A stretch of 64,000 nucleotides of DNA from the IMG/VR virus record IMGVR_UViG_3300032116_000155, positions 1 to 64,000 of that record; one strand, 5' to 3'. This document shows, one piece after another, positions 1-64,000 of the stretch. The stretch's first letter is position 1, and each line of letters opens with the position of its first letter. This stretch comes from a virus. The position numbers and the translations under genes were made by a program. The notes beneath the pieces are model-generated. The model was given only the letters and a program-made list of their open reading frames with translations, was not told where the DNA came from and did no database searches.

Positions 1-144
1 GACTGAAACACCGACTGAAACGCCAACAGCTACACCGACTGAAACACCGACTGAAACGCCAACAGCTACACCGACTGAAACACCGACTGAAACACCAACA
101 GCTACACCGACTGAAACACCGACTGAAACGCCAACAGCTACACC
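1..144 (+). repeat. Tandem 36-bp repeat, four copies, in frame
   Basis: Copies lie at 1-36, 37-72, 73-108 and 109-144 and are identical except one synonymous change in copy 3 (acg to aca). Each encodes [12 protein letters not shown]. Near-identity at the DNA level implies recent expansion or gene conversion, and the copy number may vary. The array probably continues left of the window. Confidence 0.97.
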
Positions 145-925
145 GACTTTACCTGATGAAGGATTTTTGTTACAAGAGGATTATTTCATGATATTACAGG
201 AGGACGGTTTCGGAATTTACATCGAGCCATTACAATTAACACCAACGGCAACACCAACAGTAACCCCAACACCATCAACAACACCGTCGTTGGTGACTTC
301 AGGTCTAATTATACAGTTAGATGCATATACTTCGGAAAGTTACCCTGGTAGTGGAACTACTGTTGTAAACATGGTAACTCCAGGAACTTATGATCACACT
401 CTTAATGGTGCAACATTTACAACACTGAATACTATCAAGTGTTTTGATTGTACGGCAGGTACTCAAAGGGTTGTTGTAAATGGAACTGGTCCTACATTAC
501 CCACCACAGGATACACATATATTACTTGGGCTAGATTAGAACCTAATCCAACATACTTTAGGACATTACTTTATACAAACTCACCCAAATATACACCAAT
601 TACAGTCCCTAATGGAACAGATACATTAGGATATTGGGATATCGCGTTCAGAAGTTCAGGATATGATTTATCAGGACAAACTAGTGTTTGGGTTCAATAT
701 GCGGTAGTGGGGACAAACTCGTCTCAAAGATTCTATATAAATGGTTCCGAGGTTGGAAGTCCAATTGCCTTTGGTGCGGGTGGAACAACGCATTGGGGTT
801 GGGGTAATAATGATATTGTTCCTCAGGCTTGGGGATATGTTGCTAACATGTATTTCTACAATAGACAATTATCACTTTCTGAAATCACACAACAATATAA
901 TTTCTTGTTACCAAGATTCGTATAA
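1..925 (+). CDS. Pro-Thr repeat fibre/adhesin with C-terminal LamG-like domain (5' partial)
   Basis: The reading frame is open from base 2, so the gene begins before the window; about 307 codons are visible. The first 48 codons are four copies of the 12-residue unit [13 protein letters not shown] short linker and a second Pro-Thr tract (about residues 80-98) follow. The remaining roughly 200 residues look like a LamG/concanavalin-A-like jelly roll: GLIIQLDA at the start and YVANMYFYNRQLSLSEI near the end are typical of the first and last strands. Such domains bind glycans and are common at the tips of phage fibres and bacterial adhesins, so I infer a host-surface-binding tail fibre with a mucin-like stalk. 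A TTG at 167 could be read as a start but lies inside the continuous frame. The gene is followed at once by a TATTTATA element for the next gene. Confidence 0.75.
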   Translation, partial: TETPTETPTATPTETPTETPTATPTETPTETPTATPTETPTETPTATPTLPDEGFLLQEDYFMILQEDGFGIYIEPLQLTPTATPTVTPTPSTTPSLVTSGLIIQLDAYTSESYPGSGTTVVNMVTPGTYDHTLNGATFTTLNTIKCFDCTAGTQRVVVNGTGPTLPTTGYTYITWARLEPNPTYFRTLLYTNSPKYTPITVPNGTDTLGYWDIAFRSSGYDLSGQTSVWVQYAVVGTNSSQRFYINGSEVGSPIAFGAGGTTHWGWGNNDIVPQAWGYVANMYFYNRQLSLSEITQQYNFLLPRFV

Positions 926-928
926 ACA

Positions 929-936
929 TATTTATA
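929..936 (+). promoter_or_regulatory. TATTTATA late-promoter-like element
   Basis: Perfect TATTTATA, 12 bases before the ATG at 949. It overlaps the 3' edge of the intergenic space after the LamG-domain gene and is one of the recurring elements in this window. Confidence 0.6.
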
Positions 937-948
937 AAATAAAAACTA

Positions 949-1584
949 ATGCCTAATTTACCAATATCACAATTGCCCGAATTAACAGCAATGACACCAA
1001 ATGCGGAATTTGCTGTTACTCAAAATGGTACAACATATAGAGTTAAAAACAGCACATTAGCTCCATTCCCAACAGTTTATGGGTTATTTTCACAAACAGG
1101 AAACAGTGTCATAGTAAGTGCTACAACTGTCGAAACAACATTAATAGGTGGTGGTGTTGGAACTTTATCTGTTCCGGCAAATGGGTTTTCCGTTGGTGAT
1201 AGTTTCAGAGCTGACTTTGCCGGTGTTTTTACCTGTGCTAATAATCAGACTATTAGGCTTAGAATAAAAGACGGATCTTTTATTTTAGCTGATAGCGGAT
1301 TGCAACCAATAACAAATATAACTAACGCTGTTTGGTCTTTATCTATAAACTTTACTATTAGGCAAGTGGGTGTTGCTGGTGTCGCATCTATTGTCACATT
1401 AGGCACATTCAGATATTCTAAGACAGTAAATGGAACAATTGAAGGATTTTCTTTTAATGATGTAAATAATACAACCTTTGATACTACATTGAGTAATACT
1501 TTAGGTGTTACGGTTCAATGGGGTAGTGATAATGCAGGAAATAATATTTTCAGTGATATTTTTGTTTTAAACAAGATTTATTAA
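949..1584 (+). CDS. Probable tail-fibre / receptor-binding structural protein
   Basis: 211 residues with no enzymatic motif. The N-terminus (PISQLPELTAMTPNAEFAVT then QNGTTYRVK) matches the attachment-module style of many phage tail-fibre proteins, where a short ISxLPxxT segment precedes a beta-rich body. The rest is rich in Gly, Thr, Val and Asn with alternating hydrophobic residues, consistent with a beta-sandwich tip. It sits between a LamG fibre gene and a glycosyltransferase cassette, has its own TATTTATA element, and is followed by a terminator. I infer a virion fibre or accessory receptor-binding protein; the exact role is not visible. Confidence 0.5.
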   Translation: MPNLPISQLPELTAMTPNAEFAVTQNGTTYRVKNSTLAPFPTVYGLFSQTGNSVIVSATTVETTLIGGGVGTLSVPANGFSVGDSFRADFAGVFTCANNQTIRLRIKDGSFILADSGLQPITNITNAVWSLSINFTIRQVGVAGVASIVTLGTFRYSKTVNGTIEGFSFNDVNNTTFDTTLSNTLGVTVQWGSDNAGNNIFSDIFVLNKIY

Positions 1585-1619
1585 GAATAAGTTTAAGCTA
1601 CAAAGTTTATTCTTTTTTA
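1583..1619 (+). terminator. Intrinsic terminator after fibre gene
   Basis: AAGAATAA (1583-1590) pairs with TTATTCTT (1607-1614), extended inward by GTTT/AAAG-type pairs, and is followed by a run of T to 1618. It begins within the stop codon of the upstream gene and separates fibre genes from the glycosyltransferase cassette. Confidence 0.65.
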
Positions 1620-1624
1620 TTTAA

Positions 1625-1650
1625 AAAATATAGCTAATGTGCTATATTTT
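1625..1650 (+). promoter_or_regulatory. Leader hairpin before glycosyltransferase cassette
   Basis: A perfect 10-bp stem, AAAATATAGC (1625-1634) and GCTATATTTT (1641-1650), with a six-base loop. It ends five bases before the ATG at 1656. It could be a second weak terminator or a 5' mRNA hairpin. No TATTTATA element occurs here, so the cassette may use a different promoter or readthrough. Confidence 0.45.
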
Positions 1651-1655
1651 GTATT

Positions 1656-2906
1656 ATGAAAATTTTTATACAGGTAGCCTCATATCGTGATCCACAATTA
1701 ATACTAACAATTAAAAGTGCTATTGAAAACGCTAAGTCCCCCGAAAACTTAGTTTTTTCTATTGCCAGGCAATTTCATCCTGATGATAAATTTGATGATT
1801 TATCAGAATACAAAAATGATGATAGGTTTAAAATTTTAAGCATACCATATGATGAAACGAAAGGGGTTTGTTGGGCCAGAAACTTGACTCAGCAACAATA
1901 TGACGGTGAAAAATACACTCTACAGATAGATTCACATATGAGGTTTGCCCAAAATTGGGACGAAATTCTGATTGAAATGTTAGAAGACCTTATTTCTGAT
2001 GGATATAAAAAGCCATTACTAACAACATATGTTCCATCATTTGATCCTGATAACGATCCTGGCGGTAGGGTAAATTCTCCTTGGAGAATGTCTTTTGATA
2101 GGTTTATCCCTGAAGGTGCCATTTTTTTCTTGCCTGAGACAATACCTAATTTTGAAAAATTAACAAAACCAGTTCCGGCTAGGTTTTATTCCGCTCATTT
2201 TTGTTTTACTTTAGGCCAATTCGCTGTTGAGGTTCAACATGACCCAAGATTTTATTTTCACGGTGAAGAAATATCTATCGCGGTTAGGGCTTTTACTCAT
2301 GGTTATGATTTATTTCATCCACACAAAATTGTTATGTGGCATGAATATACTAGAAAGGGTAGGACTAAGCAATGGGATGACGATAAAACTTGGGGGGAAA
2401 AAAACAAAAACTCACACCTGTTAAACAGAAAATTGTTTAGTATGGATGGCGAAAAATATGATGAAGATCTATTTAGAGAGTTTGGTTTTGGTACGCAAAG
2501 AACATTAAGAGATTATGAAAAATATGCAGGTATATTGTTTGAAAAACGAGCAGTCCAGCAAGAAACTTTGGATAAAAGATATCCTCCAAACACATACAAC
2601 TATAACTCAGAAGAAGAATGGAAAGATTCTTTTGCTAGCATATTTAAACATTGCATTGATCTATATAAAGATAGTGTACCTTATAAGGATTATGACTTTT
2701 GGGTTGTTGCATTTCATGACGACGATGGTAATACAATTATTAGGTTAGATGCAAACAAAGATGAGGTTACTAGAATAATGTCAAGTAAAGATAATTTTTA
2801 CAAAATATGGCGTGAATTTCCAACGACACATAAACCTGCTTATTGGGTCGTATGGCCGCATTCTGAATCAAAAGGATGGTGTGAAAAAATAGAAGGTCGT
2901 TTATGA
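1656..2906 (+). CDS. GlcNAc-transferase family glycosyltransferase (PF11397 / GT60-like)
   Basis: 416 residues. The N-terminus IFIQVASYRDPQLILTIKSA, then WARNLTQQQYDGEKYTLQ, then the metal-binding DSH motif in IDSHMRFAQNWDE (about residue 92) are the hallmarks of the GlcNAc family that includes Dictyostelium Skp1 hydroxyproline GlcNAc-transferase and protist polypeptide alpha-GlcNAc transferases acting on Thr/Pro-rich mucins. The likely donor is UDP-GlcNAc or a related UDP-sugar, with a protein acceptor by family analogy. No signal peptide or membrane segment is visible, so it should act in the host cytoplasm. It is the first gene of a tightly coupled operon: its stop overlaps the next ATG as ATGA. 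Donor, acceptor and partners are inference; the family call is secure. Confidence 0.85.
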   Translation: MKIFIQVASYRDPQLILTIKSAIENAKSPENLVFSIARQFHPDDKFDDLSEYKNDDRFKILSIPYDETKGVCWARNLTQQQYDGEKYTLQIDSHMRFAQNWDEILIEMLEDLISDGYKKPLLTTYVPSFDPDNDPGGRVNSPWRMSFDRFIPEGAIFFLPETIPNFEKLTKPVPARFYSAHFCFTLGQFAVEVQHDPRFYFHGEEISIAVRAFTHGYDLFHPHKIVMWHEYTRKGRTKQWDDDKTWGEKNKNSHLLNRKLFSMDGEKYDEDLFREFGFGTQRTLRDYEKYAGILFEKRAVQQETLDKRYPPNTYNYNSEEEWKDSFASIFKHCIDLYKDSVPYKDYDFWVVAFHDDDGNTIIRLDANKDEVTRIMSSKDNFYKIWREFPTTHKPAYWVVWPHSESKGWCEKIEGRL

Positions 2907-3478
2907 ATTTAACTGTAGTAATTTGCCACTATAAAGAAAATTTAGACTGGGTTGAAAGATTAGTTCATAACCATGTTGTATATAATAAAAATCAAGAAAA
3001 AAGAGATTATTTTAAATATAATCTGGATAATTACGGATTTGACACTATTGCTTATATAACATACGTGGTTGATAACTATGATAGTTTGCCGGACTATATT
3101 TGTTTCTCGCAAGATAACCCATTTTATCACTGTGGTAACTTTTTAGAAAAAGTAAATAATTTTGATTTTAAAACAGAATACCTCCCTCTTGGGGCCACAT
3201 ATTTTAGAGATAATGCACAAATAATTGACAAATCAATCAATTACGCAAAAGAAATTGGTTTAGAAATAACACTGCCTATAAAATTTATAAACTCAGCACA
3301 ATGTATTGTTAGCAAAAATTTAATTTTAAAAAACGATTTAGAATTGTATAAAAAAATATTAAATTCTTACCATAAAAATAAGGTGATAACTGATCTAAAT
3401 TACACGATAGAATATCTGTGGCCATCAATCTTTCACTTTAATAATGAATTAAATATATCGTTAACAAATTGCCAATGA
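2903..3478 (+). CDS. DUF3431-like glycosyltransferase-associated protein
   Basis: 191 residues. The opening TVVICHYKENLDWVERL, the middle VDNYDSLPDYICFSQDNPF and a following His (YHC) match the pattern of DUF3431 proteins, found in fungi, algae, giant viruses and bacterial glycan loci and thought to be glycosyltransferase-like. The reaction is unknown. The start ATG overlaps the upstream TGA by four bases and the stop overlaps the next start the same way, so translation is coupled. Its place among four other glycosyltransferases supports a glycan-building role. Confidence 0.6.
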   Translation: MNLTVVICHYKENLDWVERLVHNHVVYNKNQEKRDYFKYNLDNYGFDTIAYITYVVDNYDSLPDYICFSQDNPFYHCGNFLEKVNNFDFKTEYLPLGATYFRDNAQIIDKSINYAKEIGLEITLPIKFINSAQCIVSKNLILKNDLELYKKILNSYHKNKVITDLNYTIEYLWPSIFHFNNELNISLTNCQ

Positions 3479-4281
3479 AAAAAGCATTAATAGGTTTATC
3501 TAATAATATAGAAAATAACTTTCAAAAAATAAAAAATTGGGCTTTAAGCTTTAAAGAACACTCTGATGCTGACATAATTTTATTATGTGCAAATTCAACA
3601 AATGATGACTTGCAAAAAGTCTTAAATTTAGGGGTAATAGCTATTCCCGTAGTAATAGAAGACACTTGGTTCATAAACCATAAAAGATTAATAAAAACTG
3701 CTGAATATATTAGAGATTGCAAATATGAATTAATCTTAATAACAGATGTTTTTGATGTTATTTTTCAATCAGATCCTTTTTCTAGATTAGATACATCTTA
3801 CGATATCTTTGTTGGAGGCGAAGGAATACTTGTTAGTGACGAACCTTGGAACTCTGATAATATCAATAAGTTATTTCCTCAGGATTATGCCAAATGTACA
3901 AATACTGAAATTATTTGTTCAGGAGTTATCGCCGGTAAAAAAGAACCTTTGGTTGATTTGTTAATGAATATGTATGAGTTGTGCGAAAATTCATCAAATA
4001 ATCACAATATAAAAGACCAGGCAGCACTAATTGTTTTGTTCTCTAAAAATCTAATTCCAAACATTAAGCTGATGACTCTAAATGATTGTTGGGCTGTTCA
4101 TTGTGCTGTCGCCGGACCTACTCAATTTTTCGAAGCTTGGGGCTTTAAACAAAAATTAAGATATAAAATTCCTCATCTTAAAGACGGTAAAATTTATTCT
4201 GACGAAAAAACGTTTGATATTGTTCACCAATTTAATAGGATCCCAGAATGGAATGAAATATTAACTAAAAAATATGAATAA
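3475..4281 (+). CDS. GT-A type glycosyltransferase (PLOD-like)
   Basis: 268 residues from the ATG at 3475, which overlaps the preceding stop as ATGA; an in-frame TTG at 3469 is a less likely start. The segment ELILITDVFDVIFQSDP (about residues 82-98) contains the TDxxD arrangement that binds metal and nucleotide-sugar in GT-A folds, and EIICSGVIAG then KDQAALIVLFS resemble the later blocks of collagen-type and PLOD-like glycosyltransferases. The C-terminal HQFNR is also typical. No membrane segment is visible. The donor sugar cannot be told from sequence. Third gene of the cassette; its stop region overlaps the next ATG by eight bases. Confidence 0.65.
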   Translation: MKKALIGLSNNIENNFQKIKNWALSFKEHSDADIILLCANSTNDDLQKVLNLGVIAIPVVIEDTWFINHKRLIKTAEYIRDCKYELILITDVFDVIFQSDPFSRLDTSYDIFVGGEGILVSDEPWNSDNINKLFPQDYAKCTNTEIICSGVIAGKKEPLVDLLMNMYELCENSSNNHNIKDQAALIVLFSKNLIPNIKLMTLNDCWAVHCAVAGPTQFFEAWGFKQKLRYKIPHLKDGKIYSDEKTFDIVHQFNRIPEWNEILTKKYE

Positions 4282-5032
4282 TACTTGTTACGGTGCTTGC
4301 TTTACACCTGAGACATATAAAGCTTACATTGATTGGTGGAGTAATTTCCCAAAAGAAAAAAAATTAAATATTATCTTAGATAATTCTAGACTGCAAAATA
4401 TAGAATATGAGTCTTTTCAATATACCGAAAATGATATAAGGTATAACTTTAATTTTAAGCACGGTGTTAGTCGTGGCCACTACTGGAATCATCATGGTAA
4501 TCGCAATATCATTTGGTTTTATGCTTATTTAAGGATGATTAACTTTTATATTAAGAATAAAGATTATGATTATTATTGGTTTTTTGATGATGACGTATAC
4601 TGTAACAACTGGGATTTATTTCTTTCCGGGTTTGAAAATGACAATACTGACTTCTTGAGCTATTTTCTCTTTAAAAACAAAGATGTTTTAGCATACAATA
4701 ATGTACCTATGGTAGATAATAAAATGCATTCAGGGGGAGACTGGTTTTCTAGGTTTCCTGGGCATACAGATACATTAGAACCAAATAGCACACAATTATT
4801 CGGATCTTTTTTTGCTATTATTAGATTTTCTAATAAGGCATTAGAACATATTGTTAATTTAACAGAAAAAGATTATTTTGGTTACGGTGAAGGCTTTGTT
4901 CCAACATCATTAGCGAATGTCAATATGTCTATGGGATCCATATTTAATCCTGATAATACATCAAATTATTTTGATGTTAATAAAGTAAATGTAACACATA
5001 AAAATCAAAAAATAACTTGGGAATGGCTATGA
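4274..5032 (+). CDS. Putative glycosyltransferase with FDDDV motif
   Basis: 252 residues. Near residue 105 the string YYWFFDDDVYCNN resembles a GT-A DxD motif preceded by aromatic residues. The N-terminal CFTPETYKAYIDWW and the later GSFFAIIRFS and FGYGEGFVPTSLAN fit a nucleotide-sugar transferase with an acceptor-binding second half. I do not recognise the exact family. Cassette position (ATGA coupling to the next gene) and DxD motif support the call. Alternative: an inactive GT-like protein. Confidence 0.55.
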   Translation: MNNTCYGACFTPETYKAYIDWWSNFPKEKKLNIILDNSRLQNIEYESFQYTENDIRYNFNFKHGVSRGHYWNHHGNRNIIWFYAYLRMINFYIKNKDYDYYWFFDDDVYCNNWDLFLSGFENDNTDFLSYFLFKNKDVLAYNNVPMVDNKMHSGGDWFSRFPGHTDTLEPNSTQLFGSFFAIIRFSNKALEHIVNLTEKDYFGYGEGFVPTSLANVNMSMGSIFNPDNTSNYFDVNKVNVTHKNQKITWEWL

Positions 5033-5817
5033 ATAAACCTGTAATTGTTACAGCATTATATGATATTGGAAGAGATAACTGGGATAATTTTAAAATGTCT
5101 TACCATACGTACTGTTGGTGGATGCGTAATACATTATCCATCGATAATAATATAGTTATATATACAGAAGAAAAATTTGTAAATGATATCGAAACGTATA
5201 GAAAAGAGTTTGACCCACAATTAGTAAAAACTAAAATTATTGTAAATGATTTAAAAGATCTTGATGCGTATGTAATTCACTACAATAAATTAAATGCATT
5301 AATGAATGATTCATTGTTCAAATCTAAAGTTAGCTTTCCAGATGTACCTGAAATGTGTAAGCCATTATATAATATTATAATGTTCAATAAGATATATTTT
5401 ATACATGAGGCAATAAAAAATAATTATTTCGAAAATGATTGTGTTATATGGGCCGATGCTGGGGGATTAAGAGAGGATGTTGATCATTATAGAGGTAGTA
5501 ATTGGCCTAACTTAGATAAGTTATCTAATATGCCTGAAAAAATAATATTTTTTAGTCATAATAACGATTTCACAATACATGATAAAGAATTTTATTCTAT
5601 GTCTCAAATACGTAATTTACAAGGCACTTGTTTTATTGTGCCATCAAAATATATATCATTTCTAATAGAAGAGTTTAATAAAGCTGTTGAATCGTCTATT
5701 TTATCTGGATTTATTGGTAGTGATGAAAAAATGTTCGATATTTGCTACATAGAAAATAAAGATATGTTTTATCTTATAAAATCTTCATGGCGAGAATATT
5801 TTGATATTTTAAAATAA
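5029..5817 (+). CDS. HtrL/WlaTC-family glycosyltransferase-like protein
   Basis: 262 residues from the ATG at 5029, which overlaps the upstream TGA (ATGA); the in-frame TTG at 5017 is rejected as a start. VTALYDIGRDNWDNF at the N-terminus, YNKIYFIHEA-type helices and WADAGGLRED near residue 142 match the HtrL/YibB/WlaTC family found in LPS and capsule loci. The reaction is not firmly established in the family. Last gene of the five-gene cassette. No hairpin terminator is obvious before the TATTTATA element of the next gene. Confidence 0.6.
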   Translation: MNKPVIVTALYDIGRDNWDNFKMSYHTYCWWMRNTLSIDNNIVIYTEEKFVNDIETYRKEFDPQLVKTKIIVNDLKDLDAYVIHYNKLNALMNDSLFKSKVSFPDVPEMCKPLYNIIMFNKIYFIHEAIKNNYFENDCVIWADAGGLREDVDHYRGSNWPNLDKLSNMPEKIIFFSHNNDFTIHDKEFYSMSQIRNLQGTCFIVPSKYISFLIEEFNKAVESSILSGFIGSDEKMFDICYIENKDMFYLIKSSWREYFDILK

Positions 5818-5827
5818 AAACGTATGA

Positions 5828-5835
5828 TATTTATA
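5828..5835 (+). promoter_or_regulatory. TATTTATA late-promoter-like element
   Basis: Perfect element only four bases before the ATG at 5840, inside the inverted repeat ATGATATTTATATCAT. If it is a -10-type element, the transcript would be nearly or fully leaderless. Confidence 0.55.
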
Positions 5836-5839
5836 TCAT

Positions 5840-6220
5840 ATGGAATTTTTTATAAAAAAAAATGCGACATTACCATTATTAGTCATGCAAGTTATTAAGC
5901 ATGACAAATATGACCATGATGAATTTATGAATATGATTGAAACGTCAACCATATTATTCACAATGGTGAATGTCGACACAGGCGTGCCCAAGATATCATC
6001 AAAGGCAGCTAGTTTTGTTTCAAAGACCAACGTTGATAATAATTCACCTATAGAATATTATATATATTATAAATTTAATAAAAAAGAAACCAGTAAAATT
6101 GGCCGATATGAAGGTCAATTTTTATTAAAAAATTCTAATGGAGAATTAATTGTACCAATAAGCGATAAATTATTTATAAATATACAAGATAGTTTTATAA
6201 CAGATAATCCATGTTGTTAG
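5840..6220 (+). CDS. Small BppU/Ig-like structural protein
   Basis: 126 residues. The run MEFFIKKNATLPLLVMQVI, then STILFTMVNVDTGVPKISSK, then YEGQFLLKNSNGELIVPISD has the strand pattern of N-terminal domains of phage baseplate upper proteins (BppU-like) and related Ig-fold proteins. The probable role is an adaptor that anchors fibres to the virion. A Cys pair ends the protein. It lies between the glycosyltransferase cassette and a Pro-Thr-repeat gene. The assignment rests on pattern rather than a unique motif. Confidence 0.45.
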   Translation: MEFFIKKNATLPLLVMQVIKHDKYDHDEFMNMIETSTILFTMVNVDTGVPKISSKAASFVSKTNVDNNSPIEYYIYYKFNKKETSKIGRYEGQFLLKNSNGELIVPISDKLFINIQDSFITDNPCC

Positions 6221-6240
6221 TATTTTATTACTATTTATGA

Positions 6241-6248
6241 TATTTATA
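6241..6248 (+). promoter_or_regulatory. TATTTATA late-promoter-like element
   Basis: Perfect element 22 bases before the ATG at 6271, with an A-rich leader in between. Confidence 0.6.
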
Positions 6249-6270
6249 TTAAAAAAACAATAGAAACGAA

Positions 6271-6750
6271 ATGGCAAATTCTCGTAAATATTCACTAACA
6301 AATACAGGTTCAACTCTTTTATACTTTAGTTATGTTAGAAGCTCAGATCAAATGGTGTTTGATCAAGTATGCCTTAATCCTGGCGAAACTAAAAACATTT
6401 GGTTTATTGATAATACATTTAAAACTGCAAATCAATTAAGTGATTTTGTCATTGTTGATTACGGACCTTTCCCGACAACGCCAACACCAACGGTCAGTCC
6501 AACTCCAACAGCGACACCAACGGCAACGCCAACACCAACGGTTAGTCCAACTCCAACAGCAACACCAACGGAAACGCCAACACCAACGGTCAGTCCAACT
6601 CCAACAGCTACGCCTACGGAAACTCCAACAGCTACGCCTACAGAAACTCCAACAGCTACGCCTACGGAAACTCCAACAGCTACGCCTACGGAAACTCCAA
6701 CAGCTACGCCTACAGGAACTCCAACACCAACACCTACACCAACGCCATAA
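6271..6750 (+). CDS. Short protein with mucin-like Pro-Thr repeat tail
   Basis: 159 residues. A globular N-terminal part (about 68 residues, with [20 protein letters not shown] and [11 protein letters not shown] suggesting a small beta domain) is followed by about 90 residues of Pro-Thr repeats that run to the stop. No distal adhesive domain follows. Three 16-residue units [15 protein letters not shown](A/E) precede four 8-residue units TPTATPT(E/G) and a TPTPTPTP end. The repeats carry many Thr next to Pro, the classic context for O-glycosylation. Possible roles: a stalk truncated by repeat recombination, a bristle-like decoration, or a donor of repeat modules to other fibre genes. It uses its own TATTTATA element and is closed by a strong terminator. 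Confidence 0.6.
6478..6747 (+). repeat. Nested 48-bp and 24-bp Pro-Thr coding repeats
   Basis: 48-bp units lie at 6478-6525, 6526-6573 and 6574-6621; 24-bp units at 6622-6645, 6646-6669, 6670-6693 and 6694-6717. The 24-bp unit equals the second half of the third 48-bp unit, so the short array looks derived from it. The same 16-residue motif appears at the right edge of the window. Confidence 0.95.
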
Positions 6751-6770
6751 TTTTTATGGCATAAAAAATA

Positions 6771-6807
6771 AAAAAAAAGAATTGGCTAGTGTCAATTCTT
6801 TTTTTTT
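6771..6807 (+). terminator. Strong intrinsic terminator
   Basis: A-rich arm 6771-6784 ending GAATTG pairs over about 14 bp with CAATTC and the following T-run (6793-6806); the loop is 6785-6792. A separate GCCATA/TATGGC hairpin (6744-6760) overlaps the stop codon. The next promoter element starts four bases downstream. Confidence 0.85.
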
Positions 6808-6810
6808 ATA

Positions 6811-6818
6811 TATTTATT
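6811..6818 (+). promoter_or_regulatory. TATTTATT late-promoter-like element
   Basis: Four bases before the ATG at 6823 and immediately after the terminator, so the downstream gene is insulated from readthrough and starts almost without a leader. Confidence 0.5.
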
Positions 6819-6822
6819 TGTT

Positions 6823-7446
6823 ATGAAATTACTTAATATTTTAAATACTCTGTTATTAGAAGACGCTAGTAAAACTAAACCTGGTGATGTTACCATAGAG
6901 GTTACTTTTACTGAACACCAGAGTGTTGATCGTCAAGGTGTTATTAGTTATAATGAAATCTTACAAAAAGCCAAGTTAAATAAAGATAAAGTTGAAAGAA
7001 TAGAAATTAGGCCCGGTATTTATGATACTAGAAAATTATTACCAAGTAAAGCCGGTGTACCTAATAATAAGTTAAAAGAAATTATTTTAGATAATGAGGA
7101 AGAATTCGCTAGACAGTATTTAAGATTTACTGTTGGTAGAGATAAGATCATACCAAAAGACAGATACATTAAATTTTATTGTGTGTATTATGACAAAAAT
7201 TTAGAGTTATTTTTAGATTTTATAGTTAGATTTGTGGCTAAAAATCATGAAAGAACTGATATTGTGGCTGAAATTATAACTTCAGCTTTCTCATATTCTG
7301 GTACATATTTTGATCATCGTAGAACATTCGAAGGGGCTGACGTTTATTATTTGATAAATAGAAATGAGACAATGAATAACTATACTAGATTTAAATTCCC
7401 AAATCAGATAAACCCAAAAACAACCATAAAAATAGCCTCATCTTGA
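6823..7446 (+). CDS. Hypothetical protein, possible internal/virion protein
   Basis: 207 residues, family not recognised. The N-terminus MKLLNILNTLLLEDASK is a short Leu-rich amphipathic segment ending in Leu-Leu-Glu, like other N-termini in this window and reminiscent of T4 capsid-targeting peptides cleaved after Leu-X-Glu. The body is mixed alpha/beta with many Lys and Arg; no catalytic motif is evident. It has a late-type TATTTATT element and precedes the DNA polymerase gene, which uses a different promoter style. A late-expressed packaged protein is an inference only. Confidence 0.5.
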   Translation: MKLLNILNTLLLEDASKTKPGDVTIEVTFTEHQSVDRQGVISYNEILQKAKLNKDKVERIEIRPGIYDTRKLLPSKAGVPNNKLKEIILDNEEEFARQYLRFTVGRDKIIPKDRYIKFYCVYYDKNLELFLDFIVRFVAKNHERTDIVAEIITSAFSYSGTYFDHRRTFEGADVYYLINRNETMNNYTRFKFPNQINPKTTIKIASS

Positions 7447-7495
7447 CAATACAGACCTATTCAATTATTGATTTACGGTTATTAACCGTTTAAAC
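7443..7495 (+). promoter_or_regulatory. Probable early/middle promoter with operator-like palindrome
   Basis: TTGACA at 7443-7448, then the inverted repeat ACGGTT-ATT-AACCGT at 7475-7489, whose right half overlaps TTAACCGTTTAAAC (7482-7495), eight bases before the ATG at 7504. The TTTAAC-GTTTAAAC element recurs before the SSB and SNF2 helicase genes. No TATTTATA is present. Confidence 0.45.
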
Positions 7496-7503
7496 TATTA
7501 ATT

Positions 7504-10224
7504 ATGGTCAGTCAAGAAGATGTTAAGAAATTTTTGGAAGGAAATGATGATGAAGAATTTATTGTATCAGTAGAATTTGACTATAAAACAAATTCAATTT
7601 ACAAAATTAAGGAAGATCCTAAAAAAGGTAAAATTGTTGTAAAAGATAGTTTTGTACCTTTTGCTTGGGTTGGCAATTTAAAAAACGCTAATTTCTATAA
7701 ATCTTCAAAAGAAGAACAGAAAAAAGCAATTTCTGAGCATGGTATTATAATTGAAAAGCTAAGAACGGATAACGAGCCTAGATTGGAATCCGGACTAAAG
7801 TATATTGTAAAATCTACTAAGGGATATAGGCATCTAATTCAATTCTTTAAAGAGGGCGGGATAAACCCCTGGAAAAGTGACGAAGTTATGATGTTATCTG
7901 CTGAAGAGCAGTATTTGATTTCAAAGGAAAAAAGGCTATTTAAAGGATTCGAGGAATATGAAGATGTGACCAGGTTGGTATTTGACTTGGAAACTACCGC
8001 ATTGGAACCAAAAGATGGTCGTATATTCATGATAGGTATAAAAACCAATAAAGGGTTTAAAAAAGTTATTGAATGTTCTGATGAAGCTAGTGAGAAAAAT
8101 GGTATAATTGAATTTTTCAATATTATAGACGAAATTAAACCTTCTATTATTGGTGGATATTACTCATCAAACTTTGACTGGAAATGGATTGTAGAAAGAG
8201 CTAAAATACTAGGTGTTAGTATTAAACAATCTTGTCGGGCATTACATCCAGATATGACATTATCTGTCAGCGAAAAAAACCTCAAATTGGGTAATGAAAT
8301 CGAACCTTATAACCAATATACCTTATGGGGTTACAGTATAATTGATATTAACCATTCGGTAAGAAGGGCACAAGCTATTAATTCAGATATTAAAAGTTCT
8401 GGTCTTAAATATATTACAAAATATATTGATGCTGAAGCAAAAGATCGTGTCTACATTAATCATGAAGATATTGGTAGGATATATAATGAGAAAAAAGAAT
8501 ATTGGCTAAATACTACAAATGGTAACTATAAACTAGTTGGTGATCCTAAGTATCAGGATTTAGATATAAAGTTTCCTGGTGTTTATGTTAAAGTCACTGG
8601 TGATAATTTGGTTGAGAGATATCTTGATGACGACTTGGAAGAAACATTGTTGGTCGATGATGAATTTAGTCAAGCATCATTTTTGCTTGCAAAGTTAGTT
8701 CCGTCCACATACGAGAAACTTTACACTATGGGTACGGCTTCTTTATGGAAGCTACTTATGCTTGCATGGTCGTACAAAAACAAACTAGCTATCCCCGCTA
8801 GAATGGAAAAAAAACCATTTGTTGGTGGCTTATCAAGATTATTGAAGGTTGGTTACTCTAAAAACGTATTAAAACTCGATTTTAGCTCCCTTTATCCGTC
8901 AATACAGCTAGTGCATAACATATTCCCAAAGTGTGATATAACCCACGCAATGAAGGCTATGTTGAAGTATTTCCGAGATACCCGTATAAAATACAAAGAA
9001 TTATCGGGATCTTATGCAAAAACAGACGCTAAAAAATCTTTGTCATACGACAGAAAGCAGTTGCCAATCAAAATTTTTATTAACTCATTATTTGGTGGAT
9101 TGAGTGCCCCTCACGTATTTCCTTGGGGTGATATGGATTGTGGTGAACAGATCACATGTACAGGGAGGCAATATCTTAGGATGATGATAAAATTCTTTAT
9201 GAAGAAAGGATATGTACCTCTAGTTATGGATACCGATGGTGTGAACTTTTCTAAACCTGATGATGTTGATAGTAGAGTTTATGTAGGTAAAGGTTTGAAT
9301 TGGAAAGTAAAAAGAGATAAGGTATATACTGGTGATAATGCCGATGTTGCTGAGTTTAACGACTTATTTATGCGCGGTGAAATGGCTTTGGATACAGATG
9401 GAACTTGGCCAGCGTGTATCAATCTAGCTAGAAAGAATTACGCTGTTATGGATTACAAAAACAAGATAAAGCTAACTGGGAATACGATAAAATCTAAAAA
9501 ATTGCCGCTTTATATTGAAAACTTTTTAGATAAAGGTGTTACTTTACTTCTTAAGGGTGAAGGTAAAGAATTTATTGAGTGGTATTACGAATATGTTCAA
9601 AAGATTTGGGATAAAAAGATACCTTTAAAAGAGATTGCTCAGAGAGCAAAAGTAAAGTTAAGTATTGAAGATTATTTGAAACGCTCGACAATGACAAACA
9701 AGGCTGGAAATACCATGAGTAAGATGGCTCATATGGAATTAGCTATATATAATAATATCTCGGTAAACCTTGGTGATGTGATTTATTATGTAAATAATGG
9801 TACAAAACCTTCTCATGGTGATGTTGTTAAAGTTAGTAACAAAAAAAACCCTGAAGAATCTGGCATTAAAATAAATTGTTACATGTTAAATAAAGATGAT
9901 ATTGAAAATAATCCAGACATGTTAGGTGAATATAATGTGCTAAAAGCGATATCAGTCCTAAATACACGTATTGAGCCACTATTAGTTGTATTCAAATCAG
10001 ATGTTAGAGATACGCTATTGGTTAATGATCCGGCTAATAGGATGTTTTATACCAATTCACAATGTGAACTAATAAATGGCCAGCCTTTTGAACCTAAAGA
10101 TCAAGATACTCTAGAAGAGGTAATGACACCATCAAATCTAGAATTAGATTTCTGGGCAAGGGTTGATGTAAATTTGGACTATATGTATGAGTTAGCTTCC
10201 GATGATTGGAAATCATTCGTATAA
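7504..10224 (+). CDS. Family B DNA polymerase with 3'-5' exonuclease (gp43-like)
   Basis: 906 residues, close to T4 gp43 (898). Exonuclease motifs: FDLETTALE (Exo I, about residue 160), YYSSNFDWKWI (Exo II), YLDDDLEET (Exo III, about 375). Polymerase motifs: LDFSSLYPSI (A, about 456), KIFINSLFGG (B, about 522) and MDTDGVNF (C, about 575), all with catalytic Asp residues present. Motif C reads DTDG instead of the common DTDS. The A-to-B distance is only about 66 residues, shorter than in T4 and nearer the compact fingers of other family B enzymes. Replicates the phage genome in the host cytoplasm. Closed by a bidirectional terminator. Call is secure. Confidence 0.97.
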   Translation: MVSQEDVKKFLEGNDDEEFIVSVEFDYKTNSIYKIKEDPKKGKIVVKDSFVPFAWVGNLKNANFYKSSKEEQKKAISEHGIIIEKLRTDNEPRLESGLKYIVKSTKGYRHLIQFFKEGGINPWKSDEVMMLSAEEQYLISKEKRLFKGFEEYEDVTRLVFDLETTALEPKDGRIFMIGIKTNKGFKKVIECSDEASEKNGIIEFFNIIDEIKPSIIGGYYSSNFDWKWIVERAKILGVSIKQSCRALHPDMTLSVSEKNLKLGNEIEPYNQYTLWGYSIIDINHSVRRAQAINSDIKSSGLKYITKYIDAEAKDRVYINHEDIGRIYNEKKEYWLNTTNGNYKLVGDPKYQDLDIKFPGVYVKVTGDNLVERYLDDDLEETLLVDDEFSQASFLLAKLVPSTYEKLYTMGTASLWKLLMLAWSYKNKLAIPARMEKKPFVGGLSRLLKVGYSKNVLKLDFSSLYPSIQLVHNIFPKCDITHAMKAMLKYFRDTRIKYKELSGSYAKTDAKKSLSYDRKQLPIKIFINSLFGGLSAPHVFPWGDMDCGEQITCTGRQYLRMMIKFFMKKGYVPLVMDTDGVNFSKPDDVDSRVYVGKGLNWKVKRDKVYTGDNADVAEFNDLFMRGEMALDTDGTWPACINLARKNYAVMDYKNKIKLTGNTIKSKKLPLYIENFLDKGVTLLLKGEGKEFIEWYYEYVQKIWDKKIPLKEIAQRAKVKLSIEDYLKRSTMTNKAGNTMSKMAHMELAIYNNISVNLGDVIYYVNNGTKPSHGDVVKVSNKKNPEESGIKINCYMLNKDDIENNPDMLGEYNVLKAISVLNTRIEPLLVVFKSDVRDTLLVNDPANRMFYTNSQCELINGQPFEPKDQDTLEEVMTPSNLELDFWARVDVNLDYMYELASDDWKSFV

Positions 10225-10226
10225 AA

Positions 10227-10253
10227 AAAATGGGCGATTTATTCGCCCATTTT
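10227..10253. terminator. Bidirectional terminator between convergent genes
   Basis: AAAATGGGCGA (10227-10237), loop TTTAT, TCGCCCATTTT (10243-10253). A-run on one side and T-run on the other serve both strands. It overlaps the last codons of the minus-strand gene. Confidence 0.9.
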
Positions 10254-10577
10254 TAATCCATCAGAACTAATAATATACCAATTTCCAGAGCAAAATGCGA
10301 ACTCTACACAAGAACCTTTATCGAGTAGTATTTCATCAAAATCCTCATCAATTTTACCTACATTAGGTATTATTAATACCTGGCTTAAAGCTTTAATTGA
10401 AATCTTATCTGTTGTTGAGCCATCTAATATAATTTTAGTTGGCTCATTATTTTTTACAATAACTATACCCTCACCTCTAGTCCTAAACTGTTGTTCTGAA
10501 ACAATTGCGATTTCTGAGGTTGTTATTAACTTTCCATGTATTATTCGTTCTGATGGTATATTTCTAATAATTGCCAT
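10239..10577 (-). CDS. Small virion-type beta protein
   Basis: 112 residues; no known enzyme motif. The C-terminal pattern ILLDKGSCVEFAFCSGNWYI is the GxxVxFxxxxGxWYI ending seen in many phage head-decoration and fibre proteins. It ends inside the shared terminator and lies one base downstream of the neck-protein gene on the same strand, so the two form an operon. A structural role in the neck or head is inferred. Confidence 0.45.
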   Translation of the reverse strand: MAIIRNIPSERIIHGKLITTSEIAIVSEQQFRTRGEGIVIVKNNEPTKIILDGSTTDKISIKALSQVLIIPNVGKIDEDFDEILLDKGSCVEFAFCSGNWYIISSDGLKMGE

Positions 10578-10578
10578 A

Positions 10579-11691
10579 TTAAATTACATATATTTGTCTT
10601 TGCATTGGCCTATATTTTAATGATCTATTTAGATTTTCGGCAATAGATGCCTCTCTTTCCATCATTTTTTCCGGCCTTAATCTTTCTAATTTTTGAGTTA
10701 ATTCCTCTATTAGTTTACTTCTTTCATCTCTTCCTTCTGTAAGTAATTTATCATAGTCCAATGTCAATTCTGTATCTGGAGTTTTTAATGATCCGCTATA
10801 TTTACCTCTAACTCTACCTAATGTTTCTTTACATAATCCGATAAAATACCTTCTAACCCACTGTTGAGATGGATTATTAAGATCTTCCCACGACATTTCA
10901 TCTATAGGTACGTCTGACGGTAATTTAACAATGTCTGGATTTGATTTTAAACAACTGTCTCTATCTTTACCGTCAACATCATAATACCAGTACCATACTT
11001 TTCCATTATAGAAGTTAGAGCTACCAAAATCGAATTTACCTCCAGGTGTATTCATTAAATGGACCATCTTTTTACCGTCAGGTAGTGCGGTGATTCTATA
11101 CGTTAAATCTGAAGCTATAATTCTTCTTTGTATATTTATTTCCTGCATTCTCAATAACATATCAAATGCTGGCATTAGGAAATATGATCCACTATATCCT
11201 ATTTGTGAATATCCCCCAGGTCCGCCAAGGCCTGGCCCCCCCATAACACCGAATGACCAAGGATCGAAAAGGATATTAGTTAACTCAGCCGGAGTAAACC
11301 ATAACAATTCATTAATTTCTCTTCCCGCAGGTATTTCGTATAATTGTTGATTCCGTTTTAATTCGATAAAGTCTTTTTTTAATTCCCAATCACCACCGGC
11401 TTGTAATCCTACGATCTTAGAATAGGCATAGGTGTATCTAGTCTCATAATCAATGCTTCTGGATATGAAAGCTCTAGATAAAGATTGTTCGTCAAGATTA
11501 AGATTTTGTAGTGCTGCCCACTGTGACTCTATTAACCAATCTTGTACGTACTGAGAGTAATCTCCAATGGCTAGTTCCATTAGAGAATCCATCATTTCAT
11601 CTTCTAATTCAATACTACGTAATGGAAATCCAAGTAAGTGTTTTATTCGAGTATATAAAGTTGTTCTTTGTGGTTCAGAAATTCCAGCCAT
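10579..11691 (-). CDS. Head-tail connector / neck protein (gp13-like)
   Basis: 370 residues. The N-terminal helical part (EDEMMDSLMELAIGDYSQYV) resembles connector-adaptor folds. The C-terminal block RYFIGLCKETLGRVRGKYSG followed by LTLDYDKLLTEGRDERSKL is the signature I associate with T4 gp13-type neck proteins of large myophages. A Gly/Pro-rich loop sits near residues 145-160. Together with sheath and tube genes nearby on the other strand, a place in the head-tail joint is likely. Late-type element on the minus strand at 11710-11717. Alternative: a different portal-proximal adaptor. Confidence 0.5.
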   Translation of the reverse strand: MAGISEPQRTTLYTRIKHLLGFPLRSIELEDEMMDSLMELAIGDYSQYVQDWLIESQWAALQNLNLDEQSLSRAFISRSIDYETRYTYAYSKIVGLQAGGDWELKKDFIELKRNQQLYEIPAGREINELLWFTPAELTNILFDPWSFGVMGGPGLGGPGGYSQIGYSGSYFLMPAFDMLLRMQEINIQRRIIASDLTYRITALPDGKKMVHLMNTPGGKFDFGSSNFYNGKVWYWYYDVDGKDRDSCLKSNPDIVKLPSDVPIDEMSWEDLNNPSQQWVRRYFIGLCKETLGRVRGKYSGSLKTPDTELTLDYDKLLTEGRDERSKLIEELTQKLERLRPEKMMEREASIAENLNRSLKYRPMQRQIYVI

Positions 11692-11709
11692 AATTTGTCT
11701 ATTATAGAC

Positions 11710-11717
11710 AATAAATA
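11710..11717 (-). promoter_or_regulatory. TATTTATT late-promoter-like element (minus strand)
   Basis: Read on the minus strand it lies 18 bases before the start at 11691, in the 27-base gap after the superoxide dismutase gene. Confidence 0.5.
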
Positions 11718-11718
11718 T

Positions 11719-12480
11719 TTAGTATATTATTATTTTTCTGCGTCTATTTCTAATGTCGCTAGGCCTTCTATAGTTTTCATTGACTTTTTGACCAGTTTTA
11801 AGTAAAAAAACATCTTCAACAAAATCCCAATCAACTACTTTCCAAAAGTTTTTAATATACATGTCTCTTCTATTTTTATATTTTAAATAGTAAGCATGTT
11901 CCCATAAATCTAGCCCAAGTAACGGATACCCTTGTTCTTCAGATGTATCCATAAGGGGATTATCTTGATTTGTTGTGGTGACTATTTTAAGTTTTTTGTC
12001 ATCATTAATTATTAACCAAACCCAACCAGATCCAAATTTTGATTTTGCCTCAGCATTAAACACTTTCTTTAATTCACCTAATGACCCGAATTCTTTTTCA
12101 ATTGCTTTTAAAATGATACTACCAGGTTTTTTTTCTGTGGGGCTTAGCATCTTCCAAAATAATGCGTGATTAAATGCACCACCAGCGTTATTCCTGATAT
12201 TATCATCATATTTTTTTATGTTTTTAACAATATCTTCCAATTTAACATCATCAACATTTTTTTCAGATAGGGCAAGATTAAGTTTTTCAACATATCCTTT
12301 GTAATGTTTATTATAATGAACATTCATAGTTTCTGGATCTATGAATTTTTTAAGTGATGTATATGCGTAAGGTAATTTATCTATACCGATTTTTTTCATC
12401 TCATTAATAAAAAATTTTTTATGTTCGTAAACTAACAATTCTCTTTTTAATTGTCTTAACTCTAATAATAACTTTTCCAT
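11719..12480 (-). CDS. Fe/Mn-type superoxide dismutase
   Basis: 253 residues against about 200 for the family, with an extra basic N-terminal helix (about 30 residues) and a basic C-terminal tail (NRRRKIIIY). It would convert superoxide to oxygen and peroxide. All four metal ligands can be placed: His55 (NVHYNKHYKGYV), His105 (NNAGGAFNHALFW), Asp191 and His195 (LDLWEHAYYLKY). The second-sphere His59 and Tyr63 are present. Gln172 in TTTNQDNPLM is at the position used by manganese enzymes, so Mn or cambialistic use is likely. Upstream of the neck gene on the same strand and led by a TATTTATA element, it appears to be expressed late. Either packaging in the virion or protection of the infected cell is possible. 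Confidence 0.88.
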   Translation of the reverse strand: MEKLLLELRQLKRELLVYEHKKFFINEMKKIGIDKLPYAYTSLKKFIDPETMNVHYNKHYKGYVEKLNLALSEKNVDDVKLEDIVKNIKKYDDNIRNNAGGAFNHALFWKMLSPTEKKPGSIILKAIEKEFGSLGELKKVFNAEAKSKFGSGWVWLIINDDKKLKIVTTTNQDNPLMDTSEEQGYPLLGLDLWEHAYYLKYKNRRDMYIKNFWKVVDWDFVEDVFLLKTGQKVNENYRRPSDIRNRRRKIIIY

Positions 12481-12489
12481 AACCTATAG

Positions 12490-12497
12490 TATTTATA
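12490..12497 (+). promoter_or_regulatory. TATTTATA late-promoter-like element (divergent pair)
   Basis: 19 bases before the plus-strand ATG at 12517. It crosses with a minus-strand copy at 12505-12512 in the same 36-base divergent gap. Confidence 0.55.
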
Positions 12498-12504
12498 TTA
12501 TTAT

Positions 12505-12512
12505 TATAAATA
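12505..12512 (-). promoter_or_regulatory. TATTTATA late-promoter-like element (divergent pair, minus)
   Basis: On the minus strand it reads TATTTATA, 24 bases before the superoxide dismutase start at 12480. The two copies make the divergent region a near-palindrome, so assignment of copy to gene could be swapped. Confidence 0.55.
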
Positions 12513-12516
12513 CAAT

Positions 12517-12963
12517 ATGAAAGTTATTTTAACAGAAAATCAACTAAGATATCTATTGGAATTAAGTGCCGATGATGTTTTTACTTTATTGATGTACAAT
12601 ACTGAGATATTAGATTGTCATCGATATAATGATTATGAGTTGTGTTTACTTAGTAATCCTAACATTTTTGAATATCCACAAATAGCATTAACGTATAAGA
12701 ATCAATCAATATTAAATGTTGCTGATAAAGACGAGGTTTTAAATACTGATAACACATTAATCACAGTATTTAGAAAATATTTTGTAAAAATAATAAAAAA
12801 ATGGTTGGTAAAATACGATAAACTTTTTGTTGCATCACCTTCATTAAGGAAAACAAAAATTTATGCGAGAGTATTAAATAATTTTTTTGATTTGAACCCA
12901 GTTAAAAGTTATAAATTCAATAATGCTGTAGCTTACTATACAGTTATTTATGGATCTAAATAA
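12517..12963 (+). CDS. Hypothetical protein with LTENQLRYLLE N-terminus
   Basis: 148 residues, no family recognised. The N-terminus MKVILTENQLRYLLELSADD is a short amphipathic segment with Leu-Leu-Glu, like other N-termini in this window. The rest is Lys/Tyr/Asn rich, with a basic stretch near residue 90 (YFVKIIKKWLVKYDKL). Late-type promoter. It converges on the SNF2 helicase gene with only seven bases between, and no hairpin is visible there. Confidence 0.5.
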   Translation: MKVILTENQLRYLLELSADDVFTLLMYNTEILDCHRYNDYELCLLSNPNIFEYPQIALTYKNQSILNVADKDEVLNTDNTLITVFRKYFVKIIKKWLVKYDKLFVASPSLRKTKIYARVLNNFFDLNPVKSYKFNNAVAYYTVIYGSK

Positions 12964-12970
12964 CTTATTT

Positions 12971-14716
12971 TTATACCTTTGAATTAATTACCTCCATAAC
13001 TTTTTCTGCCCCCATATCAATATTATCCCCCATTACGGTTTCGAATATGTATTTTTTATTTAGAAGTATATCGTATACTGCACCTTCAATTGTATTTTCA
13101 AATATCGGATAGTATACTGACACACTAAAATTTTGTCCGTATCTATGTGCCCTATCTTCAGCCTGTAAGTGATGGGCCGGGACAAAAGATAGATCATTCA
13201 TTATCACAGCTTCTGCTGCTGTTAATGTAATACCTGCACCTGCTGCAATTAGATTACCAACAAATACTTCAATTTTTTCATTATTTTGGAAATCGTCAAC
13301 AGCTTTTTGTCTTTTATTTTGGTTACAACTTCCATCAATATAAACGCATTTTTTGTCAAAGTGTGAAACAAAGGATTGTAATACACTTGTAAAGTTGGTA
13401 AAAATTATTACTTTTTTGTTTTGGGCCAATATAGCTTCGGCTAGTTCGATAGAGTATTCTACCTTCTCTTGTGCAATAACTTGCCTAACCTTCATCAATT
13501 TATTAAATTGTACAGTCAACGATGAAGACTCCTTTGGATTTTTTTTATACCAGTCATAGTATTCGCCCATTAGTTCTTCATAATTTTTTGATGAAAGTCT
13601 GAGGTATGTTGGTGTTATTATTTTTTCCGGTAGATCTAATACGCTTTCTTTTAGTCTTCTAAGGATCTGTCTTGAAGTCCTATCTTTAAGTTCTTCCAGG
13701 TTAGAAGCTCCGGATGTATTCCATACCTTTCTTTTACCGGCAAAAAATTGATACCCTTGGCAATATCTAATAACGTATGCTACCCAATTGCTAGCAACAG
13801 GAGATTCCACTAAATTAAGTAGGTTAAAATAGTTTATCGGTCTTGACGTTATCGGAGTACCAGTTAACAGCCAAACTCTGGTAATTTTTTTTGCAAAGCT
13901 ATTAATTAGCTTTGTTCTTAATGCTTGTGCATTAGATAGAAAGTGTGCTTCATCGATGATTACCAGATCAAAATTTGTGTCTAGTATTTTGCTTTCCGCA
14001 TTTTTTTCGATTGAATGAAAGTTTTTTACAATGTCATAATTCATTATGACAAAATCATGATCTTTAGAGTATTTTTTACCTTCACAAATAAAAATATCTC
14101 TATCAGAGTAATTTCGTATTTCTCTTTCCCAGTTAACCTTTAGTGAGGCAGGGCATATGATCAATATTTTTTTAGCCCCAGTTTCTAATGCGGCGATAAT
14201 TGTTGATGTTGTTTTACCTAAACCCATTTCATCTGCCAAAATAAATTTATTATTTGATAATAAATGAGTAATGGCTTCTTTTTGATGCTCTAATGGGGGC
14301 CTGTTAGAATATTTTGAATAATCTACATCAACAGGTTTATTTGTAGACTTAATGATCGCTGATTTAGGCACCCATATGCCACCTAATTCTTCGTTATCAA
14401 AGAATTTACCCCAGATGTGATATGACTTATCTTTCTCAACTAATAATTTCTCCACCCAAAGTTTGGTAGGCGTTTCAATAAGACCTTTATCTTTTGCAAT
14501 TTTATCTGAAAAATATGTATCTAAATCTACCCACTTCCTAGCAACCTTAGGAGTAATATCATTATAGTTTATAATATATTCGGCTTGTGCTCTTGTCGGA
14601 TAAAATTTTTTATTATGGTTTAATTTAAATTTTAATTCCAAGAGGTAGTTATTAGAACCGTTGTAATTTTCAAGTATAGAAATCGCCTTCGATTCTAACG
14701 GAACAGTATTAGTCAT
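12971..14716 (-). CDS. SNF2-family DNA helicase/translocase
   Basis: 581 residues. Superfamily 2 motifs in order: Q-like LEHQKEAITHLL, Walker A DEMGLGKTTS (about residue 159), Ia ICPASLKVNWERE, Walker B DEAH (about 252), motif III LLTGTPITS, motif V GNLIAAGAGITL and motif VI AEDRAHRYGQ (about 520). DEMGLGKT and HRYGQ are SNF2 hallmarks; the short form resembles SMARCAL1/HARP-like annealing helicases. The likely role is remodelling of replication forks or recombination intermediates, the job UvsW does in T4. No late element upstream; instead a minus-strand TTTACCTTTAAAC element. Family call is secure, role inferred. Confidence 0.9.
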   Translation of the reverse strand: MTNTVPLESKAISILENYNGSNNYLLELKFKLNHNKKFYPTRAQAEYIINYNDITPKVARKWVDLDTYFSDKIAKDKGLIETPTKLWVEKLLVEKDKSYHIWGKFFDNEELGGIWVPKSAIIKSTNKPVDVDYSKYSNRPPLEHQKEAITHLLSNNKFILADEMGLGKTTSTIIAALETGAKKILIICPASLKVNWEREIRNYSDRDIFICEGKKYSKDHDFVIMNYDIVKNFHSIEKNAESKILDTNFDLVIIDEAHFLSNAQALRTKLINSFAKKITRVWLLTGTPITSRPINYFNLLNLVESPVASNWVAYVIRYCQGYQFFAGKRKVWNTSGASNLEELKDRTSRQILRRLKESVLDLPEKIITPTYLRLSSKNYEELMGEYYDWYKKNPKESSSLTVQFNKLMKVRQVIAQEKVEYSIELAEAILAQNKKVIIFTNFTSVLQSFVSHFDKKCVYIDGSCNQNKRQKAVDDFQNNEKIEVFVGNLIAAGAGITLTAAEAVIMNDLSFVPAHHLQAEDRAHRYGQNFSVSVYYPIFENTIEGAVYDILLNKKYIFETVMGDNIDMGAEKVMEVINSKV

Positions 14717-14748
14717 TAAATTTACAAGATTGTCATAGATTTATATGT

Positions 14749-14761
14749 GTTTAAAGGTAAA
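14749..14761 (-). promoter_or_regulatory. TTTACCTTTAAAC element before SNF2 helicase
   Basis: Minus-strand sequence 32 bases upstream of the start at 14716, similar to elements before the polymerase and SSB genes. The spacing to the ATG differs from the others (8 and 12 bases), which weakens the call. Confidence 0.3.
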
Positions 14762-14790
14762 CAATGTAACAATAATAATATAAATTAATA

Positions 14791-14798
14791 TATTTATC
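14791..14798 (+). promoter_or_regulatory. TATTTATC late-promoter-like element
   Basis: Three bases before the ATG at 14802, preceded by a very AT-rich tract; nearly leaderless if used. Confidence 0.45.
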
Positions 14799-14801
14799 AA
14801 T

Positions 14802-15320
14802 ATGCAAGATCCTAAAGTACCTATTGGTAGATTACAAAAATTTTTCAAACCAAATGACTACTCATTAGAAATTGAAATGGGGAAAGAATGGCTTCATGGT
14901 GACATGAATTTTACATTAGTTTTGTATCGAATTGATAGGTATAAAACTAAGACAGATGATGTATATGGTGAGACGGTTACAGGTGGAGTTAAATATATGG
15001 CCCCAGTTGAATTTAAAGGATTAGTTAGGGTAGAATCTCCAGACAACAAATATATTGCAAGCAAAACCGGATTAGATCAGCTAGAACCTGGTAATATAAC
15101 GGTTTCTGTTTATCAATCTGATCTGGATGAATTAGAAGTTGATATTAATTATGGTGATTATATTGGCTATTATGAGACAGAAACCAGAGTTAGGTATTAT
15201 GTTGTTAATAATGATGGTAGAGTTGTTTCAGATAATAAACACACATATGGGGGTTATAAACCATTCTATAGAACTATAAAAGCTTCTCCTGTTAGCAGAA
15301 ACGAGTTTAACGGTATTTAA
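14802..15320 (+). CDS. Candidate neck / head-closure structural protein
   Basis: 172 residues, beta-rich with many acidic residues; no enzyme motif. It starts the neck-tail operon directly before a probable sheath-terminator gene and the sheath gene, where T4-like phages place gp14/gp15-type proteins. The C-terminal part (GDYIGYYETETRVRYYVVNN) alternates like edge strands of a small beta domain. The name rests on position more than on sequence. Confidence 0.4.
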   Translation: MQDPKVPIGRLQKFFKPNDYSLEIEMGKEWLHGDMNFTLVLYRIDRYKTKTDDVYGETVTGGVKYMAPVEFKGLVRVESPDNKYIASKTGLDQLEPGNITVSVYQSDLDELEVDINYGDYIGYYETETRVRYYVVNNDGRVVSDNKHTYGGYKPFYRTIKASPVSRNEFNGI

Positions 15321-15340
15321 CCTAAAAAATAGTATTAATC

Positions 15341-16378
15341 ATGGGGTTTCCAAAAAAAATAAAGAAAACGATTAATTTAACATATGAGAGGACTTTATAT
15401 CCAAGACGTGTTGAACTATTAGAACGGATCAACAAAGACGGAACTTTCTTACCTAAATCTGTGCTTCATGCAGATTTAGATAGAGGTGTGTTAGACTTTG
15501 TTAAGTCCAACCTTGAAGTTTTTGTTGATGGAATCAAAGTTCCAATTGTTGATATTATAATGACAACACAAAACTGGTCCCAGTTTACAGAAACTTGGAA
15601 TTTTCAAGATATAGACAAAAACGTTGCCCCTCCATTTATGACTTTGGTAAGAATGCCTGAAGTTAAATATGGCTCTAACCCTGCAATATATAATATTCCA
15701 GATAGAAAACAATTTTATTACGCATCAGTACCTAGTTATGATGGTAACCGGCTTAATGTTAATGTATATTCCATACCGCAGCCGGTACCTGTAGATATAA
15801 AGTATAGTTTGAAATTTATATGTAATAGGATTAGGGAATTAAACATGTTAAATAAAAATGTATTACAAACATTTACATCTAGACAAGCATATACTCAGGT
15901 AAATGGACATTACATTCCTTTGATTTTGGATGCGGTATCTGATGAGTCTGTACTTGAGATTGAAAAAAGAAAATATTACATCCAAAATTACGATTTTACA
16001 TTATTAGGGTTTCTAATTGATGAGGAAGAATTTCAAGTAAAACCGGCGGTTGAACGTACTTTTCAATTATTTGAAATTGACACAACAAGTAGACGCCGAT
16101 CTTTACAGCAAAAGATAGAAAACCCGGATAGCTATAATATTACGTTTGATTTTGCATCAGGATCTACTAGTGAATCAAAAACTTTATATGATAGAATAGA
16201 CCTTGAACAAATACAAGTAGATAATATATCATCTTATGAGGTATATATAAATGATGACTTTTACGGGGTTGACTTAGTTTCAATAAAACTAAATCATAAT
16301 GATACATTAAGAATAGACTGTGTAAAACAGTCACCAGGGTTAGAATCCAAAATACTATTCAGAGCCACAATGGTTTGA
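15341..16378 (+). CDS. Probable tail sheath terminator / tail completion protein (gp15-like)
   Basis: 345 residues. Core pattern: DIKYSLKFICNRIRELNML, then QAYTQVNGHYIPLILD with a Ser-Asp-Glu-Ser segment, then KRKYYIQNYDFTLLGFLIDE. This order (helix, AY.QxNGHYxPL, RxYYIQxxxxxLLGxLID) is what I recall of tail-sheath stabiliser/terminator proteins of T4-like phages. It lies directly before the sheath gene, as in T4 where genes 15 and 18 are close. It would cap the tail at the neck and lock the last sheath ring. Confidence 0.5.
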   Translation: MGFPKKIKKTINLTYERTLYPRRVELLERINKDGTFLPKSVLHADLDRGVLDFVKSNLEVFVDGIKVPIVDIIMTTQNWSQFTETWNFQDIDKNVAPPFMTLVRMPEVKYGSNPAIYNIPDRKQFYYASVPSYDGNRLNVNVYSIPQPVPVDIKYSLKFICNRIRELNMLNKNVLQTFTSRQAYTQVNGHYIPLILDAVSDESVLEIEKRKYYIQNYDFTLLGFLIDEEEFQVKPAVERTFQLFEIDTTSRRRSLQQKIENPDSYNITFDFASGSTSESKTLYDRIDLEQIQVDNISSYEVYINDDFYGVDLVSIKLNHNDTLRIDCVKQSPGLESKILFRATMV

Positions 16379-16411
16379 TCAAAACAGAATATTATGCCAT
16401 AATAGTAATAA

Positions 16412-16444
16412 CTTTTTATTTGTAAATGATTTTGCAATAAAAAG
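16412..16444 (+). terminator. Hairpin before tail sheath promoter
   Basis: CTTTTTAT (16412-16419) pairs with ATAAAAAG (16437-16444), with inner TGTAAA/TTTGCA pairing around a TGAT loop. No long T-run follows, so it may be a weak or factor-aided terminator. It stops four bases before the TATTTATT element. Confidence 0.4.
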
Positions 16445-16447
16445 AAA

Positions 16448-16455
16448 TATTTATT
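16448..16455 (+). promoter_or_regulatory. TATTTATT late-promoter-like element (tail sheath)
   Basis: 30 bases before the sheath ATG at 16486, followed by an A-rich leader (AATAAATATTAAAG, then A-run). Confidence 0.55.
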
Positions 16456-16485
16456 ATAAAATAAAATAAATATTAAAGAAAAAAA

Positions 16486-25012: not shown

Positions 25013-28000
25013 ATGCCAAGTTATTTAACCTTTGCAGCGACAGAACAATACAGATCAGTTCTTATGGCGAGAAATCTCTCGCCATATACTGTTCCTGGGG
25101 TTTATTCTCCTAATGTTGGTAATTTAACATATGAAACTGTATTAAGAGATGAGGGTGTTTACGATTCACCTGACAGCTTAATTGCAGATGATCCATTTGC
25201 GGATTTATTATATCCGTTAAATGCATATGGCCCTTTAGGTGGTTACAACAAAGAAATAAACGCCGGTGGGTTAGCTAATACTAAAAGTAACTTAGGTGTT
25301 TATGATGTTACAGATACTAGGCTACCGCTATTAAGTTTCCCAATTGAAAGCCAAATACCAACACAAAATAAATATTCTTTTGATTCAATAAACTTGGAAT
25401 CAACAGAATATGTTCAATTGACCCCCCAATTTAGTTTTTATGCTAATCCAGGGCCGATATCTTTTGTACCTTCTCAATATACACCATATCAAATATTATT
25501 AAATGATAATCCATTTGGTTCAGATGGTTCATTATCTCAGGATTCATCTTTAGCACAATTAGGTGCTAGGTCTTTAAGGGATGATTTCAGGAATAGAATT
25601 GCTAGAGAAATAGAGCAAAACACATTAGGTAGAATAAATTTACCAAATGTTTACAATGATCCGATACTTGCTGTTCAGATATTACAAGGCAAAGTGCCTT
25701 TGGTTGAAAGGGACTGGGTTATTACTAGGCCGGATAATGTATTGGTTAATGCCGCAGATTTATTAACTAGGTTAAGTGGGGCGTATTTTCCAGGTTCATT
25801 GATTCCTGGGGAGTATTTCACTTTAGATAGTCATAGTCTAAATTTATATAGTCAAGTCGCAAATTCGTTTGAGGGCGAAAATAGAAGTCTTGTTGGTAGG
25901 CTTTTATTTAGACAAAATCTAGATCCGTCACAACTATTTTTAAATAATACAGGTGGTGGCCAAAAATCTCAAATGTATTTTACTTTAGGGTTTAACAAAT
26001 ATGGCCCTGAGTATGATAGGTCTATATTGGGGGAATTCATAGAAAAGGGTAAAAATGCCTTAGCTTCTTTATTTGACATACCTATAAAGGGGGGTTACTA
26101 TGTCGGTAGTAAACAAAATGACCCTTCAAGAGCTGAAAGTCCTTCAGGCAAGATGCCTTTAAATTCACAAGGTGGTGAAATAGAATCTATTGTATACGGC
26201 CCAGATGTTTTAGCTAAATTGTACGAGCCAACGATTGATAATGTTAAATTTGGTCTTCTTGGCGATTCTTTTTACGATAATGGAGGTATAAGTGGTGGAT
26301 TAACATGGTCAACAGTTAGTTCTGATCTAAAAGCCGGTTATAAAGTAGGTAAAGGCGGTGATCAAATAGCCAGGGATGAGGAGTATAATCAAACAACTTC
26401 ATATATTAAGTTATCAACAAGTGCAGATCAAGACTTTAGAGACGGATCTATTTTATATCAAACCCAGAAACTTGTAGAAGCTGGTCAAAATGATTTAAAG
26501 CATGTTGGTAATGCGATAAATCAAATTAGCAAAGTTTTTAATGATGGTTATAAAGAGATAACTAAGGGTTCTAGAGTTATGTCTTATGTTAATGAAAATG
26601 GGGCTGAAGTTGGTAAAGAATATTGTCGTATCTTTACTAAAGATACGCCATATATGACATATGGAGATCTTCAAAAAACAGATGGTAATATACGTAAATT
26701 TAGTTATTCTGTTCTAGATAATACGTATAACTTAAACATTGCACCATTAAAAAGCACAAGTTCTAGCACATCAACAAATATAAAAGATGGTCAGGTACAA
26801 AAATATATGTTTTCTTTGGAAAATCTAGCCTGGAGAACTTCTAACCGAAATGGCTTTAGAGTTTCAGATTTACCTGATTGCGAAAAAGGACCAAATGGGG
26901 GTAGAATTATGTGGTTCCCGCCATACGATTTAAAATTTAATGAGAGTACAACTATAGGTTTTGATGGTAATAGTTTTTTAGGTAGACCAGAACCTGTTTT
27001 CACTTATAAAAATACGACTAGAACTGGATCTTTAAGTTGGACAATTCTTGTTGATCACCCTTCAATATTAAATGTTATTGTAAACAAAGAATTAAACGGT
27101 AAAAGAAAAGAGGAAATAAATGGTATTGTAGATTCTTTCTTTGCTGGGTGTAAAAAATATGATATATATGAGTTAGCTAGAAAGTATAATATGCTTTCAA
27201 TTAACGAGTTATTTGATTTACAACAAATAATTAATAACCCTAATGCCACAGAAGAAGTTGTTACTCAAGTTCTTGAGGAAATTGTTGTAGATACACCAAT
27301 ACCGCCATCAAGCCAAACCGTAACTAATGCAGTTCTTAATAGTTTTATTAATTTTTCATTTTTTTTCGACAATGATGAACCTCCAAGATTGCCAAACGAT
27401 GAAATTTTATCTGATTTAGACTACAGAACGTTGTATAATAACTACGTAAGTCAAAATAACATACTTTTATATAAAAACCAATCAGGATCTAATAGTAATC
27501 AAGTTGAAAACTTTTTCAATGATGCGGTTATATATAATTTTGATCAAATATCTGAACTACAAAATACATTAGTAACATTTTTTGTTGAAAACCCTGACTC
27601 TTCAATAGTAATATCATTGCAAAGTAGTACATCTTCACGGGCATCAATAAGATATAACCAAGCATTATCGTTAAGACGAATAGATTCTATCAAAAAATTT
27701 TTCGAGTCTAATCCTGATCTATCTGGGTATATATCTAACAATCAGTTACAAATTTTGTATGGTCCAGCATACGGTGAAGAAGCAACTTCATCATATGTAA
27801 ATGCTGCAAATCAAAAATATGGCCCTTATAATTGTACTGATAACGATAGGAACAACACAGATTATAATAATATTTATTCGACAAACGCTATGGCTTGTAG
27901 GCGAGTTTGGATTGATAAAATTGAGATAAATAGATCTACGACAAATCAGTTACCAACTAATGGTGCTAATCCAACAAATAATCCTGGTACAAATAAAATA

Positions 28001-29920
28001 ACAATAAGTAAGGATGTTAAACAAAATGTTCCGGTTCCACCAACTATAGGAATAAAACAAAGTATTAAAGATGGTATAAGTAAAAAAATACTTAGAAAGT
28101 TATTGAATGAGTGTGATTATTTCAGTTTGATTGAAGAATCAAATCCAATGTTTAAAGACAACATAAAAGAAAAAATAAAATATTTTGATCCGGTATTTCA
28201 TTCTATTACACCTGAAGGTTTAAACTCTAGACTTACGTTCTTACAGCAATGTTCTAGGCCGGGAGATACAATTCCAATTATAGGATTAGATGGTAAACCT
28301 AAATATAATAATGCAACAAATACGGCTTTTGGTGCACCACCAGTTTTAGTTTTAAGAGTTGGCGATTTTTTTTATACCAAAATTATACCAACTAGTATCC
28401 AGGTTTCATATGAAAATTTAGATATAAATCCTGAGGGTATTGGTGTGCAACCAATGTTGGCAAAAGTAACGTTAGGTTTTAATTTTATTGGAGGTTCAGG
28501 ATTGAAAGGCCCTATCGATAGATTACAGAACGCTCTTTCATTTAATTACTATGCTAACACAGAAATGTACGATGAAAGGGCTGATGCTACTGATGAATCA
28601 TACAAAAAAATAGATAGTGATTTAGTTGATGCTATTATAAATAGCACACCTATTGTCGGTGTTAATAACCTTGATGATCCATTACTCAATAATGGAGGGG
28701 CAACCATTGGTATAATTGAAACGTCGACACAAACGCAACAAGGTCTTAATGGTACAATAAATTATAAAAATATAATGGACTCATTATTAGAGAATGGGCA
28801 ATTATATATGAACACATATGTTAACAAAGCATCACAAATAGTTGATGAGTATAACTACCCAATTTTAACTGCTTTTATACAAAATAGAAACTATGTTAAC
28901 GGATATACTAATGAATTTGTTTTCCCTAAAGAATTAAAAATATTTGGTAAACCAAATAATATTGATTCGCACTTAAATAGTATAGTAAATGCTGTATATA
29001 ATGATATTGAGATAATAAAATCAAAAAAATCAGAAGAAAACGGTCTGTTTTATATTAAAACATTATATGATAAAAATTTTGATAAAAACGTAATTAAACA
29101 AATTAAACAAAATCTAAAAAAGATTATTTCTGACACTAGTCCAACAATATCAACTGGCCTTAATTCATGTAACAACGACATATGTTCGTCAGAAATAAAA
29201 TTAATTAATACTTTATCTAAGATAGATTTTGTAATAACAAATTCTGATGGTTTAATACGTAAAGATCAACAAATTAAGATATACAATATTTCTGGTACAA
29301 CGACTAACAGTGTTAACAGTAATTCAGAATTAGTTTCCGATTATACAAAAGCTAGCGATGATTTATATACATATTACAATGATTTAATAACATATAATTT
29401 GTTAGATGTAACATTTAATGTTGATAGTCTAACTATGTCACCAAATTATGATGATATTGAAGTTTTTAAAAATGAAAATAATATATTTAATTTTGCAAGT
29501 TATTGGGCGGCAGAGTCCAGGTTTTATGCTATAATGTCTAAAACAATTTTAAATGATAATAGTTTTGAAACATTTATAACTAATTTAGTACCAAAAGATA
29601 TTATGAATAGCCCAAGTGGTGATAATGGTAAAAAATTAGTTGAAGTTACTAGAACTTATTTTTTAGAAATTAAAAGATATTACAATATAATACACCAAAA
29701 ACAGAAAGATATTGTTAAGAAATTTATTGATTCTCAAAACTATAAAGACGTTTATGGGAAAAATTGGCTACCATATCCAACAAATAAATCTAGAATTTTT
29801 ACATTTAATGATTATATTCCAGGAACAGATGTTCAAAAAACAAGATTACAAAATCTTTATAAAAATGGAAATTCTAACACAAGTGTTAGCACTTTCAATG
29901 GTAAAACAAAATTAAATTAA
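25013..29920 (+). CDS. Giant baseplate/tail protein with internal OmpA-like domain
   Basis: 1635 residues. Around residues 680-740 TRTGSLSWTILVDHPSILN and around 1115-1180 PVLVLRVGDFFYTKII, LDINPEGIGVQPMLAKVTLG and FNFIGG resemble the tube-initiator/LysM-carrying cap proteins of contractile injection systems. Between them (about 840-980) lies an OmpA-like domain: NPDSSIVISLQSSTSSRAS, RYNQALSLRRIDSIKKFFES, QILYGPAYGEE and ACRRVWIDKI match the peptidoglycan-binding fold, with the second conserved Arg kept but the family's TDxxG Asp region degenerate. It likely sits at the tube-baseplate junction. TAATG overlap couples it to the next gene. Confidence 0.6.
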   Translation: MPSYLTFAATEQYRSVLMARNLSPYTVPGVYSPNVGNLTYETVLRDEGVYDSPDSLIADDPFADLLYPLNAYGPLGGYNKEINAGGLANTKSNLGVYDVTDTRLPLLSFPIESQIPTQNKYSFDSINLESTEYVQLTPQFSFYANPGPISFVPSQYTPYQILLNDNPFGSDGSLSQDSSLAQLGARSLRDDFRNRIAREIEQNTLGRINLPNVYNDPILAVQILQGKVPLVERDWVITRPDNVLVNAADLLTRLSGAYFPGSLIPGEYFTLDSHSLNLYSQVANSFEGENRSLVGRLLFRQNLDPSQLFLNNTGGGQKSQMYFTLGFNKYGPEYDRSILGEFIEKGKNALASLFDIPIKGGYYVGSKQNDPSRAESPSGKMPLNSQGGEIESIVYGPDVLAKLYEPTIDNVKFGLLGDSFYDNGGISGGLTWSTVSSDLKAGYKVGKGGDQIARDEEYNQTTSYIKLSTSADQDFRDGSILYQTQKLVEAGQNDLKHVGNAINQISKVFNDGYKEITKGSRVMSYVNENGAEVGKEYCRIFTKDTPYMTYGDLQKTDGNIRKFSYSVLDNTYNLNIAPLKSTSSSTSTNIKDGQVQKYMFSLENLAWRTSNRNGFRVSDLPDCEKGPNGGRIMWFPPYDLKFNESTTIGFDGNSFLGRPEPVFTYKNTTRTGSLSWTILVDHPSILNVIVNKELNGKRKEEINGIVDSFFAGCKKYDIYELARKYNMLSINELFDLQQIINNPNATEEVVTQVLEEIVVDTPIPPSSQTVTNAVLNSFINFSFFFDNDEPPRLPNDEILSDLDYRTLYNNYVSQNNILLYKNQSGSNSNQVENFFNDAVIYNFDQISELQNTLVTFFVENPDSSIVISLQSSTSSRASIRYNQALSLRRIDSIKKFFESNPDLSGYISNNQLQILYGPAYGEEATSSYVNAANQKYGPYNCTDNDRNNTDYNNIYSTNAMACRRVWIDKIEINRSTTNQLPTNGANPTNNPGTNKITISKDVKQNVPVPPTIGIKQSIKDGISKKILRKLLNECDYFSLIEESNPMFKDNIKEKIKYFDPVFHSITPEGLNSRLTFLQQCSRPGDTIPIIGLDGKPKYNNATNTAFGAPPVLVLRVGDFFYTKIIPTSIQVSYENLDINPEGIGVQPMLAKVTLGFNFIGGSGLKGPIDRLQNALSFNYYANTEMYDERADATDESYKKIDSDLVDAIINSTPIVGVNNLDDPLLNNGGATIGIIETSTQTQQGLNGTINYKNIMDSLLENGQLYMNTYVNKASQIVDEYNYPILTAFIQNRNYVNGYTNEFVFPKELKIFGKPNNIDSHLNSIVNAVYNDIEIIKSKKSEENGLFYIKTLYDKNFDKNVIKQIKQNLKKIISDTSPTISTGLNSCNNDICSSEIKLINTLSKIDFVITNSDGLIRKDQQIKIYNISGTTTNSVNSNSELVSDYTKASDDLYTYYNDLITYNLLDVTFNVDSLTMSPNYDDIEVFKNENNIFNFASYWAAESRFYAIMSKTILNDNSFETFITNLVPKDIMNSPSGDNGKKLVEVTRTYFLEIKRYYNIIHQKQKDIVKKFIDSQNYKDVYGKNWLPYPTNKSRIFTFNDYIPGTDVQKTRLQNLYKNGNSNTSVSTFNGKTKLN

Positions 29921-30243
29921 TGAGTGAGTTATATTATAATAGATATACTAATTTTTTAATTAATGGACAGCAAACTGTTGTACCATATGTTAATATACCA
30001 GAAAAAACATCTGATAAACGATATATCTATAAAAACGGTATAAGTCGATTGGACAAGGTAAGCCAGGAATATTATGGAACACCATTATTTGGGTGGCTAA
30101 TATTAGCAGCAAATCCAATTTATGGTGGGATAGAATGGAATATACCGGATAATAGTATTCTTAGGATACCGTTTCCTTTAGTTTCTTCGGTCCAAGATTA
30201 TGAGGCTGAATTAAAAAATCATTTTTTTTATTATGGTAGGTGA
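29920..30243 (+). CDS. gp53-like baseplate wedge protein (LysM-like)
   Basis: 107 residues. SRLDKVSQEYYGTPLFGWLI, then AANPIYGG then IPDNSILRIPFPL has the LysM-like core of T4 gp53 (a wedge protein whose LysM fold no longer binds peptidoglycan). It starts within the preceding stop (TAATG) and overlaps the next gene by 11 bases, so three baseplate genes are translated together. Confidence 0.7.
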   Translation: MSELYYNRYTNFLINGQQTVVPYVNIPEKTSDKRYIYKNGISRLDKVSQEYYGTPLFGWLILAANPIYGGIEWNIPDNSILRIPFPLVSSVQDYEAELKNHFFYYGR

Positions 30244-33200
30244 TGATAATGTTTTAGTTGAGTTTGATTATCAAAACGTAGTTTTGGTTGATCCAAATAA
30301 AGTTGTTGATTCAGAAGGCAGGGCGAAAGAAAGGTTACTAAAACACGAAAATTTAGTTTATTATGCAAATTTAGAATGCAATCTATATCCAAGGACTAGG
30401 TTAGCTGTAGATAGTGTTGGTAATGTTGATAATAGAACTGTATCAATAGCTAAAATTGATTATTTAAATCCCTCTGGGAAATACTATCTAGAGAATGCAT
30501 ATGTTGATGATCTAACAGGTTTAAACAGTACCTCTGAAACTGGTAGTGTTAACCAAATTATTGAGAAACAAGTAAATAACTCAAATCAAGTTTACCAAGA
30601 AACAAGGAATAAAGTTAATACAGATTTATTATTAATAAGTAGAATAAAGGTTGAAACAGGATTAAGCCTTACTCCGGCAGTAACTATTGAATTACAAGAT
30701 ATCAGAGGACGTGCTTTGTTTGAGCAAGGTGAAAATTCGCCATATTCGATCTTTTTTAATTATCCATATCCGTTGTTTTATTTAACTATTAAAGGTTACT
30801 TAGGTAAAGCTATTAAGTATCAGCTTACACTTAGGACTTTTAACGCTAGTTTTGACGCTGGTAGCGGTAATTTTATTATTAGTCTTAGTTTTTATGCCTT
30901 CAAATATAATGTATTGACAAATTTAATGATGCAGTATGTTGAGGCATCACCGTATATGTATAAAAGTAAATATCTGGAAAGCAATAATGGTGAAAAAATA
31001 ACGTATCGAGGTTATCAAAAAATGAAAGAAGTTTACTCTGAATATAAGAGTAAAGGTTTGATTGATGCTAATTTTCCTGAGATAACAATACGAGAATTAA
31101 TAAATAGGCTTAGCCTTCTTGAAACATATATATTAAACACATTTAATGATGTTGATATATCAGAGTTAACTAATGCCGAAAAATATTTAAATGAACTGGT
31201 AAATTATGAGAAAAGAGTATATGTGTTTAGTGATTCCTGGTATAATACATATATAGATCAGTCTGATTTCTACATAACAAGTGACGGTAACAGGTTATAC
31301 AAACTAAAAAAAGAAATTTTTGAGAACAATAAAGTATCTGAGGCATTAAGTATCCTAAAAAAAATTATTGATGAAGAAAACGATATTTTATCTAAAAATG
31401 AAATATTTGGTATTGGTAAGAAATATTCTATAACAAATGATATAAATGAATCAGATTTTTATTTTTTCGTTTCTAAAGAGTCTGATATTGACTGGGAAAA
31501 AACATATACTGTAAAAACTGGCCGTAATGACTACGATTCGGATAATTTTTTAGATTTTAAAAATATAAATTATGCGTTATTTCTGTTAAATCAAAATAAA
31601 GAGTACGTTTTTGTTTTTGATGGTAAAAATAGGTTTTTAAGTAAGATATCTATATTACAGAACATTGCCACATCTAAATTAAATACAATTCAAGATGATT
31701 TAACTAATCTGTTAAAAAGTCGGTTAAGTAACGACAAAAATGGCTTGGGCTTTAAGCCAACATTAAAAAATGTAATAGCTGTAATTTTAGCAAACACAGA
31801 ATCCTTTTTAAGGATGATGTGTGATGTACATGAAAAAGCTTGGAATGTAAGGAATGAAAAAATACGAATAGACGCTATTTTAAGCCCAGATAAAACAGCT
31901 TCGAGTGTAGATAGTAAGGATAGTGTTTCAACAGGTAACAATAATTTAAGTCCAGTTTATCCTTGGCCCCAATATTTCGTAGAGAAAAATGAGGGTGAGA
32001 GATTTATATTAACGTATCCTGGAGATAATTCAGTAATATCTAATACTAAAGGATATTTGTATGATGTGTGGCCTGAAGTAGAATTTGTCGAGGAATATCT
32101 AAAAGCAAAACAAATTACTAAGGACGACGTTTTTAACTATGTTGTTGGCAGCACTATAGTAAATGAGCGTGATGGGGTTAATCGAATTACGTTCAACTCG
32201 ATTGATTTCCCCAATAATTATTCGATATTCAGAAATAAACAAGAGGTTAAATTTATCTATGAGATCTGGGAGAGAGTCTTTTTATATTCATTCTATCAAA
32301 GATTCGGTGGTGATTTAGCTAAAAATGAATTGATTGGATTATTGTCAGATTTAGAGTCTACGAATATAGTTAATTCCCTTCTAGGCGAGTCTCCATTTTT
32401 GATACAAAAATTAAAAAACCTTAATTTAAATTCGGCGAATTACATAGGTACATTATATCAAATTTCAAATTTAGGTATTGGAGAATCTTGGCAGAAGTTT
32501 ATTAGAGATATATTTGTAACTGATTATATTGAATCTGAGACAACATCTAATTTTAGAGTATATGACGTTGATGAGATTAGATCTAATGTAAATAAAGTTA
32601 ATGTTTCTATAAATTATGATAAATTAACTTCATATTTAAAGTCAACAGCAACTAATACGCCAAGGTTTTTAGATACGTACCCTTTTGTTATTAACAATTG
32701 GGGATCCGGAAATATGTCTTCAGGCATATTCCATAATGATGTTCGTAGTTTATATAATACAGCTTATACATATAAAGTTAATGATTCTACAAAATTAATA
32801 TGTAATTTCGATTTTAATACGGCAGATTATATTAGGCCGATGACTAATTTTACTTATATTAATAGTGAAAATCCATTGACTGTACTTGGAACATCACAGA
32901 ACTTGTCTAGTTTTTATACTCAAAGAGTAAATGATGTTAAAAGCCAACAAGTAACTGAAGGTGTTGTAAGCTACATTAATTATAGTGGAAACGTATCATT
33001 TACTCAGACCACATCAATGTTAAATACTCCATATTTTGTTAACTCGTTAGTTAGTGACATAGATAGGTGGTATATAGACGATGATCAAAATCCATATGTA
33101 AGGTCCGCTTATTTATTTTTAAATAGCTTACCTTTAGCCACTCTTAGAGAGAAATACAAAAAGGAAAGCACTGATTTCTTATTTAATTTTGATACCGATT

Positions 33201-36200
33201 ATATATTTGCATCTATAAAGAAGTTTGGGGCACTTCATAAGTTACCTTATGCCTGGATATTAAAGTATGGGTCAATTTGGTACCGTTATAAAAAAATGGT
33301 TAATGATGGCGTTGACATTTTGGATGACGTATGGAATAATTTTGATTATACTAAAAACTTTGATCCTGTTGGTGAAGACATTACCAAAACATATGATTTG
33401 AAATTGTCTGACGGAACACAAATTTCTTACGGGTTAGAAACAACATCTAATGTTGGGGCGACATCTGTAACTAACATTAACGTTGGATTTTACCCTAAAC
33501 TAGTAAATAACTTTAATATATTTTATCGAGGGTATGAATTGTTTTCCGGTTATACTAATGATGCAATTAATAACAGTTTATCTAACACTAGTAATGGATT
33601 TACGTTGACTAACGTTACAGATTCATTATTGAATGTTTCTTCTGCTACTGAAATTTTTAATTTAAATGCGTGGAATTGCACTATCTTAGATTCAAAGGCT
33701 AATTTAGAATATATAGTACCATCTTTTGGTAGCAACATAAACCAAGTTAAAAATGAATGTATAAATGATGACAACACTATTAAGATACCAATCAAATCAA
33801 ATCCTGCCATTTATAATGGATCTGTTAGAAGTTTTTGGGCATTACCTAATTATGGCTATTTTGATAATTCAAAAGTTAATAAACCTAGCCATACAAAATA
33901 TATAAAGTCAGTAAATAGCACATCTAACGATCAGTCGGCTTTCAATCTTAATAAAGAAGAATTATATACGACTATAGAAGAGATTTTCTCCGTATTTGAT
34001 AAAGAGATATTGGATTACATGGAATCTGAATTTTTAAAATTTACAACATCAAGATACAATGTTCAAATTAAAGCTATTGATGAACAAACAATAGTAAAAA
34101 CAAAATTTGATGCTTTATTACCTTCGCCGGATAATTTGTATTTAAACTTTCAATTATTAATGACTAAATTAATGAGCATTGATAAGTTAAATATAAATAA
34201 AACAAGTTCTAGGTTACAAACGGAAAGTATATCTGAGTTTCAATTTAAAAATATCGTATCTACATTAAGAGGATTTTTAGACTATGAAGTTGTACTTAAA
34301 ATAGGGAATCCTGGTAATTTTAATCGTAGATTGTTTGATAGTTATTCTAATGGAGTCTTCTTAGAAGATAAGATAAGTTTTGCACCATATTCTTCAGGGT
34401 CAATAAATCCAAATGCAAATCCTGAGGCGTTTAAAGCATTAAAAACTAATGTTGGTTTTTCAACTATAAATGGGATTAAGTATAATAACGATGGGACTGG
34501 TAATAGTTATATCTTTGACTTTTTCAGCGATGTGAATGTTGAATTCTCGGTAGAATCAATTGAAACTTTAGCCCCACTAATAAAAATATATGCAACTCAA
34601 AAAGCTTTAGATCCAACGTACAATAGTATCAAATTTAGAACTGATATAACAACATTTATAAATGAACAATCAGCATTTAATAGTTTATTATTGGACCAAG
34701 TAATGACTAAGGCTAGAACTAAGTTACCTAATATATCTGGAGTATCTGATAGTAGTAAGCCAAGTGAATTAGAGGGTGAGCAGACTAAATTAGAATTATG
34801 GGAGCTATTTAAAGGTATAAACGACACCTGGATAGCAGGATATGATTATACACAAACAACGTTTTTGGAGGATGTGTTATTATTAGATCGTGGTAATAGA
34901 AATATTTCTGATGAAGCATTTATTGACCCGTTGAAAGTTAAAAATTTGTTTACTAATGTAAATCCTAAGGCGTCAGTATATGTTTATCTAGAAACTTTGA
35001 TTAGGGATCATAATTTTAATGTTATGATGCATCCTGGCTATGTAAATTACTATAATGTACAAACTGTCACTAAAAATTCTACGCCTAGGTTTGAAAACAC
35101 TTTAGAGTTTGGAAATACTCTATTTGGCACTTTTCTTAATGTGGATACTAGAGAATCATCGCCAAAACTTGTCTGTATTTACAATGCAGTACCTAGTCAG
35201 CACCCAGATATTAAAGGTACTGGGGATAATGATTTTTACAAGTTTAAGTCTGACACTTTTGGTTTAACTAGATCAAATAATAATCCGATACTAGATCCCT
35301 TAACAAACAAAATAGATTGGGGGTTATCTAATAGAGTTGTAGGATTTAATGTTGATATTGGAATCAGGAATCAAAATGTGTTTTACAATTTCAATGTTAG
35401 TCAAAACTTAGGTAAAGCTACATCTGAAAGTATAGTGCAAGAAACAAATATGATTGAACAAGCAAATGGAAAGTTTTTTGCTACACAAAACGTGTCATTA
35501 TTTGAATTTTATAAATCAAGATCGTATGAATGTTCTGTTACCTCATTAGGTAATGCCATGATTCAGCCAAGCATGTACTTTAATTTAAAGCATGTTCCTA
35601 TGTTCAATGGCACATATATGATAACATCTGTTGACCATTCTATCGTTCCTGGCAAATTTGACACATCATTTAAAGGTATTCGTCAAAGTATGTTCTCATA
35701 TCCTAAAGAATATGAAACATATATTCAGACGATAACTAAAAGGATGTTTTCTGAGATAACAAGTAAATTTAAAAATAACACGTCTTCAGCTAACAATACG
35801 CCTAATAACGATCCGAACAAGATTAGTAAAATAGATCCGACACAAAATTGCTCATCATCATTAAACTCAGCGTATAGTACATATACATTTGGAAATATCA
35901 GTAATTCTACTATTAATGTTAAAGATTTGGGCTCAATCATAGCATCTAACACAACAAACCCTGTAAGTAGAAATTTATGTTTTGTTTCATGCTATGTTAA
36001 CACTTTTAGTACAACATCAAATGCCTTTGTTTCGTCTAATAATAATTATGCTAATATTTTGTTAAATAGATCATGGGGCAGTGGGTTGTCTAATTTTTTC
36101 GACAAAACATATATATGTGGAATAAAGAATGATGTTTCAATTCCACTAGCAAGTTTTGGTAAACTAAATGATCTTATTGGTTTTTTAACATCTATATGGA

Positions 36201-36355
36201 ACCCAGATTTTTCAAATCTTATTGAAAATAATGCAGAAGGAATTGCAATAGCTTTAATAAATAAAAATATATACACTACGGATAAGTTATCTGAATTACA
36301 AAAAAAATGTCAAGAAGCATTAGATTTAATAAATAGTTCAAAAATTTTCCAATAA
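30233..36355 (+). CDS. Giant baseplate hub / wedge protein
   Basis: 2040 residues, the largest protein here. N-terminal region (residues about 140-240): TPAVTIELQDIRGRALFEQG, YSIFFNYPYPLFYLTIKGYL and GSGNFIISLSFYAFKYN suggest a hub-like beta domain. Near 1680-1840 SLFEFYKSRSYECSVTSLGN, MIQPSMYFNLKHVPMFNGTY and ITSVDHSIVPGKFDTSF resemble the last domains of gp27/gp44-type hub proteins. In between is a long helical and Asn/Ser-rich portion. The C-terminal 150 residues are not recognised; no lysozyme catalytic motif was seen, so cell-wall hydrolysis is not claimed. Start ATG overlaps gp53-like by 11 bases. Confidence 0.55.
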   Translation: MVGDDNVLVEFDYQNVVLVDPNKVVDSEGRAKERLLKHENLVYYANLECNLYPRTRLAVDSVGNVDNRTVSIAKIDYLNPSGKYYLENAYVDDLTGLNSTSETGSVNQIIEKQVNNSNQVYQETRNKVNTDLLLISRIKVETGLSLTPAVTIELQDIRGRALFEQGENSPYSIFFNYPYPLFYLTIKGYLGKAIKYQLTLRTFNASFDAGSGNFIISLSFYAFKYNVLTNLMMQYVEASPYMYKSKYLESNNGEKITYRGYQKMKEVYSEYKSKGLIDANFPEITIRELINRLSLLETYILNTFNDVDISELTNAEKYLNELVNYEKRVYVFSDSWYNTYIDQSDFYITSDGNRLYKLKKEIFENNKVSEALSILKKIIDEENDILSKNEIFGIGKKYSITNDINESDFYFFVSKESDIDWEKTYTVKTGRNDYDSDNFLDFKNINYALFLLNQNKEYVFVFDGKNRFLSKISILQNIATSKLNTIQDDLTNLLKSRLSNDKNGLGFKPTLKNVIAVILANTESFLRMMCDVHEKAWNVRNEKIRIDAILSPDKTASSVDSKDSVSTGNNNLSPVYPWPQYFVEKNEGERFILTYPGDNSVISNTKGYLYDVWPEVEFVEEYLKAKQITKDDVFNYVVGSTIVNERDGVNRITFNSIDFPNNYSIFRNKQEVKFIYEIWERVFLYSFYQRFGGDLAKNELIGLLSDLESTNIVNSLLGESPFLIQKLKNLNLNSANYIGTLYQISNLGIGESWQKFIRDIFVTDYIESETTSNFRVYDVDEIRSNVNKVNVSINYDKLTSYLKSTATNTPRFLDTYPFVINNWGSGNMSSGIFHNDVRSLYNTAYTYKVNDSTKLICNFDFNTADYIRPMTNFTYINSENPLTVLGTSQNLSSFYTQRVNDVKSQQVTEGVVSYINYSGNVSFTQTTSMLNTPYFVNSLVSDIDRWYIDDDQNPYVRSAYLFLNSLPLATLREKYKKESTDFLFNFDTDYIFASIKKFGALHKLPYAWILKYGSIWYRYKKMVNDGVDILDDVWNNFDYTKNFDPVGEDITKTYDLKLSDGTQISYGLETTSNVGATSVTNINVGFYPKLVNNFNIFYRGYELFSGYTNDAINNSLSNTSNGFTLTNVTDSLLNVSSATEIFNLNAWNCTILDSKANLEYIVPSFGSNINQVKNECINDDNTIKIPIKSNPAIYNGSVRSFWALPNYGYFDNSKVNKPSHTKYIKSVNSTSNDQSAFNLNKEELYTTIEEIFSVFDKEILDYMESEFLKFTTSRYNVQIKAIDEQTIVKTKFDALLPSPDNLYLNFQLLMTKLMSIDKLNINKTSSRLQTESISEFQFKNIVSTLRGFLDYEVVLKIGNPGNFNRRLFDSYSNGVFLEDKISFAPYSSGSINPNANPEAFKALKTNVGFSTINGIKYNNDGTGNSYIFDFFSDVNVEFSVESIETLAPLIKIYATQKALDPTYNSIKFRTDITTFINEQSAFNSLLLDQVMTKARTKLPNISGVSDSSKPSELEGEQTKLELWELFKGINDTWIAGYDYTQTTFLEDVLLLDRGNRNISDEAFIDPLKVKNLFTNVNPKASVYVYLETLIRDHNFNVMMHPGYVNYYNVQTVTKNSTPRFENTLEFGNTLFGTFLNVDTRESSPKLVCIYNAVPSQHPDIKGTGDNDFYKFKSDTFGLTRSNNNPILDPLTNKIDWGLSNRVVGFNVDIGIRNQNVFYNFNVSQNLGKATSESIVQETNMIEQANGKFFATQNVSLFEFYKSRSYECSVTSLGNAMIQPSMYFNLKHVPMFNGTYMITSVDHSIVPGKFDTSFKGIRQSMFSYPKEYETYIQTITKRMFSEITSKFKNNTSSANNTPNNDPNKISKIDPTQNCSSSLNSAYSTYTFGNISNSTINVKDLGSIIASNTTNPVSRNLCFVSCYVNTFSTTSNAFVSSNNNYANILLNRSWGSGLSNFFDKTYICGIKNDVSIPLASFGKLNDLIGFLTSIWNPDFSNLIENNAEGIAIALINKNIYTTDKLSELQKKCQEALDLINSSKIFQ

Positions 36356-36361
36356 ATAATA

Positions 36362-36369
36362 TATTTATA
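36362..36369 (+). promoter_or_regulatory. TATTTATA late-promoter-like element
   Basis: 14 bases before the ATG at 36384, in the 28-base gap. Confidence 0.6.
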
Positions 36370-36383
36370 TAATAAAGAAAATT

Positions 36384-36611
36384 ATGAGCGATTTAAAAAA
36401 TAGTTTGGATGCATATCTAGGTAAGAAAGGTAGATATACCGAAAAAAATACTGGTGACGGATATACTGAAGTTTGCGACTTAGATAACAATGAGTGCTAT
36501 AAAGTCAGCATGAGAGATGGTTTAATTGAACGTGTTGATAATATCAAGCAGTCAAATAAAAAAATAAAAGTTGAGACAAAATCAGGATATAAACAATTAT
36601 TAATAGACTAA
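36384..36611 (+). CDS. Small hypothetical protein
   Basis: 75 residues. Repeated beta-hairpin-like pairs (GDGYTEVCDLDNNECYKVSM then RDGLIERVDN) suggest a small beta domain; two Cys. No family recognised. Late-type element in front and a four-base gap to the next gene make a short operon. Confidence 0.5.
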   Translation: MSDLKNSLDAYLGKKGRYTEKNTGDGYTEVCDLDNNECYKVSMRDGLIERVDNIKQSNKKIKVETKSGYKQLLID

Positions 36612-36615
36612 AAAA

Positions 36616-37317
36616 ATGAGTATATTAGAACGTAGTATTTTAAATGAAATTGAAAAGTTCAATAAGATTAATCAATATCTTAAAGAACAAGATGCCCTAG
36701 GCGGTATTGGAGCACCTCCAGCACCTCCGGCACCTGTTCCTGCGGGAGTAGCACCACCGCCAGCAGGTGCGGCACCAGGCACCACACCTGATGCTGCGGC
36801 AGACACACCAGGCCTTGAAGCAACACCTGTTGATGATCTCGACACAACACCAGTTAATACTGAGACTGATCCAGATGTTGAAAAAATAGGATCTGAGGGT
36901 GATAAAGGTGACGAAGAAGATGAGGGTTCTGAAGAGTTAGATATAACAGATTTAGTTTCCGCTCAAAAAGAAATTTCTGAAAAACAGACACAATTATTTG
37001 ATGAATTAACAAATCAGTTAAAAACTTTAGAAAGTAAATTATCTAACATGGATCAGTTAATGTCTAGAATAGATAGTTTAGATGCTAAATTAGAAAAATA
37101 CAGGCCTAAAACGGCACAAGAAAAATTACAATTACGTAGTTTAGACTCTGGGCCTTACAATCAAAACTTGTCACAATATTTTCAAGACAAAATGCCTGAT
37201 TTAGAAAAAGCGGGTAAAAATGAATACGTGTTAACAACTGATGATGTAGAAGATTTTTCAATGTCTGATGTTAAAGATAGCTTTGACTTAGAAAAACCAA
37301 AGAATTTTGGGCTTTAA
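36616..37317 (+). CDS. Acidic coiled-coil protein with Pro/Ala linker, possibly scaffold or core protein
   Basis: 233 residues. N-terminus MSILERSILNEIEKFNKINQ is helical with a Leu-Asn-Glu motif. Residues 35-70 form a Pro/Ala-rich linker, 70-110 are very acidic, and 115-165 are heptad-like coiled coil (EKQTQLFDELTNQLKTLES, then KLSNMDQLMSRIDSLDAKL). Scaffolding-core and virion proteins of large phages often have this architecture. Function not determined. Confidence 0.45.
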   Translation: MSILERSILNEIEKFNKINQYLKEQDALGGIGAPPAPPAPVPAGVAPPPAGAAPGTTPDAAADTPGLEATPVDDLDTTPVNTETDPDVEKIGSEGDKGDEEDEGSEELDITDLVSAQKEISEKQTQLFDELTNQLKTLESKLSNMDQLMSRIDSLDAKLEKYRPKTAQEKLQLRSLDSGPYNQNLSQYFQDKMPDLEKAGKNEYVLTTDDVEDFSMSDVKDSFDLEKPKNFGL

Positions 37318-37383
37318 TTTTATTTAAAAATGAAGACTGTTTTGATTTGACATATTGATTTTGGTGGCGTATTATTGAGTACA

Positions 37384-37398
37384 TTTAACGTTTAAAAC
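37384..37398 (+). promoter_or_regulatory. TTTAACGTTTAAAAC element before SSB
   Basis: 12 bases before the ATG at 37411, with TTGACA further upstream (37348-37353). Matches the polymerase-gene element. No TATTTATA nearby. Confidence 0.4.
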
Positions 37399-37410
37399 AA
37401 CATACACAAT

Positions 37411-38250
37411 ATGAGCTCAATTCTAGACGCGATTTACGATCAGTACGAAAAATCAAAACAGTCAAAAAATTCTTCACAATTTAAAATGAGTCAAGAGGAA
37501 AGGATGAAAAAGTATTTTACTGCCATCCTACCAGAAAATCAAAGATCAGCACAAAAAAGGATTAGAATTCTCCCAACAAAAGACGGAAAATCACCGTTTG
37601 TTGAGGCTTGGTTCCATGAAATACTCCAAGATGGAAAGTACGTAAAACTTTATGATCCAGGTAAAAATGATAATGAAAGATCACCACTCAATGAGGTTTA
37701 TAACGATCTTATATCTACTGGTAAGCAATCAGATAAAGAGCTTGCTAACGAATATAAATCTCGTAAATTTTACGTTGTAAAAGTTATAGATAGGGACCAT
37801 CCTGAGGATGGTGTAAAGTTTTGGAGGTTCAAACACAATTACAAAGGCGAAGGTCCTTACGATAAAATTATCCCTATTTTTAAAGCAAAAGGTGATATTA
37901 CTGATCCTGATAAAGGACGCGACCTTATAATCGAGCTTGCAAAAGCAAAAACTAGTAAGAATAAGGATTATACTTACATTCAAACAATCATGTTTGATGA
38001 CCCATCACCACTTAGTGATAACAAAGAAACATCGGACTCATGGATTACAGATGAGCTGACATGGAAAGATGTTTATAGTCGAAAACCTGAAGAGTACCTA
38101 GATGCTATTTCTAGGGGCGAAAAACCAAGATGGGACTCTGAACAGAACAAATTCGTTTACGGTGATACATCTGAAGATACTGTTGTTGGCGGTGCAAAGT
38201 ATCCTGATCCTCAGTCTGATTCTTACGCAGACGATGACATGCCGTTCTAA
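37411..38250 (+). CDS. Single-stranded DNA-binding protein (gp32-like)
   Basis: 279 residues against 301 in T4 gp32. QKRIRILPTKDGKSPFVEAW and WFHEI fit the start of the OB fold; KFYVVKVIDRDHPEDG and VKFWRFKHNYKGEG follow in the usual order. The C-terminal tail YADDDMPF is the acidic tip by which such proteins recruit replication partners. Coats ssDNA at the fork. The gp32 zinc-binding Cys set is not present. Followed by a clear hairpin, then the UvsX gene. Call supported by tail, length and context. Confidence 0.8.
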   Translation: MSSILDAIYDQYEKSKQSKNSSQFKMSQEERMKKYFTAILPENQRSAQKRIRILPTKDGKSPFVEAWFHEILQDGKYVKLYDPGKNDNERSPLNEVYNDLISTGKQSDKELANEYKSRKFYVVKVIDRDHPEDGVKFWRFKHNYKGEGPYDKIIPIFKAKGDITDPDKGRDLIIELAKAKTSKNKDYTYIQTIMFDDPSPLSDNKETSDSWITDELTWKDVYSRKPEEYLDAISRGEKPRWDSEQNKFVYGDTSEDTVVGGAKYPDPQSDSYADDDMPF

Positions 38251-38264
38251 TAGATAATTAATCA

Positions 38265-38291
38265 GTTGTGGCGATAAATTATCGCCACAAC
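38265..38291 (+). terminator. 11-bp hairpin between SSB and UvsX genes
   Basis: GTTGTGGCGAT (38265-38275) and ATCGCCACAAC (38281-38291) form a perfect stem with loop AAATT. Only ATTAATTTT follows, so it may be a partial terminator that sets SSB above UvsX in amount. Confidence 0.65.
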
Positions 38292-38323
38292 ATTAATTTT
38301 ATCAAAACAAAAATTTACTAATT

Positions 38324-39313
38324 ATGGCTATAAAAAAGAAAGAAATAACCCTTGACACAATCAGGGATAAATACTCTACTAAAACTAAATATAAGCCTAT
38401 TGACTACTATTATTGTGGCGAGGCTTTCCACAATGCATGTGGCCTTCCTGGACCTGTTATGGGCGGTATAAACATGTTTCTTGGGCATACCAACACATCA
38501 AAAACAACTGCTATGATTCTTTCTGCGGTGGACGCACAATCTAAAGGTGATCTGCCGGTCTTTATTATAACAGAAAAGAAATGGAGTTGGGAACACGCTG
38601 TTGAACTAGGGCTGAAAGCGACAAAGACAGATGATGGCCAATGGGTGGGAGACTTCATTTTTAATGATAGTTTTGATTATATTGAACAAATAACAGAATA
38701 TATTAATGAACTAATTGATGCTCAAGAAAAAGATCAAATACCATATTCTTTACTATTTCTTTGGGATAGTATTGGGTCTATACCATGTAAAATGACTTAC
38801 GATGGTAAGGGAGGTAAACAGCATACTGCCTCAGTACTTTCAGATAAAATTGGTATGGGGCTACATTCCAGAATTTCAAAAAGTAAAAAAGAAGATTACC
38901 CTTACTATACAACGTTGGTCATCGTAAACCAACCTTGGGTCATGTTGCCAGACAATCCTATGGGTCAACCGGAGATTAAAGCCAAAGGCGGTGAGGCAAC
39001 ATGGTTGGCATCTTCCCTTGTATTCTTGTTCGGAAGTCAAAAGAAAAGTGGTATTAATCATATTACAGCAACAAAAAATGGTCGCACAGTTTCATATGCT
39101 ATTAGAACAAAAATTTCTGTAATTAAAAACCACGTTAACGGGTTAGGGTTTAAAGATGGTAAAATAATTGCGGTACCACAAGGTTACATTGAAGATACAA
39201 AAGAAGCCCTGGATACCTATAAAAAACAATATTCCCAGTACTGGAATGCTATTCTTAGCGGGACTGGTGAACTTGAACTAAACGAAGTAGATTCTGAAGA
39301 TATATTAGATTAA
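38324..39313 (+). CDS. UvsX/RecA-like recombinase
   Basis: 329 residues (T4 UvsX 391). Phosphate-binding loop LGHTNTSKTTAM (about residues 53-64) lacks the usual Gly before Lys, as T4 UvsX also departs from the consensus. Walker B-like LLFLWDSIGSIP (about 145). L2-like region LVIVNQPWVMLPDNPMGQPE, then KAKGGEATWLASSL is the GG-containing strand typical of RecA/UvsX. C-terminus is acidic (ELNEVDSEDILD). Would pair homologous DNA and drive recombination-dependent replication. Preceded by the SSB gene, its functional partner. Confidence 0.88.
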   Translation: MAIKKKEITLDTIRDKYSTKTKYKPIDYYYCGEAFHNACGLPGPVMGGINMFLGHTNTSKTTAMILSAVDAQSKGDLPVFIITEKKWSWEHAVELGLKATKTDDGQWVGDFIFNDSFDYIEQITEYINELIDAQEKDQIPYSLLFLWDSIGSIPCKMTYDGKGGKQHTASVLSDKIGMGLHSRISKSKKEDYPYYTTLVIVNQPWVMLPDNPMGQPEIKAKGGEATWLASSLVFLFGSQKKSGINHITATKNGRTVSYAIRTKISVIKNHVNGLGFKDGKIIAVPQGYIEDTKEALDTYKKQYSQYWNAILSGTGELELNEVDSEDILD

Positions 39314-39317
39314 AGTT

Positions 39318-40256
39318 ATGATAACATTATTAAATGAAAGGTTTACAGATAATGAAGATGGTGCAAAGATCCATTTTTATTATAATGGAGATCCTATTTA
39401 TGCACAATCTTTATGGGTTGATTGTGCGACAGGCATGACAATTATTGCAAATAATTGGGAATTATCTGAGGGTTATTTTTATTGGATAGGAATACCTCCT
39501 AAGTTTTCAAATAACTTGCAAGATACTAAACTTATTTTTAATAAAAATCTTGGTGAGTTTAAAATAAAATTGGGCGGCAAAAGTAGGCCTATGTTTTATT
39601 GTGATGAAAAATTACAAATTAAATATTTAAGTGATGATGAAACTTTTGGGACTTATTATGAAGTAATCTTATCTGAAATATATAATTTTGGAAATGTTAA
39701 AATACAACCTAATGACATAGTATTAGATATTGGTGCAAACTATGGGTTATTTTCTTTGTATGCTTCGAGTAGGAGTGCTAACAAAATTTATTCATTTGAA
39801 CCATCGATTCCTGTTTATAATTTACTTGTTGAAAACGTGAGTATTAATAATAATATTATACCAATTAATAAGGCTGTTAGCGAATTCGACGGTTATGCTG
39901 AATTTAATAATACTAAAACAACAGCATGTTCATATGTGTCAGGTACATTCCCTTCAGATGAACAAATAATTAGTAAAAGCAACGTCGAAACAATAAACAT
40001 AAATACTATTTTTTCAAGCTATAGCCTTGATTTTGTTGATTTTGCTAAGATAGATTGCGAGGGTTCTGAATTAGATATATTCTTAACAATTACCGATGAA
40101 AATCTTAACAAGATTAATAAATTCGTTATAGAATATCATACACAAAGTATTGGTCAATTTATTTTATCAAAATTGGTTAAAAATGGATTTAAAATTGAAT
40201 CTTCAAACGAGATATCAAACAATACAGGTCTAATATATGCGTACAAAAAAAACTAA
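39318..40256 (+). CDS. FkbM-family methyltransferase with N-terminal extension
   Basis: 312 residues. The N-terminal 120 residues (MITLLNERFTDNEDG onward) look like a separate beta domain; residues about 135-300 hold the SAM fold: DIVLDIGANYGLFSLYA, IYSFEPSIPVYNLL, NKAVSEFDGYAEF and FAKIDCEGSELDIFL, with the canonical KIDCEGSE motif. It likely O-methylates a sugar. It lies between UvsX (4-base gap) and the nuclease gene (overlap of 20 bases), so it rides in the replication operon as a moron. The N-terminus again carries a Leu-Asn-Glu segment. Confidence 0.82.
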   Translation: MITLLNERFTDNEDGAKIHFYYNGDPIYAQSLWVDCATGMTIIANNWELSEGYFYWIGIPPKFSNNLQDTKLIFNKNLGEFKIKLGGKSRPMFYCDEKLQIKYLSDDETFGTYYEVILSEIYNFGNVKIQPNDIVLDIGANYGLFSLYASSRSANKIYSFEPSIPVYNLLVENVSINNNIIPINKAVSEFDGYAEFNNTKTTACSYVSGTFPSDEQIISKSNVETININTIFSSYSLDFVDFAKIDCEGSELDIFLTITDENLNKINKFVIEYHTQSIGQFILSKLVKNGFKIESSNEISNNTGLIYAYKKN

Positions 40257-41256
40257 GAGTTTATTGGTTGATGGTAATAATTTGATGAAGATAGGTTTTC
40301 ATGGTATGAAGGCCTATCTTCATAATAATGAGAATATTGGAGGTATATGGTATTTTATAAGTACACTAAGAACGTTTTTAGAGCAGTATAACTATGACAA
40401 GGTTATTGTCTTTTGGGATGGCCATGAAAGTTGGAAAAAACGAAGGTTGATATATGCGAATTATAAGTTAAATAGGGGCGGGTCTATAGTCCCGGAAGAT
40501 GAACATGTCTTTTATAGTCAGTGCAATAGAGTCAAGCAATATTTAGAGGAAATATATGTTAGGCAAATAATTTCTGATAATTGCGAAGCTGATGACTTAA
40601 TAGCATATTATTGCAAGGTATCTGAAAATGAGACAAAAACAATAATATCTTCAGATAGTGATCTACAACAATTAGTTTCAGAAGATGTACAAGTTTACGC
40701 TCCTATGCATAAAAAAATGTATGGATATGGTGATAAATATAAAATATCGGACGTGTTATTACCTAACTTTAATATAAAGACATTTAAGATAATTTGTGGT
40801 GATGTTCGAGATAATATTGATGGGATATCATCTTTAGGGGTTAAAACTTTAATAAAATTATTTCCAGAACTACTTGAAAGGAAGGTAGAAATTGACGATA
40901 TATTGGTAAGAGCTGACGAGTTGTTAAAAGAAAATAAATCATCAATTGTTCTTAAAAATATCTTAACAGGTAAAACTAAAACAGGAATTTACGGGGATGA
41001 ATTTTATCTTATTAACAACAAAATAATTAATTTAGATGAACCTCTTTTAGATGATGACGTTAAGGGTATTATATTTGAACATTATTCTGACAACTTAGAT
41101 CCTGAAGGTAGAGATCATAAAAAATTAATGAAAATGATGATTGATGATGGAATCTTTAAATTACTACCTAAAGCTGATGACGCTTGGGTAAATTTTTTCA
41201 AACCTTTTTTAAAACTTTCACGAAAAGAAAAACAAAAATTTAATAAAAAAAATTAA
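40237..41256 (+). CDS. FEN-type 5'-3' exonuclease / RNase H (gp rnh-like)
   Basis: 339 residues (T4 Rnh 305). LLVDGNNLMKIGFHG holds the first Asp; VIVFWDGHESWKKRRL the second; DNCEADDLIAYYCK the Glu/Asp pair; TIISSDSDLQQLVS the next Asp pair; GDVRDNIDGISSLGVKTLIK is the helix-hairpin-helix with the last Asp. All metal-binding positions of the PIN/FEN family are present. It should remove RNA primers and flaps during lagging-strand synthesis. It overlaps the FkbM gene by 20 bases; a basic C-terminus (RKEKQKFNKKN) closes it. Confidence 0.9.
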   Translation: MRTKKTKSLLVDGNNLMKIGFHGMKAYLHNNENIGGIWYFISTLRTFLEQYNYDKVIVFWDGHESWKKRRLIYANYKLNRGGSIVPEDEHVFYSQCNRVKQYLEEIYVRQIISDNCEADDLIAYYCKVSENETKTIISSDSDLQQLVSEDVQVYAPMHKKMYGYGDKYKISDVLLPNFNIKTFKIICGDVRDNIDGISSLGVKTLIKLFPELLERKVEIDDILVRADELLKENKSSIVLKNILTGKTKTGIYGDEFYLINNKIINLDEPLLDDDVKGIIFEHYSDNLDPEGRDHKKLMKMMIDDGIFKLLPKADDAWVNFFKPFLKLSRKEKQKFNKKN

Positions 41257-41261
41257 GAAAA

Positions 41262-41720
41262 ATGAAAGAACAAGAAACAGTTAAAGTAGAGTTTTTGCTG
41301 AAACTAAACAGTAGTATTATCGTTCAAAGATTTTTTAATGTTAGAGGGTATAACCCAGATGCTAAAAACTCTATGAATCTTTATGATTACATTAAAAATG
41401 TAAAAGAGAGTATAGAGTATGATCTAAAAATGAAAACTGTTGAGTATCTACTTGAAAATTCGGATGCAATTATAGATGATCCGGAAATTCTTAATACGTC
41501 CATGACCGACGAAGATGAGTATTTTAATCTGTACATCAAGATTGACGATAAAGTTATTTCTCATAGGCAGTTTAATGCAAAACTTTATCCACCAAAAGTT
41601 AGGTATACGGTTGACCTTAGGCCTTTGCTGAAAAATATTATGAGCGGATTTTCAACTATATTTTCTGAAGGTAATGAAAAATTAAATTACAATTATCTTG
41701 GTTATAATCTTATGGTTTAA
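41262..41720 (+). CDS. Hypothetical protein in the replication operon
   Basis: 152 residues, family not recognised. Two similar halves are suggested: VEFLLKLNSSIIVQRFFNVR near the N-terminus and FNLYIKIDDKVISHRQFNAK near residue 90, so it may be an internal duplication of a beta-strand unit. Acidic overall. Six bases after the nuclease gene and just before the helicase gene, where T4-like phages carry loader or accessory proteins. No function claimed. Confidence 0.5.
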   Translation: MKEQETVKVEFLLKLNSSIIVQRFFNVRGYNPDAKNSMNLYDYIKNVKESIEYDLKMKTVEYLLENSDAIIDDPEILNTSMTDEDEYFNLYIKIDDKVISHRQFNAKLYPPKVRYTVDLRPLLKNIMSGFSTIFSEGNEKLNYNYLGYNLMV

Positions 41721-41728
41721 TATTTATA
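41721..41728 (+). promoter_or_regulatory. TATTTATA element before replicative helicase
   Basis: 18 bases before the ATG at 41747. The only clear case of this element before a replication gene in the window, so the helicase/NrdB/NrdA group may also be transcribed late. Confidence 0.5.
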
Positions 41729-41746
41729 ATCGCTAAGCCAAAAAAT

Positions 41747-43126
41747 ATGGGATCAGATAAAAATTTTAATTACTTAGGTGAAAATTTCCAATTACAATTA
41801 TTAAATCAAGTCATAATAGACAAAGAATTTTCTAGAACAATTTTAGATGTCATTGATATAAATTATTTTGAAAACAGGTATTTCAAAATAATCATACAAA
41901 TGATTAAAGAGTATTACGGTAAATACGAGACTAGTCCTTCATTTGAAACTTTAGGCCAAATCGTAAGATCTGAAATTGATCAAGAATTGTTTGTTAAAAT
42001 GATTATTGATACACTAGAAAAAATCCGTGATATAAACCAGGACGGGGTTTTGTTTGTGCAAGAAAAGTCATTAAAATTTTGCAAGCAACAAGAGCTACAA
42101 AAAGCGATGAGTAAAGCTCAGAAAATTATTGATTCAGGTGAGTTTGAAAATTATGATAAAGTTGAAGAATTGGTTATTAAAGCGTTACAAGTTGGGGAAA
42201 TAAACCGGGGTGTTGAAGATGTGTTTTACAATTTGGACGAAGTGTTGAATGACGATTTTAGGCATCCTGTGCCTATGGGTATACCCGGCCTTGATAGGCT
42301 CTTAAAGGGAGGTTTGGCTAAGGGAGAAATTGGTGTTATATTGGCACCAACAGGCGTTGGTAAATCAACGTTTCTTACTAAAATTGCGAATCACGCATTT
42401 AATTTAGGATATAATGTGCTTCAAATATTTTTTGAAGATAACCCTAAAATTATTCAGAGGAAACACTTTACGCTATGGACCGGTATATCACCTGATCAAT
42501 TATCAGAAAGAAAAGATGAAGTTATGGCCAAAATTGCAGATATTAAGGAAAAGATGCCAAACAAACTTATTCTCAAGAAGCTACCATCCGACACAGTTAC
42601 TATGCTTCAGATTAAAAATCAAATTCGAAAGATGATATCCGAAGGCACTAATATAGATATAGTCCTTTTAGATTACATTGATTGTGTTGTACCTGATAAA
42701 AATCTAGGTGATGAGTGGAAGAGTGAAGGCTCTGTTATTAGAGCTTTTGAAGCTATGTGCCACGAGTTAAGTTTGGTTGGTTGGACAGCGACACAAGGTA
42801 ATCGATCATCAATCTCGTCAGAAGTAGTTACAACAGATCAGATGGGGGGGTCAATTAAGAAAGCTCAGGTTGGGCACGTTATTATCTCTGTAGCAAAAAC
42901 TTTGCAACAAAAAGAGGCTAAACTTGCTACAGTTGCAGTAACAAAATCTAGGATTGGTAGCGATGGCGTTATTTTTGAAAATTGCTTGTTTGATAATGAG
43001 TTGCTTCAAATTGACACCGAATCGTCAATGACATTCTTGGGCTTTGAAGAGCAGAAAGAAAAGGAGCAAAGGAATCGTGTGTTAGAATTAATTAATAAAA
43101 GAAAAGAAAAAAGCACTCAAATATAA
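41747..43126 (+). CDS. Replicative DNA helicase (DnaB/gp41-like)
   Basis: 459 residues (T4 gp41 475). N-terminal helical domain, then [20 protein letters not shown] with Walker [10 protein letters not shown] (about 200), catalytic Glu in [12 protein letters not shown], Walker [11 protein letters not shown] (about 305-314), and the RecA-core ATQGNRSS and RIGSDG motifs. Forms a hexamer unwinding DNA at the fork. Its stop shares a base with the NrdB start (TAATG). Confidence 0.93.
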
Positions 43127-44085
43127 TGAATATGAAAGAAGAAAAGATACTAAAAGAGAACCCTAATAGGTTCGTTATTTTCCCAATTGAACACAACGAC
43201 ATTTGGGAGTTTTATACAACACACCAAGCAGCATTTTGGACTGCTGAAGAAGTTGATCTATCAGAAGATCTGCGTGACTGGGCGTCACTAAATGATAATG
43301 AAAGATTTTTCCTAAAGAATGTGCTATCATTTTTTGCCGCATCTGATGGTATAGTTAATGAAAATTTGGCTGAGAATTTTTACCGAGAGGTTCAATATCC
43401 GGAGGCTAAGTTTTTCTATGGAATGCAAATTGCTATGGAAAATATTCATAGTCTTATGTATTCTCTTCTAATTGATACTTACGTATCGAATCCTGAAGAA
43501 AAACATGTTTGTTTTACAGCTATTGACAACTTACCGGCTGTACAGAAAAAAGCAAAATGGGCTTTGGATTGGATTAAAAACGCCTCTTTTCAAGAAAGAT
43601 TAGTAGCATTTGCTGCGGTTGAAGGCATTTTCTTTTCCGGGTCATTTTGTTCGATTTTTTGGTTGAAATCAAGAGGTATTATGCCAGGACTGAGTAAAGC
43701 GAACACTCTTATTTTTAAAGACGAAAATTTGCATTGTGATTTTGCAATTCACATTCAGAATAATCACCTTGAAAATAAAGTTCCTGAGGCTAGGATTCGT
43801 GAAATACTTTTGTCAGCACTTGAGATTGAAAAAGAATTTATCACAGAATCTCTTCCAGTTTCGCTAATTGGTATGAATCAAACTCTAATGAAACAATATC
43901 TTGAATTTGTTGTTGATGGTCTTTTAGTTAAGTTTAACTGTAAAAAAGAATTTAACGTGACACAGCCATTTAAATTCATGGAGCAAATTGCTCTGGAAAC
44001 CAAAGGTAACTTTTTTGAAAGCCGTACAGTTGAATACCAGAAAGCAAAGCTTAATGAGAAGATCACATTTACTGATGAATTTTAA
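43126..44085 (+). CDS. nrdB: Ribonucleotide reductase class I, small subunit
   Basis: 319 residues, short form. Di-iron ligands: Asp in WTAEEVDL, Glu and His in [15 protein letters not shown] (about 100-114, with the radical Tyr in LMYSLL), Glu in [10 protein letters not shown], Glu and His in [10 protein letters not shown]. The C-terminal tail (KITFTDEF) fits the large-subunit-binding end. Makes deoxynucleotides for phage DNA with the next gene product. Translation is coupled to the helicase; 18 bases separate it from nrdA. Confidence 0.95.
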
Positions 44086-44103
44086 TAAAAAAAACGGAAA
44101 AAT

Positions 44104-46521
44104 ATGTCATTAAAAATAACAAAAAGAAATGGTGCTGAGGTATCATTCAATCCTCAAAAAATATATACAAGAATCAAGAATGCCGCCAAGGGCCTTAATG
44201 TAAACTCAGATGAGATTTTCATTAAAGTTATAACTTCAGTTCCAACAGAAGGGTCTGTTTCAACAAAAGAGTTGGATAAGCTTATATCTGAGATATCTGC
44301 GGCATATACCGGCACACATCATGATTATTCAAAATTGGCGGCAAATATTGCTATTTCGTCTTATTACAAGGTAACTAATCCGAGTTTCTCAGAAACTATG
44401 ATAGTTTTGAATAAATGTAATGTTGTTTCTGATGATTTGATTAGTATCATAGAGATGTATGGTGCTCATAATGTCGATTCTGTAGTTAATCATGAAAATG
44501 ATAGGTATTTTGATTATTTTGCATGGAAAGCTTTGATCGATATGTACCTCCTAAAAACTAAAGATGGTCAAAGTATTGAAAGGCCTCAACATATGTACAT
44601 GAGAGTTGCTCTTTGGTGTTCATCAAGCTTTGATGATGCGGTTAATTATTATCATTCATTAACTAACCAATTGATATCTCCTGCGACACCAATAATGTTA
44701 AATTCAGGTACTGTAAATAGTCAATTAGCATCATGCGTTTTGCATTATAATGATGGTGATTCAAGGTCTAAACTTCTGAAAACATTTGAAGATATTTGTA
44801 CATATTCGGCAGATGCCGCAGGTATTGGTCTTAATATGTCAAATATTCGAAGCAAAAATAGTAAGATATCTACGTCTGGCGGATATGCCGGAGGACTATT
44901 GAAATATCTTAAAATAGTTAATGAAGGCCTTAGATTTTTTAATCAACAGGGTAGAAGACCTGGAAGTGCGGCAATTTACATAGAACCTTGGCATTCCGAT
45001 ATTTTTGATCTTTTAGAAATTAAGAAAAATACAGGACTTGAAGAACTTAGGGCTAGAGACCTTTTTACAGCACTTTGGATTCCTGATAATTTTATGGAAT
45101 CGGTTCGCGATGATGGTGACTGGTATCTATTCTGTCCAGATGACATTTTAAAAGCTGGGTTGAAACCCCTACAAAAATGTTATGGCCAGGAATACCTCGA
45201 TAATTATAATAAAGCTGTCGAGTTAGGTATTGGTAAAAAAGTGAAGGCTATGGACGTTTGGGTTAAAATCCTAGAATCCCAAATAGAAACCGGGGTACCA
45301 TATTTATGCTCTAAGGACAACGCGAATAACAAGACTAATCATCAAAATATTGGTGTAATTAACCAATCTAACTTGTGTAATGAAATTTATCAATACACAG
45401 ATGAGAATACCACCGCAATCTGTACTTTGTCTTCACTTGTATTGAAAAACTTCATTGAAGATGGTAAGTTTAATTTTGATAAACTTGAAACTGAAGTTGC
45501 TAAAATTGTTAAGTCATTAAATGTTGTAATTGATTGCAATAAGTATTCTACGGTTAAGGGCTTTGCCGGTGGTACGGAACAGAGAGCAATTGGTATTGGA
45601 GTTCAAGGGCTAGCTGATGTTTTTTATTTGATGGATTACGTATTCACCTCAGATGAAGCTAAAAAATTAAATAAAGAAATTTTTGAGACCATATACTACT
45701 CAGCAGTAAAAGAAAGTTGTAGATTGTGTGAAAAGAATGAATACTCACCATATCAATATTTTGATGGTTCTCCTATGCAGAAAGGTGTTTTTCAATTTCA
45801 CATGTGGGGTATTGATGATAAAAATTTAACTAGATATGATTGGAAGGCTCTTGGTGAGAAAGTCAGTAAATACGGCGTTTGTAATAGTTTGTTTACAGCT
45901 CAAATGCCAACAGCCTCTTCAGCTAAAGTTACTGGTTCATATGAAATGACAGAACCTGCACATTCTGCATTATTTAATCGAAGAGTTGTTGGTGGAGAAA
46001 TAATGATTGTTAATAAATACTTGATCAATGATTTTGAAAAATTAGGCATCTGGTGCGAAGATTTGAAGAACGAGATTATAATGAATGATGGATCTATCCA
46101 GAACATTGATTTTAGTAAATATTTTGATGATTATAAAACAGGTGAAACACCTAGCGTTTCTTTGGACAGAATTGAATATCTTAAAATGAAGTATAGGACT
46201 ATTTGGGAAATACCTCAGAAAGAATTGATAAATATGGCCGCAGATCGTGGCCCATTTATTGACCAGTCACAATCCATGAACATATACATGGCAAATCCTA
46301 CGCTTTCTAAGATAACAACATCACATTTTTATGCTTGGAACAAAGGGTTGAAAACTTTGTGCTATTACGTTAGAACTAAAGCAATATCGACAGGTGCTAA
46401 ACATTTGGGTATTGATATTTCTACCTACAAGCCGCCAACACCCCAGGTAACATTACCAAACGTTATCAAAAATACAAAGCCGGAAGAATCTCCATTCGAT
46501 TGTTTTGGATGTAGTTCTTAA
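44104..46521 (+). CDS. nrdA: Ribonucleotide reductase class I, large subunit
   Basis: 805 residues. N-terminal ATP-cone (KITKRNGAEVSFNPQKI to about residue 90) for allosteric activity control. Catalytic residues: Cys211 (LASCVLHYND), Asn-Leu-Cys-x-Glu in NLCNEI (about 423-427), Cys in AICTLSS (about 440), and the redox pair in the C-terminal FDCFGCSS. Converts NDPs to dNDPs with NrdB. No intein or split is visible, although phage nrdA genes often carry them. Closed by a strong terminator. Confidence 0.96.
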   Translation: MSLKITKRNGAEVSFNPQKIYTRIKNAAKGLNVNSDEIFIKVITSVPTEGSVSTKELDKLISEISAAYTGTHHDYSKLAANIAISSYYKVTNPSFSETMIVLNKCNVVSDDLISIIEMYGAHNVDSVVNHENDRYFDYFAWKALIDMYLLKTKDGQSIERPQHMYMRVALWCSSSFDDAVNYYHSLTNQLISPATPIMLNSGTVNSQLASCVLHYNDGDSRSKLLKTFEDICTYSADAAGIGLNMSNIRSKNSKISTSGGYAGGLLKYLKIVNEGLRFFNQQGRRPGSAAIYIEPWHSDIFDLLEIKKNTGLEELRARDLFTALWIPDNFMESVRDDGDWYLFCPDDILKAGLKPLQKCYGQEYLDNYNKAVELGIGKKVKAMDVWVKILESQIETGVPYLCSKDNANNKTNHQNIGVINQSNLCNEIYQYTDENTTAICTLSSLVLKNFIEDGKFNFDKLETEVAKIVKSLNVVIDCNKYSTVKGFAGGTEQRAIGIGVQGLADVFYLMDYVFTSDEAKKLNKEIFETIYYSAVKESCRLCEKNEYSPYQYFDGSPMQKGVFQFHMWGIDDKNLTRYDWKALGEKVSKYGVCNSLFTAQMPTASSAKVTGSYEMTEPAHSALFNRRVVGGEIMIVNKYLINDFEKLGIWCEDLKNEIIMNDGSIQNIDFSKYFDDYKTGETPSVSLDRIEYLKMKYRTIWEIPQKELINMAADRGPFIDQSQSMNIYMANPTLSKITTSHFYAWNKGLKTLCYYVRTKAISTGAKHLGIDISTYKPPTPQVTLPNVIKNTKPEESPFDCFGCSS

Positions 46522-46530
46522 AATTTAAAT

Positions 46531-46560
46531 AAAAATCACAGTGGAAACGCTGTGATTTTT
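46531..46560 (+). terminator. Intrinsic terminator after nrdA
   Basis: AAAAATCACAG (46531-46541) and CTGTGATTTTT (46550-46560) with an inner TG/CG pair and a GAAA tetraloop, then a T-rich tract. A promoter element follows ten bases later. Confidence 0.92.
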
Positions 46561-46570
46561 ATTTTTTATG

Positions 46571-46578
46571 TATTTATG
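46571..46578 (+). promoter_or_regulatory. TATTTATG late-promoter-like element (baseplate operon)
   Basis: 17 bases before the ATG at 46596, right after the nrdA terminator. Confidence 0.5.
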
Positions 46579-46595
46579 TTATATAATTATATATT

Positions 46596-47063
46596 ATGGC
46601 GAATGGTAAAACGTATGGGATAGCATTTCCTTTTATTAGGTCTAGTGAAGGCGATTATCTTAAATTAACACAAACGGCTAATGATGAGATAAGGACAGAT
46701 CTAATACACTTATTATTGACAAGGAAAGGTTCAAGATATTTTTTACCCGATTTTGGTACCAGACTGTATGAATATATATTTGAACCTTTAGATACACCAA
46801 CTTTCAATAATATTGAAAGAGAGATCCGAGATTCATGCGAGAAATACATACCTAATTTAAAAATTACAGATATTAGTGTTAAAGCGATAGATCCAAATGA
46901 AGAAGTTAATTTTTTAACGAATAGTATTGAATCAGATGGTAATACAAGGCAATATGTTTTACCCGGTTTAAATGTAAAAGAATATACGGCTAAAGTTAGG
47001 ATAGATTACGTTATAACTGATGATGTATTTAACACTAAAGATTTTGTTATTATTAATATATAA
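46596..47063 (+). CDS. Baseplate wedge protein gp25-like
   Basis: 155 residues (T4 gp25 132). The core DLIHLLLTRKGSRYFLPDFG, TRLYEYIFEPLD and REIRDSCEKYIPNLKITDIS is the gp25/GpW lysozyme-like family, including a degenerate EPR-type motif (FEP). Joins gp6 and gp53 in the inner baseplate and nucleates the sheath. A one-base gap leads to the gp6-like ATG. Confidence 0.9.
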   Translation: MANGKTYGIAFPFIRSSEGDYLKLTQTANDEIRTDLIHLLLTRKGSRYFLPDFGTRLYEYIFEPLDTPTFNNIEREIRDSCEKYIPNLKITDISVKAIDPNEEVNFLTNSIESDGNTRQYVLPGLNVKEYTAKVRIDYVITDDVFNTKDFVIINI

Positions 47064-47064
47064 A

Positions 47065-48906
47065 ATGGCAGAAAAAAAAATATCATATACAGTAAGGGAT
47101 TTTCAGCAAATTAGAACTGAGTTAATAAATTTCACTAAGATTTATTATCCTGATCTAATAGATAATTTTAACGATGCCTCAATATTTTCGGCATTAATGG
47201 ATCTAAACGCGGCTGTTTCGGATAATTTACATTTTCATATTGATAGAAGTATCCAAGAAACAGTTCTTCAATATGCCAAACAAAGATCTTCAATATATAA
47301 TATAGCTAGGACATATGGCCTTAAAATTCCTGGTGTTAGGCCATCTGTGGCATTAGTTGATTTCTCAATAGTAGTTCCGGCTAACGGCGATAAAGATGAT
47401 GAAAGGTATGAAGGTCTATTAAGAAGAGGAAGTCAGGTTATTGGTAATGGTCAAGTATTTGAAAATGTATATGATATAGATTTTTCGTCTCCATATGATT
47501 CTCAAGGGTATCCCAATAGATTGAAAATACCAAACTTTGATGTAAACAATAATTTAATAAGCTATACAATCGTTAAACGAGAATTGGTTGTTAATGGAAT
47601 AACTAAAGTGTTTAGGAGAGTTATCACTGCGACTGATATTCGCCCCTTCTTTGAACTTTTCTTGCCGGAGAAGAATGTGCTAGGGGTCACATCCGTTCTG
47701 CTTAAGGAGGGTACAAATTATGCGAATGTACCTAGTGCTCAAGAATTCCTTGGGCAGTCAGGTAGATGGTATGAAGTCGATGCTTTAGCCGAGGATAGGG
47801 TCTTTATTGAAGATCCTACAAAGCCTAGCGATAACCCTGGTATTAAGGTTGGTAAGTATATCATAACAAATGATAGGTTTATAACTGAATATACACCAGA
47901 AGGTTTTCTAAAAATGACTTTTGGTGGCGGTAATACATCCGCAGATGATCAGTTGAGAGAATTCGCTAGAACTGGAATAAATACATTAAGTATGCAATCA
48001 TACTTAAATAATTTTTCATTAGGTGGTACATTGAAGCCAAACACAACTTTATTCGTACAATATAGAGTTGGCGGGGGGTTAGGTACTAATTTGGGAGTTA
48101 ATGTTATAAATCAGGTTGGAACAATATCGTTCTTTGTAAATGGTCCTTCAGATACAATTAATGCTCAGGTTATTAATTCTTTAAGTTGCAACAATGTAAC
48201 GGCAGCTATCGGAGGAGCAGGAGCTCCTAGTGTTGAGGAAGTTAGAAATTATGTTTCATTTAATTTTGCGGCACAAAACAGAGCGGTAACAATTAATGAC
48301 TATAAAGCTATTTTGAGAAAAATGCCGGGGCAATTTGGAGCTCCTGCTAAATTATCGGTGTTAGAGGTAGATAATAAAATCCTTGTTAAAGTTTTAACTT
48401 ATGATACAACAGGAGCATTAAATTCTTTGGTGTCTAATACGTTACTAAATAATATATCAGAATATCTTTCTAACTACAGAATGATTAATGATTATATTTC
48501 AGTTGAAACTGCTGACGTCATTGATTTATCTATTGAAATATCAATAGTTTTGGATGGTAGTCAAAATCAAGGGGTTATTATTGCTAGCGTTATTAATAAG
48601 ATAGCAGACTATTTTAGTCCATTAAACAGAGAAATGGGAGAGAATATCAACTTGTCTGATATGACAGCTTTAATTCAAGCTGAAAATGGAGTTATATCTA
48701 TAAGTGAGTTAAAAGTCTTCAATAAGGTTGGGGGTCAATATTCTTCATCAGAAACATCAATGCCCTATGCTGATGTAGCGACTAAACAAATCGGCCCTGT
48801 GGACGAAACTATATTTGCACTACCAACACAAATTTATCAGATTAGGTATCCTAATAAAGATATTACAGTAAAAGTTAAAAATTTCCAGGGAGTAACTATT
48901 AGTTAA
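47065..48906 (+). CDS. Baseplate wedge protein gp6-like
   Basis: 613 residues from the ATG at 47065; an ATG at 47020 inside the gp25 gene would add a spurious 15-residue extension. ISYTVRDFQQIRTELINF, FNDASIFSALMDLNAAVSDN and HFHIDRSIQETVLQYAKQRS are typical gp6/GpJ-family segments, and RAVTINDYKAILRKMPG is the family's C-terminal helix. Forms the inner ring of the baseplate with gp25 and gp53. Good match in T4 length (660). Confidence 0.88.
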   Translation: MAEKKISYTVRDFQQIRTELINFTKIYYPDLIDNFNDASIFSALMDLNAAVSDNLHFHIDRSIQETVLQYAKQRSSIYNIARTYGLKIPGVRPSVALVDFSIVVPANGDKDDERYEGLLRRGSQVIGNGQVFENVYDIDFSSPYDSQGYPNRLKIPNFDVNNNLISYTIVKRELVVNGITKVFRRVITATDIRPFFELFLPEKNVLGVTSVLLKEGTNYANVPSAQEFLGQSGRWYEVDALAEDRVFIEDPTKPSDNPGIKVGKYIITNDRFITEYTPEGFLKMTFGGGNTSADDQLREFARTGINTLSMQSYLNNFSLGGTLKPNTTLFVQYRVGGGLGTNLGVNVINQVGTISFFVNGPSDTINAQVINSLSCNNVTAAIGGAGAPSVEEVRNYVSFNFAAQNRAVTINDYKAILRKMPGQFGAPAKLSVLEVDNKILVKVLTYDTTGALNSLVSNTLLNNISEYLSNYRMINDYISVETADVIDLSIEISIVLDGSQNQGVIIASVINKIADYFSPLNREMGENINLSDMTALIQAENGVISISELKVFNKVGGQYSSSETSMPYADVATKQIGPVDETIFALPTQIYQIRYPNKDITVKVKNFQGVTIS

Positions 48907-48911
48907 TGATT

Positions 48912-48964
48912 TATTTATCTGATAAGATAGTTATTTTTAGTAAATAAAAAATCAACTATTTATA
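48912..48964 (+). promoter_or_regulatory. Triple TATTTATA-like cluster before the 1759-residue gene
   Basis: TATTTATC at 48912-48919, TATTTTTA at 48932-48939 and perfect TATTTATA at 48957-48964, which lies 15 bases before the ATG at 48980. The last two form an imperfect direct repeat with TAGTAAATAAA following each. Confidence 0.55.
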
Positions 48965-48979
48965 GTAAATAAATATTAA

Positions 48980-51900
48980 ATGGGAAAATCCTATAGAATT
49001 AAGGCAAATCCTGGCAAAGATAATAATATTGTTGTTGACTTAGAGCAAGATTTTGAGCAATTAGAAATTTTATCATTAAAGATAAGGCAGGATGATGTTT
49101 ACATAAGAATGTGCTCCGATTATGGAGTTATTGCGGGTAGAGTATTCAGTAATAATGGTTATGGCGTTCCTAACGTAAAAGTTTCTGTTTTCATTCCTGT
49201 GACACAGGGCGATTTAGATGACCCGTCAATATCAGAAATATATCCATATCAAACATTTGAGGAAGTTAATAATGATGGTTATAAATATAACTTATTACCA
49301 TACACCCCATCATATGATGGGCATGTTCCTACAGGGACTTTTCCAACTAGAAAAGATGTTTTAACAAATGATACTGCTTCAAGAATATATGAAAAATACT
49401 ACAAATATACTGTCAAAACAAATGAAAGTGGGGACTATCTAATTTATGGTGTCCCTATCGGTGGTCAAACATTAATATTTAATGTTGACCTATCAGATAT
49501 TGGGCAATTTTCAATGACCCCACAAGATTTGATTAGGATTGGAGTTGCAACTGAAAGTCAGTTTGACGGGGCTAATTTTAAGTCTTCACCTAATATAGAT
49601 ACTTTACCTCAGATTATAAAATCGGCTAAGTCTGTTGATGTGATTCCTTTTTGGGGGGAGAACGATATATGCCAGATAGGTATAACTCGGATGGACTTTG
49701 ACATAACTAGCGAAGCTAATATTAATATCCAACCTACAGCAATATTTATGGGCTCTGTGTTTAGTAACCCTGACAATTATGCTGTTGATATAAAGTGTAA
49801 AGTTAAAAAAGATGCTGGAAATTTATGTAAGTTAATAACTGGGCCTGGTGAAATTATTGGAATTACTCAATCAATTTTCTTGGATGAGAAGGGATTGCCT
49901 GTTTTAAAAATTGCTGATTTACCAAATGGGGGTAAATTAATTGATGAAAACGGAGTTTGGTTGTTTGATGTCCCCATGAATAATAATTATGTTACAACAA
50001 ATGAATTTGGGGAACAAGTCATATCTTCAGATCCGAATGTTGGAGTTCCTACAAGTGGTAAATATCGATTTAAAATAAAATGGCAACAGCCAGACAGTTT
50101 AACTGAGGCATATAAGAGAGCTTACTTCTTAGTTCCAAACATAAGGGAAAATGGTTGGGATGAGTATGATGATGACCCATTTTTAAAATCTAAAACATCC
50201 CAGGCATACAAAAAAGCGGTATCATCATATGCTTTTGATTTAAATTGGTCTGCATACACAAGTAGTTTTGTTTCTGTTAATAATGAGGAACTTATATCTT
50301 ACGTTAACTGTGAAGATAGGTTTTATGAATTTGATTACAATAAGGTATATACGGTTTCCGGGTTAATTGATAACTTTAAAACAGCAAATGGTGCTAATAG
50401 ATTTTTATCCATCAAAAGGGTCGATGACGATTCTTGCGAAAATGTTATTAACAAGTTTCCAACTAACGATGGCGTTTTTTATAGAACTTTGTTTTATATA
50501 GTCACTAAATTTTTATTGAATGCTATCTTGTCATTATTATTAATTGTTTTGCCGATATATAACGTAATAGCATCAATTGTTAATTTAGTTTATCGAATTA
50601 TATTAGTCTCATTGTGTAACATATGCAGCAGTAACTTGTTCAGCGGGTTAAATTTTTGTGATAATTTAATTTGCGATGCAAAAACACAACCATTATTAGG
50701 TCCATTAAAATTACCCATGATAACATATCCTAACTGCGAGACATGTTCTTGTGGCGATGGATCTACAGTTGATACAGATGAAAATCCTAATAACATATTA
50801 TTAAAGGGTGTTTTAGTGCCATTTAGTGTTTCTTCTGCATATAATTTATTAGATGATCCTTTGTTTTATAATTCGTATGTAAATAATAATTCTATTATAT
50901 CATACGAAGATAGAGATTATTTAAAACAATTAATTGGGGGTAGGTGGACAAACAATGGAAATAAAATTCAAGGGACTACAGGGTTAATTGGTAATTATAT
51001 CACAAACGATTTGCCTTTTGGCGAAAGAATAAATCAATTTAATGCAAAAAGCTCTTATATTTCAGGTAAGAATATTATAAAATTAACATATGAACCAGAG
51101 TCAAATTACGATCCAGTAGCAGATGATTATAAACATCATTTTGATAACACATTATCGATGATTTGTTTGCCAGGTGTGACATTATCCGCAGGTGATATGT
51201 TTACTATGATAAACCCTAAAAATTCACCAGATAAGAATATATCGGGGCAGACAATACAAAATAATATTGGCTTATATAGTACAACAGGAACAACAACAAT
51301 ACCTACATCTATAAACATAACATATGCTAATAATACTAATTCTTTAACAAATAATACTGTTGTTTATTCTACGCCCGAATTAGCTAGCGATAATGTTAAC
51401 AAAATATTTTATTATACATATCCATCTGATGTTGAGTATTATCAAGTAATAGCATCATATACAGTATCAGAATTTAGGGAACTAATTGCCAGTAACGATA
51501 GAGTGATAAATACGTTTGGCGATATAATTGAAAGTACGACAACTATAACCGAGTTAGCAAATTGTAATTGTTACGAAACAATTACCGTTGATATAACAAC
51601 AGGTGGTGATTTAGGGATTAATTTATGTAATGGAGCGACTATAACAGCAAATTACAGTGCAGATACGTATGTATTATCATTCGATACATGCATTTCAAGT
51701 TTAACAGTTCCGGGAGGAAGTACCTTAGTTTTTGATATATTGTCATATGGGGATTGCTGCACAAATGAGTCATTAACAGTAAAACCTATAGATTCTATTA
51801 GTCAAGATTCTGTTATCATAATATGTCAGAGAGGCGTTGATCCATACTCACCAAAAATAAAAACTAAAGTTTCATTAGGTAGAATTTTTGGTTATGATAA

Positions 51901-54259
51901 TATAGACCAGGTGGTTTCAGAAGGTATGTACAGACTTAATGTACCGGTTAGAAACACTACAACAGGTGCCGGATTGGAACCAATGGTTAGCCATAATATT
52001 ACAAATAACTCTGAAACAAATAATGGCTTTAATTTATTTTTTGAATCAAACTTTTTCCAACCAGGAAATAATTACATACCATATTTAACCTTAAACCACA
52101 TATTCTACTCTAGGTTAGATTATGATATGGTGACTTCAATACCTTTTTATTCTATAAATAATAATTCAGATACTCAATTAGATAGTAATAAAATTGATGC
52201 ATTAATTGGTGATACCAAAAAGATTAGGTCAAATTTTACTAATAGTTACTTATCACAAATTGAGGAGAGTGAAAGTTATAGTTTTGATGAAACTTTTGCC
52301 GGATCTACATATATGTATTTTGATAAGTTAACAGACCCTCCGGTTATCTCTTGTTATGAAAATGTATCAATATATGTGCAACCATCCTCTTCTGGTGGGG
52401 TAGTTCAATATGAAACTTGTGATGGAACTATAAATACATTTTCTGTTGGCCCTAATGGCGGTACATATCAAATAGCTGAATGTGTTAATATAAGTACAAT
52501 ATTATCCTACGATGACATCTCTTTTGGTAGTATTTCATACGGAAACTCTTGTCAAAATGATGCGTCTAGTTTGTATAGATCATATTATTTTAGTACAATA
52601 TATGGGTCTAGTTCTGTTTTAGAGATGACTGATGCTTCTAAAATAATAATGCGTAGTGATAGATTACCCAGCACCGACTTACTTAGTTATAATGATAACA
52701 ATACATATCTTTTACAGCAAAATTCTATTGGTGTAATATATAAACTTATTGATAACACATTGACGGTTGTTAACCCGTCATATGGTAGTGATGAGTATTC
52801 TGATGACTTTGAACCGGAAGATAATTCATATGAAAACAATGTTTTAAGCACGTTTAGTTGTGAAAATATGGTTGACTTGAACTGTTATGAGCAAAAAGAT
52901 GATACTATTGTTGTAAAGCCAAATTGTGCGGATGAAGATAGGGTTGATGGCGGGTGTTACGTTTTTTGTAAAAGTTGTAGTGATAGTTCAAAAATACTAG
53001 GTCCTATTGGGGATATTCCTGGGGATTTTAAAGCGGCTCTTAATTATAAAAAAAGGTTCACATATTTTTACAGCATATGTCAAAATATAATATCACAAAC
53101 TTTTACAAATAATTGGGTAAATGGAACTCTTTATGCTTACCCATTTAAATTAAACACATTCTATAATAATCAAAATAAAGTTAGTGATCGTGTTTATTGT
53201 AAAGATGTTGTGCTTTTACACCCTAAAAGTAACAATTTTTATTATAGATCTTCACCTTGGGATGATATTAATAAAGGGTTTATTGGCCAAAAATCTAAAG
53301 GTAATGAATCTAAAGGTTCTAATATTGCAAACTTAAAATATCCGACAACTATATTAAATATGGGGCCTAGAAGTTCTTTTTTAAATAATTTAATACTTAA
53401 CGGGAAGTACGATGGATATGTTATGAACACTATACGCGAAACATCTTATAATGATAATTCAGATATAGTTAATCTTTTTGTATATTCTAGGTTATTGAGT
53501 TCAAATATTTTATCTTTATTCGGGTCTGGTAATATAATAACTGCGACTATAAATGATCCTGTTAAGAAATTTTTTAGTCGACCAGGAGATAGAGTAGATG
53601 CTGATTTAGCACAATCAATTGCTGTTAATACTCAGTATGGTATAATTCCGGTGGACAGCACTAGTTATATAACAGGATTAGGGCCGCAATTGTCCTCTGT
53701 TTATATAAATTTACCAAATAATAAAGATCCTATGTTGGGCATTATGTTTTCTGCGACAACAGATGATATACAGAATAGAGACTATATTTCACCGGGGAGA
53801 ATTATTAGATATGATATTTTTAATAATCAATTTTTATATGACAATTTGGGTGTTAATAGTCAATTAACACCACATTATCTATGGCAAATAAATCCAGGCG
53901 AACCAGTCGCTCCTCTGGGGAATACACCTTTTATGTTTGGTAATGAAACCAATAACTGGGCCTCAGACCCGACTGATTTCGTTCAAATCAAATATCAAAA
54001 CATGGATCGTTTATCGTCGGGTTATTCGTTGTATAATACTTTAGTTAATAATTACAATGCGACAGGGTATTTATATGGTAATGATTCAAATGCTATTGCA
54101 ACTACAAGTTATAATTATTCCGCAAACATATTACCCGCAGATAAAAAAATATTAGTTGGAGCCCCTTGGTATTTTTATTTCGGTTTAAATAAAGGTAAAA
54201 CGGCAATAAATAAATTTTATACAAAATATATAGGAGGTAATGATATAGATGGGGAATAG
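48980..54259 (+). CDS. Giant virion protein with hydrophobic hairpin and Cys-rich segment
   Basis: 1759 residues, family not recognised. Near residue 45-70 GVIAGRVFSNNGYGVPNVKV is a carboxypeptidase-regulatory-like or Ig-like fold, and SGDYLIYGVPIGGQTLIFNV follows. Residues about 507-550 hold two strongly hydrophobic stretches (LFYIVTKFLLNAILSLLLIV, then YNVIASIVNLVYRIILVSL), long enough to span a membrane. A Cys-rich stretch follows at once (CNIC, CDNLIC, CETCSCG). Long Asn/Ser/Thr-rich repetitive parts follow. The next gene overlaps by 11 bases. A baseplate-associated protein that contacts a host membrane is inferred. Confidence 0.45.
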   Translation: MGKSYRIKANPGKDNNIVVDLEQDFEQLEILSLKIRQDDVYIRMCSDYGVIAGRVFSNNGYGVPNVKVSVFIPVTQGDLDDPSISEIYPYQTFEEVNNDGYKYNLLPYTPSYDGHVPTGTFPTRKDVLTNDTASRIYEKYYKYTVKTNESGDYLIYGVPIGGQTLIFNVDLSDIGQFSMTPQDLIRIGVATESQFDGANFKSSPNIDTLPQIIKSAKSVDVIPFWGENDICQIGITRMDFDITSEANINIQPTAIFMGSVFSNPDNYAVDIKCKVKKDAGNLCKLITGPGEIIGITQSIFLDEKGLPVLKIADLPNGGKLIDENGVWLFDVPMNNNYVTTNEFGEQVISSDPNVGVPTSGKYRFKIKWQQPDSLTEAYKRAYFLVPNIRENGWDEYDDDPFLKSKTSQAYKKAVSSYAFDLNWSAYTSSFVSVNNEELISYVNCEDRFYEFDYNKVYTVSGLIDNFKTANGANRFLSIKRVDDDSCENVINKFPTNDGVFYRTLFYIVTKFLLNAILSLLLIVLPIYNVIASIVNLVYRIILVSLCNICSSNLFSGLNFCDNLICDAKTQPLLGPLKLPMITYPNCETCSCGDGSTVDTDENPNNILLKGVLVPFSVSSAYNLLDDPLFYNSYVNNNSIISYEDRDYLKQLIGGRWTNNGNKIQGTTGLIGNYITNDLPFGERINQFNAKSSYISGKNIIKLTYEPESNYDPVADDYKHHFDNTLSMICLPGVTLSAGDMFTMINPKNSPDKNISGQTIQNNIGLYSTTGTTTIPTSINITYANNTNSLTNNTVVYSTPELASDNVNKIFYYTYPSDVEYYQVIASYTVSEFRELIASNDRVINTFGDIIESTTTITELANCNCYETITVDITTGGDLGINLCNGATITANYSADTYVLSFDTCISSLTVPGGSTLVFDILSYGDCCTNESLTVKPIDSISQDSVIIICQRGVDPYSPKIKTKVSLGRIFGYDNIDQVVSEGMYRLNVPVRNTTTGAGLEPMVSHNITNNSETNNGFNLFFESNFFQPGNNYIPYLTLNHIFYSRLDYDMVTSIPFYSINNNSDTQLDSNKIDALIGDTKKIRSNFTNSYLSQIEESESYSFDETFAGSTYMYFDKLTDPPVISCYENVSIYVQPSSSGGVVQYETCDGTINTFSVGPNGGTYQIAECVNISTILSYDDISFGSISYGNSCQNDASSLYRSYYFSTIYGSSSVLEMTDASKIIMRSDRLPSTDLLSYNDNNTYLLQQNSIGVIYKLIDNTLTVVNPSYGSDEYSDDFEPEDNSYENNVLSTFSCENMVDLNCYEQKDDTIVVKPNCADEDRVDGGCYVFCKSCSDSSKILGPIGDIPGDFKAALNYKKRFTYFYSICQNIISQTFTNNWVNGTLYAYPFKLNTFYNNQNKVSDRVYCKDVVLLHPKSNNFYYRSSPWDDINKGFIGQKSKGNESKGSNIANLKYPTTILNMGPRSSFLNNLILNGKYDGYVMNTIRETSYNDNSDIVNLFVYSRLLSSNILSLFGSGNIITATINDPVKKFFSRPGDRVDADLAQSIAVNTQYGIIPVDSTSYITGLGPQLSSVYINLPNNKDPMLGIMFSATTDDIQNRDYISPGRIIRYDIFNNQFLYDNLGVNSQLTPHYLWQINPGEPVAPLGNTPFMFGNETNNWASDPTDFVQIKYQNMDRLSSGYSLYNTLVNNYNATGYLYGNDSNAIATTSYNYSANILPADKKILVGAPWYFYFGLNKGKTAINKFYTKYIGGNDIDGE

Positions 54260-56024
54260 AGATGATATAAAAATAGTTCTTGGTAGTGAAAGGTTTAAAA
54301 GCTCAACAAATACAGATTTATCTATACCGATAGGTTTGGATAATACTCAACGTGAATTGGATGAATTTGATAGAGTTAGTAGTGTAAACCTAGCACAAGT
54401 ATTTAATAATGAAAGGCAAAAATCTACAATATTTAGACCTACATCTAAGCTTAGTTTTATATTTAGCAATGAATATTCAGGTACCACAGGTGTCGGTGGA
54501 GGCTATTCTCCCTTCACAAATTATCTTTATTTGGTTAATGATACAAACTCTTTCTCGACAACATCTTGGTCTGGATACCCACAATATGTAGAATTTGATT
54601 TCATTAGAACAGATTTTAATATATCGGGATATACAATTAATGATGGTTTAACGCCGCCGCATGTTGACTTTGTTAAGAAGAGTGGTACAACATATAATTG
54701 GGGACAATATCTAAGTTATGCGTATGATAATGATTACGATAAAACAATGCAGTATTATTATGAGGATGGTACGTCATATACTTGGAAGGCTTCAGATGGA
54801 ATCCATTTTAAAGTATTAAGTCCATATAATGGGCTTGGTAAAGGTTTGATCTCATTTATATGTATTAGCGAGCATAATTTATCGGTTGGGCAGTATGTTC
54901 AAATTAATGTTCCAGGCTATACGGGTGAAAGCTTATTACAGGTTTACTCACTTGGAAATGGGGGTTTCAATTCGGACAAATATATTTTTAACGTATTTAA
55001 TTATGGGTTCCAGATAACAAATAATTCTTTGGGTACATTTAAAAAAATATTAGACATAAATAACTCAGGGGAATCTATGTCAAGATATTATGTTAGACGT
55101 CATAAAATATTGACGAGTATAGATGACATTGTTTTAACAAAGTCTGGATTTGAGCAAAATCCGTTTCAGAATAAAAATCAATTTGTTTATAGTTCCCAAA
55201 CAAAAAATAATAAAGCAAAAATTGCACAAAAAGAAGGTAGTCAAAGCTATTTGATATCATTTAAGAAAGATATTGACGTTAGCCAGTATTTTGACAATTT
55301 AAATAGACCGTTGAGCAAATTGTATGTGACAATAATAAACAAAGGATACTTTGGATGGTTCAACAAGCCAACTAATTTAAATGAACCGTATTCTTCAGGG
55401 CTAAGGCAGGGATTTGGATTTAATATAAATAGTTATTTATCGGAATATTGGTCAGCACAAAACTTTAATATCAATAAAACATCAATACCAACTAACAATT
55501 ATACAAGGAATCAATATAAATTTTATTATAATGAAAATTTAAAAATAGGCGATATAGTTGATGGAGATTTTTGTGAATATAATAATTTTGAGATGATAGA
55601 AAGGACTATATCAAAATTATGTCATAAAATTACTTATAATGCTGACATATTTAAGATATCCTATATACAAGGAGGAAACCCTGCAACGATAAATCAAAGA
55701 ATTGCAAATCCTCAAGGGTATTATTATACGCCTCATTACTCTATAACCTTACGTGAATTTTCCACATATATTGAGGAAGGTAATAGCAAGAACATAGTTA
55801 ATATTCCAAATTATGCTTTTTACTCAAGCAAAAGCAAACTAATAATTTGGAGGGATATGTATGATTATGGTTATATAGATAATGATGGGGTTGGGGTAGA
55901 CTATCCATTTTTAAATGGAACGCATTATCCTTCCAATGAGATTATATTCAAATTAATACCTGAAGGAGTTCAATCTGAAAATATAAATGTAATTTTTGAT
56001 CCAAAGATAGATGAGTGCGAATAA
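54249..56024 (+). CDS. Baseplate-region structural protein, unknown
   Basis: 591 residues, beta-rich with many Tyr/Asn/Ser and no enzyme motif. Begins within the preceding gene (11-base overlap) and overlaps the next start by 14 bases, so it belongs to one co-translated baseplate/fibre operon. AGGAGG at 54232-54237 is one of the few Shine-Dalgarno-like strings in the window, but it also codes for Gly residues. A wedge or fibre-base component is inferred from position only. Confidence 0.5.
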   Translation: MGNRDDIKIVLGSERFKSSTNTDLSIPIGLDNTQRELDEFDRVSSVNLAQVFNNERQKSTIFRPTSKLSFIFSNEYSGTTGVGGGYSPFTNYLYLVNDTNSFSTTSWSGYPQYVEFDFIRTDFNISGYTINDGLTPPHVDFVKKSGTTYNWGQYLSYAYDNDYDKTMQYYYEDGTSYTWKASDGIHFKVLSPYNGLGKGLISFICISEHNLSVGQYVQINVPGYTGESLLQVYSLGNGGFNSDKYIFNVFNYGFQITNNSLGTFKKILDINNSGESMSRYYVRRHKILTSIDDIVLTKSGFEQNPFQNKNQFVYSSQTKNNKAKIAQKEGSQSYLISFKKDIDVSQYFDNLNRPLSKLYVTIINKGYFGWFNKPTNLNEPYSSGLRQGFGFNINSYLSEYWSAQNFNINKTSIPTNNYTRNQYKFYYNENLKIGDIVDGDFCEYNNFEMIERTISKLCHKITYNADIFKISYIQGGNPATINQRIANPQGYYYTPHYSITLREFSTYIEEGNSKNIVNIPNYAFYSSKSKLIIWRDMYDYGYIDNDGVGVDYPFLNGTHYPSNEIIFKLIPEGVQSENINVIFDPKIDECE

Positions 56025-56808
56025 ATATAAGATAGTTTTAAACCCAAATATTGAGAAAGAATTAACATTGTCGATTCAAAACACGTGGGATTTTGAAGAC
56101 AGGGGAGACTCTTTGGTTCAATATGAAGAAAATGTTATAAATGAAATAATAAATGGAGACAAAGATTTTGAAGTTGTTAGGTTTTCACCAAAAGAGTATT
56201 TCATAAATAACAAAATGACCAGTGAAGTTAATTATGAATTTTATTTTGTACCAGAAGGTGCTGATATTAATAACACAACCTGGGTGACATCTTATGTAAC
56301 TCAGGGATTTTCCTTAAATGAGATATATCAATATTCTAATTCATTTAAGAAATCATTTTTTAAATTAGATTTATATGATAGCACTAATTTAAAAATCCAA
56401 AAAAACTATATAACTATAGTATTACCGGTACAGCAAGGTGAGGTTGGTTTAGCTAATATAATGGGAAGTCAGAAACAAATTAAAACTCCGAAGTTTAAAT
56501 TAGATTATATTGGTAACAAAGAAGGTTTATTTGTCTATTGGTTAAAAAATCGTGATTATATTAACCTGGATACTTTTTATATGACGGCAAAATTTTTTGA
56601 CGCAAAAAGAGGTATTTTCATTAAAATGATGAATACTCAACAATCTTTATTGTTAGGTAATATGTTTTCATTTCCGCAAGAAGATTATTTCTATTATAAA
56701 GTAAGCTTGGACTATACAGATTTTACATACAAGATATACAACTTAAATGACAATCCTGTTGGAGATTATTTGAACCCCATAAAATGGTATGAATACATTA
56801 ACCCTTAA
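56011..56808 (+). CDS. Baseplate-region structural protein, unknown
   Basis: 265 residues, beta-rich with an acidic N-terminal half. YKIVLNPNIEKELTLSIQNT at the start and LDYIGNKEGLFVYWLKNRDY in the middle recall adaptor domains, but no family is recognised. It overlaps the preceding gene by 14 bases and the next by 20, forming a coupled chain. A small fibre-linking or wedge-associated protein is plausible. Confidence 0.45.
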   Translation: MSANKYKIVLNPNIEKELTLSIQNTWDFEDRGDSLVQYEENVINEIINGDKDFEVVRFSPKEYFINNKMTSEVNYEFYFVPEGADINNTTWVTSYVTQGFSLNEIYQYSNSFKKSFFKLDLYDSTNLKIQKNYITIVLPVQQGEVGLANIMGSQKQIKTPKFKLDYIGNKEGLFVYWLKNRDYINLDTFYMTAKFFDAKRGIFIKMMNTQQSLLLGNMFSFPQEDYFYYKVSLDYTDFTYKIYNLNDNPVGDYLNPIKWYEYINP

Positions 56809-57898
56809 TTATAATATAAAAATATCTCCGGAGAACATAAGTGGAGATTTAGTTAAAGTTTGTTATCCATCAGGCTCAACATATTCTAGTGGTTGCACGT
56901 ATGTTTATAGTGCAATGACAGATATTTTATCTGGGGGTACTAACGGATCGTCACTTTTAACAGGGTTAACTGTTCCAATATTATTGACCCAGAGTGCTAA
57001 TGATGTGGGGTATTATTCAGTATTTGACGGAGCTATTTTGCAGTACGATGCTGTAACTAATTTTATATTTTCAGGTATTAATACAAATCCATACACTTGT
57101 TATGTATACAACACATCTAGGCAAAGTTATAATAATTTTCTAGATCTATCATCATATAGTATTGATTGGGGTGATGGTAGTTTATTGGAAAACATTACAA
57201 AATTTTCGCCTGAATATATTACCCATGCATATCTTTCACAAGGGGAATATGTCATCAAACTTACACAGAATACACCCTGGGGTATAAATACAGTTGAAAA
57301 AACCGTATCAATACCTTTTAGCGGATTAACAATACCAAATCCAAATGGTACTGCATATTTTAGTCCTAATGTAGGCTCTTGGTCTGGAACTAAAATATCT
57401 TATGACTATATCTTTACCGGAGATTCTGAGAATAATGTTGAGTCACAAATTAGCTCAAACTATACTAGTGTGCCTTTTTTAATTTCTGGCTATACTAAAT
57501 CTAGATTAACGGAACTTAAACAATATGGACCGGTTCCGTACATTGTAAATAAAATAATTACTGATTACCTTGGTGAGTTTTTTGGTGTTGTAAATGAAAT
57601 TACAAACACATATACAGGGTATACTATACAAAATATAAAATATTTCGATTATTTAGATAACATAACAATATTCATAGTTGAAAGCTCCGGATTTACAAGC
57701 GATTGGTTGGTATCGGAGCCAATAATCAAAGATGAATCACTGATCAATATTGTTTACGCCCCAGAGGTTCAGTCAGATATTTTTATCGAAAGAGGTAAAA
57801 ATAGTGTATTGGAAAGAATACAAAGATTGGGGGAAGTTGACAATCTTGGGGACTTAGAAAATTACGGTTATGGCTTTTTTAAATTAAGAAAACTTTAG
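56789..57898 (+). CDS. Structural protein with PKD-like domain
   Basis: 369 residues. The stretch SYSIDWGDGSLLENITKFSP, then YITHAYLSQGEYVIKLTQNT (about 119-160) is a PKD domain: WGDG, HxY and GxYxVxL are its marks. PKD folds serve as spacers in surface proteins. N-terminal and C-terminal parts are not recognised. Overlaps the upstream gene by 20 bases. Closed by a 30-base gap with a late element. Fibre or baseplate-periphery role inferred. Confidence 0.55.
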   Translation: MNTLTLNYNIKISPENISGDLVKVCYPSGSTYSSGCTYVYSAMTDILSGGTNGSSLLTGLTVPILLTQSANDVGYYSVFDGAILQYDAVTNFIFSGINTNPYTCYVYNTSRQSYNNFLDLSSYSIDWGDGSLLENITKFSPEYITHAYLSQGEYVIKLTQNTPWGINTVEKTVSIPFSGLTIPNPNGTAYFSPNVGSWSGTKISYDYIFTGDSENNVESQISSNYTSVPFLISGYTKSRLTELKQYGPVPYIVNKIITDYLGEFFGVVNEITNTYTGYTIQNIKYFDYLDNITIFIVESSGFTSDWLVSEPIIKDESLINIVYAPEVQSDIFIERGKNSVLERIQRLGEVDNLGDLENYGYGFFKLRKL

Positions 57899-57905
57899 AG
57901 ATAAA

Positions 57906-57913
57906 TATTTATA
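57906..57913 (+). promoter_or_regulatory. TATTTATA late-promoter-like element
   Basis: 15 bases before the ATG at 57929. Confidence 0.6.
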
Positions 57914-57928
57914 AGATAATTAACAAAC

Positions 57929-58837
57929 ATGGCAATTGGAACATATGGAACGATTAGAGGTGCGGATGTATCACCGGAAGATGTCGATATAATTTTACAT
58001 TATACACCATCAAGAGATTCTACTGATAATTTTGTTTTAAAATCTTTAGATGCTAAAACAATATTGCGACCTTATTTTAATAATCAAAATACAGGGGGTA
58101 ATGCAAATATTGAAATTCTTGGGGGGTTATATAATTTAACCCTACCTTCAACAGAATTTAATGCGTTAGGAATATATACAATGTATATTAGACCGGCACA
58201 GATTAGAACAACTATTAATGATTGTGGAGTTTTATCTGCTTTGCCTAACGTAAAAGGTATAATAATTAATTTAGATACGGTACCATCTCAATTTAGAAAT
58301 AAATTCATAGCCCAGGGTTTAGTAGGTTACAGGGTTGAGTATTTAAATACGGATGGTAGTAAAATTCCAAATTTTTTCAGAGTAATAACATCTAATTTCT
58401 TTTGTGAGCCTGTAACACAAAATTTAACAAACACATCACAGAAAGCTATAAGGTATAGATATGTTGAAGGTGTAACAAATTTAGTTTTTTGCACATTAAC
58501 CCCATCTTCGGCTCCGACTAATAAACCAAACGCGACACCGTTTATTGGGCAGCCGAATCAAAGTATTATATTAACTAATACATTTTTTAATCCTATAACT
58601 TTAGACATTGAATTAGTTGATCAGGATATTTCAACATTGGGTATAGCACTATATGGTAATCAAACAAAATCGATTGATGATGGTATATATACAATATATG
58701 ATAACCAAAACAATATATACAAACAGTATAATTTATACGAAGTAAGAGATGGGTTCAATACGTTATTATATGAAGTAAGACAGGACAGAGGTAATAATAT
58801 TGATTTTAGTAAAAACTTTTCAACTATAACACAATAA
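57929..58837 (+). CDS. Structural protein upstream of gpI-like protein, unknown
   Basis: 302 residues, beta-rich. MAIGTYGTIRGADVSPEDVD and DIILHYTPSRDSTDNFVL at the start, then MYIRPAQIRTTINDCGVLSA look like a virion protein of the baseplate rim. A Thr/Pro-containing linker (LTPSSAPTNKPNATPFI, about 190-206) separates a small C-terminal beta domain that contains ILTNTFFNPITLDIELVD. TAATG coupling to the next gene. Confidence 0.45.
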   Translation: MAIGTYGTIRGADVSPEDVDIILHYTPSRDSTDNFVLKSLDAKTILRPYFNNQNTGGNANIEILGGLYNLTLPSTEFNALGIYTMYIRPAQIRTTINDCGVLSALPNVKGIIINLDTVPSQFRNKFIAQGLVGYRVEYLNTDGSKIPNFFRVITSNFFCEPVTQNLTNTSQKAIRYRYVEGVTNLVFCTLTPSSAPTNKPNATPFIGQPNQSIILTNTFFNPITLDIELVDQDISTLGIALYGNQTKSIDDGIYTIYDNQNNIYKQYNLYEVRDGFNTLLYEVRQDRGNNIDFSKNFSTITQ

Positions 58838-61821
58838 TGTCTAGACCATTTTACAAATATCCACCAGTACCTTCAAGCGGTGCTGGTACTTTTTCAGATG
58901 AGATCGTTGGGTTACAACTTGTAACTGGCGGAGGCTTGACTTTAGCTAACTTCCAGTTTACAACATCTTTAAGTGAAAAGATTAATACTAATTTTAATAT
59001 TGGAGCATTTTCTGATCCGATATCGTTAGACACTTTGAATATTGAGACTATAGCAGAATCTAAAGCGATAATCTCAAAAGAATTTAGAGTTTACCCGAAT
59101 TTTGACTTATCTGAAATATCTAGTTTTGTATTATATGGCCCGTTAACAAAACGACTTTCGACTTCAGTCACTAAGATTATAAATTATTTTCCTGGGGCTC
59201 TAGAAGTTTCGTATATAAATAATTTAGCGATATCTGGATATACAGCTATAGATGCGATCTATGATAGTGTTGATGATAGTACAACTTTCAAGGTTGATAT
59301 TGAAAAAATAAGTAATCCTTTTTCAGTTGATTTTACAACTAATTCAGCAATTAATATTGGTGCATTAGAATTTGAGGTATCATATTTAAGAAACCTAGCA
59401 AAAGAATATTCAAAATATTCTTTATATATAAACGATCTAGAGTTCCCCCTATTATATTTGGAACCTACACCTAGTTTGTTTACCGGATTTTTAGAGTTAA
59501 CAGTAAAAGGAAATCCTTTTTCGGGCCAAGTTACTTCGTTAGAATATCTTGTCATTAGGCCTAATGATTTTTATGCTGACAAAGCATTCATAGAGCCTTT
59601 TGATGAGATACAGCAGTACTTGTTAAATAGGCTAATAATTCCTAAGTATACTGCTAATTTCCAGATTCCGAAGCAAACGGATGATGGGTTATTTTATACA
59701 GATTTCGACAGTGTAACCTGGCCATTATTAGGGGTTTGGAATTTAGATATACAAACAGCTTCGTTTGATTACTATATAAGTAGGCTTAGTGATATAGCAG
59801 ACTCATTTGATTCTTTTAAAACTAATTTAGTATCTAGATTTTTAACAACACAATCGTTTAAAGATTTTGATACCTCAGATCAAAGAGTTCAAAAGTTATT
59901 AACCATATATGGTAGAAGCTTTGATGAGGTAAAAAAGTTTATTGATGCGTTAGCTCACATTACCTCAGTTAATTATGTTGTTAAAAATGATATTCCTTCT
60001 CAATTACTAAAGAATTTAGCACAAACTTTGGGATGGAATATCAATATATCACCAATAACAAATGATGATTTTTTAAATTCTATTTTTAACACATCATCTA
60101 AAATTGAATACCCAGGATTTTCCAGGGCGAATACACCAACAGAGTTAAATTATCAGTTTTATCGGAACTTGATAATGAATTCTGCTTATTTGTTTAAATC
60201 TAAGGGAACAAGACGTTCAATTGAATTTATGCTTAGGCTTGTTGGGGCACCAGAGGCTCTAGTTGAATTTAATGAACATATTTACATTGCCGGAGAAAGA
60301 ATAAATATGTCATCTTTCGGTCAGCAGTTTTCGCAAATAAGTGGATCTACTTATATACAACAGATACCAATATATGATAGTGGGTCAACTTTTAGCATTT
60401 TAGGTGTTAAATATAGTGCGTTTACAACTACTAATGTTGTTAACAATGTCATTGTTTTCCGTGAAAATTATCCGGTAGATGATGAAGGCTTCCCTAAAGC
60501 TCCAACAGAATCTAATAACTATTTTTTCCAGCAAGGTGCTGGTTGGTATGAACTAACAAAGGACCATCAAAGTCCTTTGATTATCAATACATCCGATAGT
60601 ACTTTCACAGGTAATTCATTTAATTTAAAAGCTGAATTTCAACCATTTACTTACGGACAAAAATACTTAGAGAGGTTTAGGAATTTTCCTTATATGACAT
60701 TAGGTTACAATATAAGTAAAATAACAGATAACAAGAAAAGTTGGGTTAATACTGATACGGATGTTAGACTTGGAACGAAAGGTAGTAATTATGATGCCTA
60801 TTACCGAATTTCTAATGAAAAATTGGTATTGAATGTTAAGAATACGGACATTTTCTTAAAGCCATCACAAGGCCTTGAGTACGATGTGTGGTATATGTCT
60901 AACAATTTTAATTACCCTATACCATCTACCGGGTTAACATCACCATATCCTGAACCTGGAGGTATTGATTGGACGGTAATAAACCCTATGCCTAGCAAAA
61001 AATCATTTTTTGAATTTGCTCAGTCATTTTGGTTTAACATGATCAATGTTAGAAACCGTCAATTCATTAATGACGGTAAAACTGGTGGCTATCCTACATT
61101 ACAGTCATTATGGTGGAAGTATATTGAATCAGACGTTAAAGTTAATATACCTAATGATAACTATACATATCAAACTATGATTGATTACATCAATGGTTTA
61201 GGTACGTATTGGATTAGGCTTGTTGAACAAATGGTTCCTGCTACAACAATTTGGATGGGGGGGGCAAAATTTGATAACTCAATATTTCATAGACAAAAAT
61301 TTGTTTATAGATTACAGAGGGGTTGCAGAATATTGCCATTACCTTGTGATCCAGATGTTATTAACACATTTTTATTCCCTTCGACATGTGTAAATGAAAA
61401 TATAGAACCATATATATTTCCTTGGGATAATGAAAATAACGCAGTATCTTCATTTAAGGATGTGTTATATACGGTTGTTACTAATTATCTGGATGAGCAA
61501 TCAATTAACTTAAGTGGGTGTGTTGAGAATACGATAATATCGACTTGGTTTATGGACATTAGATATGACAATGTTCCAATTTTACAAAAAGAAATATATA
61601 CGGGTTACGGTTTTAATGATGTGCCATCTAATAACCTATGGCTAACAACTCTACAAACTTATTTACCGGATATATTGACTAGTTATGGGTTAGGAGTAAT
61701 ATTTAATATTGACATAGATAAACCAACAATATTTATTTACAATTTAGGTTGTGATCCTAACTTTTTAAATAAAGAATTTGAATTGAATGTAGGTATTCAA
61801 TTCTCAATAAGATGTGATTAA
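58837..61821 (+). CDS. Baseplate protein with tail-protein-I-like domain
   Basis: 994 residues. The central region LAQTLGWNINISPITNDDFL, then LNYQFYRNLIMNSAYLFKSK and GTRRSIEFMLRLVGAPEALV (about 395-480) is the pattern of P2 gpI / wedge proteins to which fibres attach: KSKGTRRSIEFMLRL is the key block. The C-terminal WWKYIESDVKVNIPNDNYTY and LVEQMVPATTIWMGGAKFDN is typical of baseplate proteins of large Bacteroidota phages as I recall them. Likely the outer wedge that holds the SprB-like fibre encoded next, with which it shares a TAATG junction. Confidence 0.65.
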   Translation: MSRPFYKYPPVPSSGAGTFSDEIVGLQLVTGGGLTLANFQFTTSLSEKINTNFNIGAFSDPISLDTLNIETIAESKAIISKEFRVYPNFDLSEISSFVLYGPLTKRLSTSVTKIINYFPGALEVSYINNLAISGYTAIDAIYDSVDDSTTFKVDIEKISNPFSVDFTTNSAINIGALEFEVSYLRNLAKEYSKYSLYINDLEFPLLYLEPTPSLFTGFLELTVKGNPFSGQVTSLEYLVIRPNDFYADKAFIEPFDEIQQYLLNRLIIPKYTANFQIPKQTDDGLFYTDFDSVTWPLLGVWNLDIQTASFDYYISRLSDIADSFDSFKTNLVSRFLTTQSFKDFDTSDQRVQKLLTIYGRSFDEVKKFIDALAHITSVNYVVKNDIPSQLLKNLAQTLGWNINISPITNDDFLNSIFNTSSKIEYPGFSRANTPTELNYQFYRNLIMNSAYLFKSKGTRRSIEFMLRLVGAPEALVEFNEHIYIAGERINMSSFGQQFSQISGSTYIQQIPIYDSGSTFSILGVKYSAFTTTNVVNNVIVFRENYPVDDEGFPKAPTESNNYFFQQGAGWYELTKDHQSPLIINTSDSTFTGNSFNLKAEFQPFTYGQKYLERFRNFPYMTLGYNISKITDNKKSWVNTDTDVRLGTKGSNYDAYYRISNEKLVLNVKNTDIFLKPSQGLEYDVWYMSNNFNYPIPSTGLTSPYPEPGGIDWTVINPMPSKKSFFEFAQSFWFNMINVRNRQFINDGKTGGYPTLQSLWWKYIESDVKVNIPNDNYTYQTMIDYINGLGTYWIRLVEQMVPATTIWMGGAKFDNSIFHRQKFVYRLQRGCRILPLPCDPDVINTFLFPSTCVNENIEPYIFPWDNENNAVSSFKDVLYTVVTNYLDEQSINLSGCVENTIISTWFMDIRYDNVPILQKEIYTGYGFNDVPSNNLWLTTLQTYLPDILTSYGLGVIFNIDIDKPTIFIYNLGCDPNFLNKEFELNVGIQFSIRCD

Positions 61822-64000
61822 TGGCAGCATATAATGTATCTATAACGGGTGATTGTAGTAATATGAGTTCTGGGGCAATAACTCTTGCTCCTCTATTTGG
61901 CGTACCACCATATACAATTGATTGGCAGAACCCATCGTTAAGTGCGGATACATCTGTAACACAATCAACTAGAACAGGTCTGTCCGCTGGAACATACAGT
62001 ATTTTAGTAACAGATTCAACGACACCAGATAATCAATATTTAAATGTTCTTATACATGTATCTTCAGGTGTTTGTGCTTCAATAGTTTCAAATGTTGAGG
62101 CAACATGTGGTAATGATAATGGCACATTAACTGTGTCGGCGACTACACCATATAATCCGGTTTCTTGTTATCTTTATGAATACGATGGAACATCATCTGG
62201 AACTTATATTACGTCTGCGACAACCTCGAATACATATACATTTAATGGGTTAGCCTCTGGGTTATATTATGTAGAAATTATTGATGGAGGAGGGTGTAGT
62301 GGTTCTACAGGCACTTGCGTAATAGAAACAACACCTGTGTTTGATTTCGGAATATACTCAGTAGGTAATGCTGGTTGCACTAATGAACTAACAGGTGCTT
62401 TAATTGTAACAGGGTTAACGGCAACTGGCCCAGTTACATACTTATGGAGCAATGGTGAAATAACACCGTCAATAACAGGATTAACAGCCGGTGTTTATAG
62501 TGTAACGATTACAGATTTAAATGGCTGTTCGATAACAAAAAGCGGTACTGTTGTAACTGAAGATCCTTTGGGCTTGGTTGGTATAACAACTATTTCACCT
62601 ACATGTTTTAATTCGGATGGAATCATTACTGTTAATATATCAGGAGGCACAGCACCATATTATTATCAGTTATCTAATGGATATAGTGAAATAACATACT
62701 TAACAACAAAAACTTTTGATAATTTAAGTTCGGGAGTGTACACAATTACTGTGCAAGACGCAGCATTTTGCAGTGATAGTCAAACAGTTCAGTTACTAAC
62801 ACCTAATGCGTTTAATTCTGTTTCTGTTGTAAAGTCAAACTCTATTTGTGGTTTAAATAATGGTTCGATAACCATTAGTGCGGATGGGGGTAATGTGCCT
62901 TATACCTTTTTATTAATTGGTCCTAATTTTAGTACACAAACTTTTGTTGGTTATCCCTCACATACTTTTTCTGGCCTAGAGTCTGGGACATATACTGTTA
63001 GTATTTCAAATCCAGGAGGTTGCGAATATGTAGAAATAGTTGAAATAGATAATCAGCCATTATTTAATTATAATGTTTCTGTTACAGGAATATCTTGTAA
63101 TAGTAAATTTGGTGTGGTTAAAATTGATGTTGATACGCCTGGGCTATATACGTATCAGCTTGGCCCCCAAGTTATCTCAAATACGAGTCAACAGAGTGTT
63201 ACTTTTACTAACTTATTGGCCGGAATATATACTTTATTTATAGAAAATGCCGATCCTAATCAGCCAAAATGTGCGGTATCTCAGCAGGTTTCAATAATAA
63301 AAACACCTAATTTACAGTATTCTTTAGTACCCACAGAATGTGGCTTAGGTGGTGATGGTACAATTACAGCTCTAATCACAACAGGAACTCCCCCATTTAC
63401 ATTTGAATGGTCTCCTAATGTTAATGGTCAGACTGGAATATATGTTACCAATTTAACGGCAGGAACATATAGTGTTAAAATAACAGATGCTAATTCATGT
63501 TCTGTCACAAAAACAACTTTAATCAAATGTTCTGATTATATTACATCATCATATTCGTTATATAATGTATCTCAGGCTACATTTGAGACGAATGATAATA
63601 CCATTCTTAGTTTAGAGAAGATGCTAGGGGATGGCTATTTGCAATTAACTAGTGGTGAAACAGGTTGTTATCTTTCAAAAGCAGACTTTTTTGTTTTAGT
63701 AACAGTTGGTGGTACTGGATATACTGGCAGTAGTTTTTACACAAGTACATCATTATCTAATTATCCTACAAATCAACAATATATAAATGCTTTAGAGACA
63801 CTAGTTGAAACAATACCTGGAATAGGTTCGATATCCATTAATGGTAATAATCTACAAATTTCTAGTGATTGTCAAAAAGAACTTACGGATAAAAATATAA
63901 AAATAGATGTATTAATACAATATGAAGTTTGTTGCCAACAACCGTTACCAACACCTACCGAGACTCCAACGCCTACGGTTAGTCCTACGCCTACGACGAG
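61821..64000 (+). CDS. SprB-like repeat tail fibre with Pro-Thr tract (3' partial)
   Basis: Open from the ATG at 61821 to the window end, 726 codons so far. Seven repeats of about 80 residues share the ending LxAGxYxVxIxDxxxC: LSAGTYSILVTDS (~54), LASGLYYVEIIDGGGCS (~143), LTAGVYSVTITDLNGCS (~221), LSSGVYTITVQDAAFCS (~302), LESGTYTVSISNPGGC (~386), LLAGIYTLFIENADPN (~465), LTAGTYSVKITDANSCS (~545). This is the SprB-repeat pattern of Flavobacterium gliding adhesins. A different domain follows (about 570-700), then [18 protein letters not shown] enters a Pro-Thr tract cut by the window. It directly follows the gpI-like protein, so I infer a long host-binding fibre. Confidence 0.8.
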   Translation, partial: MAAYNVSITGDCSNMSSGAITLAPLFGVPPYTIDWQNPSLSADTSVTQSTRTGLSAGTYSILVTDSTTPDNQYLNVLIHVSSGVCASIVSNVEATCGNDNGTLTVSATTPYNPVSCYLYEYDGTSSGTYITSATTSNTYTFNGLASGLYYVEIIDGGGCSGSTGTCVIETTPVFDFGIYSVGNAGCTNELTGALIVTGLTATGPVTYLWSNGEITPSITGLTAGVYSVTITDLNGCSITKSGTVVTEDPLGLVGITTISPTCFNSDGIITVNISGGTAPYYYQLSNGYSEITYLTTKTFDNLSSGVYTITVQDAAFCSDSQTVQLLTPNAFNSVSVVKSNSICGLNNGSITISADGGNVPYTFLLIGPNFSTQTFVGYPSHTFSGLESGTYTVSISNPGGCEYVEIVEIDNQPLFNYNVSVTGISCNSKFGVVKIDVDTPGLYTYQLGPQVISNTSQQSVTFTNLLAGIYTLFIENADPNQPKCAVSQQVSIIKTPNLQYSLVPTECGLGGDGTITALITTGTPPFTFEWSPNVNGQTGIYVTNLTAGTYSVKITDANSCSVTKTTLIKCSDYITSSYSLYNVSQATFETNDNTILSLEKMLGDGYLQLTSGETGCYLSKADFFVLVTVGGTGYTGSSFYTSTSLSNYPTNQQYINALETLVETIPGIGSISINGNNLQISSDCQKELTDKNIKIDVLIQYEVCCQQPLPTPTETPTPTVSPTPTT
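63942..64000 (+). repeat. Start of another Pro-Thr coding repeat tract
   Basis: Codes [18 protein letters not shown], the same motif set ([11 protein letters not shown]) as the array at 6478-6747. Truncated by the window end. Confidence 0.85.

Follow-up and report, generated by a model that had tools for sequence, protein, structure and literature searches.

A putative phage tail arm with seven SprB-type repeats, a shared end domain and apparently exchangeable tips

We analysed a window of 64,000 bases (bases 1–64,000 of a 67,460-base linear virus record) in which the last gene, with a probability that we put at roughly two in three, encodes a phage tail arm (fibre shaft) of fixed length with exchangeable tips. 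The encoded protein of 966 amino acids begins with seven SprB-type units and an end domain of about 135 residues; a Thr/Pro linker then leads to a tip domain of about 185 residues at the C-terminus. Its open reading frame lies on the plus strand at 61821–64721 of the record; the start agrees with that given in an earlier, sequence-only reading, the window ends at residue 726, and the frame extends beyond it to base 64721. That reading had described a tail fibre made of seven repeats of the type found in the gliding adhesin SprB, and had proposed a profile search, a structure prediction and a comparison with host repeats as checks.

The count of seven held: seven units were delimited over residues 1–573, each supported by an HMM of the other six. 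R1 (61821–62075, residues 1–85), R2 (62076–62351, residues 86–177) and R3 (62352–62582, residues 178–254) were defined by this cross-unit HMM, the unit tree and the structure model. R4 (62583–62825, residues 255–335) is the best PF13573 match among the units and was placed by that profile and the cross-unit HMM, R5 (62826–63074, residues 336–418) by the PF13573 scan of the record and the cross-unit HMM, and R6 (63075–63323, residues 419–501) by the latter. R7 (63324–63539, residues 502–573), delimited by the cross-unit HMM and per-unit conservation, shows the highest conservation among the units. The alpha/beta end domain follows at 63540–63941 (residues 574–707), and the translation shows the first part of the Thr/Pro-rich linker at 63942–64000, the whole linker covering approximately residues 708–785, beyond the window. 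All these features are on the plus strand.

Homology of the repeats to SprB repeats is supported by several lines of evidence. The SprB repeat profile (PF13573) scored 86.2 bits against the 966-aa protein, with a curated gathering cut-off of 28; it matched at four places in the whole record, two of them individually above the cut-off, and nowhere in 14 control genomes. All 10 relatives tested passed the same cut-off. Scored against the HMM of the other six, each unit reached 30–61 bits, while none of 2,000 shuffles of a unit scored above 18; the alignment contained all seven units, which makes for a mild leak in these scores. Each unit carries two cysteines, the second in the '..D..GC' end motif, conserved at 0.99 and 0.85 in the profile-aligned phage units and at 0.98 and 0.98 in 1,564 Bacteroidota units. 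The profile result, these signature cysteines and a predicted fold closest to that of GhpA together bear out the assignment to the SprB type.

Across 33 phages, the near-invariant cysteine pairs of R1–R7 are residues 12/85, 96/159, 186/236, 262/317, 343/401, 426/484 and 507/560, and further near-invariant cysteines stand at residues 570, 616 and 705. Disulfide bonds between units may be possible, because the paired cysteines of an Ig-type sandwich may sit at opposite ends.

An AlphaFold2 run on the core, from an alignment of 33 cores, gave the predicted structure: seven beta-sandwiches and an alpha/beta end, with a mean pLDDT of 82.7 and a pTM of 0.40, so that this model does not predict how the units are arranged along the rod. 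The top PDB matches were pieces of GhpA (9flp, 9fly and 9flw, E 1e-18 to 1e-16, the best 1.4e-18), a Bacteroidota protein with the same repeat type, which the core sequence profile recovered as well (E 9.8e-7). Ranking below GhpA were many kinds of Ig and FN3 arrays, which this type of fold would lead one to expect. Among viral proteins, the UniProt entry A0A6J5LD72 matched best (Foldseek E 1.3e-59).

A single-sequence search of viral contigs with the whole protein found no relatives; these were reached instead through the upstream gene and then through a core alignment. The latter yielded 236 related IMG/VR viral contigs, of which the best 80 were fetched; some contigs are near-copies from overlapping samples, and at an identity of 85% the cores number 37. 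Exactly seven units were counted in 89 of 90 complete phage proteins, and eight in the remaining one. In non-redundant cores the unit lengths are nearly constant (R4, for example, has 81–82 residues in 33 phages), and mean pairwise identity is 45–58% per unit, meaning that the array is evenly conserved. INPHARED contained two distant matches only, both in huge metagenomic phages. An assembly chimera was considered and ruled out, since tens of independent contigs contain the same two genes side by side.

The gene directly upstream (58837–61821, plus strand) encodes a baseplate-region protein of about 994 residues, described from its relatives, gene order and hhalign; it has 17 relatives in IMG/VR. 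In every locus of this protein with enough downstream sequence, the seven-unit protein is the next gene. Conversely, in most of 93 loci the seven-unit gene is immediately preceded by a gene for about 994 residues, and in 70 loci the two overlap by one base. The block just upstream holds baseplate genes, among them a gp25/TssE-like gene and a baseplate assembly gene (TIGR02243, E 8.6e-14). The seven-unit gene thus stands in a baseplate/fibre block, in line with the tail fibre of the sequence-only reading, and from this gene order we infer that its product belongs to the phage tail. That reading had also placed the gene after a gpI-like fibre-attachment protein. A conserved upstream protein is indeed there; its gpI-like character is putative, judged by position and by eye, and the P2 gpI families match only 1 of 28 members each, weakly (Tail_P2_I, PF09684, E 0.16; TIGR02242, E 0.21).

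The two neighbouring proteins share more than their position. At its C-terminus the upstream protein has a stretch of about 140 residues that is related by homology to the arm's end domain; for the final 95 residues or so of this protein and of the core, hhalign gave a probability of 95 and E 1.7e-8, against 0.1 for a control region. The models of both show the order helix-strand-strand-helix-strands in this domain. In viral loci the end domain is confined to the upstream ORFs of about 994 residues and to the seven-unit ORFs, and it was absent from 79 bacterial loci. The model of the upstream protein is poor (pLDDT 55), and its fold search gave nothing significant. Its end domain taken separately resembles parts of contractile-tail proteins (Mu, Kp7, A-1(L), Bas63) at a weak Z of 3.5–4.9, a lead only. 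The end domain could be a baseplate dock, because the upstream protein has it too.

Behind the end domain, the relatives diverge. Among 90 cores there is no extension in 65, a short one in 2 and a long one in 23; the long extensions differ from each other, and many stand behind a Thr/Pro linker. In the record studied, the gene just after the 966-aa ORF has the same C-terminal domain (69% identity). The tip domain that is fused in the window phage has an ORF of its own in relatives, placed one or two genes farther downstream, and in most carriers it lies at the very end of its ORF. We infer that the end domain marks the point where exchangeable tips join a constant arm. One such tip domain, at L182:4431–5420, sits on a different N-terminal domain and appears from its sequence to be a mobile tip module; its ORF lies next to a gene for a YibB-like glycosyltransferase and to a fibre gene similar to those in the window record.

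Thr/Pro-rich linkers occur in or after the arm gene in 46 of 93 related loci. At 1656–5817 the window holds a glycosyltransferase-like cluster (PF11397 GlcNAc-transferase, 222 bits; DUF3431; HtrL_YibB, 89 bits), flanked by Thr/Pro-rich genes at 2–925 and 6271–6750. The phage may glycosylate its own linkers. Two FkbM-type methyltransferase genes lie at 19699–20379 and 39318–40256. Both record ends (L005:6842–8661 and window 1–925) fall in repetitive fibre-like genes, with the repeats GTSGTSGSSG and, adjoining a Laminin_G_3 domain, TETPTETP; because of this placement, the genome probably continues across an assembly break.

The host of this uncultured, contractile-tailed phage probably belongs to the Bacteroidota. 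Every lineage named in the titles of the 79 bacterial loci is from that phylum, and the DNA polymerase is nearest to those of Salinibacter phages (22–24%). Shine-Dalgarno-like tetramers precede 3 of 38 genes, not above the background rate of 10.8%, and the leaders are A-rich; few such motifs with A-rich leaders are usual in Bacteroidota. The Bacteroidota -33/-7 promoter motif showed no enrichment, with 5 occurrences against an expectation of 4.5. A search for the upstream gene in 395 sampled Bacteroidota genomes, run without a positive control, came back empty and gave no prophage or MAG host link.

To compare phage and host repeats, we set 231 phage units (33 phages) against 1,564 host units. 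For all 231, the best match was the unit at the same position in another phage, and for none was it a host unit; when same-position matches were limited to those below 50% identity, they were still best for 228. Host units, in ORFs with at least five of them, found their best match inside their own protein in 550 of 1,536 cases. In a tree of 162 units, based on 77 columns only, so that the deep branching order is unresolved, each of R1–R7 forms one clade of 11 with support of 84–99, and the split between phage and host takes 2 changes, versus 54 in shuffles. Given these position-specific clades and same-position best matches, the phage array is old and frozen. The suggestion that modules are exchanged with the host is not supported by this comparison: unit number and order are frozen, every position has its own phage clade, and the absence of host best matches speaks against recent exchange with host sprB. 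The idea that the phage recently took up parts of host sprB and that exchange between phage and host genes goes on could draw on the fact that all cellular relatives kept are Bacteroidota and that the best unit identities to the host are 38–50%, but given the clades and the best matches we regard it as extremely improbable.

Under the fixed-arm reading, the upstream protein and the arm would be made together, given the overlap of their genes by one base, and would then assemble together. The seven units would serve as a spacer whose length is set by their number. The end domain would form a joint for tips that are either covalently fused, as in the window phage, or separate proteins from the next genes. 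Host recognition would lie mainly in these exchangeable tips, and the repeat type would be an old acquisition from surface proteins of Bacteroidota that was multiplied by duplication to seven copies and has since been inherited as a unit. The contrast within the protein suggests that tips rather than repeats carry out specific binding, because the array is evenly conserved and the parts behind it are variable.

The sequence data leave room for two other roles. The seven repeats themselves might bind a host or environmental polysaccharide, mimicking the host adhesin, with the tips secondary. The repeat family is common to Bacteroidota adhesins, 65 of the 90 cores have no tip of their own, and in flavobacteria gliding-machinery proteins matter for adsorption, SprB and RemA being named as possible phage receptors (PMC13288928). 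The latter leaves mimicry as a conceivable role. The frozen number and order of the units and their even conservation are, however, unlike a part under host-range selection, and many relatives have tip domains in the next genes, so we consider this reading unlikely; even a conserved array, though, could bind a surface glycan that is widespread. Less probable again is a whisker or decoration protein of the neck, sheath or collar in place of a baseplate arm. The core profile does match the Sf11 neck whiskers protein gp24 (9occ, E 4e-5) and phage decoration proteins, among which Ig-like domains are common. Yet these solved structures are matched over one unit each, and the gene order, the one-base overlap and the end domain held in common with a baseplate-block protein point to the baseplate.

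If the fixed-arm reading is right, a host adhesin module has become a constant component of a phage tail, present in a set number, in a widespread family with sequence records. More tentatively, and at somewhat less than even odds, a standard seven-module arm of host-adhesin repeats may define a large lineage of Bacteroidota phages with contractile tails, in which a new shared end domain links the arm to a baseplate protein and carries unrelated receptor-binding tips. The seven-unit rule, the end domain in two neighbouring genes and the swapped tips would offer a testable picture of how Bacteroidota are reached and recognized by these phages.

In the open-access literature we found no paper linking SprB repeats to phages and none on this family. 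Databases already list the family, though under a name assigned automatically, since one of its members is A0A6J5LD72 ('SprB repeat [uncultured Caudovirales phage]'). This protein of 714 aa is 36% identical along the entire core and differs in having no tip extension. With the SprB-repeat proteins of Bacteroidota, the phage protein has in common the unit homology, the two cysteines and the beta-sandwich array. It differs in that R1 begins at residue 1 (MAAYNVSITGDC), with no signal peptide and no hydrophobic N-terminus by eye, in its other end domain, and in a C-terminus formed by the tip domain and not by a T9SS sorting domain. A T9SS signal from TIGR04183 (Por_Secre_tail; 24 bits, cut-off 23) was rejected, as the match lies inside R7 (residues 533–568). 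Because signal peptide and sorting domain are missing, the phage protein is not an SprB orthologue. Its gene lies outside any gliding operon, adjoins baseplate-region and fibre genes and has no sprC, sprD or sprF neighbours, and host SprB-type ORFs in the fetched loci have up to 62 units, whereas the phage protein is fixed at seven. A separate case is LR756502, a 642-kb metagenomic phage, where a 1,670-aa SprB-type protein (L183:6474–11483) begins with what looks like a signal peptide, has a sorting domain of T9SS type B (TIGR04131, 50 bits) and resembles a host-style secreted adhesin on a huge-phage record.

The nearest solved relative, by fold and by sequence profile, is GhpA (grappling hook protein A of Aureispira sp. 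CCB-QB1), a cellular bacterial protein of 5,898 residues with 17–22% identity. The nearest precedent is found in crAss-like gut phages, whose BACON arrays likewise bring a domain of Bacteroidetes host type into the tail region, one lineage having a stable, position-specific array of eight BACON domains that arose via duplication (PMC6949934). BACON is a different domain family in other phages, with no described shared end domain or swappable tips, and PF13004 gave no Pfam match in the 966-aa protein up to E 0.1. Beside these arrays, the seven-unit arm would be a clean case of ancient domain capture without continuing exchange.
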